Shown piece after piece: positions 1 through 38,265 of a stretch of DNA of 38,265 bases (its first letter is position 1; every line of letters begins with the position of its first letter). The position numbers and the translations under genes are program-made. The stretch covers positions 1 through 38,265 of the IMG/VR virus record IMGVR_UViG_3300017963_000472; one strand, written 5' to 3'. Under the pieces are notes generated by a model. The model did no database searches. It worked only from the letters and a program-made list of their open reading frames with translations, and had not been told where the DNA came from. This DNA comes from a virus.

Positions 1-382
1 ACTAATTGGCTTTGATGCAGACGAACCACATCGAGCATCAATTCCAGAAGACAAAAAATACCGGTATCGATATCCATTACTGGAATGGGACATGGGCCGC
101 GATGAGTGCATAGAGACCATCGAAAAAGCTGGTCTGTGCCTTCCAGGAAAAAGTGCCTGCTTTTTCTGCCCGAGTAGTAAACCTACCGAGATCAGGCATC
201 TGGCGAAGGTCTATCCAGACCTCGCAGAACGTGCGTTAGCAATGGAAAGAAACGCCGATCTGACAACGATCAAAGGCCTCGGTCGAAACTTTGCATGGGC
301 TGACCTGCTTTCGCAGGCAGAAATGTTTGATGATGAATTTGCTTATACCCCAGAACTAGCATGCGGTTGTTATGACGGATAG
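1..382 (+). CDS. PAPS reductase / ATP-pyrophosphatase-like protein, C-terminal part
   Basis: The reading frame is open from base 2, so the gene starts before the window and about 126 C-terminal residues are visible. The pattern is a conserved segment GFDADEPHR, then YPLLEW, then an Asp/Glu/Cys stretch and CLPGKSACFFCPSSK. It fits the C-terminal half of phage proteins of the phosphoadenosine phosphosulfate reductase superfamily, where a CxxC pair follows the nucleotide-binding domain. The SGGKDS-type P-loop expected at the N-terminus lies outside the window and cannot be checked. Phage members are often linked to nucleotide or DNA modification, but the substrate here is unknown. The internal ATG at 92 is not the start, because the conserved residues extend upstream of it. 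Confidence 0.7.
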   Translation, partial: LIGFDADEPHRASIPEDKKYRYRYPLLEWDMGRDECIETIEKAGLCLPGKSACFFCPSSKPTEIRHLAKVYPDLAERALAMERNADLTTIKGLGRNFAWADLLSQAEMFDDEFAYTPELACGCYDG

Positions 383-384
383 AT

Positions 385-450
385 ATGAACATTGAACCAG
401 GCGGAAGAATCAAGGCTGTCCCTGCTCTCTCGGAGGTGGCATATCAATGA
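385..450 (+). CDS. possible 21-residue leader peptide
   Basis: A 21-codon frame starts three bases after the preceding stop and ends in an ATGA overlap with the next start at 447. The overlap is the arrangement seen at many real junctions in this phage. The peptide has no recognisable feature and no strong Shine-Dalgarno. It could be a translational-coupling leader or chance. Confidence 0.25.
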   Translation: MNIEPGGRIKAVPALSEVAYQ

Positions 451-779
451 ACCTAAACCAAAAACCCCCAAAGCGGGAGAAGCGCCGCGCCTTTGATGTC
501 GGCCACATGCAGGGCTCTTTGGAAGTGGTCGAGCTAATTGGCGACGGCCCGCGCGACACTCACCCGGAAACCGGCAAGCGGCGAAGCCGGAGTGTTTTCT
601 GGTATCTGGTCGAGTGCGACTGCCGCGAAGTTGAGATTATGAATCAGGACCAGTTAATGGGCGGAAAGGCCATGTGTACCAGTTGCGAGCGAGAGAAGCG
701 GCTAAAGCCACCCAAGCCCAGGAAGCCGGCTGAACCGCTACCGGAAGAGGTGGCAAATGCGTTGAGGGGGAGGTGGTAA
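447..779 (+). CDS. small Cys-rich zinc-ribbon-like protein
   Basis: This 110-residue protein starts after a strong ribosome-binding site (TCGGAGG about 10 bases upstream). Its middle part reads WYLVECDCRE followed about 20 residues later by CTSCEREK. This matches the degenerate CxC...CxxC ribbon common in phage proteins and in the DNA-binding arms of HNH/AP2-type proteins. The N-terminus is strongly basic and the C-terminus is Pro/Lys-rich. A nucleic-acid-binding role is plausible; no catalytic motif is seen. Its stop codon overlaps the next start as TAATG. Confidence 0.65.
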   Translation: MNLNQKPPKREKRRAFDVGHMQGSLEVVELIGDGPRDTHPETGKRRSRSVFWYLVECDCREVEIMNQDQLMGGKAMCTSCEREKRLKPPKPRKPAEPLPEEVANALRGRW

Positions 780-845
780 TGAGCATAGGCCAATCTGCAA
801 ACCAGCATCAAGCGTATTTGATGAGGCGCATCCGAGAGTTGGAAG
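779..845 (+). repeat. module repeat R1 (second copy 9515-9581)
   Basis: Sixty-seven bases encoding the N-terminus MSIGQSANQHQAYLMRRIRELE recur at 9515-9581 with four mismatches, in the same orientation and reading frame and again at the very start of a gene. After this point the two proteins are unrelated, so the repeat behaves as an exchangeable 5' module. Confidence 0.95.
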
Positions 846-1366
846 CTGAAAACGAGTGGCTGAAGAAAGGCAAGTGTATCAACGGCGATGAAGCAGACAA
901 GCGAATTCTGGAGCTGGAGGCCAAGGTCGAGCAATACAAAGAGCTAATCACAGCAAAGGATGACATGCTGCTGGATGCCCACAAACTTGAATCCGAACTG
1001 GAAGAACAGTCCCGGCTTGTCGGTATGGGTGCAGAGCGCGAGGCCGCGCTGGTGGCCGAGAACGAGCGGCTGCGCGAAGAGAACGAACGTCTCCGCGCCG
1101 AGGAACCAAAGGTGGTTCCTAGCGATTATCAAACGGAATCAGCAGAAGTGTCCGTGCCAGTCGATGATGAACGTGACGAAATCAGCAAAGAGAACGAGCG
1201 GCTGCGCGCTCAGATAGACGAAATGTCCGGCACCTACACCAGCAAGCAGTCGGTGATTGATGACGCCGAGCGGTGGCGCAAGGCTTGTGAACTCGGATAC
1301 ATCAGAGAGCATTACATCAGAGAAATCGACACGGCGAAGAAGCAAGATGATGAAAAGAAGTTGTGA
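779..1366 (+). CDS. modular coiled-coil protein, cassette family
   Basis: The start is set at the ATG at 779, which overlaps the upstream stop as TAATG behind GGGGGAGGTGG; the GTG at 773 is less likely. The 195-residue product is almost entirely predicted coiled coil with repeated ENERL heptads. It is a patchwork of modules found elsewhere in the window: MSIGQSANQHQAYLMRRI (also at 9515), ELEEQSRLVGMGAERE (also at 12546), SDYQTESAEVSVPVD (also at 8848) and MSGTYTSKQSVIDDAER (also at 11317). It ends in KKQDDEKKL, a variant of the family's usual QGDE tail. The build recalls the Ea22-like proteins of lambdoid phages; the function is unknown. Confidence 0.75.
   Translation: MSIGQSANQHQAYLMRRIRELEAENEWLKKGKCINGDEADKRILELEAKVEQYKELITAKDDMLLDAHKLESELEEQSRLVGMGAEREAALVAENERLREENERLRAEEPKVVPSDYQTESAEVSVPVDDERDEISKENERLRAQIDEMSGTYTSKQSVIDDAERWRKACELGYIREHYIREIDTAKKQDDEKKL
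989..1072 (+). repeat. module repeat R2 (second copy 12546-12629)
   Basis: An 84-base segment encoding an ESELEEQ-RLVGM-AEREAAL-AENE-L block recurs at 12546-12629 with only scattered substitutions. A third, decayed protein-level copy (EQSHIIGISAEREIVED) lies at 8636-8707. The reading frame is preserved in all three. Confidence 0.9.
1121..1164 (+). repeat. module repeat R3 (second copy 8848-8891)
   Basis: Forty-four bases recur at 8848-8891 with three mismatches, all at third codon positions and all synonymous (TAT/TAC, ACG/ACA, TCA/TCG). The shared peptide is SDYQTESAEVSVPVD. In this copy it sits between coiled coils. In the other it links a Cys-cluster domain to a different helical domain. 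Confidence 0.93.
1218..1274 (+). repeat. module repeat R4 (second copy 11317-11373)
   Basis: Fifty-seven bases encoding NEMSGTYTSKQSVIDDAER-like sequence recur at 11317-11373 with two mismatches. In both genes the module precedes the C-terminal segment, which then diverges. Confidence 0.95.
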
Positions 1367-1607
1367 TGATTGTGAGTTTTACAGAGCCAGCCATTGTCGT
1401 AGATACCCGTGGGAAAGTCTTACTCCGAATACATACTGGTGCGGCGAGTTCAGGCCGCGTGATAAGCCAGCCGCCCCAGAGCGGAAGCGGCTGTACTTCA
1501 AGCGGCTTCATTACCTTCCGGGTGATGTCATGGTGGTCAAGCTGCTTGATGCCGGAGACCCTGATGCCGAGCTTTGGGAGAAGGTAAGAGGGCAGGATGA
1601 TGAATGA
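1347..1607 (+). CDS. Cys-cluster protein (CGEFRPR family)
   Basis: The start at 1347 (ATGATG) overlaps the end of the upstream coiled-coil gene, giving 86 residues. The longer frame from 1257 lies inside the upstream gene and lacks a ribosome-binding site. The N-terminus has CDDC, a further Cys before RRYP, and a final Cys in WCGEFRPRD. This spacing suits a small metal-binding cluster common in bacterial and phage small proteins. Two paralogues sit at 8704 and 10488. The C-terminal PDAELWEKVRGQDDE is shared with 10488-10805. The stop region supplies the start of the next gene (GATGATGAATGA). The function is unknown. Confidence 0.7.
   Translation: MMKRSCDDCEFYRASHCRRYPWESLTPNTYWCGEFRPRDKPAAPERKRLYFKRLHYLPGDVMVVKLLDAGDPDAELWEKVRGQDDE
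1440..1459 (+). repeat. module repeat R5 (copies 8806-8825, 10611-10630)
   Basis: Twenty bases encoding CGEFRPR are identical at 1440, 8806 and 10611. All three lie at the end of the Cys-cluster domain of the three paralogous genes. Confidence 0.93.
1566..1596 (+). repeat. module repeat R6, gene-end cassette (second copy 10755-10785)
   Basis: Thirty-one bases encoding AELWEKV(R/G)GQ recur at 10755-10785 with one mismatch. The copy ends in GAGGGCAGG, which codes for the C-terminus and also serves as the Shine-Dalgarno of the next gene. Confidence 0.93.
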
Positions 1608-1785
1608 CCGGCAAACTTATGGCCGGGAATGCGGCAAGTCCCAGCTGCAAAAACGCCTGCTAGGAAAGGCGCTTGACGAAGGCAAACGAGTATTTGTTGT
1701 GGGGCTTGAGCTGTCAACAATTCAGCGAAGAAGGGGTCGGCTTACGTTAATCAAACGTGTAGATGGAGGGCAGAGTGATGAGTAA
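1597..1785 (+). CDS. small basic protein of unknown function
   Basis: A 61-62 residue product (ATG at 1597 or 1600) overlaps the preceding stop and follows GAGGGCAGG. It is rich in Arg and Lys (RLLGKALDEGKR, STIQRRRGRLTLIKR). The second half reads like a short beta-hairpin or nucleic-acid-binding element, but no family is recognised. It ends in the recurrent GGQSDE tail, whose bases supply the ribosome-binding site and ATG of the next gene. The small size keeps confidence moderate; the shared junction architecture supports it. Confidence 0.6.
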   Translation: MMNDRQTYGRECGKSQLQKRLLGKALDEGKRVFVVGLELSTIQRRRGRLTLIKRVDGGQSDE

Positions 1786-2083
1786 ATTAGATGACTGGTA
1801 TGACCCCGAAGTATATCAGGATGTAATTCTTGCTCAGGAGGTTATTGATGAGCTGCGAAAGTGCATCCGGGAGTTGGAGGCAGAATATGCGGCGTTGCTT
1901 GATAGAGCAGAGCGGCACAGAAAAACCAACTTATACATGCTTGAAGAAAACGAGCGGCTGAAAAATCAGTGCCGCGACAAAGCACAGCGCATCCGGGAGT
2001 TGGAGGAAAAAAACGAACGGCTGCTCAAAAACAACGAGGTACTACAGGAAGCAATCATATTCGCAACAGGAAACATGCTATGA
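1778..2083 (+). CDS. coiled-coil protein, cassette family
   Basis: The start is placed at the ATG at 1778 (MSKLDDWYD), which has GGAGGGCAG upstream and overlaps the previous stop; the in-frame ATG at 1763 lies upstream of that Shine-Dalgarno. The 101-residue product is a near-continuous coiled coil (CIRELEAEYAALLDRAE, EENERLKNQ, RIRELEEKNERLLK). No enzymatic motif is seen. It belongs to the same family as the genes at 779, 8704, 9512, 11497 and 12318, but shares only heptad-level sequence with them. Confidence 0.65.
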   Translation: MSKLDDWYDPEVYQDVILAQEVIDELRKCIRELEAEYAALLDRAERHRKTNLYMLEENERLKNQCRDKAQRIRELEEKNERLLKNNEVLQEAIIFATGNML

Positions 2084-2113
2084 GCGATAAGACAATATGG
2101 AAGGAAGAGAAAA

Positions 2114-2398
2114 ATGACCGACCTAACGGACTTGTATAAGATCACAATTATCGAAGAAAGCACAAACGTCATCTCTCGTGTCTCCAGCGTCAGAGTTGAT
2201 GACAAGCTGGAGACTGCAATCTTCATCCATACCAAGGTTCAGCCAGAAGATGAGCTAGTTTCAACGATTGAAGCAAAAAATCTTTCAGAACTAGCTCACA
2301 ATCATATTGAGTTAGTGACATTAATGGAGAAGAAACTCGCTGAACAAAAAATCGATTACAATAAGTCCGAAATATTCGGCAAACTCGCGCAAAACTGA
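2114..2398 (+). CDS. hypothetical protein upstream of the ribozyme
   Basis: This 94-residue protein has a good ribosome-binding site (GGAAGGAAGAG before ATG). The N-terminal half alternates hydrophobic and polar residues (YKITIIEEST, SRVSSVRVDD, AIFIHTKV), suggesting a small beta-sheet domain. The C-terminal half is helical and charged. No family is recognised. Its last sense codon and stop (AAC TGA) lie inside the 5' strand of stem I of the hammerhead ribozyme at 2393, so ribosomes terminating here could unfold the ribozyme, and cleavage would leave this mRNA with a defined 3' end. Confidence 0.6.
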   Translation: MTDLTDLYKITIIEESTNVISRVSSVRVDDKLETAIFIHTKVQPEDELVSTIEAKNLSELAHNHIELVTLMEKKLAEQKIDYNKSEIFGKLAQN

Positions 2399-2451
2399 CT
2401 GAAGAGCTGGTGAAACTCCAGCGAAACTTACTGCAATAGTAAGTCTCAGTT
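2393..2451 (+). ncRNA. type I hammerhead ribozyme
   Basis: All expected elements are present in the correct order. Stem I 5' strand AACTGA (2393-2398) pairs perfectly with TCAGTT (2446-2451). The core is CTGAAGA (2399-2405). Stem II is GCTGG/CCAGC (2406-2410/2418-2422) with a 7-base loop and the canonical G10.1-C11.1 pair. GAA (2423-2425) follows. Stem III is ACTTACT/AGTAAGT (2426-2432/2438-2444) with loop GCAAT and the canonical A15.1-U16.1 pair. The cleavage triplet is GTC (2443-2445). Cleavage is predicted after C2445. Both ends enter through stem I, so the topology is type I. No invariant core base is missing. Hammerheads are known in some phage genomes; their role there is unsettled. Confidence 0.92.
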
Positions 2452-2686
2452 CCCTCGTGGCCCCTAGGCGACGGCTCCAATGAGGGAAGCCCGCATCGTA
2501 TATAAGGATTGGGGGACGTAAAGGCGATGCAGCTGGGTAGGAGTCAGACTACCCAGTAGCGCGATATATATTAAGTGACATATACGTAGCGCTGCGTATA
2601 CCGAGTGGACCCAGAAGTGGTGCCAGAAGACACTCGCCGGATGCAGGTAACCGGCACTCTACATACACCAGCTAAGGAGCAAAACC
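2446..2686 (+). ncRNA. structured RNA downstream of the hammerhead (unknown class)
   Basis: About 240 bases without a credible coding frame lie between the predicted cleavage site and the next start. I can pair six further stems: TTCCCTC/GAGGGAA (2450-2456/2482-2488, competing with the edge of stem I), GCATCG/CGATGC (2493-2498/2525-2530), CTGGGTAG/CTACCCAG (2533-2540/2549-2556), TATACG/CGTATA (2581-2586/2595-2600), CGAGTG/CACTCG (2602-2607/2631-2636) and GCCGG/CCGGC (2636-2640/2651-2655). The stems follow one another almost without gaps, which is dense for an ordinary leader. It may be a free RNA released by the ribozyme, or the 5' leader of the 673-residue gene. It matches no RNA class I recognise. 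Confidence 0.7.
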
Positions 2687-4708
2687 ATGCTAGCTGAACC
2701 AGCCCAACAGTTGATGGATTTCGTCCCGTTCCGGGATATGATGAACGAACACTTCAAAACGGTAATGGATGACAATGAGCTTTACGAAGTTGATGTCTCG
2801 AAGGAAGAAATGTGGGATACGTATCTCAACTCTTTTCCGCCGGGAACGAACCCGATATTTCGTGAACGCACTGAACATGATTGTTCCTGTTGCCGCACTT
2901 TTATCCGTGATTTGGGCAACGTGGTTGCTATTCACGATGAAAAAGTTATAACCATCTGGGAAATCGACAATCTCGAAGAGCCATATCACACAGTTGCACA
3001 GAAAATGGACGAACTGATTCGTTCAAAACCAATTCGTTCAGTTTTCTATCACTATCAGAATAAAGTAGGCACTCATCACAATCGTGAAGACATGGGTGAT
3101 CACATTCATACATGGAATCACTTTTATTGCGAACTAAATAATCGTCATGTAGTTCACAAAGCTGCATTAGCTACGAAACGTGGGCACGAAACTTCATTAA
3201 AAGAAGTCACACTACGTTCGCTACGTGAAATTACAGTCGATGCAGTCGAAACAGTACTTGATCTTATCAAACAAGGTTCGCTGTATCGCGGAGAAGAACA
3301 TCGCACAAAAGTTAGCTCATTTCTGACATTTAAACGTTATTTCGATACTCTTGCTGCTGACAAAAAAGAACTATTTGCATGGTCAATTCAAAATTCAAAT
3401 GCAGCTATCCGTAACACAGTTATCGGAACATTGCTGGTTGACTTATCTGAAGGCGTAGACCTTGATACGGCAGTAACATCATTTGAGCAAAAAGTTGCTC
3501 CTACTAATTACAAACGACCTAAAGCTCTTATCACACCTAAGATGGTGCGAGCAGCTGAAAAGAAAGTTAAAGAACTGGGTCTCACAGATTCTCTACCACG
3601 ACGACATGCCAAGGTATCTGATCTAACTATCAACGCAGTTCACTGGGCTGATCGTTCAGTTAAACGTGAAATGTCTGTATTTGACGAAATGGCTCAGCAG
3701 GCTCATACAACTCAGAAAGATCTTTCTAAAGTTGAAAAAGTATCTATCAAACATTTCATTCAAGAAATTTTGCCAAACACTACTTCTCTTGAAGTAATGA
3801 TGGAAAACCAACATGTTAGTAACTTGATGAGCTTACTTGCTCCAGTATATCCGGATGCTAAACCACTATTTCACTGGGACAGCAATTTTTCCTGGACATA
3901 TAACGGTGAAGTAGCTGACTCAATCAAAGAACGAGTTAAAGCTGCTGGTGGCACAGTTACTGGCCTCATGAGAGCATCACTTGCTTGGTTTAACTATGAT
4001 GATTTGGACATTCATGTTCAAACACCAGCTGGCGATCATATTTATTACGGTAACAAGAGTACCAAACACGGCGAGCTTGACGTAGATATGAATGCTGGAA
4101 GTGGTAAATCACGTAACGCAGTTGAAAACGTTACATGGGGAACAAAATCCAATCTACAAGAAGGTCGCTACAGAATCTGGGTTAATAATTTCCAGAAACG
4201 AGAAACTGAAGATATTGGATTTACAGTTGAACTGGAATATGGAGGTGTAATACACACATTCCATTACAACAAAGATGTTCCTGATAATGGCAATGTTGTT
4301 GTAGCTGAATTTGATTTCACATATAAAGAAGGCATCAAATTCCGCAAATCATTGCAATCTACCGCAGCTCCACGAACTGAATGGGAAATAACTACAACAA
4401 AGTTTACACCAGTTCGTATGGTCCTTAACTCTCCTAATTATTGGGGAGAACAAGGAATCGGAAACCATCATTTCTTTTTTATCCTTGATGGTTGTCGTAA
4501 CCCAGATTCAGTTCGTGGATTCTTCAATGAATATTTACGCTCAGATTTAACTGATCATCGTAAAGTTTTCGAAACACTCGGTGCAAAAATGAAAGCACCA
4601 TATGACGAAGAACAGCTAAGTGGACTTGGTTTCTCATCCACTCAGCGTAATGAACTGATTTGCCGCGTCAAAGGCACGTTTAACCGCACTGTAAAGGTAC
4701 AATTCTAA
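2687..4708 (+). CDS. large conserved phage protein with YfaP/DUF2135-like domain
   Basis: This 673-residue protein has AAGGAG upstream of its ATG. The N-terminal ~110 residues include HDCSCCRTF, a possible metal-binding Cys cluster. Residues ~120-400 are helical. Residues ~430-550 contain LDIHVQTPAG, IYYGNK, GELDVDMNAGSG, ENVTW and GRYRIWVNNF; this resembles the DUF2135/YfaP beta domain, where an Asp-rich stretch suggests metal binding. The last ~100 residues (FFFILDGCRNPDSVRGFF) look like a separate conserved tail. I recall similar long proteins next to a homologue of the following gene in other phages, but no function. Its leader is the ribozyme-released RNA. Transcription probably continues into 4708, as the stop and start overlap. 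Confidence 0.75.
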   Translation: MLAEPAQQLMDFVPFRDMMNEHFKTVMDDNELYEVDVSKEEMWDTYLNSFPPGTNPIFRERTEHDCSCCRTFIRDLGNVVAIHDEKVITIWEIDNLEEPYHTVAQKMDELIRSKPIRSVFYHYQNKVGTHHNREDMGDHIHTWNHFYCELNNRHVVHKAALATKRGHETSLKEVTLRSLREITVDAVETVLDLIKQGSLYRGEEHRTKVSSFLTFKRYFDTLAADKKELFAWSIQNSNAAIRNTVIGTLLVDLSEGVDLDTAVTSFEQKVAPTNYKRPKALITPKMVRAAEKKVKELGLTDSLPRRHAKVSDLTINAVHWADRSVKREMSVFDEMAQQAHTTQKDLSKVEKVSIKHFIQEILPNTTSLEVMMENQHVSNLMSLLAPVYPDAKPLFHWDSNFSWTYNGEVADSIKERVKAAGGTVTGLMRASLAWFNYDDLDIHVQTPAGDHIYYGNKSTKHGELDVDMNAGSGKSRNAVENVTWGTKSNLQEGRYRIWVNNFQKRETEDIGFTVELEYGGVIHTFHYNKDVPDNGNVVVAEFDFTYKEGIKFRKSLQSTAAPRTEWEITTTKFTPVRMVLNSPNYWGEQGIGNHHFFFILDGCRNPDSVRGFFNEYLRSDLTDHRKVFETLGAKMKAPYDEEQLSGLGFSSTQRNELICRVKGTFNRTVKVQF

Positions 4709-5100
4709 TGAACATGTTTGAAGAAGCATCACGCTTGAAACTGCGTTTTCCATCACCGAAAGGTGCATTGACCGTTGAAGATCTTTGGGATCTGCCACTT
4801 ACTTCTACGCGAGCAGCATCACTAGATCTGGTTGCTAAGACAGTAAATCGTAGCTTGAAAGAACTGGATGAAGAATCTTTCGTAACTCCTGGTTCCAAAG
4901 CCAATACTGAAGAAACTCTGAAACTTGATATTCTCAAGCACGTAATTGCTGTTCGTCTTGAAGAGAACAAGCAACATCGTCTTGCGCTTGAAAATAAGAA
5001 AAAGAAAGAGCGCATCATGGAGATCATCAACACGAAAGAAGACGAAGCACTTGGTGCTAAGTCTCTTGACGAACTGCGTGATATGTTAAATGCCCTCTAA
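4708..5100 (+). CDS. conserved phage coiled-coil protein
   Basis: The ATG overlaps the upstream stop by one base (TAATG). The 130-residue protein begins with a compact motif (RLKLRFPSPKGALTVEDLWD, then PLTST) and ends in a charged helix rich in Lys and Glu. The ending EDEALGAKSLDELRDMLNAL is helical and amphipathic. The pattern FPSPxGxLTVEDLWDLPL is familiar from conserved hypothetical proteins of many tailed phages, where it accompanies a gene like its upstream neighbour. The two probably act together. No catalytic motif is visible. Confidence 0.75.
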   Translation: MNMFEEASRLKLRFPSPKGALTVEDLWDLPLTSTRAASLDLVAKTVNRSLKELDEESFVTPGSKANTEETLKLDILKHVIAVRLEENKQHRLALENKKKKERIMEIINTKEDEALGAKSLDELRDMLNAL

Positions 5101-5302
5101 GATGCATCCAATTGTCGAAGAGCAACTAAAAATTGATAGAGCTAAGCGACATAGGGAAACAATATTACGTAGATGGCAAAATGAAATGTTTACAACGTTA
5201 AACATGATTGCTGTTCTTTCTGAAGATTCTGGCCGCATGATGCGCGATGAAGCGAAAGCTCTTGTCCAGAAAATTTACAAAGATATAGATGAGTTTACGT
5301 GA
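5090..5302 (+). CDS. small hypothetical helical protein
   Basis: The frame overlaps the end of the previous gene by 11 bases. A second ATG at 5102 lies just after the upstream stop and is an equally possible start. The 66-70 residue product is charged and helical (EEQLKIDRAKRHRETILRR). No domain is recognised. It is the last gene before the second structured intergenic region. Confidence 0.6.
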   Translation: MPSKMHPIVEEQLKIDRAKRHRETILRRWQNEMFTTLNMIAVLSEDSGRMMRDEAKALVQKIYKDIDEFT

Positions 5303-5445
5303 TATAGCTACCCCAGCGGGCGGTGGGGCTAATAACACCCGCAGTGGTCACTGAGACCCTCTTCTCCTGCAGAGCAGGGACATCACGCTCAGGGAAACCA
5401 CCGAAGAAACCACGAGACGGTTAGTCCCGGCATGCTAGGCCGGGC
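5303..5445 (+). ncRNA. structured intergenic RNA region (candidate regulatory RNA)
   Basis: There is no credible gene. Pairings seen: CCCCA/TGGGG (5311-5315/5324-5328) interleaved with GCGGG/CCCGC (5316-5320/5338-5342), which must be a pseudoknot or two alternative hairpins; GTGGT/ACCAC (5344-5348/5397-5401); CTGAG/CTCAG (5351-5355/5388-5392) enclosing CCTGC/GCAGG (5366-5370/5374-5378); and CCCGGC/GCCGGG (5426-5431/5439-5444). The last hairpin sits just upstream of the Shine-Dalgarno at 5453, where it could regulate the HTH gene. I found no hammerhead core and no T-run. Confidence 0.5.
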
Positions 5446-5463
5446 ATGACTCAGGAGACCTCC

Positions 5464-5637
5464 ATGAATCGCGGCGAAGATCATCACAGTGCGCAGCTGA
5501 CAGAAGCGAAAGTACGTGCAATGCGTCGTCTTGCTGATCAAGGATGGAACGCAGGTTGTTTATCTCGTGCATATAAAGTGTCTTATAACACTGCATGGGA
5601 TGTAATTAATTACCTTACATGGAGACATGTACGATGA
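5464..5637 (+). CDS. small helix-turn-helix DNA-binding protein
   Basis: The start is set at 5464 because AGGAG lies seven bases upstream of it; the ATG at 5446 is upstream of that site and inside a hairpin. The 57-residue product reads SAQLTEAKVRAMRRLADQ, then SRAYKVSYNTAWDVINYLTW, then RHVR. It matches the small HTH found in phage regulators and in the DNA-binding tails of HNH endonucleases (AKLTExDVxxIR...S...I..G.TW.HV). It probably binds DNA. No nuclease domain is attached. The long structured leader suggests post-transcriptional control. Confidence 0.75.
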   Translation: MNRGEDHHSAQLTEAKVRAMRRLADQGWNAGCLSRAYKVSYNTAWDVINYLTWRHVR

Positions 5638-5674
5638 ACGACCTGTCCCCTTTTCCCTCATTGGAGAATAAGCT

Positions 5675-6439
5675 ATGCTTGTCGAGTCCCTACTAGACAA
5701 GGAATTCGACATGATTAAAGCTTGGTCGATGTCCCGAGCAGATATCTTCGAAAGCTGCCCTAAGCACGCTTATCTCAAATACGTTGACAAACTTCCTGAA
5801 CCAGATCGTGGTCCTCCCCCGAAAGGAATGACTGAATGGCATAACGACAGAGGATCACGCGTTCATGACGAAGCAGAAGCATATGTCAAAGGAAATCGAA
5901 ACGATCTTATCGCTGAATGCAAACACTTTGCCCCCGAATTTGAAAAACTACATAATCTTGAAAAAGCCGGAAAAGTCATTACAGAACAAGGCTGGGGTTT
6001 TACAGATAACTGGACCCCATGCGACTGGGATGACTACGATAATATCTGGTTACGCGTCATTATTGATGCCCTTGTCTTTCGCAACGATTACGAAGCAATA
6101 GTCATCGACTATAAAACAGGTAAACGTTATTACAATGAAGTAAAACATGGTAAACAGGTACAGTTATACCAACTTGCTACATTCATCAAATATCCAAAAC
6201 TTGAAAAAATAACAACTGAGCTTTGGTATTTAGATCAGAATGAACTATTTCGGCAGACATTCACTCGGCAACAAGGAATGCGATTCTTTGACACATTCAA
6301 CAACAAAGGCCGCGCAATCACTGAAGCTCGTGAATTTCCTGCCAATCCTGGCCGCGCTTGTTTTTTCTGTCCTTACAAAACAGGAATAATTGGCAAGCAA
6401 GGTCCTATGGGAACAGGTCACTGTTCTGATAATCCATAA
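5675..6439 (+). CDS. Cas4/RecB-like PD-(D/E)XK exonuclease
   Basis: This 254-residue protein carries the RecB/Cas4 nuclease pattern: SRADIFESCPKHAYLKYV near the N-terminus, a conserved His in GSRVHDEAE, an Asp in RVIIDALVF (~residue 131), then VIDYKTGK (~143-149) and KQVQLYQLATF. The C-terminal CFFCPYK (~229-234) and a final GHC, with the N-terminal Cys, resemble the four-Cys iron-sulfur cluster of Cas4 and AddB nucleases. Phage members trim DNA ends in recombination or replication. The SNF2 helicase encoded nearby is a plausible partner. The start at 5675 has TTGGAG upstream; an internal ATG at 5711, with AAGGAA upstream, would also keep all motifs. Confidence 0.85.
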   Translation: MLVESLLDKEFDMIKAWSMSRADIFESCPKHAYLKYVDKLPEPDRGPPPKGMTEWHNDRGSRVHDEAEAYVKGNRNDLIAECKHFAPEFEKLHNLEKAGKVITEQGWGFTDNWTPCDWDDYDNIWLRVIIDALVFRNDYEAIVIDYKTGKRYYNEVKHGKQVQLYQLATFIKYPKLEKITTELWYLDQNELFRQTFTRQQGMRFFDTFNNKGRAITEAREFPANPGRACFFCPYKTGIIGKQGPMGTGHCSDNP

Positions 6440-6458
6440 TTTACGAGGAATCGCAAAG

Positions 6459-6725
6459 ATGAAATCTTATCGTATGAAATATTCTGCAGATGCAAAACGC
6501 CAAGCACTCGAACTTGCTGATCGTATTGGCCCAGTTAAAGCGTGTAAACGACTCGGAATCAATAAATCGACCATGTATAACTGGCGACAGAAAATGAACA
6601 TAGAATCGAAAAAGCCTGTTCAAATTTCAACTGAAGCTAAATTCGTTAAAGCTGCACGCGCTGAACTTACTAAACTTGACATGCAACGGCAAGCGCTGCA
6701 AGCCGTTATCAAGAGTTTTGGCTAA
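6459..6725 (+). CDS. HTH protein, transposase-OrfA-like fold
   Basis: The start is at 6459 behind GAGGAATCGCAAAG; the frame is open further upstream but overlaps the nuclease gene. The 88-residue product starts with YSADAKRQALELADRIGP and VKACKRLGINKSTMYNWRQK, the helix-turn-helix pattern of the HTH_23/IS3 OrfA group. It is followed by a helical tail. No transposase catalytic domain or inverted repeats are near, so it is a free-standing DNA-binding protein, probably a regulator. It ends ten bases before a strong hairpin. Confidence 0.75.
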   Translation: MKSYRMKYSADAKRQALELADRIGPVKACKRLGINKSTMYNWRQKMNIESKKPVQISTEAKFVKAARAELTKLDMQRQALQAVIKSFG

Positions 6726-6734
6726 GGAATATGT

Positions 6735-6763
6735 TCTCTGCTGGCAACAATTGCCAGCAGAGA
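6735..6763 (+). promoter_or_regulatory. perfect 13-bp hairpin in the helicase leader
   Basis: TCTCTGCTGGCAA (6735-6747) and TTGCCAGCAGAGA (6751-6763) form a perfect 13-bp stem with a 3-base loop. There is no downstream T-run, so a classical intrinsic terminator is unlikely. It may protect the 3' end of the upstream message, bind a protein, or regulate the helicase start about 30 bases further on. Confidence 0.7.
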
Positions 6764-6793
6764 TAAAACCACCCTATATCGGAGTAATCATCA

Positions 6794-8245
6794 GTGAGTC
6801 AACCTACTACGCCACAATCAACGTGGAAGGAAGGGCTTATAGAGTTAACCGAGGAGCGCTCAGTAGCCAGCGATTTTCTCGCAAAAGCGACGCAAAGCGT
6901 GCCTCCTCTTTACGCGCATCAAAAAATAACCGTAAAGCATCTAAATGATTACCCTAAAACACTCGACGCGTCAGACCCAGGAACAGGCAAAACAAGATCT
7001 CATCTTGAAGCATGGGCATCTCGTCGTAGACGAGGTGGGCTATGTGCCTTGGTCCTTGCTCCTAAAACTTTGCTCGAAGCAGCCTGGACTGCTGACCTTC
7101 ATAAGTATTTTCCAGGCGAGTTCACCTCATCAGTAGCTTATGCAAAAAATCGTGCTAAAGCATTTGAAGTTGAAGCTGACATATACGTTACCAACGTAGA
7201 TGCTGTTAAATGGCTTGCTGAGCAACCCACAAGCTTTTTTGCACGTTTCGACGAAATCATTGTCGATGAAGCGACAGCTTTCAAGAATCGCAATTCAAAG
7301 CGTAGCAAAGCCCTTAATAAAATTAAAAAGCATTTCAAATTCAGACGGGCATTAACGGGTACACCTAATTCTCGTACTGTCACTGATGTTTGGAATCAAA
7401 TTTTCTTTCTTGACGATGGTGAACGTTTAGGCAAAAACTTCTTTGCATTCCGCAACTCAGTTCAAACACCTGTCCAAGTCGGCCCAGCTGCAAATATGAT
7501 CAACTGGGTAGACAAAGATGGTGCTGAAGTTGCAGTTGCGGGGTTAATTTCAGATATCACAGTTCGTCATAAATTCGAAGAATGCTTAGATATCCCAGCA
7601 CAAGTAATGCGCAGTCGATATATTCATCTCAGTAAAAAACTGCAAAAAGCATATGATGAACTAAAAGAGACAGCTGTTCTTGAACTTGAAAAAGCAGATG
7701 TTATCGGAATTAACGCAGCTGTTCTTGCTAATAAACTATTACAAGTAGCATCAGGATCTGTCTATGCTGAAGGCGATCCACAATTAATCGACACAGAGCG
7801 ATACGAACTAACACTCGACCTAGCAGAAGAAGTTGATCATAGTATTGTATTCTTTATGTGGCACCATCAACGCAAAGCACTCGAAGTTCAAGCTAAGAAA
7901 CGAGGAGTTAACTATGAGGTCATTGATCGAACTGTTAATGAGCGACGCCGAACGAGCATCGTTAATGCGTATCAAGAAGGCGTTTACCAAACCCTCTTCC
8001 TCCACCCCAAATCCGCCGCTCACGGACTCACACTCACCAAAGGGACACGGACTATTTGGGCTAGTCCCACGTATGAGCCTGACATCTTTAAGCAAGGGAA
8101 CCACCGAATTTACAGAGCAGGGCAAAACCAAAAAACTGAAATCATAATGATTGCAGCAGAAGGAACAATCGAACCGCAAGTCTATGCAAAAATGCAAGAT
8201 AAGAATCGACGAATGATCAATCTGCTGGAGATCTTACAATCGTGA
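6794..8245 (+). CDS. SNF2-family DNA helicase
   Basis: The gene starts at GTG 6794, with CGGAG about nine bases upstream. The 483-residue protein shows superfamily 2 motifs: Walker A DPGTGKTR (~61-68), VLAPKTLLEAAW (Ia region), the DEAT box in IIVDEATAFKNRNSKR (~155-168), ALTGTP (III) and the C-terminal lobe with IVFFMWHHQRKAL. It also has the SNF2-typical LHPKSAAHGLTLTKGTRTI and QGNHRIYRAGQ (motif VI). Phage SNF2 proteins are double-stranded DNA translocases of unclear function, often near replication or recombination genes as here. Length and motif set are complete. The 90-residue frame across its start is not a gene. Confidence 0.93.
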   Translation: MSQPTTPQSTWKEGLIELTEERSVASDFLAKATQSVPPLYAHQKITVKHLNDYPKTLDASDPGTGKTRSHLEAWASRRRRGGLCALVLAPKTLLEAAWTADLHKYFPGEFTSSVAYAKNRAKAFEVEADIYVTNVDAVKWLAEQPTSFFARFDEIIVDEATAFKNRNSKRSKALNKIKKHFKFRRALTGTPNSRTVTDVWNQIFFLDDGERLGKNFFAFRNSVQTPVQVGPAANMINWVDKDGAEVAVAGLISDITVRHKFEECLDIPAQVMRSRYIHLSKKLQKAYDELKETAVLELEKADVIGINAAVLANKLLQVASGSVYAEGDPQLIDTERYELTLDLAEEVDHSIVFFMWHHQRKALEVQAKKRGVNYEVIDRTVNERRRTSIVNAYQEGVYQTLFLHPKSAAHGLTLTKGTRTIWASPTYEPDIFKQGNHRIYRAGQNQKTEIIMIAAEGTIEPQVYAKMQDKNRRMINLLEILQS

Positions 8246-8475
8246 AACATGACTCTGTTCACTATTGGCGAGTAATTCAACCATCTCGCTGGAAAAAAAG
8301 TCCATTACATATCAAGGGCGGAGCAACTCCGCATCATCGAAAAGAAGAAGCAACGCACGACAATACATATCCACACCGCTCAACATGCTGCACAGCTAGT
8401 AATATGCCTATTTTCCGATCAACACGGTTAAACTCATCCATACGTGATTATTTACTAAGGATTTGTTCAGAATGA
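8242..8475 (+). CDS. hypothetical basic protein
   Basis: A GTG start overlaps the helicase stop (GTGA). The 77-residue product is rich in His, Arg and Thr and has no recognisable motif. Its residue composition is less typical of a folded protein than its neighbours. However, it ends in an ATGA overlap with the next small frame, the junction type used by real genes here. Confidence 0.4.
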   Translation: MKHDSVHYWRVIQPSRWKKSPLHIKGGATPHHRKEEATHDNTYPHRSTCCTASNMPIFRSTRLNSSIRDYLLRICSE

Positions 8476-8639
8476 TTGCAAAAATCAAACATCTGCTATG
8501 GCGCATTTGTAATCACCAAGCATATATTTATACACAGAAAGCATTAGCTTATCCTATTAGAAATAGCTACGAACTAGATCTATGGAATAAAGCTAATTGG
8601 TGGAGACAAAAAGCAAAACGATGGAAAACTTATCGATGA
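8472..8639 (+). CDS. small Trp/Lys-rich protein
   Basis: A 55-residue frame coupled on both sides by ATGA overlaps (8472 and 8636). The product has five Trp and many Lys/Arg and Tyr (HLLWRICNHQAY, LWNKANWWRQKAKRWK), giving an amphipathic basic helix. A membrane-surface or nucleic-acid-binding role is possible. No family is recognised. Confidence 0.5.
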   Translation: MIAKIKHLLWRICNHQAYIYTQKALAYPIRNSYELDLWNKANWWRQKAKRWKTYR

Positions 8640-8707
8640 CAAGCCAAGAACAGTCTCACATTATCGGTATAAGTGCAGAGCGTGAGATTGTGGAAGACTT
8701 CAAATGA
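8636..8707 (+). pseudogene. decayed coiled-coil module remnant
   Basis: A 23-codon frame coupled by ATGA at both ends. Its peptide EQSHIIGISAEREIVED aligns with the EEQ-RLVGM-AEREAAL module of repeat R2 (989-1072 and 12546-12629), but everything else of those proteins is missing. It looks like a leftover of module exchange. It may still act as a coupling leader for the next gene, whose ATG overlaps its stop. Confidence 0.45.
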
Positions 8708-9300
8708 AATGTGGTGATTGTAGATTTTTCGATATGTGTGGAGATGGGCCAATGGGTGATTGTTGGCGCTATCCGAATACCAGCGTGAAGAACCGACTAG
8801 ACAAGTGCGGCGAGTTCAGGCCGCGAGAGGAGCCAAAGGTGCACCCCAGCGATTACCAAACAGAATCGGCAGAAGTGTCCGTGCCAGTCGACCCAGCTTC
8901 GGAGCCAGAAACAATTACGATCAAGCTGACAGAAGAAGAGTACGCGAGGTACGAACACATTGCTGAATTGTCAGCACAGCCGATTGAGGATGTGTTAGCT
9001 GTGGTTTTGGCAATCGGTGAATCTGCATTAGACACAATGACTAAAAATCAAAATCCAGCCGACCCCAAGCTAGTTGTGGACGAAGTACTGCGCAAAGAAA
9101 ACGAGCGACTCTCAAAAGAAATGCAAGACTTCTATGCCAGCAACGAAAAACTCCGTGCCAAGAACGAGCGGCTGGAACAGCAACTAAACAGACTCGATTC
9201 TCAAACTCAGCAAAGTGTGATTATTAAGTTGCGCAAAGAGAACAAGCGACTGCGCGAAGAGAATAAACGTCTCCGCGCCGAGTTGGAGTTATGGAGATAG
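8704..9300 (+). CDS. Cys-cluster and coiled-coil fusion protein
   Basis: This 198-residue protein joins modules that occur separately elsewhere. Residues 1-41 are the Cys-cluster domain (CGDCRFFDMCG, DCWRYP, KCGEFRPRE), paralogous to 1347 and 10488. Residues ~45-62 carry repeat R3. Residues ~65-105 form an alpha-helical segment containing ITIKLTEEEYARYEHIAEL, which resembles a ribbon-helix-helix-like block. The rest is ENERL-type coiled coil. The start is the ATG in ATGA overlap with the preceding remnant. The fusion supports the cassette model. Molecular function unknown. Confidence 0.7.
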   Translation: MKCGDCRFFDMCGDGPMGDCWRYPNTSVKNRLDKCGEFRPREEPKVHPSDYQTESAEVSVPVDPASEPETITIKLTEEEYARYEHIAELSAQPIEDVLAVVLAIGESALDTMTKNQNPADPKLVVDEVLRKENERLSKEMQDFYASNEKLRAKNERLEQQLNRLDSQTQQSVIIKLRKENKRLREENKRLRAELELWR

Positions 9301-9515
9301 ACAGCGCAGCAGTGGTGAGAATCGCGGAACTCCACCGAAAAATCGCAGAACTTTGCGCCGAAAACGAACAACTTAAAGCAGCCCTGCGTGATGTTTACGA
9401 AGTCTGGGCCGGGTCAGAGGGATTTATTCCCAAGACAGCGTCAGAGGCATACCAACAAAAAATAATAAGAAACATGCGAGACTATGCAGCAGCCGCCCTG
9501 CGGGAGAAGGAATGA
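9291..9515 (+). CDS. small coiled-coil protein
   Basis: A 74-residue protein whose ATG lies inside the end of the previous gene, ten bases before its stop, and whose own stop overlaps the next start. The first half is coiled coil (RIAELHRKIAELCAENEQL). The second half (VYEVWAGSEGF, SEAYQQKIIRNM) is helical. No enzymatic motif. Confidence 0.6.
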   Translation: MEIDSAAVVRIAELHRKIAELCAENEQLKAALRDVYEVWAGSEGFIPKTASEAYQQKIIRNMRDYAAAALREKE

Positions 9516-9811
9516 TGAGCATAGGCCAATCTGCAAACCAACATCAAGCGTATTTGATGAGGCGCATCCGGGAGCTGGAGGATCAGATCAAAGTCTGTGC
9601 TCAAGCTCTCAATGATGAGGAAAGAGAAAACGAGCGGCTTGCGAAGTGCTGCACCCAGCGCGGCGCACGGATGCAAATCATGCGGGAGTACCTTGTTAAG
9701 ATTGATGAGCCACACATGGACTATGGGTGGAAAGGTTTTACCGCTGACTACAACCACCCAGAGGCGGCTGCGTGGTTCGACGCTAATGGTGTACCAAATG
9801 ACATCCGCTGA
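9512..9811 (+). CDS. modular coiled-coil protein with shared N-terminus
   Basis: The start is ATG 9512 or, matching the paralogue at 779, ATG 9515; GGAGAAGGA lies just upstream. The 98-99 residue product opens with the MSIGQSANQHQAYLMRRI module (repeat R1), continues as coiled coil with ENERL, and ends in an unrelated aromatic segment (HMDYGWKGFTADYNHPEAAA). After the first 23 residues it does not resemble its paralogue, consistent with module exchange. Confidence 0.7.
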   Translation: MMSIGQSANQHQAYLMRRIRELEDQIKVCAQALNDEERENERLAKCCTQRGARMQIMREYLVKIDEPHMDYGWKGFTADYNHPEAAAWFDANGVPNDIR

Positions 9812-9995
9812 CTTGCAAGCTGCTGTCTACAGGGATGGGCTGCCGTGCGGCACCTGCGACTACTGTGCTCATCTTCAAGATGGGCGTTTTCGGTGGCGGG
9901 AGTGTCACCAGGAGGCCCCGGACCTGTGCCCGGGCGTTCGCCACCGACGCAAACGCACACACCCCTATTCGCAACAGGAGCAAGGTGATGAGTGA
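9798..9995 (+). CDS. small Cys-rich protein of the cassette cluster
   Basis: The start at ATG 9798 lies 11 bases before the previous stop; the longer frame from 9597 is inside the upstream gene. The 65-residue product has CGTCDYC and two later Cys (RECHQEAPDLCPG), a plausible zinc site, then a basic stretch. It ends in the recurrent EQGDE tail overlapping the next start. Function unknown. Confidence 0.55.
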   Translation: MTSADLQAAVYRDGLPCGTCDYCAHLQDGRFRWRECHQEAPDLCPGVRHRRKRTHPYSQQEQGDE

Positions 9996-10203
9996 CGGGC
10001 CAACCGTAACACTGACAGGTCGCTGGCGGCATAAGGCCGAAAAACGATGGTTTCGCAAGGAACCCGTGCTTGTTCTTCAGGTCGAGAAACGACACAAAGG
10101 TTTCCACATCACAAATAACGGAGGCGTTGTAGATTCTCGACCCTATGATTTTAAACTCTGGCATGACGCAAAGGTGGAAGACCTTCGTGAACTAGAACTA
10201 TGA
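9988..10203 (+). CDS. hypothetical small beta-rich protein
   Basis: The start at ATG 9988 follows CAGGAGCAAGGTG, the junction sequence recurrent in this cluster. The 71-residue product alternates hydrophobic and charged residues (PTVTLTGRWRH, PVLVLQVEKRHKGFHI), suggesting a small beta barrel, and lacks coiled coil. It is one of the few genes of the cluster with a globular look. No family recognised. Confidence 0.6.
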   Translation: MSDGPTVTLTGRWRHKAEKRWFRKEPVLVLQVEKRHKGFHITNNGGVVDSRPYDFKLWHDAKVEDLRELEL

Positions 10204-10231
10204 GGGTGGGAAATGAAAGGAGACCACTGAC

Positions 10232-10507
10232 ATGCATATACTTATGGACAGCTCCGAACTCCCGATCGAAGTGAGTGAAGGAGGAGCTAAAGAAATCTTC
10301 CGCCTGCGCGAAGAAAACGAGCGGCTTCGCATCCAGATTAAGACGCTAAAACAAGCCAAGACCTGCAAAACTTGTGCGCGGGAACGTGACAGTAGTAAAT
10401 GCAACAACTGCGCGTTGTACTATTACCGCAAGCCGTGCCAGTGGATCCCTGCAAGAATCGCCATCGACGCGGCGAAGGAGCAGAGCAATGAAAAGACGAT
10501 GCAGTAA
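10232..10507 (+). CDS. coiled-coil protein with Cys cluster
   Basis: AAGGAG lies nine bases before the ATG. The 91-residue product has a coiled-coil heptad block (LREENERLRIQIKTLK) and then CKTCARERDSSKCNNC, a CxxC...CxxC pair that could bind zinc, then RIAIDAAKEQ, the family's C-terminal helix. The last 20 bases overlap the next gene. Confidence 0.65.
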   Translation: MHILMDSSELPIEVSEGGAKEIFRLREENERLRIQIKTLKQAKTCKTCARERDSSKCNNCALYYYRKPCQWIPARIAIDAAKEQSNEKTMQ

Positions 10508-10805
10508 TTGTAAGTTCTGGAGTCCTTACTCCACTGGAGACAGTGTTCAGCCGTTTAAAGATTTCTGCAAAGCACATCCGCAAAAAATTGAGAAAACGGC
10601 TAACGACTGGTGCGGCGAGTTCAGGCCGCGTGATGAGGCAGCCGCCCCACAGCAGGAGCGGATGTGGCTTGTAAAGATTGGGACTATGCGCAATTACACA
10701 GATGAATCTAAGTCTTTGCATTATTGGTCTCAGGTAACTTGCGACCATCCCGACGCCGAGCTTTGGGAGAAGGTAGGAGGGCAGGGTGGTGAAAATTCGC
10801 AGTGA
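10488..10805 (+). CDS. Cys-cluster protein (CGEFRPR family), second paralogue
   Basis: The start is at ATG 10488, within the end of the preceding gene. The 105-residue product has CSNCKFW, a later DFCKAHP and WCGEFRPRDEAAAP, as in 1347-1607. It also shares the C-terminal PDAELWEKV-GQ with that gene (repeats R5 and R6). The middle segments differ. The ending (GGQGGENSQ) departs from the usual GQGDE because GTG replaces ATG at the junction. Confidence 0.7.
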   Translation: MKRRCSNCKFWSPYSTGDSVQPFKDFCKAHPQKIEKTANDWCGEFRPRDEAAAPQQERMWLVKIGTMRNYTDESKSLHYWSQVTCDHPDAELWEKVGGQGGENSQ

Positions 10806-11031
10806 CTTAATTGCAGACCTGCGCGTATGGGCAACTGTTCAACCAGAAGCAGCCGATGCTATTGAACATCTACAAGCAGAGAACGCACGCCTCCGCGCCC
10901 AGAACGAACGGCTGCTAAAGATCGAAATGGCAGCGAGAAACCTCGTAGATAATAGCTATACACCTTCCTGTGATGGTGACCGCCAACGATGGATGATGCT
11001 ACAAGCAGCCATGCGCGGCGAGGGGAAGTAA
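10786..11031 (+). CDS. coiled-coil protein of the cassette family
   Basis: A GTG start (10786 or 10789) behind GGAGGGCAG, inside the end of the previous gene. The product has about 80 residues: an N-terminal helix (SDLIADLRVWATVQPEAADA), a QAENARLRAQNERLLK coiled coil, and a C-terminal segment with CDGDRQRWMMLQAAM. The stop overlaps the next start as TAATG. Function unknown. Confidence 0.6.
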   Translation: MVKIRSDLIADLRVWATVQPEAADAIEHLQAENARLRAQNERLLKIEMAARNLVDNSYTPSCDGDRQRWMMLQAAMRGEGK

Positions 11032-11504
11032 TGAAGCCAGACATTATTTACATCGAAGACGACGATCAATGCCCATACTTCTATCATGCCGATGAAGAAG
11101 ACAGGCCGGTCGATGCAATAAAATACGTTCGCGCGGACCTGCAAAAAGAGCGTGACGAACTTAAACGCAAATACAACCACCTGCTTACCGAGTGCTACGG
11201 CACGACGATGAATGCCTGCGAATGCGGACTGGGCAAGCGGCCAGCTTATGAACGCTGCATCAAGTGCGAGTTGAAAGCGCTGCAGGCAGAAAACGAGCGC
11301 CTCCGCGCCGAGGTAAACGAAATGTCCGGCACATACACCAGCAAGCAGTCGGTGATTGATGACGCTGAGCGGTATCGGTTGCTGCGGCAAATAGACAAGG
11401 GTCCATCGTGGGATGACCTTTTAAGTCTGCCGCGTGGAACTATTACATGCACAGAAGACATAGACGCCGCCGCCGACGCAGCAAAGGGACAGGGTGATGA
11501 GTAG
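11031..11504 (+). CDS. modular coiled-coil protein with Cys motif
   Basis: The start at ATG 11031 follows GAGGGGAAGTA; the upstream in-frame ATG at 10989 lies within the previous gene. The 157-residue product has an acidic N-terminus (YIEDDDQCPYF), a coiled coil, CECGLGKRPAYERCIKCE (possible zinc site), LQAENERLRAEV, repeat R4 (MSGTYTSKQSVIDDAER) and the ending DIDAAADAAKGQGDE. The AERYRLLR...DAA arrangement is common at the C-terminus of small phage coiled-coil proteins. Confidence 0.7.
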   Translation: MKPDIIYIEDDDQCPYFYHADEEDRPVDAIKYVRADLQKERDELKRKYNHLLTECYGTTMNACECGLGKRPAYERCIKCELKALQAENERLRAEVNEMSGTYTSKQSVIDDAERYRLLRQIDKGPSWDDLLSLPRGTITCTEDIDAAADAAKGQGDE

Positions 11505-11832
11505 TGGAGTGACAATGGCATTTCACCAGCGCGTGGTGATGCAGATGCAGAAAACAATCCAGGAGCGCGGCCTCGAGGTCATGACGCTGAAGGCTGACGC
11601 CGAGCGGCTGAAAAAGCGCGTTAACTACTTGGAAATACAAATGTCTCGCAGCGGTTACGAACAATCGCTGAAAGACGCCGAGCGGTTCCAAAAGCTGGAG
11701 CGAAACAAGTTGACCATCAGCTACCACAAAAAAGGCATCGGGGTTCACCGTCCGTTAACCAATTATCCCTACGAGTTACACAAAACACTCAGGGACGCCA
11801 TCGACGCGGCGAGGGGAGATGGTGATGAGTGA
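11497..11832 (+). CDS. coiled-coil protein of the cassette family
   Basis: The start is placed at ATG 11497 in the GGTGATGAGT junction; GTG 11494 is the alternative. The 111-residue product contains coiled coil (LKADAERLKKRVNYLEIQM), the DAERFQKLERNK block and the ending AIDAARGDGDE. The last bases contain the next gene's start. Confidence 0.65.
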   Translation: MSSGVTMAFHQRVVMQMQKTIQERGLEVMTLKADAERLKKRVNYLEIQMSRSGYEQSLKDAERFQKLERNKLTISYHKKGIGVHRPLTNYPYELHKTLRDAIDAARGDGDE

Positions 11833-12163
11833 ATACTGCCCCTATTGTGAAGCCCCCACCAGCAATCTCATCTGGGGCAGACTGGAAGTTGACGGTATTA
11901 ACACCATTCAAAAGGTTAGCTGCGGCAAGTGTGGTGGCGAGTGGATCAACGACGATGAAACAGACAAGCGCATCCGGAATCTTGAAACCGACCGGGACAA
12001 AGCCTGGGTATTGTTAACTTGGGCAGAAGCCTTGATTCGCAGCCTAAGCGGCTGGCCTGAGACTCACCCGAACGAAGTTACGGAGTGGAAAGAGGAATGG
12101 AGGTTGCTGCGTATGCGTAGAGAACAGCGCAACACCATGGATGAGACAGAAGGAGCAAGGTGA
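11825..12163 (+). CDS. zinc-ribbon and coiled-coil protein
   Basis: The start is at ATG 11825 after GAGGGGAGATGGTG. Residues ~5-8 CPYC and ~35-38 CGKC form a classic zinc-ribbon pair, then INDDETDKRIRNLETDRD begins a helical region with several Trp. The N-terminal ribbon suggests nucleic-acid or protein binding. It ends overlapping the next ATG (TGATG). Confidence 0.65.
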   Translation: MSEYCPYCEAPTSNLIWGRLEVDGINTIQKVSCGKCGGEWINDDETDKRIRNLETDRDKAWVLLTWAEALIRSLSGWPETHPNEVTEWKEEWRLLRMRREQRNTMDETEGAR

Positions 12164-12318
12164 TGGGTTTTAATCTGGAAAGCATGGTCGCCGAACTAGA
12201 AGCAATCTTAAACGCAGACCAAAAGGCAGCAAAGACTTTGCGCGAAGCTCGTAAATGCTTAGCCAACTGGAAGCAATACGCTTACGACTGCGGGAAACTA
12301 GACGGGAAACCAGAGTGA
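12163..12318 (+). CDS. small helical protein (51 residues)
   Basis: A short frame with overlaps at both ends (TGATG at 12161, TGATG at 12316) and AGGAGCAAGG upstream. The product (MVAELEAILNADQKAAKTLR) is a helical segment with two Cys, like a single module of its neighbours. Its size and exact junction fit support it as a real small gene. Confidence 0.55.
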   Translation: MGFNLESMVAELEAILNADQKAAKTLREARKCLANWKQYAYDCGKLDGKPE

Positions 12319-12821
12319 TGAGTGACAATCAAATACTCCGAGTGCTTAAGGGCCATCGGTTCGAGCGTGAAGCTCTCAGGCAGGAAATGAAAGCAATGGT
12401 GGAGTGGTATGACGCCACACAACAGCGCATCCGGGAGCTAGATGCGGACCTCAAGAAAGAGCAACGCCTGCACAAAGAATTCCGTGTGAAAACCCACTCT
12501 CTACAAAAGCAGAACAACGTGAAGCTGGAAAAGCTGAAAGAACTCGAATCCGAGCTGGAAGAACAGGCCCGGCTTGTCGGTATGAGCGCAGAGCGTGAGG
12601 CCGCGCTGCTGGCTGAGAACGAGCAGCTGAAGGCTCGAATCCACGAGCTAGAAGTAGAAGACACAGCAACGGCTGAAGATGCCGAGCAATATCGGTATTT
12701 AAAAGAACACGTTGGCTGTGACAGTCCTACAGAATTAGACACTCGAGACATCGTTATGTATTACAAAACAAGCGAGTGGGATGAACTGATTAACGCAGCG
12801 CGTGAGCAGGGTGATGGATGA
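12318..12821 (+). CDS. modular coiled-coil protein, cassette family
   Basis: The start is at ATG 12318 (MSDNQILRVLK) in the GTGATGAGT junction; the ATG at 12255 is inside the previous gene. The 167-residue product is long coiled coil (RIRELDADLKKEQRLHKEF), repeat R2 (ELEEQARLVGMSAERE), AENEQLKARI, then DAEQYRYLKEHVG and LINAAREQGDG. It is the closest relative of the 779 gene in this cluster, but only the R2 block is nearly identical. Confidence 0.75.
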   Translation: MSDNQILRVLKGHRFEREALRQEMKAMVEWYDATQQRIRELDADLKKEQRLHKEFRVKTHSLQKQNNVKLEKLKELESELEEQARLVGMSAEREAALLAENEQLKARIHELEVEDTATAEDAEQYRYLKEHVGCDSPTELDTRDIVMYYKTSEWDELINAAREQGDG

Positions 12822-13095
12822 CGCCGAAGTATTGCAACAGCTTGTCAATGAAATGAGAGAACAAGGAAAGAAAACAATGCGGCTTAATCCAAAACACGCT
12901 GATGGTCTTACGCAAGACCTAGATGGTAATGCTACCACTATATGGTATGGCAAACATGAATGTGCTTGTGGTGAACCCGCACTTCCAGAATCAAGCATGC
13001 GTGTGTATTGCTATACCTGTGGTGTTTGGTGGTGGAATGATGGATTAGATGAACTAAAAGACGAATCTACGGGGAAACCATTATCGGAGGAATAG
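12814..13095 (+). CDS. small Cys-rich protein ending the second cassette cluster
   Basis: The start is at ATG 12814 (MDDAEVLQQL) within the GGTGATGGATG junction. The 93-residue protein has CACGE and CYTCG about 22 residues apart, a zinc-ribbon-like pair, with a Trp-rich stretch (VWWWNDGLDEL). Codon use becomes more A/T-rich towards its 3' end, matching the polymerase region rather than the cassette cluster. Function unknown. Confidence 0.6.
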   Translation: MDDAEVLQQLVNEMREQGKKTMRLNPKHADGLTQDLDGNATTIWYGKHECACGEPALPESSMRVYCYTCGVWWWNDGLDELKDESTGKPLSEE

Positions 13096-13096
13096 T

Positions 13097-13273
13097 ATGA
13101 ATGTCCAATTAGCTATCAAGGTAATCCAAGTAGCTATGATTACCTTGACAGTGGTTAACCGCGCTCTGATAATCGTCGAGAATATGCAGAATGCCAAGCC
13201 AGCCAAAGATGTTCCAAATCCTCCCAAGCCTTCCGGCAACAATACCAACCAAAATTCTGGGTCTAGATTTTGA
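13097..13273 (+). CDS. small membrane-anchored protein overlapping the polymerase start
   Basis: A 58-residue frame with a strong Shine-Dalgarno (CGGAGGAATAGT before ATG). Residues 3-28 are hydrophobic (LAIKVIQVAMITLTVVNRAL), a candidate membrane helix. The tail is Pro/Asn/Lys-rich. Its last 83 bases overlap the polymerase gene in another frame. The good ribosome-binding site favours a real gene. A holin-like role would be speculation. Confidence 0.5.
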   Translation: MNVQLAIKVIQVAMITLTVVNRALIIVENMQNAKPAKDVPNPPKPSGNNTNQNSGSRF

Positions 13274-15263
13274 AACCTACTATGACTCAGAATATACCCT
13301 TACTAAACTTGCAACTTCAGCCTATATACGGGATCCGCGTTTTGAAGCCTACGGCGTCGGTGTCCGTCTTTTCGATACAACCAACTTTCAAGCAGAAACT
13401 ACGTGGATCGATAGATCGGACATCAATAGCTATTTAAGCTCTATTGATTGGTCTACTACTGCATTACTGGCTCATAATACTGCCTTCGATGGCCTTATCC
13501 TTTCTCATCACTATGGTCATATACCAGCCTATTATTTAGATACTATGTCTATGGCCCGAGGCCTACATGATCATAGTATCGGTGCGGGTCTAGAAGATAT
13601 CGCTACATTTTATGGTGTAGGCCACAAAGTTGCTGGAACACTTGAAGAAATCAAAGGTGTTCGTTACGAAGATTTAACTAAAGAACAGTATGTCAAATTA
13701 GCAGCATACTGTATCAATGATGTTGATCTTATGTGGGAAATATTTTTCGCAATGCGAGATAAGATCCCACATGATGAAATGAATCTTATTCATCTAACAA
13801 TTAATATGTTTACTAATCCAGTTCTTGAAGTAAATCAGGAACTAGCTCAAGAAGAATTAGATTATGAACGTAACCGACGCGAAGAAATTCTAGAAAGTGT
13901 ACGACACTTGATTATTGACGAGGGCTACTATGAGCTTATCCACGAAGCCATACAAGATGAAAAGCCCTACAAGACAGAGACTGGCAAACTTAAAGGAGCA
14001 GAACTTGCGCGTAGAAAGCGAGATACCATTCCGGTGTTGGAAAAAGTACAATCGCTTCTTTCTTCAAACAAAACTTTCCCAATGCTCATCAGCGCTCTCG
14101 GCGAAACTGTTGCTTATAAGCCTGGAAAAAAGAAAGATATTCCCGCTATCGCCAAGAATGACCTTGAATTTCAACGCTTGTGTGCTTCGAACACACCTTA
14201 TGTTGCTGAGGTCTGTGAGGCTAGACTTAATGTCAAAAGTACTATTGGCGAAAGTCGTGCTCAACGGCTTATTGAGCATGCAATACCGCGCCTCCCAATT
14301 CTACTTAATTACGCGAAAGCTCACACACTTCGTTGGTCAGGCGGAGATAAACTTAATCCGCAAAATTTCCCAGCGGCAAGGAAAGGTAATCCGGCTCGCT
14401 TACGCCGCGCAATATGTGCACCGAAAGGATATGTCTTAGTTGTAGCAGATTCTTCTCAAATTGAAGATCGTATGAATTGCTGGATGGCAGGACAAGATGA
14501 CATCCTTGATCTGTATCGTACTGGAGGAGACCCATATCTTTATACGGCTGAAGAACTTTATGGCGTTAAACATGGTACGTATAATAAGGAAGAACACAAT
14601 GCAGAACGAGGCCAAGGTAAGGTTGCCCGTCTTGGGCTAGGTTATGGCTGTGGTGTGGACAAATACCGACTCATCAATCAAATCGGTGCATTTGGCCCAC
14701 CACAGCCAGATTTTTCTTTAGCGCAAGCAATCAGAGATGTAAATAAATACCGTCAATCCAATTCTGCTATTAAAGGTCTTTGGGGTTTCTTCGGATACCA
14801 AATGTTGCCTGCCATGATGGAAGGCCAAGAATATGCTTGGACTCCTCCTTATGCAGAAGAACCGCTTCTTGTGTTTCACCCAGAAGGCGTAGATTTACCA
14901 AATGGCTTGATGTTGCATTACCCAGAACTTCAAGCACAACGCAATCCATATACAGGGCATTACTCAGACTTCACGTATAAAGCGGGCAAACATGGTGGTC
15001 GTACAAAGATATATGGAGGGCTTTTTGACGAAAATATAGATCAATGTCTTTCACGCATCGTAGTAGGCGAACAAATGCTACGTATTGCTGAGAAATACAG
15101 AATTGTAATGATGACTCATGACGAAATTATTTTTCTTGCTCCTATTGCAGAAGCTGAAAAAGCTCTTGAATTCGCCATAGAAGTTATGTCAACCCCGCCC
15201 GCATGGGCACCCACGTTACCAGTCGCTGCAGAAGGTGGCTGGGCTAAGGAGTACTCAAAATGA
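13191..15263 (+). CDS. family A DNA polymerase with 3'-5' exonuclease
   Basis: This 690-residue protein replicates the phage DNA. The exonuclease domain shows LDFET (D26/E28), AHNTAFD (94-100) and YCINDVD (173-179). The polymerase domain shows TLRWSGGDKLNPQNFPA, VVADSSQIEDR (motif A, ~417-427), GKVARLGLGYGCG (motif B region, ~475-488) and MMTHDEI (motif C, ~639-645). It lacks a 5' nuclease domain, as usual for phage polymerases. The start is uncertain: ATG 13191 has a weak ribosome-binding site and ATG 13209 also precedes the first motif. Either start overlaps the small gene at 13097. Confidence 0.95.
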   Translation: MPSQPKMFQILPSLPATIPTKILGLDFETYYDSEYTLTKLATSAYIRDPRFEAYGVGVRLFDTTNFQAETTWIDRSDINSYLSSIDWSTTALLAHNTAFDGLILSHHYGHIPAYYLDTMSMARGLHDHSIGAGLEDIATFYGVGHKVAGTLEEIKGVRYEDLTKEQYVKLAAYCINDVDLMWEIFFAMRDKIPHDEMNLIHLTINMFTNPVLEVNQELAQEELDYERNRREEILESVRHLIIDEGYYELIHEAIQDEKPYKTETGKLKGAELARRKRDTIPVLEKVQSLLSSNKTFPMLISALGETVAYKPGKKKDIPAIAKNDLEFQRLCASNTPYVAEVCEARLNVKSTIGESRAQRLIEHAIPRLPILLNYAKAHTLRWSGGDKLNPQNFPAARKGNPARLRRAICAPKGYVLVVADSSQIEDRMNCWMAGQDDILDLYRTGGDPYLYTAEELYGVKHGTYNKEEHNAERGQGKVARLGLGYGCGVDKYRLINQIGAFGPPQPDFSLAQAIRDVNKYRQSNSAIKGLWGFFGYQMLPAMMEGQEYAWTPPYAEEPLLVFHPEGVDLPNGLMLHYPELQAQRNPYTGHYSDFTYKAGKHGGRTKIYGGLFDENIDQCLSRIVVGEQMLRIAEKYRIVMMTHDEIIFLAPIAEAEKALEFAIEVMSTPPAWAPTLPVAAEGGWAKEYSK

Positions 15264-15499
15264 TGGATGATGTTGTTCGCAGTATTGTTGCAGACATGGC
15301 TAAAGATGCTCTTAAAAAAGTTGATAAAGCAAAAATTGCTAATCAAGTTGAAAACGCAATTTTAGCTTATTTTCAAAGTTCTCGATTTGAAGAAGAGATC
15401 ATCGAAGCATTGTCTGATGACGGAGTAGGCTGGGATATTGCTGGTGCTTTGAAACCAAAAATTGTCAAAGCAGCAAAATCATTGAAGGTAACAGTATGA
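15260..15499 (+). CDS. hypothetical protein downstream of the polymerase
   Basis: Starts in ATGA overlap with the polymerase stop. The 79-residue product is helical and Lys/Ala-rich (DMAKDALKKVDKAKIANQVE) with an acidic middle. No family recognised. It is coupled to 15496 by another ATGA overlap, so it belongs to the replication operon. Confidence 0.65.
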   Translation: MMDDVVRSIVADMAKDALKKVDKAKIANQVENAILAYFQSSRFEEEIIEALSDDGVGWDIAGALKPKIVKAAKSLKVTV

Positions 15500-15915
15500 A
15501 CCAAGCAGCTAAACAAATCGATACCCCAATTATCGAAGATCTAACTTCTCAACTTATTGAAAATCGTAATCAACTTCGTGAACTTTCTGCACAAGAAAAA
15601 GTGCTGAAAGCTGAAAAACAAGATTTGGAAGTTCGTCTTAAACAAGCCATGGAAGCCGTTGGCACATCCATGGCACGAGCAAAGGGTCATTCAATCAGTA
15701 TTCAACACAGAACTGTGCCAACACTGACAGATTATGATACCTTTACAGAATGGTTCACCACTGAAATTCAGGAGCATCCTGAATACATCTCCCTATTCGA
15801 ACGTCGTATTAGTGCTCCTGTTTATCGTGAGCTACTAGACGAATTTGATGGCGAATCGATTCCCGGCATCGAACCGTTCGATAAGTGGAGCATTTCCCTA
15901 AGAGTACTAAGCTAA
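15496..15915 (+). CDS. conserved phage coiled-coil protein of the replication operon
   Basis: This 139-residue protein has an N-terminal coiled coil (LRELSAQEKVLKAEKQDLEV) followed by VGTSMARAKGHSISIQHRTV, TLTDYDTFTEWF and a C-terminal PGIEPFDKWSISLRVLS. This composition (coiled coil, 'MARxKxxSISI', 'PTxTDxDxF', 'PGxEPF') is familiar from conserved phage proteins encoded near recombination or single-strand-binding genes. Function not established. Confidence 0.7.
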   Translation: MNQAAKQIDTPIIEDLTSQLIENRNQLRELSAQEKVLKAEKQDLEVRLKQAMEAVGTSMARAKGHSISIQHRTVPTLTDYDTFTEWFTTEIQEHPEYISLFERRISAPVYRELLDEFDGESIPGIEPFDKWSISLRVLS

Positions 15916-15930
15916 CGGAGGCTTATCCCC

Positions 15931-16695
15931 ATGAGTGATAATAAACAGATCATGTCCATTCAGGAACAGATCAAAAAGCAGGTCGCTGCCCTGCAAGAAA
16001 GCACAACTGACAAAGTCATTTCAATTAACCGAAAAGGTAACTTCCAAATTGGTGCTATCGAATCTGATAGCGATACAGTCCAAGTTGTAATCCTTGCCTT
16101 CGCACATAATGCTGCGTATTGGGAAGGTGCATGGCAACCCGGCCAATCTTCAGTTCCAGATTGCGCAGCAACTGGTGAAGTTAACACCCAGTATGCTACG
16201 AATGCTCGTCCACCGATGATTAAGTCGTTCGACGAACTGGTGCCTCGTGCCGCTGAAGACAAAGACCCGCAAGCTGAAAATTGCGGTGAATGTCCGATGA
16301 ATGTCTTCGGCACAGGTATGGGCGGCAAAGGCAAAGCTTGTAAAAACAGCTATACGCTTGCCGTATTGCCCGCTAATGATCCTGAAGGTCATATCCATAA
16401 AGCCCGTATTTCAGCATCTGGCTTGAAGCATTTCCATGAATACCTGAAATCACTGGCCACACTTGGCACAACGTGGTTTGCAGTTAAAACTACTCTGAAA
16501 TCTGCTGAAGCTGGATCTGGTTGGACTATCCAAACACTTAGTGCTGGTTTGGAGCCGCTTGATGATAGCCAGCTGACAAAGTTTTACAGCAGGCTTGATG
16601 AAGCTACCAAAATGCTAACCTTCACTTCGCAAAGTGATACTGCTGAAGCTGAGACTGTTACAGCCCCAAAACGGTCTAAGAGTGACGCAGCATGA
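15931..16695 (+). CDS. conserved phage protein, possible ssDNA-binding role
   Basis: The ATG follows a GGAGGCTTATCCCC leader. The 254-residue protein has a helical start, a beta-rich core (KGNFQIGAIESDSDTVQVVI) with VVILAFAHNAAYWEG, a four-Cys block (NCGECPMNVFG and GKACKNSYTLAVLP) and an acidic/Thr-rich tail ending in KRSKSDAA. The position after the polymerase and the acidic flexible tail suit a single-strand-binding or accessory replication factor, but I do not recognise an OB-fold signature. The four Cys may bind zinc. Confidence 0.7.
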   Translation: MSDNKQIMSIQEQIKKQVAALQESTTDKVISINRKGNFQIGAIESDSDTVQVVILAFAHNAAYWEGAWQPGQSSVPDCAATGEVNTQYATNARPPMIKSFDELVPRAAEDKDPQAENCGECPMNVFGTGMGGKGKACKNSYTLAVLPANDPEGHIHKARISASGLKHFHEYLKSLATLGTTWFAVKTTLKSAEAGSGWTIQTLSAGLEPLDDSQLTKFYSRLDEATKMLTFTSQSDTAEAETVTAPKRSKSDAA

Positions 16696-16844
16696 GCAGA
16701 CGGGATTCAGTGATTATGGATATTGATCTGGAAGACGATGAGTTAGATCCAGACGAAGAATTGGATCACATCCTAGAACACCAAGAACTCGAAGATTTCG
16801 AAGGCACGGACATCAACGAATCTGAGTTCATGGAACGCCTGTAA
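16692..16844 (+). CDS. small acidic protein
   Basis: A 50-residue frame in ATGA overlap with the preceding stop. It is strongly acidic (DIDLEDDELDPDEELDHILE): about two fifths of its residues are Asp or Glu. Such charge is seen in DNA-mimic inhibitors and small phage host-takeover proteins, but also in regulators. No family recognised. It is followed eight bases later by a GC-rich hairpin. Confidence 0.6.
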   Translation: MSRRDSVIMDIDLEDDELDPDEELDHILEHQELEDFEGTDINESEFMERL

Positions 16845-16851
16845 CAATATC

Positions 16852-16869
16852 GCCCCCGGAAACGGGGGC
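16852..16869 (+). terminator. GC-rich GAAA-tetraloop hairpin
   Basis: GCCCCCG (16852-16858) pairs with CGGGGGC (16863-16869) around a GAAA tetraloop. It closes the polymerase operon. No T-run follows (ATTAGGAG instead), so it may be a Rho-type or processing/stability element rather than an intrinsic terminator. Confidence 0.6.
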
Positions 16870-16872
16870 ATT

Positions 16873-17060
16873 AGGAGAAACACATGTTTCGCAAGTAACA
16901 AGAAATACTATAAGGGAGGGCGAAGCGTCGCGTGATTTCACGCTCAGATTGGATAACCGGAAATCCGATATTGGCATGTGTAAGTACTGTGGCCATGCCA
17001 GCATGAGAACAGGCCCAGTGAAACTAGTAAAAGACTGGTTAAAGCGGCTTTGTCCTCCCC
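16873..17060 (+). other. leader region with mini-ORF and stems
   Basis: After the hairpin comes AGGAG with proper spacing before a four-codon frame ATG TTT CGC AAG TAA (16884-16898). Then come the stem GCGTG/CACGC (16930-16934/16939-16943) and the pairing GGCATG/CATGCC (16973-16978/16994-16999). No convincing larger gene is seen. It could be an attenuator-like leader for the downstream nuclease gene. Confidence 0.4.
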
Positions 17061-17065
17061 TATAA
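16976..17065 (+). CDS. possible 29-residue Cys-motif peptide
   Basis: A short frame beginning MCKYCGHASMRTG with a CxxC-plus-His look and a basic tail, ending TAATG with an in-frame upstream start of the next gene. The ribosome-binding site is poor (GGAAAT about 11 bases upstream). The frame is open upstream to about 16873 without an ATG. Possibly a real micro-gene, possibly a relic of a zinc-ribbon protein. Confidence 0.25.
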   Translation: MCKYCGHASMRTGPVKLVKDWLKRLCPPL

Positions 17066-17066
17066 T
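17061..17066 (+). promoter_or_regulatory. candidate -10 element
   Basis: A perfect TATAAT lies 20 bases before the nuclease start. A recognisable -35 at 17 bases upstream is poor (GTTAAA-like), so promoter activity is only possible. The hairpin at 16852 would fit separation of two transcription units here. Confidence 0.3.
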
Positions 17067-17085
17067 GTTTCAACAAGGAAGTTCT

Positions 17086-17640
17086 ATGTCTCAAAAGCCT
17101 GAAAATGTATTCCGAGCCAGTGTACATCGCTATAAATCTAAGCGGGTACACCAGGAAAAAACTAACAACACTTATCGTGGAGGTATTCCTGACGATTACT
17201 ACGAGAGCAACGGTAAACCCGGCTCTTTGTGGGTAGAGTATAAATACATAGCAAAGCTTCAACGAGAACTTCTTCTTACTGCTAAGAATGCCAAGCCAAA
17301 ACTAAGCGATCTTCAAGAAAAATGGATTGATCGCGCGTATCGCAATGGTCAACAAGTCGCGGTCATTATCGGGTGCCCAAAAGGCGGACTGATACTCACA
17401 GACCGCGATTGGTTAAAGCCCATAACTGCTGAATATTTCGAAGCCAACATGAAATCTCGTAAAGAAATCATGGAATGGATCGAAGAACAGGTGACTATTG
17501 ATGGATACAAGCGTCGTGCCCGTCGACGTACTGAAGAACTCGAAAAAAATAATTCACGGTTTGAGCAATCCGAGCAAGATGCCGTGTCCAGCATGGGGGA
17601 TAGCAACGAAACATTGCCGAACAGGCAGCAAGCTGCGTAA
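17086..17640 (+). CDS. PD-(D/E)XK endonuclease
   Basis: The start is set at ATG 17086 because AAGGAA lies about seven bases upstream; ATG 17065 in the same frame has no such site. The 184-residue protein shows the nuclease core: YRGGIPDDYYESNG (~residues 31-44) with the catalytic Asp and LWVEYKY (~48-54) with ExK. It continues with LSDLQEKWIDRAYRNGQQVAV, the supporting helix and strand. The fold is that of VRR-like or resolvase-like phage nucleases; a role in Holliday-junction or host-DNA cleavage is inference. The C-terminal part is charged and overlaps the next gene. Confidence 0.8.
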   Translation: MSQKPENVFRASVHRYKSKRVHQEKTNNTYRGGIPDDYYESNGKPGSLWVEYKYIAKLQRELLLTAKNAKPKLSDLQEKWIDRAYRNGQQVAVIIGCPKGGLILTDRDWLKPITAEYFEANMKSRKEIMEWIEEQVTIDGYKRRARRRTEELEKNNSRFEQSEQDAVSSMGDSNETLPNRQQAA

Positions 17641-18181
17641 GCAAGAAGGTACGATATGTTCAAAATGCTACGCATGCAAAGGTCATTATGTCATGTCAAA
17701 TGTGGAGCGTGCACATGACAAACGACTCAAAGCAATCCAAGACCCTCGCTGGGAAGACGCGATGGTTGTGCAGATTCTGTCAAATGCAGAAGCGCATTTT
17801 CGGTGGTTCGACTCAGGCGACGTGCAATCTGTTAGCCACGCTTTGCAAATCTGCAACATAGCTAAGCGTACTCCTACCATTCAACATTGGTGTCCAAGTC
17901 AGGAAAATAAAATTTGGAATGGTATTCGAGATCAAATTCCAAAAAATCTGACAGTCCGCATGTCAGGTATCAAAATCGGTAAGCGTCGAGCTTCCCGATA
18001 TTTTCCAACCAGCATGACTATGCATAGCAACATAGCTGACTGGAAAACATTAGTTTCTACTAATACAACTGATATGCAGCGTAAGTATTATTGCCCTGCA
18101 CCTGTGCAAGGCAATAAATGTTTAACATGCCGAGCATGCTGGAATAAAAGTATTAAAACAGTTGTGTATAAACAACATTAA
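17501..18181 (+). CDS. GP88-family phage protein
   Basis: The conserved core reads NPSKMPCPAWGI, CRTGSKLRKQEGTICSKCYACKGHY, then NVERAHDKRLKAI, FRWFDSGDVQSV, TIQHWCPSQE and a C-terminal CPAPVQGNKCLTCRACWNK. This is the signature of the phage gene product 88 family, whose many Cys suggest metal or Fe-S binding; its biochemical role is not established. The N-terminus is uncertain: ATG 17501 gives 226 residues but overlaps the nuclease gene by 140 bases. TTG 17561 or ATG 17576 would shorten this and lose little of the core. Confidence 0.88.
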   Translation: MDTSVVPVDVLKNSKKIIHGLSNPSKMPCPAWGIATKHCRTGSKLRKQEGTICSKCYACKGHYVMSNVERAHDKRLKAIQDPRWEDAMVVQILSNAEAHFRWFDSGDVQSVSHALQICNIAKRTPTIQHWCPSQENKIWNGIRDQIPKNLTVRMSGIKIGKRRASRYFPTSMTMHSNIADWKTLVSTNTTDMQRKYYCPAPVQGNKCLTCRACWNKSIKTVVYKQH

Positions 18182-18190
18182 GGAAAACAT

Positions 18191-18574
18191 ATGGGTTACT
18201 ACGTTAACATTGAATTACGCAATGTAGTTGTTCCCGCTGCAAATCGAACTGCATGTCTAGCAGCTGTTAACAGTTTACACACAGTGGATCGATGGCATAG
18301 CTGGGTACGACCTCCAGAAACCGGGAAGTTTTCAAACTTAGTAGAAGCGTTTACAGAATGGAGGTACGAAGTTGACGTCGATAACGAAGGTAATATCCGA
18401 CTCAACTATTTTAATGGCGAAAAATGGGGAGATGACGAAACTCTCTACGCCACCATTGCCCCATTCGTTGCAGATAGCTCAATCATGGTTATTGGCGAAG
18501 ATGGCGATATCTGGGGATATGAATTTGAAAATGGCTCAATGTTCGAAACGCGTTGTGTAATGCAACGCGCTTGA
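18191..18574 (+). CDS. hypothetical phage protein
   Basis: AAGGA precedes the ATG by about six bases. The 127-residue product has a ferredoxin-like or small alpha/beta composition: GYYVNIELRNVVVP, two short Trp-containing segments (RWHSWVRPPETGK), YFNGEKWGDDETLYATIAPF and MVIGEDGDIWGYEF. The last two segments are familiar from uncharacterised phage/bacterial proteins in which a strand pair carries ExGExGxxWxYxF. No function known. Confidence 0.65.
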   Translation: MGYYVNIELRNVVVPAANRTACLAAVNSLHTVDRWHSWVRPPETGKFSNLVEAFTEWRYEVDVDNEGNIRLNYFNGEKWGDDETLYATIAPFVADSSIMVIGEDGDIWGYEFENGSMFETRCVMQRA

Positions 18575-18605
18575 TGTACACTAACTAAGCTCTCAAGGAG
18601 AAACA

Positions 18606-20741
18606 ATGAAGCTTGAAACTAATCAGCGCAACGTTGAAACCAGTGGTATTCAGGAATCTAACCGGTTTACCATTGAAATGAATTCGGCTGCTGTCGATAT
18701 TCTGTCTTCGAAGATCTACACTAATAACTATCTTGCTATCGTTCGTGAGTTGACTTGCAACGCTTGGGATGCCCATGTCGCTGCCGGAACAACTGACACA
18801 CCTTTCGATGTTATTTTTCCATCTACGCTGAAAAGCGATTTTCAAGTTCGAGATTACGGCACTGGCTTGTCTCACGACAATGTCATGTACTTATATACCA
18901 CGTATTTTGGCTCAGACAAGCGTAATAGCAATGATGCCATTGGCGGGCTTGGTCTTGGCTCCAAAGCTCCGTTTGCTTATACCGACGCATTTTCAGTTCG
19001 GTCTTTTTATAAGGGCACTGTTCGTACCTATGCAATTTATCGCGATGCTGATAACTTGCCAAAATGCGATCTTATGGATACATCACTGACAACTTTGCCT
19101 AATGGCTTAGAAGTCACAGTTCCGGTTCGCATCGAAGATGGCTATCATTTTCGGAAAGTAGCAAACCAAGCTTTGCAGTGGTTTCCTGTAAAACCTAATG
19201 TTTCCGGTGAAACTATTACTGATGTTGAATGGGAGCTAAAAACTAAGACATGTGGTCTTCTTAAAGATGATAGCCGATATGGCGATGCTCGCGCTCTTAT
19301 GGGCAGTGTCGTATATAACATCGACCGCAGCCAAGTTGAAGATAACGAATTCATAAAACTTAGCTCTGTAGCTTCAGCGTTGCTACGTGATAGCAACTTT
19401 GTTTTGTTTGCAAATATCGGTGATCTGTCTATTTCAGCTAGTCGTGAAGAACTCAACTATACAAAATCTACGCTGAAACATCTCGTAACATTGCTTGAAC
19501 GTGCTGCAACTGAAATTACTAACGAAATTAGCACTCGTTTGAAAGGTGAAGATCGCATTGCAGTAAGGTTTTACGAACGGGCTAAATTGCCCAAAGCAAT
19601 GCGAAATATCTTGTCAGTCGATAGTGATGTTATGCCACCTGCTGATGTCACGATTCGCGCAGCTGATAGTTCTACATGGCACCGATTAAATGGCTTTGCG
19701 ACGATCTCTACTCATTCTGTAACACTTCGTCATAACAAGCATCCAAATATCATCATTGATGATGTTGCAAAATCACCATATCGTAAGGTTATCATGGCAA
19801 ATAAGGAACTGCAGCCTGATAAGATTACGACACACGGTTGGTCTCGGAAATACAGCCAAGCTGATAAGGATGTATATATTCTAACAAGTGATGATTGGAA
19901 TCATGCAGACGTTAAAGAATTTATGCGTCAGTTTGATCCCAACTTTGTTTTTAAAATTTCAGATTACTATACGAAACCGGTTGCAGGTAAAGTTGGCGGA
20001 GGTGTTCGTACTCCTTATGTAAATCCTAAAGAACGTGAACGTGAACTTGGATTTAACGATACTGTACCGCGTGGCCGTTCTAAATATAACTGGAACAAGT
20101 TTACGACTAAACTCTCTGATCTTGATCCAGAAGAAACTATCCTTGTAGGTGTTAATGGTTCTCAAGCATGGAATCATGACGCAGATAAGGAATTTTCTTG
20201 GAAAGAAATTGACGTAGCGAATCGACTTATTAATGGCCAGCGTTTCGTAGCAATTAATAAAGCAATCTGGAAAACTGCTAAGAAACTAGGTGTTCCAACA
20301 CTTCAAGAATGGCTTCCTAAAGCTGTTCAAGAATATGTCGGTTCACTTACTCACGAACAATATCTCAAGGAAAAATATCCTTCAGAAGTACGTAATAGAG
20401 TACCAATACTGTATAAATTTATAAGCCACAGCAACGTCTGGAAAAATCATGCTCCAGATTCTCTGGTTCATATGATTTGTACAGAGCATGATGGAGTATT
20501 TAACAGCACCCAAGGTAGTGTAATTTTAGATATCGAAGCTTATCTTGGACGTAAATTATTTACCGCAAACGAGCAAGATTTAGATGAGTATATGCCTAGG
20601 CTGCATGGCGCAGATGAATGGCTTCGTGCAACTTATCCTGAACTTGCTAAATATCTCACGGAAAGCAGTTGGGTTCGCGTAGACGAAATGACTGCTCATT
20701 ATGTCAACCTCAAAGAAGGACTATACGAAGATGAGTGCTAA
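18606..20741 (+). CDS. rIIA: rIIA-like GHKL ATPase
   Basis: A 711-residue homologue of T4 RIIA, a membrane-associated protein needed for growth in lambda lysogens and affecting lysis timing in T4. The GHKL ATP-binding fold is visible: the N box RELTCNAWDAH (47-57), DYGTG (83-87) and the lid GGLGLGSKAPF (113-123), then FSVRSFYKGT. Length is close to the T4 protein. GGAG lies seven bases before the start. The end overlaps rIIB, as in T4. Its role outside T4-like phages is not settled; a link to superinfection or abortive defence is plausible. Confidence 0.92.
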   Translation: MKLETNQRNVETSGIQESNRFTIEMNSAAVDILSSKIYTNNYLAIVRELTCNAWDAHVAAGTTDTPFDVIFPSTLKSDFQVRDYGTGLSHDNVMYLYTTYFGSDKRNSNDAIGGLGLGSKAPFAYTDAFSVRSFYKGTVRTYAIYRDADNLPKCDLMDTSLTTLPNGLEVTVPVRIEDGYHFRKVANQALQWFPVKPNVSGETITDVEWELKTKTCGLLKDDSRYGDARALMGSVVYNIDRSQVEDNEFIKLSSVASALLRDSNFVLFANIGDLSISASREELNYTKSTLKHLVTLLERAATEITNEISTRLKGEDRIAVRFYERAKLPKAMRNILSVDSDVMPPADVTIRAADSSTWHRLNGFATISTHSVTLRHNKHPNIIIDDVAKSPYRKVIMANKELQPDKITTHGWSRKYSQADKDVYILTSDDWNHADVKEFMRQFDPNFVFKISDYYTKPVAGKVGGGVRTPYVNPKERERELGFNDTVPRGRSKYNWNKFTTKLSDLDPEETILVGVNGSQAWNHDADKEFSWKEIDVANRLINGQRFVAINKAIWKTAKKLGVPTLQEWLPKAVQEYVGSLTHEQYLKEKYPSEVRNRVPILYKFISHSNVWKNHAPDSLVHMICTEHDGVFNSTQGSVILDIEAYLGRKLFTANEQDLDEYMPRLHGADEWLRATYPELAKYLTESSWVRVDEMTAHYVNLKEGLYEDEC

Positions 20742-21540
20742 GATTCTCTCAGATACCACGGTAACCATTTTTCATAACGGCAACGTAACCACTGCGCATC
20801 GTAGCGATGCAAACTGGGATCGTGCTATCAAAGCTTTGCGAGAAGATGATTATGATCTCGCAATGGCTTTGCTGGATAAGCCGAAAGTTCTCCGTGAGTA
20901 TATGCACGGCTCAGGTTTGCGCCTGCAAGGCCGTGATGTGTTTTATGGCAAACATCAGCTTCCAGATGCATTGGCTCGCCGGATTCTGGAAATGCACGCT
21001 GCTGGATTCAGCATTACTCCAATGGAGCTGTTCGTTGAAAAGCTGTATCAGAACCCCAGTTATCGGGCTATCGCAGAAACGTACCGTTTCTTGGAACACA
21101 ACAAGCTGCCAATCACCGAAGATGGTGATTTCATGGCATACAAACGCATCAAAGCTAACTGGACTGATGTTTACACCGGTAAAATCAATAACCAGCTCGG
21201 TGCCGTTGTTGAAATGCCGCGTAGCCAAGTTGACGATGATTGCAATCGTACTTGTTCAAAAGGATTGCATTTTGCTAGCTTGGAATATTTGAGAAGCTAT
21301 AGTGGGCAAAAGCTAGTTGCGCTTAAGATCAATCCGCGTGATGTTGTTAGTATTCCGGTTGACTATAACAATTCCAAAGGCCGCTGCTGCCGGTATCAGG
21401 TAGTAGAAGAGCTGCCAATGGACTTGGTTAGTGGGAAAACCGATTACTGGGAACAGCCAGTTGTGGCAGGTTATAATGAACCGTATGACGATTACGGTAC
21501 GTATGCAACCTATCCGGAAGATGACGAGTACTTCCATTAA
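20731..21540 (+). CDS. rIIB: rIIB-like protein
   Basis: The start is at ATG 20731 (MSAKILSDTTVTI), overlapping the end of rIIA; the ATG at 20701 is inside rIIA. The 269-residue product carries the RIIB pattern: DGDFMAYKRI, a segment with DVYTGK, CSKGLHFASLEYLRSYSG, then INPRDVVSIPVDYNNSKGRC and CRYQVVEEL. In T4, RIIA and RIIB work together at the membrane. The adjacent, overlapping order supports assignment. The C-terminus is acidic and Tyr-rich. Confidence 0.9.
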   Translation: MSAKILSDTTVTIFHNGNVTTAHRSDANWDRAIKALREDDYDLAMALLDKPKVLREYMHGSGLRLQGRDVFYGKHQLPDALARRILEMHAAGFSITPMELFVEKLYQNPSYRAIAETYRFLEHNKLPITEDGDFMAYKRIKANWTDVYTGKINNQLGAVVEMPRSQVDDDCNRTCSKGLHFASLEYLRSYSGQKLVALKINPRDVVSIPVDYNNSKGRCCRYQVVEELPMDLVSGKTDYWEQPVVAGYNEPYDDYGTYATYPEDDEYFH

Positions 21541-21548
21541 GGATTGAT

Positions 21549-21818
21549 ATGCAATATGAGTTCCATACGACGCTACCAATTCAAAAACGGGATTCGAATA
21601 AAATTGAATACCCGTGGGTGGAAGCGATTCTAAGTTGGGACCAAGACCATTCATCCCCCCGAGTAACAGAATTCTATTGTGACGATCCAGCCATAATGGA
21701 ATTCTGGAACTCGGCGGGAGCGTCTTCTTTGGAAATGGCCTTACTTAGCGATGCAATTCGCCTGCATACTGCAGAAAATTTTGGGGACGACCCGAACCAT
21801 AACTGGAGTTCTTCATGA
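21549..21818 (+). CDS. hypothetical protein
   Basis: AAGGA stands just upstream of the ATG. The 89-residue product is acidic and aromatic (PWVEAILSWDQDHSS, DDPAIMEFWNSAG), suggesting a small beta-sandwich domain. No family recognised. Its stop overlaps the next small gene's start (ATGA). Confidence 0.55.
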   Translation: MQYEFHTTLPIQKRDSNKIEYPWVEAILSWDQDHSSPRVTEFYCDDPAIMEFWNSAGASSLEMALLSDAIRLHTAENFGDDPNHNWSSS

Positions 21819-21925
21819 CACTTTCAGAAGCAGAAACAATTCTAGCTCTTCTTATTGCAGTAGCCACGTTTGCTGTTGGTTACGGTATTTTTGAATTCAT
21901 ACGTATATGGCGGGAACATTCATGA
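21815..21925 (+). CDS. small single-pass membrane protein
   Basis: A 36-residue frame coupled on both sides by ATGA overlaps. It has a clear membrane segment (ILALLIAVATFAVGYGIF) and a basic tail (IRIWREHS), so the C-terminus probably faces the cytoplasm. Its neighbourhood with rII genes hints at membrane-linked host control, but that is inference. Confidence 0.6.
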   Translation: MTLSEAETILALLIAVATFAVGYGIFEFIRIWREHS

Positions 21926-22149
21926 AAACCCGTATTCACGTAAACCAGCACAATATCAAAGCTAATGCAAAAGCTGAATTAGTCAGCGATTTGAAACCTG
22001 TAATTACAGCAAAAACATACAAAGGTAATACGCTGGGGCACGAAGCCATAATTAACGGGCCAAGCCGCGTAGTGTACCGTCCGAACAAACCGCTGAGTTG
22101 CGGAGCTAAAGTTTGGATCGAAACAAAAAGCGAGGTTATCGTGCTATGA
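21922..22149 (+). CDS. conserved small phage protein
   Basis: The start is at ATG 21922 (MKTRIHVNQHNIKANAK), overlapping the upstream stop. The 75-residue product matches a conserved phage pattern: KTYKGNTLGHEAIINGPSRV then KPLSCGAKVWIETKSEV. I recall this short domain from many unrelated phages without known function. All beta, probably soluble. The pattern is complete. Confidence 0.75.
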   Translation: MKTRIHVNQHNIKANAKAELVSDLKPVITAKTYKGNTLGHEAIINGPSRVVYRPNKPLSCGAKVWIETKSEVIVL

Positions 22150-22373
22150 GTGGGTTCAAAGTAACGGTCCCGATTGAAGTTGAGTTCCAGTATTACCCAG
22201 CAACTCCTGATACTCGGTATGAACCTGGAACTCCAGACGAAGTAGAAATTGATTATATTCGCATAGACGGAGAAGACATAACCACTGATGTTTCGGAAGC
22301 TATGATAGATATGCTAACTGAACATCTTGAAGACACATGGACGGACTGGTACGACGGAGCGTATGATGAGTAA
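22146..22373 (+). CDS. hypothetical acidic protein
   Basis: The start is at ATG 22146 (MSGFKVTVPIEVEFQYYPAT), overlapping the preceding stop. The 75-residue product has a beta-strand start, then an acidic region (TPDEVEIDYIRIDGED) and an amphipathic helix ending in WTDWYDGAYDE. Reminiscent of small conserved phage proteins; no function. Confidence 0.65.
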   Translation: MSGFKVTVPIEVEFQYYPATPDTRYEPGTPDEVEIDYIRIDGEDITTDVSEAMIDMLTEHLEDTWTDWYDGAYDE

Positions 22374-22932
22374 AGCTTGCATTACTGACCTGGAAACTGG
22401 TGGCACAAAACCAGGATGCGCGATTTTTTCAATTGGAGCAGTCGCAATTGATCTAGAAACTGGTGAGATAGGAGATCATTTCTATGTTCCCATCGATATT
22501 AACGACAGCGCAAAATGGGGGTTGCTAGATCCAGGTACAATGATCTGGTGGAGTAAGCAAAGTGAACAAGCTCGCAATGCTATTTTCGAGCCGCCAGATA
22601 CTACTATGAACTTGTTTGATGCACTTGAAGCATTCAAAAAGTGGTTCATAAGAAATAACTGCGAAACGATCTGGGGTAATGGTGCTACGTTTGACGTATC
22701 TATCCTGGAACACTTTTTCATTAAGTTCGAAATTCAAATTCCATGGAATTTTTGGCACGTACGGGATCTCCGTACACTTCAACACCTCGTCGGTGATAGT
22801 GTAAAAGACGACACACCGTTCGAAGGCATCAAACATCACGCATTGCATGATGCATATCACGAAGCTCAATATGCTTCGCGTATGTGGCAAATCGCAGTTA
22901 ACGCAATTAAGCAGGTACAAGAATATGCATGA
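22366..22932 (+). CDS. DEDD-type 3'-5' exonuclease/exoribonuclease
   Basis: The start is at ATG 22366 (22363 is the alternative). The 188-residue protein opens with ITDLETGG (D8/E10 motif I), SIGAVAIDLETGEIG, then WWSKQS, WGNGATFDVSIL (motif II) and HHALHDAYHEAQYA (motif III with His). The order and the WWSKQS element match the phage family related to T4 DexA and Rv2179c exoribonucleases, which need two metal ions. The target may be RNA or DNA. All catalytic acids are present. Confidence 0.85.
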   Translation: MSKACITDLETGGTKPGCAIFSIGAVAIDLETGEIGDHFYVPIDINDSAKWGLLDPGTMIWWSKQSEQARNAIFEPPDTTMNLFDALEAFKKWFIRNNCETIWGNGATFDVSILEHFFIKFEIQIPWNFWHVRDLRTLQHLVGDSVKDDTPFEGIKHHALHDAYHEAQYASRMWQIAVNAIKQVQEYA

Positions 22933-23242
22933 TGGTGATCGCCTTCAAAACTTCGAAAATCTAGTAACTGCGTGGGCAACAGAACGTGGTTTGTTTGATC
23001 CCCCCAATCCTATGGTTCAAGCTAAGAAAACCCAGGAAGAGCTTGATGAGCTATTTCAGGGAATACGATACAAAAACAAAGAAGAAATCGTAGACGCTAT
23101 AGGCGACATCGTAGTTACTCTTGTTATTCAAGCTCGCATGCATGGCTACACGCTAGGTGAATGTATATGGGTAGCGTGGGACCAAATTAAAGATAGAAAA
23201 GGCCGTACGGAAAACGGTTTGTTTATCAAGGAAGTAACATGA
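22925..23242 (+). CDS. MazG-like nucleotide pyrophosphohydrolase
   Basis: The start is at ATG 22925, overlapping the end of the exonuclease gene. The 105-residue product shows the MazG metal site: KTQEELDELFQG (E38/E39/E42) and EEIVDAIGDIVVTLVIQA (E54/D57/D61), in the ExxE...ExxD arrangement. Phage MazG proteins hydrolyse nucleoside triphosphates and may lower (p)ppGpp or clean nucleotide pools. Substrate not inferable here. Confidence 0.85.
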   Translation: MHDGDRLQNFENLVTAWATERGLFDPPNPMVQAKKTQEELDELFQGIRYKNKEEIVDAIGDIVVTLVIQARMHGYTLGECIWVAWDQIKDRKGRTENGLFIKEVT

Positions 23243-23451
23243 CGGTAACGCCAGATGAAAAACTGTATCAAATTACAGTTACACTAGAACAACTGCGATA
23301 TCTCCAACGCAGCGTCCGTTTCGTCTCACGAACGGATAGGAAGGGCGCTGCGAAGATTGAACGCAAATTTAATGAGCCAGTAAAAGACAAAAGTTTGCTT
23401 AGACGCTTAGCGCTGGCCGAAGAATGCCGTGAATTGTTAGAGATACAATAG
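23239..23451 (+). CDS. hypothetical protein
   Basis: ATGA-coupled to the MazG gene. The 70-residue product is basic and helical (LEQLRYLQRSVRFVSRTDRK, LLRRLALAEECRELLE). No family recognised. Confidence 0.55.
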   Translation: MTVTPDEKLYQITVTLEQLRYLQRSVRFVSRTDRKGAAKIERKFNEPVKDKSLLRRLALAEECRELLEIQ

Positions 23452-23461
23452 GAGCGAAGTG

Positions 23462-23653
23462 ATGGGTTATTCCAGTCAAAATAAAGACCCAGATAAGTTC
23501 GAAGAAATTCTTTCTCGCCTTGAAATAATAGAAGATCGTATATTCATGTTTACTCCTACCCATTCAATCGGTACATATACATGGGTAGATGTATTTATGG
23601 CTTTCATTCTTTTTGGATTCATTGGCTTTTTACTTGGATACCTTCTCAGATGA
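23462..23653 (+). CDS. small tail-anchored membrane protein
   Basis: AGGAG lies ten bases before ATG 23462; GTG 23459 is the alternative. The 63-residue product begins with a charged coiled-coil helix (DPDKFEEILSRLEIIEDRIF) and ends with one strong membrane segment (DVFMAFILFGFIGFLLGYLL). Most of it should be cytoplasmic, with the C-terminus in the membrane. Function unknown. Confidence 0.65.
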   Translation: MGYSSQNKDPDKFEEILSRLEIIEDRIFMFTPTHSIGTYTWVDVFMAFILFGFIGFLLGYLLR

Positions 23654-23958
23654 CTAACCCAGACGACATACAAATTGGTGGTGATCACTACAAAAAACTT
23701 AGCCCTCAACCATGGGAAGTCATGGAAGGCTGGGGACCACGTGAACATTTCATCGGCTTTCTTCGCTTCAATATCCTTAAACGACTTGGCCGGTGGGATA
23801 GCAAAGATTCTGCACTTCAAGATGCTAAGAAAGCTAGGCATGAGCTGGACAAGCTGATCGAAATCATGGAAGTATCAGAAGAAGTGTCTCTGGACGTTCA
23901 CAATGGCCAAATCCGAGTTAACGGAGGAATTGGTTTCATTTACGGAAGTACTGACTAA
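23650..23958 (+). CDS. DUF3310 family protein
   Basis: The start is at ATG 23650 in ATGA overlap with the membrane gene. The 102-residue product has IQIGGDHYKKLSPQPWEVME, FIGFLRFNILKRLGRWDSKD and DAKKARHELDKLIEIM, the full DUF3310 pattern. In some phage annotations the family is called nucleotide kinase, without firm evidence. The Cys-free C-terminus is acidic and beta-rich. Confidence 0.85.
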   Translation: MTNPDDIQIGGDHYKKLSPQPWEVMEGWGPREHFIGFLRFNILKRLGRWDSKDSALQDAKKARHELDKLIEIMEVSEEVSLDVHNGQIRVNGGIGFIYGSTD

Positions 23959-24128
23959 TGGCTCAATTGTTTTCTTTATATGACGTTGAATACGTCGAGC
24001 GCATGGAAGCCTTAGTTCAACGGCTTGCTGCATATCCAAGCAAAGCTGAATTGAGTATTTTGGTGGCTGATGCCCAAACGTTTTGGCGCTGGGCAAACGA
24101 AGAGGATCATGAAGATGAACGTCTATAG
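23958..24128 (+). CDS. small hypothetical protein
   Basis: A 56-residue frame whose ATG overlaps the preceding stop (TAATG). It is helical and acidic (YDVEYVERMEALVQRLAAYP, WANEEDHEDERL). Its 3' end overlaps the next gene by 20 bases and supplies that gene's Shine-Dalgarno (GAAGAGG). Confidence 0.55.
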   Translation: MAQLFSLYDVEYVERMEALVQRLAAYPSKAELSILVADAQTFWRWANEEDHEDERL

Positions 24129-24345
24129 TCCTGAGACGCTTGTCCAAAATATTGCTGATATCCTAGACAATATGCCATTTGAGGATCTTACAACTTTGGC
24201 AAATACGCTTCGTGGAAAATACGGCCAATCGTATATTGAAGGCCCGTTTTTCATCGAAAGCAGTGATGGCTTGGAAAGCGCAGCCTTTAGAGCTGTCCTC
24301 AAATCAGATACCTTCTGGATAGCCTCAGGAGAAAAAGACTCATGA
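24109..24345 (+). CDS. hypothetical protein
   Basis: The start is at ATG 24109 or 24115; GAAGAGG precedes both. The 76-78 residue product has an amphipathic helix (LVQNIADILDNMPFEDLTTL) and a C-terminal beta hairpin. No family recognised. ATGA-coupled to 24342. Confidence 0.55.
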   Translation: MKMNVYSPETLVQNIADILDNMPFEDLTTLANTLRGKYGQSYIEGPFFIESSDGLESAAFRAVLKSDTFWIASGEKDS

Positions 24346-24716
24346 GCGAGGAAATAACGGATAACAAATTTCGCGTTATCGCCCTGGACGAAATCAAAGC
24401 TCAAGGCCTTGCAAAAGACCTTGTAGAGAGCAGACGATGGTTCGAAGTTCACCCTATCGGCGGGGAAGACTGGGAATTCACCGTCAATAACGAAGACCGC
24501 GTTTACGTCGAAGGACTGATTCATGGCGGGCCAATGATCATCATGTACAAAGGGCAATCTGTCCGCTGTTACGGTAGAATGAATGAAGACCAAAGTACGT
24601 GGTGGGCGACTGACGACGAAGAAGGAATCCTGCCTCGCGGGTTCGACTCCTGGCGTGAAGCAGTTAAGCACTTCATAGACCAAGACACCCCGATCAGGGA
24701 GCTAAGCGGCGTATGA
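24342..24716 (+). CDS. hypothetical protein
   Basis: ATGA-coupled on both sides. The 124-residue product is alpha/beta with a YKGQSVRCYGRM segment, a Trp-rich loop (STWWATDDEEG) and a final helix (SWREAVKHFIDQ). No recognised family and no catalytic signature; soluble. Confidence 0.6.
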   Translation: MSEEITDNKFRVIALDEIKAQGLAKDLVESRRWFEVHPIGGEDWEFTVNNEDRVYVEGLIHGGPMIIMYKGQSVRCYGRMNEDQSTWWATDDEEGILPRGFDSWREAVKHFIDQDTPIRELSGV

Positions 24717-24922
24717 CACTTAAAGAACTAGACGTAATCCGGAATTTGCGAGAGCAGGGTTATGCGGTAGTTGTTTATGACCCTGCCGAATTCGATGGCT
24801 TGTTCTTAGCAAAACATCTTGAAGACCTTATGGTTGATATTGCAAATACAGCTATTGACGATATGATTCACAGCCAAGTTATGGGTCGCGAGCTAGGTCT
24901 TCCTTTCGGAGATAAGCCCTAA
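24713..24922 (+). CDS. hypothetical protein
   Basis: ATGA-coupled to the preceding gene; its stop is followed at once by the ATG of the next. The 69-residue product starts MTLKELDVIRNLREQGYAVV and continues with a strand and a helix, an arrangement like small acetyltransferase- or ASCH-like fragments, but too short to assign. Confidence 0.55.
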   Translation: MTLKELDVIRNLREQGYAVVVYDPAEFDGLFLAKHLEDLMVDIANTAIDDMIHSQVMGRELGLPFGDKP

Positions 24923-26749
24923 ATGGCTAAGCATCGTCCGACTGAATATCGGTTCACCTATACAGGTGATCAAGTCAAGGCTATGGAAGCGCGGCAACTA
25001 GGAAAGCTTTTCCTACGCCAGATTATGGAGAAATCTCGCTTCGCTGATAACCAGATACGGACAATTCGCAATACTATTAACGGTATCACTTACACCGTAA
25101 CAAAGCGTTTCAACCAGTATTCATTGCATATCGACGCACCTATCGGTGGTGAAGAAGTTGTTATCTTGGATCAAGGATTCTTGTACGCTGCCTTAGGAGG
25201 CGCACAAGATCCAGAAATTCTTGCTAAAACTGCTGGTGCATGGACACATCTAACTACTGCAGATGATTATGCTGGACGGTTTTCTAACCCAGCAGATCAT
25301 ACATACTCCGCTATTGGTGGATACACTGTGCATGATGCATTGACTTTGGGGCTTGGCCTTAAAGCACAAGGATATAAGCTAGCATCAACCCCCTCAACAA
25401 ATTGGGGATCTAGCCTTAAGGCCACAATCCGGAATAATCAGTTTCTCACAGTTCTAGGTAAAGATAGTAGTGGGGATTGGGCAGTTATTTCTAGAGAGTT
25501 TACTCCTGGTGTAAATGTTGGAGGAGATTGGTATGATCCTGTAACAGCTCCTGGCGGATGGAAACTATTAGGCACAGTCCCTTTGTCAACTTGGCCCAAA
25601 TCTCCATTAGCATCAGATATTAGCGTAAACCGATCTGGTACAAAAATCTTTATTGATCTTCCTTCTGCAGATGATGCCGCACCGTATACTTTTGCTCAGT
25701 TCGAAATCTCACCTAACGGGCTGAATATTGTGTTCCCCGATGCACCGGTTTATTACGATCCGGCATATGATGGAGATACACTATACACAGCTGTTACATA
25801 TGATATTGACGATCCAGAATACCCAGATGGTCGAGATGTTTTTCTTACTCTTTACACTGAACCTCAGCAAGCATATAGCTATCTAGCTTCTTTCTATCGT
25901 GGAAATTCGCTAATTAGCATTAATAGCGAAACAACTATTGAATATACAAGTACTCAGATAGACGTTGCTAAAACAACAGGCGATGGAACATGGTATTACA
26001 ATCGTTACATTGATTCAGAAATGTGGCGATATAAAGATATTAAATTTACCGGAAAGACGCCTTGGTCTATTCGTGAACAGTATTACTATGTGATTGGTGA
26101 TCAAGATACTGAGTATAACGATACAATATATTTAGCTGCTGGAGATTGGGATACTGGATGGAACAACGCAACAACTATATCAACTCAACTGCAGTTGTAT
26201 GCTATAAAGTATAGTATTTATAAAACGTGGGGTGTTATAACAGTTACTAGACCAATCAGTTCTTCGTATACATTCACATCTACTCCTTACACTACAACTA
26301 CAAATATGGTGTTTGAAGTTTACGATGCAGCGGATGGGACACTTCTCTTTTCTAAAACATATAACAGCATAGACATTGAATTTACGGTGTTTGGTTGGTC
26401 ACTGGATATGTCTACGGATACTAGCCCATTTCCTGATTGGGCGAATTGGCAAGATGTTCCAAATGGTCTGTATTCTGCGCTTGGCGGCGCAGGTGCCACA
26501 ACATATACAGGCGGCGGTACTATTGAATATGACCAACTCGGATCTGTTACTGTAGCGTTTACTGCGTTTAATCCAATTCTTTCTAGCTTTGGTGAGCTGC
26601 CAGATGGTTCTGTATCAGGGATGGTAACAAATCTAACAGACGACATTGAAATTTTTATTCGCAACCCAGCTGGCAATGTTCGTACTTATCTAAGCTCTGC
26701 TTTGTTGGCTGAAATTGACAGTGGCAACGAATACGTTAACCCGCTCTAA
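24923..26749 (+). CDS. large beta-rich protein, possible virion or surface protein
   Basis: This 608-residue protein starts directly after the preceding stop. It is rich in Thr, Tyr, Trp, Gly and Asp and poor in Lys after residue ~130, and predicted mostly beta (TLYTEPQQAYSYLASFYRG, YYYVIGDQDTEYNDTIYLAA). No signal peptide or membrane span. Such composition is typical of tail fibres, decoration proteins or adhesins, yet it lies among small early-type genes on the strand opposite the late genes. No repeats or peptidase motif seen. I do not recognise it. Confidence 0.75.
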   Translation: MAKHRPTEYRFTYTGDQVKAMEARQLGKLFLRQIMEKSRFADNQIRTIRNTINGITYTVTKRFNQYSLHIDAPIGGEEVVILDQGFLYAALGGAQDPEILAKTAGAWTHLTTADDYAGRFSNPADHTYSAIGGYTVHDALTLGLGLKAQGYKLASTPSTNWGSSLKATIRNNQFLTVLGKDSSGDWAVISREFTPGVNVGGDWYDPVTAPGGWKLLGTVPLSTWPKSPLASDISVNRSGTKIFIDLPSADDAAPYTFAQFEISPNGLNIVFPDAPVYYDPAYDGDTLYTAVTYDIDDPEYPDGRDVFLTLYTEPQQAYSYLASFYRGNSLISINSETTIEYTSTQIDVAKTTGDGTWYYNRYIDSEMWRYKDIKFTGKTPWSIREQYYYVIGDQDTEYNDTIYLAAGDWDTGWNNATTISTQLQLYAIKYSIYKTWGVITVTRPISSSYTFTSTPYTTTTNMVFEVYDAADGTLLFSKTYNSIDIEFTVFGWSLDMSTDTSPFPDWANWQDVPNGLYSALGGAGATTYTGGGTIEYDQLGSVTVAFTAFNPILSSFGELPDGSVSGMVTNLTDDIEIFIRNPAGNVRTYLSSALLAEIDSGNEYVNPL

Positions 26750-26758
26750 GGAGATAAC

Positions 26759-26914
26759 ATGTCTAAGATGGAATTTATCATAGCTCAGCTTAGCGAAGTG
26801 GAATTGATGCTTAGCCGTGAATTGATAACTGAGGCTGATAAGAATGACGAGCTAAACGAAACGCTAATTGAACTGACTCAGGTAAGGATTAAGCTAGAAG
26901 GCTTATTCTCGTGA
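26759..26914 (+). CDS. small helical protein
   Basis: AAGGAG stands ten bases before the ATG. The 51-residue product is amphipathic helix (FIIAQLSEVELMLSRELI, ETLIELTQVRIKLEGLF). ATGA-coupled to a hydrophobic mini-gene. Function unknown. Confidence 0.55.
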   Translation: MSKMEFIIAQLSEVELMLSRELITEADKNDELNETLIELTQVRIKLEGLFS

Positions 26915-27009
26915 TGGAATTTTTGCTAGTCATTGGTGTTGGGCTGGCAGTCGGAGCAGCTATAATTCTCACTGGCGTCGCTATTGGCATATGCTGCACA
27001 GCTAGCTAA
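26914..27009 (+). CDS. hydrophobic mini-protein, possible membrane peptide
   Basis: A 31-residue frame in ATGA overlap with the previous stop. Apart from Glu2 it is entirely hydrophobic or small (EFLLVIGVGLAVGAAIILTG) and should span the membrane once. Its last 84 bases overlap the 3' end of the convergent minus-strand gene. The coupling and the clean membrane profile argue for a gene; the overlap and small size argue against. Confidence 0.4.
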   Translation: MEFLLVIGVGLAVGAAIILTGVAIGICCTAS

Positions 27010-27456
27010 TCGTCCACATCCTTCACAAAACGAAAGCCCATCACGAACACGTTGGGCTTCTTCAATCAAAGCACGTTTAGAAGCTTCTGCTTCCATTTGA
27101 AACCGAGTAAGTGGAACGCTAAATTGACGCGTGTTCTTTTCAATTACATCGATAGCAGGGACATAAAGAACCTGCTCTAAGTCCAGTGCTGCAAAAGCAA
27201 ACCAATCCAGATCGTCGATGCAATACCCATCCTTTCTCCCCATTGTTATGACGTTAAATACGTAAGAAGGCTGAGCTGGGCGTACTTGTGACGCTCCTTT
27301 AACCTGAATACGCAGAAACCGTCCATTTCCTACATCAGCAAGAAGATCATAAGGTAAGTGACTAGCACTTGGAGCAAACATCGCGAGGCCAGCGGAGGAG
27401 AGCTGGTAGTTAACCAGCGCCTCCGCTATATCCCCGATTTCTTTTGCTCTGCTCAC
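26926..27456 (-). CDS. PD-(D/E)XK nuclease-like protein with C-terminal Cys cluster
   Basis: Starts at GTG on the minus strand. The 176-residue protein opens with KEIGDIAEALVNYQLSSAG, then YDLLAD (D37/D41) and FLRIQVKGA (Q51/K53). This is the resolvase-like nuclease core, with Gln in place of the usual Glu as in several active relatives. The C-terminus has CEGCGRLASC and CSDC, a likely zinc ribbon. It is the last gene of the late block and convergent with the plus-strand genes. A role in DNA processing is inferred. Confidence 0.75.
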   Translation of the reverse strand: MSRAKEIGDIAEALVNYQLSSAGLAMFAPSASHLPYDLLADVGNGRFLRIQVKGASQVRPAQPSYVFNVITMGRKDGYCIDDLDWFAFAALDLEQVLYVPAIDVIEKNTRQFSVPLTRFQMEAEASKRALIEEAQRVRDGLSFCEGCGRLASCAAYANSDASENYSCSDCQPNTND

Positions 27457-27486
27457 TCGACCCTATGGGGCGAAGCAAAGTCCTAC

Positions 27487-28263
27487 TTAGAGATACCACT
27501 CAATGTAGAGGTACGGATCTACTGTGATTGAAGATCCCGACGTATTGTAAGCAACGTACGTATTGAAATCGGCATCACGCACATGTGTATGTGTATCATC
27601 AAACGGGTTCGGATTCTCAATGATTGGCGTCGTACAAGAAACAACAGTACCACTGATGCAGGGTCCGTAAGCAGACGCTATAGGCGCTGTTGCGCTGTAC
27701 GGTGAAATGCCGCAACCGAAGAAATGCCCTGATTGCGTAGTAGAGCAAGTCAGTACGAGGTGGGCGCGGTATCCACGAGCGTATGGGATCTCATCTTTCG
27801 GGTTATTACAAATACCACTGATCGAACTCCCCTGCGCGCCAGGACAGTAAGTGCTTCCCTGCACGGTGCCTCCATACGGCCCCGAATCTCTTTGGTCAAA
27901 CGCAAGCGACGTATTTGCTGTAGAGAACGATGGAGGTGTATTGATACCAAAGCAATCAACGATAACGTGGCCTTCGTAGAAGCTGCGATTTACCAAGATA
28001 GTGTGCGTGCCAGCAGACAGGTTAACCGCAGCGTTAGCGTTAGTAGACTCAAAGATCGCTTGTCGCGTCATCGTTGTACCGCTCAGCGTAGCGTAACCGG
28101 TTTCCCAGTCCGTCCCATTGGCGTCGATGATGGTGTAGATAAAAGGATTACCTGTAGCGAGGAAGGTATTTTCCCCTGCAGTGATGTCTTGAAACTGGGT
28201 TTCAACGGAAAGCGTCAGCGTACCGGTTCCCGTCGAAGTTGTCGTGTATTTTACCCTGTTCAT
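27487..28263 (-). CDS. phage fibre or capsid-associated structural protein
   Basis: The ATG overlaps the preceding stop (ATGA). The 258-residue protein begins NRVKYTTTSTGTGTLTLSVE and continues with ATGNPFIYTIIDANGTDWET, GTTMTRQAIFESTNANAAV and TILVNRSFYEG, an N-terminal beta domain that is familiar from tail-fibre and capsid-fibre proteins of many phages. The C-terminal half is Ser/Thr/Gly-rich with several Cys, unusual for a fibre, and ends in YIEWYL. Probably a receptor-binding or decoration protein. Confidence 0.7.
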   Translation of the reverse strand: MNRVKYTTTSTGTGTLTLSVETQFQDITAGENTFLATGNPFIYTIIDANGTDWETGYATLSGTTMTRQAIFESTNANAAVNLSAGTHTILVNRSFYEGHVIVDCFGINTPPSFSTANTSLAFDQRDSGPYGGTVQGSTYCPGAQGSSISGICNNPKDEIPYARGYRAHLVLTCSTTQSGHFFGCGISPYSATAPIASAYGPCISGTVVSCTTPIIENPNPFDDTHTHVRDADFNTYVAYNTSGSSITVDPYLYIEWYL

Positions 28264-28469
28264 CAGCTCTGTCTCCTAAGCGTTCTGTTCGCAGCTGCGA
28301 AGATCCTATCTCGTTCGGAGCGGGAAATCTTCCCCTTCTTGTACATCTGGGAAGCTCGCGCCTTAGCGTTCGCAGCATGCGAGCGATCATGGACGGGGTA
28401 TTTTCTCTGTCCCGGCAAAGCAAACTGGCTTTTGCGCAGACCCTTGCGTGCTTTTGATGTCAGTTTCAT
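28263..28469 (-). CDS. small conserved basic phage protein
   Basis: ATGA-coupled to both neighbours. The 68-residue protein has KLTSKARKGLRKSQFALPGQ, RKYPVHDRSHAANAKARASQ and a basic helix ending in LRRQS. The pattern 'ARxxLxxxxFALPxxRxYPVxDxxHAxNAKARA' is a known small phage/bacterial domain found in virion gene regions, sometimes fused to scaffolding or protease proteins. Function unknown. Confidence 0.75.
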   Translation of the reverse strand: MKLTSKARKGLRKSQFALPGQRKYPVHDRSHAANAKARASQMYKKGKISRSERDRIFAAANRTLRRQS

Positions 28470-31400
28470 TCGAAGTTACTCATAAATGAATCGCTCAATG
28501 GACGAACGAGGTTCTGCCCCGGCAGGGCGCGGGCCAGCTGGGTATCCAGCCCGCCCTTCATGCTGAGAATATCTACTAGATGCTCCGCAGAGGGGCCAGC
28601 CATGCTCAATCCAGGCATTTTACCCCACTTCGTGTAGTCTTCGGCAGAGTCATCCAGCAGCGTGACGTATGGCCCGTACAGACCACTACGGTCTACGCCG
28701 TGGCTAACCCAGTCCCCTACCGTCCAGTTATCTTTCCGGTCGTCATCCTGGTCGCCAAAAGCATCTTTCACTGCGTCGCGAACCATGTCTGCGGCGATCA
28801 TACCGGGGATGTACATACCCAGGCTAGCTATGGGGGCCACACGCCCATGCTCAACAGCTTCGCTCCAGGCACGCTTCATAATCCGCTCATAGAAACTATA
28901 CATGAAGCCTTTGAGGTGGAAGACCAGCATGAAGTGTGGATCACTGCCGTAAATCGGGCGCTGCGCTGAATCCGGACGCAAGATTGCTTCGTCTACGAAG
29001 CGGCGGATCGCGTTACGCACGCGGTCATCGCGCTCAAGCTCGCGCTTGCTAGCATTACGCCGCTGTTCTTCCGTCAAAATCTTGATGTTACCCTGCTGGT
29101 CCAGCTGAATATCTTCAGCCCGCGTACCCAGCTCATCCAGGTAACGCTTGCTATCACGGTCAAGGCCCTGCTTGTGACGTTTAAGGAAATTCTGAGCAGC
29201 ACCAGTCGCCATGACACGAGTCATGCGGGTAAACCCAGCGATACCAGTGATCTCAAACCACTTCTCGTTGATGTTCTTAGCAAATCCAGACATGTACGCG
29301 CCACCGTACTCGTAGCCAAGTGCTTCCTTCGCGATACTGTCTTCCACGATGCCCAGCGTCTCAGCCAGCAGGCGGGCATCAGTCTTACCACCTTCGCCTT
29401 TGAGCCGCTTCGACCAGCCCGCCAAGTCCTTAGTCATTTCACGGAAACCGACCATCGTGTCTTGCCAACTTCCGGAGCGAACCAGGATGCCGTTCGGATC
29501 GACCAGTGAGCTGAACAGGCTCATGCTGAGCAAGCGCAGGTTTTCATAGACCATGACGTAACTCATGCCCTTACGCAGTGCTGGGCTAATGTCGCCGCCC
29601 AGCGTGCCAAGCATAGCTTGGACGTACTGGTCAGCCATTTTATGCTCGGCTGCAGTCATGCCAGCAGCCTTAGCGCGTTTCAGCAGCATCTTAATCTTAG
29701 CGCCATCATCACTGAATCGGCGAGCAAATTCAGAACGCTTCACGGTCTGATCAATGTAGCTAATGAGCGTCTTATCCAGGTCACTAGACAAGAATTTCTC
29801 AAAGCCTTCAGCGTTCTTTAGGAAATCCAAAATACGAGTATCATGCGCACCCATATACGGAGTGTGGCTAGCAGCAGTGTAGTCCGCGATGTGCGGAGCA
29901 TCGCCCAGCCCTTTCGACTGCAAGATCGCGGCGTAGATCGCGCGAGCAATCTTCATTTTTTCGCCAGGAGTAACCAGCTGGTCACGCGGAATCGGCTTAC
30001 CCAGCGGGTCAGTCTTCTGCTGCATCGTAGCGACGCCACGCATACGCTCGACGTATTGGTTGGCGAACTCATCGCTCATCGTATCAGCGAGCATGCGCAT
30101 GAACACGCGAGGCTCTCTAAGAAGAGCCTCGGTGTCAAACACCCAAGGCCAGTACCCGGCCTCGTTACGACTGCGGTCCCCTAGTACAACTGTAGCTTCA
30201 GTAGCGTACTTCCGCATATCCTCCATCAAGGTCTTCAACTGCTCTTGAACAGCTTTGACCTCAGCATCATCTGACCACTTCCCACTAGCCATCGCGGTAG
30301 CAACTTTTTTCTTGAACGCATCGTCCTTGCCGCGCAAAATTCGACCAACACGGTTGTGGTACTCCGCAAGTTTAGCGTTCTTGGACTCAAACCAGCCTTC
30401 CTTGACGCCCTGCGAGCCGGGCGGGACATAGAAATCACGCGCCAGCTTGAGTAGCCACGGGTTTTTCGTCCCAGCCATGCGTCCGTAAGCAGACTGGAAG
30501 ACTTTCTCCATCGTAGGCGCGATGAACTCACCAAGTGCGCGGAACCCGGCTACGGCCCGCTGTAGGTTGTTATTCACGAGCTGGTTCGGTGAGCTGAACG
30601 TCGGCGAAGTGTTGCCTAGCTCTGCACGAACCAGGACTTCGTCGTTCTTGAGCGCGGCAAAGATCTGCTCAGCGCGTTCACCGTCGCTGACTACGCCAAG
30701 AATTTTCATAATGCGGGAACGCAACCGCTGGAACATCGTATTTGTCTTCGGGCCAAGCTGCAGCGCCCCGGACTCCCACAAGTGATAACCGTGGACAATG
30801 AGCGCTTCTGGGTCCTGAATAACCCGCTTCGCCGCCTGAGGATCACCGGCATCAAGGAGAGCGCGGCGAACGCGGTTCACCATAGCCTTCGTGCCAAACG
30901 CGCGAGCTACGGTCTTCCGCTCACCTGCGTTCAGCAAGTTGTTGTACGCATACGCGGTGGCAGCGGCGTTCATATCGTCGCCGTAGTTGCTTGCCATCAT
31001 GGCAATCAGCATGATCTCGCGGCCCAGCCGTTCATCAGAACGGTCTTGAACGTTTTCTTTGCGGAACATAGCCTTCGCCAGACGCTTGATTCGGTCAAGC
31101 TGTTCTTGACTTAGCCGTGCTTCGGGCGGCGGGTCGTTCTGCTCGACTACGTCAGCGACGGTATCACCCACAGCCTGCGTAGCATCAACAGGATCCATGA
31201 ACAGGTTGTCATAGAAGTCCTTGATGCTCTGCTCAGGCAAGAACCCAGCGTCTTTGAGTTCTTGGTACAGCGCTTTGAGATAGTTCGCCACGCCTTTGAA
31301 ATACTTACCGACGAAGCTGCGTGGAGCCTCGGACGACTCGAAGTAGCGAGAAGTCTGGTCTGCAAACCACTCTTCGAAGTCCATGAGATACTTGCGTTGC

Positions 31401-34400
31401 TCGGCGGGGAGGTCGTTGATCAACGTCCTGTCAAAAGCCATCGTCGAGACCAGCGAGTACGCCATTTTTGATGCGCGTACATCGCCACGCGAGCCAGTCT
31501 GCGCATCACGCCACTTCTCGAAGTCGGCCCAGATGCGATCTTTCGTGTCTTTCGAAGCATTAGCCCAGCGCTGTTTAAACACTTGGTGACCAACTTCGTG
31601 GGCCAAGACCGCAAACCGCTGCGTTGCACCTTTCAGCGTAGGACTAATATAGATGACCGTGTCACCTTCGATGGTAGTGAACGTAGAGCCAAGAATCCTG
31701 CCACGCAGAACTTTCTTCGCCCACTCCGGGTTCTCGACCATCTTGGCTTGCATCTCGTTCGGAGTAGCCATGCGCATAGGCGTGAGCTTCAGCTTCGCGG
31801 CCAAGTCAGCGAGCATCTGGTCAAGTTTCTGGCGAGGACCTTTTACGTTGTCGTACCATTTTTGATACGTATCTTTGCGCATTCCGCGCTTGAGTGGGTC
31901 GCCCTCAGTCAGATCTTGGTTCTTAAGGTCATCTACTTTCTGCTGCGCTTTCAGTTTACGCTCGACTTGTGCTTTCTTGGCACGAGCGAGGTTAAGCAGT
32001 GCTTTACGCAAACGCGTTACAGCTGCTGCGTGCCTGGAAGCTCGCTCTTCAGCCATGCGAGTTTTCGCAGCTTCCATAGCTTTCTGGGCGCGAGCTTCTT
32101 CTGCTTTGATTTCCTTGAGCAGCGCTTCACGCTGTTTTTCCTGCTGCTTAGCCTGCTCTTGAGCCAGCTTCCCAGACTTGCGCAGCGGTATTGCCGCATG
32201 CGTAAACAGCTCCAGCTGTTTCGGCGGGACTTTAATGTCCATCGTAGACAAGACGCCATGCTCTTCTTTGAGCCGCTGGCGCTCCGCTTTCATCACCTTC
32301 TCATGCGGGGTAGTCTTGCCTTTGTTCATCGTCCGGTTGCTGCGCTCAATGATCGCGGCTTTCTTCTGTCGCAGCATCTTGATCAAGCGCTGTTTACGCG
32401 CACCGCGCCACTTAGCACTTTTGAGCGGCTTCACCTTCGTACCGGGTACAGCAAAGATCTGCTTCGTATCCTGGATTATTCCAGCCGCGACGAGATCCTT
32501 GGCTAGCTGTGGATCCCAGACCAGACGTCCATCGGGTGCGACATTGGCGTTCAGCAGGCGTTTCCCTGCTTTGTTGATTGCAGCTACCTGCTCGCGGCCT
32601 TTACTGCGGATCTGCTCACCAGTTGGCTCGGCTTCGAACTTTTCGCCTTGCCGCTCTTCCATGACAACTTGCGTTTCACGGCCACGCGCATCTCGGCGAA
32701 TAGGCTGAACCTTTGCCTGCTCAACGACGCCATGTTCAATACCTCTGCCCTGGATTTCATCCATGTCGGCACGGTCGCGGGTGAGATCCTGATCTACTTC
32801 ACGTTGTTGCAACTCAGTCCGCTGCGACGGAGCAGGTACAGCCTCGCCACGAGTCATGGCTTCGCGAGCTTGGCCCCAAGTGATTTGCTTCTTACCCTGC
32901 TGGTATAGCACGGTGGTAGCGGGAACCGTATCTGGGTTGATCGTAGCTGCTCCGTTCTCAGCCAGCGAAGCAAGCCCCGCAGTAAACCACTCACCTACAC
33001 GTGCAGCCAACGGTTTATCGCCTTGTTGTTGCTGCGCCGCGTTCATTTTCGGCTGCATAGCCAGCGTCAGGCTCATCGCGTTGAGAACCTTGTCGTTGGG
33101 CAAGCGAATATCCTTATTCTCGGTAAACCCTTGGTTAAAGTTATCTGTGTTGTAGGACCTGATAATCTTTCGCAGGTTACGTTCTTTGTTCAGCTCTGTA
33201 CGATCAGTAATCGGCTTACCTTCGCGATCCTTGATCTCGCCGTATGAGCGGCTAAGCTCTTCAGTCGCGAGGCCCAAGTCTCCAGGCACGGCACCAAGCG
33301 CACCACGCCCAGTACCGGTCTCAGTATCAGGCCCCTGGATAACGCGGAACCGGCTCAGGTAGTCACGAGCCTGCTGGCCTTTTTGGATTTTCCACTTCTG
33401 GGTGCTGCGGCTTGCACTGATAACTTGCGCTTGGCGCGTAATGTAGTCACGCTGCGCTTGTGGGTCACCAGGATAGCGGCGCTGCGCTTCTTCCTGAACT
33501 ACTTCACTGTAATCGCGGCCAATAAAACCTTCACCCGCCTTGTCCAAAGCCCGCGTGTACGGAGCACTGCCTTCCTGGTACGGAAGCTCGCGCAGCACTT
33601 CGCCACGGCTGTCGCGGGTGACTTTCTCATACTGGATGTTCGGCTGAAGTTGCCCAGAACGCATACCTTCCATGCGCTCTGCAGCCATCTGCTGCACGGC
33701 ACCTTCGTCATCAATAGCCCCGAAACGCGTCGGTGTGAGGGCTTCTTCGCCTTGCTGGCCAAACTGCTGATCGTCGATATACGCTAGGAAATCTTCGTAC
33801 TCAGCAGGAGTTTCGCCGAAGACTTCTGATTCGATATCCCGCATTGTGAAACCAGCAGGGTCATCATCAATTTCCATGTTACGGAGAGAGTCAGAAAACT
33901 CCGCTCGGCGCTGTTGCATGAACTCCGCAGCACGCTCTGGTGTAATGTCAGCGGCCTGCTCCCAAGGAGCTACGGGGCGGGCTTGTCCGTCTGCTCCGAC
34001 AACGAAGTCCGTGTCTTGTCCAGTGGTGAGAGCGCCAGGATCAGCGGGTTCAGCGAGATTCGGACTAAGGACTCGACCCACGCCGCCCACAACTCCGCCT
34101 CCGACTGCGCCCATCGCAAAGGCGTCCACAAGTTCTTGCACTCCTTCGGCACCTAGCACCTCCCGGTTCTTGTCAGCCACGGCCATGACGCTGCGCTGAA
34201 TAAGCTGCTGCGCCGCCTCAGTAGTACCTTCAGACAGAGCCTGCTTACCAGCCTCGCTGGCGAGGGTCTTTTTGATTTGGTCACCCGCAGCTTTGCCAAG
34301 CCCATAGCGGCCCATGATGCCGAGGACAGGGATAGCCTCCAGGCGACCGGCGACTTCGCCGCCAGCCAGTGCAAGCACTGCACGCTCGCGTTGGCTCAGC

Positions 34401-35041
34401 TCACGCCCGAAAATACTTTCTGCTTTGAACTCCGGATCTAAAAGCTGAGAACCCAGCTGGCCTTGCTCTAGTGCAGCACCAGTCTGCAACGCGCCAACTT
34501 TTGCGCCTGACTGCGCTCCTTGGGCTGCAAGATTCTGACGAGTAGCGGCGAGACCGCGTTTCTTCAGCTGCTTCGCAGTGTAGTTTCTAAGTAGTCGCTG
34601 ACCCAGCTGTCGTCCGACTACTGCACCCGCGCCGCCACCTGTGATTACTGCTGCGAGGCTGGGGGCCATTTGGCCAAGCGCACCTGCCGCGAACGACAAG
34701 GCATCGCTGACTGAATCTACATCTTTGAGGCTGCTGATCTCAGGAGCATACTGTTGCGCACCTTCAGCGTAAAGCTGCGCCCGCTCAGCTGAATCCATCG
34801 CACCCTGCTCGTCACCGACCAGTGCTTTTGTAACCGCCGCTGCGCCGTGATATGACTCGCCTATTCCAGCAAACCCAGTTTCCAAGCCGCGCGAAAAGCT
34901 CGACATATCGTCGATCTTAGCCTGCTCGGCTTGACGCTGGCGGGCCTGTTCTTGCTCTACGGTGTAGGCGTTAGACTTCGTCAGCGCGGTCTGAACCGGG
35001 GCGGGCTGGTCCAGGTAAGTTTTGCGCGGCGGGTTCGCCAT
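28466..35041 (-). CDS. giant internal virion / polyvalent protein with zincin motif
   Basis: A 2191-residue protein starting three bases after the upstream stop. Near the N-terminus is a Gly/Ala-rich hydrophobic run (GALGQMAPSLAAVITGGGAG), with a second such run near residue ~310 (GAVGGGVVGGVGRV), as in DNA-ejection proteins that enter the envelope. A long charged coiled coil covers ~870-1080. At ~1148 lies RFAVLAHEVGHQVF, an HExxH zincin active-site motif. The C-terminal third is helical and ends with a region like those of polyvalent phage proteins (ALPGQN). It is probably packaged and ejected with the DNA, with a peptidase domain acting in the virion or host. Size fits the giant virion proteins of larger podoviruses. 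Confidence 0.82.
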   Translation of the reverse strand: MANPPRKTYLDQPAPVQTALTKSNAYTVEQEQARQRQAEQAKIDDMSSFSRGLETGFAGIGESYHGAAAVTKALVGDEQGAMDSAERAQLYAEGAQQYAPEISSLKDVDSVSDALSFAAGALGQMAPSLAAVITGGGAGAVVGRQLGQRLLRNYTAKQLKKRGLAATRQNLAAQGAQSGAKVGALQTGAALEQGQLGSQLLDPEFKAESIFGRELSQRERAVLALAGGEVAGRLEAIPVLGIMGRYGLGKAAGDQIKKTLASEAGKQALSEGTTEAAQQLIQRSVMAVADKNREVLGAEGVQELVDAFAMGAVGGGVVGGVGRVLSPNLAEPADPGALTTGQDTDFVVGADGQARPVAPWEQAADITPERAAEFMQQRRAEFSDSLRNMEIDDDPAGFTMRDIESEVFGETPAEYEDFLAYIDDQQFGQQGEEALTPTRFGAIDDEGAVQQMAAERMEGMRSGQLQPNIQYEKVTRDSRGEVLRELPYQEGSAPYTRALDKAGEGFIGRDYSEVVQEEAQRRYPGDPQAQRDYITRQAQVISASRSTQKWKIQKGQQARDYLSRFRVIQGPDTETGTGRGALGAVPGDLGLATEELSRSYGEIKDREGKPITDRTELNKERNLRKIIRSYNTDNFNQGFTENKDIRLPNDKVLNAMSLTLAMQPKMNAAQQQQGDKPLAARVGEWFTAGLASLAENGAATINPDTVPATTVLYQQGKKQITWGQAREAMTRGEAVPAPSQRTELQQREVDQDLTRDRADMDEIQGRGIEHGVVEQAKVQPIRRDARGRETQVVMEERQGEKFEAEPTGEQIRSKGREQVAAINKAGKRLLNANVAPDGRLVWDPQLAKDLVAAGIIQDTKQIFAVPGTKVKPLKSAKWRGARKQRLIKMLRQKKAAIIERSNRTMNKGKTTPHEKVMKAERQRLKEEHGVLSTMDIKVPPKQLELFTHAAIPLRKSGKLAQEQAKQQEKQREALLKEIKAEEARAQKAMEAAKTRMAEERASRHAAAVTRLRKALLNLARAKKAQVERKLKAQQKVDDLKNQDLTEGDPLKRGMRKDTYQKWYDNVKGPRQKLDQMLADLAAKLKLTPMRMATPNEMQAKMVENPEWAKKVLRGRILGSTFTTIEGDTVIYISPTLKGATQRFAVLAHEVGHQVFKQRWANASKDTKDRIWADFEKWRDAQTGSRGDVRASKMAYSLVSTMAFDRTLINDLPAEQRKYLMDFEEWFADQTSRYFESSEAPRSFVGKYFKGVANYLKALYQELKDAGFLPEQSIKDFYDNLFMDPVDATQAVGDTVADVVEQNDPPPEARLSQEQLDRIKRLAKAMFRKENVQDRSDERLGREIMLIAMMASNYGDDMNAAATAYAYNNLLNAGERKTVARAFGTKAMVNRVRRALLDAGDPQAAKRVIQDPEALIVHGYHLWESGALQLGPKTNTMFQRLRSRIMKILGVVSDGERAEQIFAALKNDEVLVRAELGNTSPTFSSPNQLVNNNLQRAVAGFRALGEFIAPTMEKVFQSAYGRMAGTKNPWLLKLARDFYVPPGSQGVKEGWFESKNAKLAEYHNRVGRILRGKDDAFKKKVATAMASGKWSDDAEVKAVQEQLKTLMEDMRKYATEATVVLGDRSRNEAGYWPWVFDTEALLREPRVFMRMLADTMSDEFANQYVERMRGVATMQQKTDPLGKPIPRDQLVTPGEKMKIARAIYAAILQSKGLGDAPHIADYTAASHTPYMGAHDTRILDFLKNAEGFEKFLSSDLDKTLISYIDQTVKRSEFARRFSDDGAKIKMLLKRAKAAGMTAAEHKMADQYVQAMLGTLGGDISPALRKGMSYVMVYENLRLLSMSLFSSLVDPNGILVRSGSWQDTMVGFREMTKDLAGWSKRLKGEGGKTDARLLAETLGIVEDSIAKEALGYEYGGAYMSGFAKNINEKWFEITGIAGFTRMTRVMATGAAQNFLKRHKQGLDRDSKRYLDELGTRAEDIQLDQQGNIKILTEEQRRNASKRELERDDRVRNAIRRFVDEAILRPDSAQRPIYGSDPHFMLVFHLKGFMYSFYERIMKRAWSEAVEHGRVAPIASLGMYIPGMIAADMVRDAVKDAFGDQDDDRKDNWTVGDWVSHGVDRSGLYGPYVTLLDDSAEDYTKWGKMPGLSMAGPSAEHLVDILSMKGGLDTQLARALPGQNLVRPLSDSFMSNFE

Positions 35042-35044
35042 TAC

Positions 35045-36238
35045 TTATCGTCTCCCGAAGAGGCTCTGAATCTGCGCAATCTCGTTTCTGTTAAGGTCGT
35101 ATTTTTCCAAGTTACGCGGGTCTTTAGCAGCATTGATTAGAATTGTTTCCAACTGCTGCGAAGACTCGGGCATGATGCCATCCTTGCGGAAAATGCCACC
35201 TATTGCTCTTGCCAAGATTGGGAACATTGAATCTCTTACAGACTGGTCATACTGAGCAGCTTCGCCGAACTGATCAAGCAAGTTCAGCACACGCATTTGG
35301 GTGCCAGTGTCAGCTTCTTCTACACCGCTGTTGATTAGATAGCTCAAATCACGCTGGCGTTGCGCAAACTGCTCTTGTGGATCTTCGAAACGAGCAGACC
35401 GCTGTTCCAACATCTGGTTCATATTTTCCAGGTTCTGCTGACGCTGCACATCGCCACGTTCAATTCCGTATTTTTCAGCTTCGAAACGTTGTTGTGCGCG
35501 AGACTTAGCCAGCTCAGCAGCAGTTTGCCCGGTAGCTACGCGCTCTTGCGAACGATCCCGCCCAGCAGCTCCGTAGAACACAGTATCCTGCCCGCGCTGG
35601 CGTACTGCTTCAACAAGGTCAGCGTTACGCGTATCCTGATATAGCTTCGACCGTGCAAGTCCTTGCAAGCGCGGATCTGCTTCAGCAATTGCGGCAAACT
35701 GATCTGGGTCGAACGATTTCTGCCAACCACGCTTTGTACTGACAGTCTGGGTAGCCTGTTTACGAGCATTGCGCAGCGCAAGATCTTGCGCCCAGCGGCT
35801 AGGCTGGTACTGGAATCCACGGTTGATATCTTCACGCGGAATAGCGTTAGCTTCGCGGAATCGCGCAAGTCGCTCCTGGAACGTACCAGCGTAAGGGTTC
35901 GCAGCATTACGCATGGCTTCGGCAGCAGTTACCGGCCCGCCCCGGCCAGTGAACGTATTCCCGCTGCGGCGAAGCCCAGTCCCACGAGTGCCAGTAATGC
36001 TGGGGAGCGCACCAGCTGCTGGCGCAGCGGCAGTCGCAGCTCGCTCAGCCGCTCGTTTTGCCGCCTGCTCTGCAGCTTTTTTACGCTGCGCGGTACGAGC
36101 AAGGCCAGCACGAACTCGGGGGGCTTGCTGACTTCTAGGTGCCTGCAGCTGATTCTGAGCAGGCTCATCTTCGTAGCGCTTCTGCATATTCCGCGCTTTA
36201 CGAAGTTCCTGGCGAGTTGTTGCGCTGTTGTAGGCCAT
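35045..36238 (-). CDS. basic Gln/Arg/Ala-rich virion protein
   Basis: The start is at 36238 (MAYNSATTRQELRKARNM) behind AAGGAGCCAAGG; the frame extends to 36307 but those codons lie inside the upstream gene. The 397-residue protein is rich in Arg, Gln and Ala, with a strongly basic N-terminal half (RKKAAEQAAKRAAERAATAA) and a helical C-terminus. Between the tail-type protein and the giant ejection protein, it is most likely an internal virion protein ejected with the DNA. No enzyme motif. Confidence 0.75.
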   Translation of the reverse strand: MAYNSATTRQELRKARNMQKRYEDEPAQNQLQAPRSQQAPRVRAGLARTAQRKKAAEQAAKRAAERAATAAAPAAGALPSITGTRGTGLRRSGNTFTGRGGPVTAAEAMRNAANPYAGTFQERLARFREANAIPREDINRGFQYQPSRWAQDLALRNARKQATQTVSTKRGWQKSFDPDQFAAIAEADPRLQGLARSKLYQDTRNADLVEAVRQRGQDTVFYGAAGRDRSQERVATGQTAAELAKSRAQQRFEAEKYGIERGDVQRQQNLENMNQMLEQRSARFEDPQEQFAQRQRDLSYLINSGVEEADTGTQMRVLNLLDQFGEAAQYDQSVRDSMFPILARAIGGIFRKDGIMPESSQQLETILINAAKDPRNLEKYDLNRNEIAQIQSLFGRR

Positions 36239-36248
36239 CCTTGGCTCC

Positions 36249-38141
36249 TTACAAACTTGTCGTAGTACTGTCCTGACCCGCGATGCTCGCGCCCAGGTTG
36301 ATTGCATCCAGAGCCGACGCAGTCAGCTGCGCAGATGCAGTTGCGCCAGCCTGCAGAGCCTCTTGGTACAGAGTCAGCAAGTCCTTCGCGCGGGTAATGT
36401 TAATGTCTGCTTCTTTGAGGCGCAGATCCGCTTGAGCGCTAGCTGTACGAACTTTGGTCTCCAGGATAGCACGTTCAGCTTCACTCCGAGAGACTTCGCC
36501 GGTCACAGACGCGCGGTACGCGTCGATCTCAGCGCCAAATGCCTGAACCTGAGTCCCAACTCGGGAACCTTCGGCTTCTACCAGTGCCCGGAATGCAGAT
36601 ACTTGGCCCTGGAATTCTTCCACACGGGCGCGGTTAAGATCTACGTCAGCTCGCACGCGAGTTGACTCAGCATCTACCAGAGCGCGGTAACCGTTGACTT
36701 CTGAGCTGTATGCGTTGGCAGACGACTCATAAAGCCGTACCTTGGCCAGCTCCCCGTTAATCTGCTGAGCATAACCTTCATACTCAGATGCCTTAGCATT
36801 AACACGCGCGGTGAACGCATCGACTTGAGCGCGGAAAGCGTCGATGGCTACGCGTTGTACATCTGCTTCGACTCGCGCAGCTTCCATCTCAGTACGATAT
36901 ACGCTGGCGATGGTTTCAACTGCTTCAATAGAAGTCTTGTATGCCTCAAGATCCTGGGTGTTCAACGCAGCGATAGCCTGCTGGCCTTCGATCTGTGCGC
37001 GAAAAACTTCAATCTTAGCCAGCTCGGCTTCGATCTGGGTCTTGAATACATCGGCATAAACCCGGTAAGCCTGGACCTTAGCGTTATACGCATTGACTTT
37101 AGAATTGTATACCTGAACACCTGCATCAACGAGCGCAGTCTGCACCTGCAACAGTCGCTGATACATGTTGTTCGTGTAGTTCATCAACTGACCTTCGAGT
37201 GAAATCGAATTCTGGATGACAAACTTCAGGTGTTCATAAGCACGCTGTACCTGCTCAATGGTCTTATCCCGGCCCATCGTAATCGACTTTTCAACGCTTT
37301 CGCGTTCGGCCTGCTTTAGGCGAGTTGCTAGCGCACCCGGTGGCAGCTCGAAGCCACGAGCGGCGAATTCATTAAGCGCGGTGCCAGACTGGCGGTTGTA
37401 CTCTTTTAACTCGCGCTCTCGCTCACGCTCCCATATCTGGTCGATGATGTCTTCGGGTAAACCTCCATCTCCGTTCTGGAGCGTATTGAGCAGGCTTGTC
37501 TGCACTTGCTGCAGCAGCGTTGAATCGTACAACGACTCACTAAACGTGATCGTTGGTTCAAAAATACTGCCCGGCTCATCAGGCTCAATAGCAGAGAAAC
37601 CCGGCAAGTCGATAGCCGGGGCATCAGGGATATTTAGCGAGCGAAGCGTCGGGGCTTCTGGAATCGTCGTAACTGGCGCATCAGGAATCGTCGGCGACGT
37701 AAACGTAGGTACGTCGCTCGGGGCTTGGTCTGTAATCGGCGTAGGTGCTGCCGGGATTGTAATCGTTGGATACGCAGCCAGAAATTCCGGCGTAGTAGGA
37801 ATCTCAATCTGAGAGATTGCCGACAGGGTGGGCGCAACCGGTGCGTCTGGCAAATTTAGATCCAAATCATCTGGAGCGCTAGGCGCAGGGCCGATAGTAG
37901 GCTGACCAAGCGTTGCTGCTGGGAATTCAACAGTCAGCTCAGAAGTTGGGATTTCCAGTTCAGCGGGGTCGATTGCGTCGGTAAGGGCATTTAGGTACGT
38001 AATCGTGTATCCATACGCGTTGTTGCCGAACGCAGTCATGGAATTCCAGCCGTTACTAACGAGGTTACACGCTGGGACACTCGCGCACGCGTCCGAAATC
38101 GGTACTGGTTGGAATTCAGAAGGGTATCCAATAACGCCCAT
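36249..38141 (-). CDS. large helical virion structural protein
   Basis: A 630-residue protein starting directly after the preceding stop (GGAG upstream). Residues ~60-200 are Pro/Thr/Ile-rich with spaced 'PDAP' and 'IP.AP' units (IPDAPVTTIPEAPTLRSLNI). Residues ~215-600 are almost all alpha helix with a repeated heptad-like pattern (AYRVYADVFKTQIEAELAKI, AYSSEVNGYRALVDAESTRV). This Pro-rich plus long-helix architecture is seen in tail or neck proteins of podovirus-like phages. No catalytic motif. A tail-tube or ejection role is inferred. Confidence 0.78.
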   Translation of the reverse strand: MGVIGYPSEFQPVPISDACASVPACNLVSNGWNSMTAFGNNAYGYTITYLNALTDAIDPAELEIPTSELTVEFPAATLGQPTIGPAPSAPDDLDLNLPDAPVAPTLSAISQIEIPTTPEFLAAYPTITIPAAPTPITDQAPSDVPTFTSPTIPDAPVTTIPEAPTLRSLNIPDAPAIDLPGFSAIEPDEPGSIFEPTITFSESLYDSTLLQQVQTSLLNTLQNGDGGLPEDIIDQIWERERERELKEYNRQSGTALNEFAARGFELPPGALATRLKQAERESVEKSITMGRDKTIEQVQRAYEHLKFVIQNSISLEGQLMNYTNNMYQRLLQVQTALVDAGVQVYNSKVNAYNAKVQAYRVYADVFKTQIEAELAKIEVFRAQIEGQQAIAALNTQDLEAYKTSIEAVETIASVYRTEMEAARVEADVQRVAIDAFRAQVDAFTARVNAKASEYEGYAQQINGELAKVRLYESSANAYSSEVNGYRALVDAESTRVRADVDLNRARVEEFQGQVSAFRALVEAEGSRVGTQVQAFGAEIDAYRASVTGEVSRSEAERAILETKVRTASAQADLRLKEADINITRAKDLLTLYQEALQAGATASAQLTASALDAINLGASIAGQDSTTTSL

Positions 38142-38265
38142 TTAGACTCTCCTTGTCAGTACAACGGGCAAGAACTCAATCTGCTCTAGCTCCACTTCTT
38201 CACCAGCTCGGTTCACCAGCTCAAACTGCCAGTACCGGGAAACTACGCCTTTACCGAGTTTTGCC
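38142..38265 (-). CDS. C-terminus of a virion protein (partial)
   Basis: The last 40 codons of a gene beginning beyond the window: VVSRYWQFELVNRAGEEVEL, then a short strand and LPVVLTRRV before the stop. The RYWxFxxxNxxG...LPVxLxRR ending is typical of a conserved structural protein just upstream of helical tail proteins in podovirus-like gene orders. Its start and size are unknown. Confidence 0.65.
   Translation of the reverse strand, partial: AKLGKGVVSRYWQFELVNRAGEEVELEQIEFLPVVLTRRV

Follow-up and report, generated by a model that had tools for sequence, protein, structure and literature searches.

A type I hammerhead ribozyme motif over a stop codon between two genes of a large tailed phage

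What would a hammerhead ribozyme do between two phage genes, with the stop codon of the first gene inside one of its stems? The question is raised by a 38,265-nt stretch of DNA (IMG/VR record IMGVR_UViG_3300017963_000472, positions 1 to 38,265), hereafter the window; the record covers part of the genome of a large tailed phage. Our main reading, to which we give a probability of roughly 0.85, is that a type I hammerhead lies here between two co-directional genes and cuts their polycistronic message to gene-sized messages.

The motif and the genes around it

Read base by base, the locus resolves into the following elements:

2114-2398, +: 94-residue ORF, ending CAA AAC TGA (the flank and the 5' strand of stem I), with the TGA at 2396-2398
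2390-2392, +: CAA flank directly 5' of stem I, aligned to the conserved [U/C]AA flank of related hammerheads
2393-2398, +: 5' strand of stem I, AACUGA, with the UGA stop codon inside it (base reading, descriptor scan)
2399-2405, +: catalytic core C3-U4-G5-A6-N7-G8-A9, here CUGAAGA (base reading, descriptor, covariance model)
2406-2422, +: stem II, 5 bp, GCUGG (2406-2410) with CCAGC (2418-2422), loop UGAAACU
2423-2425, +: core G12-A13-A14, GAA (base reading, descriptor)
2426-2444, +: stem III, 7 bp, ACUUACU (2426-2432) with AGUAAGU (2438-2444), 5-nt loop GCAAU; A15.1-U16.1 is the first pair
2445, +: C17 (H17), with cleavage predicted between 2445 and 2446 from hammerhead chemistry
2446-2451, +: 3' strand of stem I, UCAGUU, the would-be 5' end of the downstream message
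2452-2686, +: untranslated leader, 235 nt, GC-rich, with several local hairpins
2674-2679, +: Shine-Dalgarno-like AAGGAG (sequence reading)
2687-4708, +: 673-residue gene, phrog_1735 (function unknown), common in large tailed phages

By motif and covariance model, 2393-2451 (+) is confirmed as a complete type I hammerhead ribozyme. The initial annotation had claimed as much, with stems of 6, 5 and 7 bp, and every core base and pair reads in place: CUGAAGA, GAA, the A2426-U2444 pair and C2445 (an H17 other than G) are present, all three helices consist of Watson-Crick pairs, and stems II and III are closed by loops while stem I is open. The TGA that it had placed inside the 5' strand of stem I is there too, and the motif supports its predicted cut after C2445, which would part two messages. 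Stem I usually has 5 bp in hammerheads with a 7-nt loop II; here it consists of 2394-2398 with 2446-2450 and one extra A-U pair. The loop UGAAACU and the AA-containing 5' flank are the family's usual ones, and the tertiary contact of loop II with stem I that serves fast cleavage at low Mg2+ may form here.

To scan both strands of the window we used a descriptor that required the invariant bases and, in each stem, 3 pairs or more. It returned exactly one match, with 19 total pairs (an eighth stem III pair being counted), whereas 200 dinucleotide shuffles yielded 0.015 loose matches per window and reached 11 total pairs at most. A covariance model, R1, trained on 18 hammerheads from other viruses and from prokaryotes with the window sequence left out, matches 2390-2453 at 63.6 bits (E 9.6e-17). 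The shuffles and this independent model refute chance similarity as the explanation of the motif, a reading that we find scarcely credible even with the Rfam scores that speak for it. The initial annotation had named the Rfam hammerhead models as a check. At gathering thresholds Rfam does not report the window hammerhead; the best match at relaxed thresholds, RAGATH-1-hammerhead (RF03152), reaches 20.2 bits against a gathering score of 56.3. We take this as a limit of the models, because other phage loci positive by the descriptor are likewise missed—some two dozen such hammerheads in six viral loci go unreported at gathering thresholds. Many phage hammerheads are passed over by Rfam thresholds. 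An assembly artefact is also unlikely, because a second IMG/VR contig (the twin contig), 99.95% identical over 3,966 bases, carries the hammerhead stretch unchanged, both differences lying outside it. Within the 38 kb no second hammerhead was found by the descriptor, or by model R1 up to E 10.

Relatives, covariation and folding

Relatives were sought with a pattern in which the core bases and UGAAA in loop II were fixed and no pairing was required of stems I and III. It was applied to IMG/VR and to bacterial and archaeal genomes; counts are of distinct matches among those listed. Stems I and III can pair in 72 of 106 and 77 of 108 matches (both among the matches listed) and in 31 of 39; with shuffled flanks the share is about 1%. 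Across the 18 sequences behind model R1, pairing holds in 98.5% of pair cells, and 12 of the 15 pairs have changed on both sides, a level of pairing reached by none of 500 shuffles; these rows were chosen by a pairing descriptor and are biased to structure, and the test by pattern only is the unbiased one. Directly before stem I, AA stands in 73 of 123 viral and 60 of 76 genomic elements among the matches listed; the window has CAA. The stem II and loop of the window recur, identical or nearly so, in 23 other IMG/VR stretches (24 were matched, one of them the twin contig), and these carry other stems I and III.

Several IMG/VR contigs (L149, L106, L119/L178, L128 and L126) carry type I hammerheads in groups of three to six, all on one strand and within a few kilobases, many of them between successive ORFs and often at the stop codon of the upstream ORF. 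Annotated cultured phages with tandem hammerheads were sought to check the gene calls; three of five queries were without a match, and Pseudomonas D3-like phages did match. In Pseudomonas aeruginosa D3-like phages (L150, L382) a hammerhead-like element has the stem II and loop of the window, with stems I and III predicted to be short, and sits upstream of a tRNA-Thr gene, between it and a CDS, well away from a stop codon.

The 94-residue ORF has no family match and no phage match. Relatives of the 673-residue protein, at about 50% identity, are found in large tailed phages, mostly with a short gap before the gene; at 80-odd loci with such relatives, no hammerhead or similar leader was found beside the gene. 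The covariance model searched against 18 records gave no credible match except in the twin contig, a hit in Klebsiella phage May (E 0.3) being at noise level. Because the relatives of the 673-residue gene are found without a hammerhead or similar leader, the element is a local acquisition or one that turns over fast. For the same reason, covariation was assessed from hammerheads at non-homologous loci, and these covary strongly.

The same distribution leaves no direct signal of selection at this locus, which favours reading the sequence as hammerhead-like but catalytically inactive, a relic or a misfolded variant. Folding gives this reading a further argument. The repeat ACUGACUGA permits a slipped register of stem I that draws the core CUGA into pairing; in plain folding without tertiary contacts the slipped register is predicted at -17.7 kcal/mol and the active one at -16.3, a difference of 1.4 in favour of the former. 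The repeat is found in none of the 231 other hammerheads compared. Stem I is also predicted weakly in several longer sequence contexts; for 16% of the other hammerheads, too, the predicted probability of stem I is at most 0.2. The slipped register could slow the ribozyme. We nevertheless consider an inactive relic unlikely: the core lacks no base, none of the three stems is disrupted, and loop II and the 5' flank are those usual in the family.

The downstream leader and its surroundings

The initial annotation had also described a dense RNA structure downstream of the ribozyme, and this is not borne out for the leader as a whole. The whole leader from the predicted cut, 2446-2686, folds no better than shuffles (MFE z = -0.89), its best 110-nt sub-window reaches z -2.4, and it has no Rfam match. 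No relatives of the leader were found by blastn in phages or plasmids, only noise-level matches were seen in 18 phage records, and exact 21-mers in IMG/VR recovered the twin contig only.

These results bear on a further reading, in which the ribozyme makes up a single unit with the 235-nt leader and cleavage frees a structured regulatory RNA, possibly one that acts on other phage messages. Positions 2475-2488 of the leader are perfectly complementary over 14 nt to 5653-5666, a segment that covers the GGAG ribosome-binding site of an exonuclease-like gene at 5675, and the predicted energy of the duplex is in the best 1% of 61-nt windows. A 14-nt match of this kind has an E of about 0.09, however, which makes chance quite possible; with no leader relatives in which conservation could be judged and with the unremarkable fold of the whole leader, we hold a regulatory unit of this kind to be very unlikely.

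Two other relations between the ribozyme and its surroundings were considered and set aside. The direct repeat GCAAAAC (2389-2395 and 2679-2685) might suggest a transposon-like origin; a 7-nt repeat is expected by chance at this length. Pairing of the 5' arm of stem II (2405-2412) with 2666-2673, before the ribosome-binding site, involves 8 nt and is likewise at chance level.

Other parts of the window deserve mention in their own right. In the same gene block, 5303-5464 is a GC-rich (60%) untranslated stretch directly after the stop of ORF 5090-5302; by eye it contains an H-type pseudoknot (CCCC/GGGG crossing GCGGG/CCCGC) and several hairpins. It has no Rfam match and no phage relative, and it may be another RNA element. 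Further along, 13191-15263 matches phrog_17, the family B-like phage DNA polymerase family, and homologues of the lysis-inhibition genes rIIA and rIIB are at 18606-21540. The most unusually stable fold of the plus-strand gene block (z -5.8), a long near-perfect hairpin at 21651-21760, is inside ORF 21549-21818, just after rIIB.

Stop codons, proposed message punctuation and known systems

The position of the stop codon was compared across the relatives. For each element, the upstream stop was taken as the end of the nearest same-strand ORF of at least 50 codons, by simple gene calling, within 300 nt. Among the matches listed, this stop falls within -16 to +2 of C3 in 72 of 111 viral hammerheads and 42 of 71 bacterial or archaeal ones; random positions in the viral loci have a stop in that range in 4.3% of cases. 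There are two peaks, at -8, where a UAA adjoins a 5-bp stem I, and at +1, where the UGA is that of the CUGA core. Stops in the frame shared by the UAA flank and the CUGA core make up 44 of the 72 and 25 of the 42, with one third expected—a bias with p of about 1e-6 (viral) and 4e-4 (genomic), whose true weight is lowered by shared ancestry among the elements. A stop at -3 from C3, as in the window, occurs in four other viral elements, and contig L149 holds several of the four. In 70 of 94 and 36 of 53 cases the ribozyme stands closer to the gene before it than to the one after it, also when 12 nt are set aside for a ribosome-binding site. Of the longest upstream ORFs examined, about half have a match in a known family, so many of the upstream genes are real.

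The initial annotation had called this placement over a stop codon unusual; it is instead the commonest arrangement, and a family-wide habit of such type I hammerheads in phages and prokaryotes. We regard this anchoring pattern as a more interesting outcome than the single hammerhead of the window. Its recurrence in two collections narrows the question of the role: such hammerheads look like gene punctuation in which the stop comes from the ribozyme itself. Stop codons are not mentioned in PMC3088659 or PMC6155905; these are part of a larger literature, and we do not claim that the anchoring is new.

The anchoring also raises the possibility that cleavage is gated by translation. With a ribosome halted at the UGA (2396-2398), stem I and the core would be covered and cleavage held back, and cleavage would then serve as a readout of upstream translation. 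Sterically, ribosome and ribozyme could plausibly compete at stem I; the stop overlaps stem I here, and both the concentration of stops near C3 and their preference for the UAA/CUGA frame agree with gating. The same pattern would arise, however, if compact genomes reuse the UAA and UGA of the ribozyme as stops to save space, and the nearest upstream stop is outside the -16 to +2 range in 39 of 111 and 29 of 71 cases. Compactness of phage genomes explains part of the anchoring, and a regulatory use is not separable from it by these data. We treat gating at this locus as possible but tentative. Its extension to the family—that the UAA flank or CUGA core doubles as a stop in prokaryotic and phage type I hammerheads, that the terminating ribosome gates cleavage and so links message processing to upstream translation, and that the window is an instance with the stop inside stem I—we consider doubtful.

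Punctuation of a polycistronic message, our preferred reading, would proceed as follows. The ribozyme would fold in the nascent transcript once the 3' strand of stem I emerges, and the folded ribozyme would cut after C2445. The upstream product would then carry the stem II and III hairpins and, just past the stop codon, a 3' end with a 2',3'-cyclic phosphate; the downstream product would consist of a 5'-OH end, a 241-nt leader and the 673-residue gene. Gene-sized messages with defined, decay-resistant ends would be the likely benefit. Judged by the general course of bacterial mRNA decay, ends with a hairpin and cyclic phosphate, and 5'-OH ends, would probably have protective value. Cleavage and benefit are what we infer, with the end chemistry taken from that of hammerheads, and co-transcription across 2393-2451 is assumed because of gene order, the promoter scan having covered the sigma-70 consensus only. 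In several contigs, L106, L119 and L149 among them, successive genes are punctuated by hammerheads.

The hammerhead of the window is a newly found example of a known phage element. What hammerheads do in phages and bacteria has been called an open question (PMC6155905). Cleavage in vitro is on record for tandem bacterial hammerheads and in vivo, in E. coli, for one triple array, and tandem prophage hammerheads have been argued to self-cleave polycistronic transcripts between genes (PMC3088659). The bacterial and phage type I hammerheads of Perreault et al. 2011 (PMC3088659) have the same core, three stems and type I permutation as the window; they are likewise intergenic in phage, where ribozymes flank single genes, and their chemistry does not differ, although a stop codon inside stem I is not discussed there. 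RAGATH-1-hammerhead (RF03152) shares the core and the arrangement of stems I and III, but the stem II and loop of the window are aligned to it only by an insertion. A more distant comparison is the discontinuous Clec2 hammerhead of mammalian 3' UTRs, which like that of the window lies downstream of a coding region; it differs in being type III, in belonging to an animal gene and in having stem I strands 150-1500 nt apart (PMC6155905). The hammerhead variant of haloviruses HF1 and HF2 resembles the window in standing at the 5' end of a phage message, in their case ahead of an early gene, and the 5' end of the HF1/HF2 transcript maps at most 3 nt from the cleavage site (PMC3088659). The cut in HF1/HF2 is 13 nt before the start codon, whereas in the window it would leave a leader of 241 nt.
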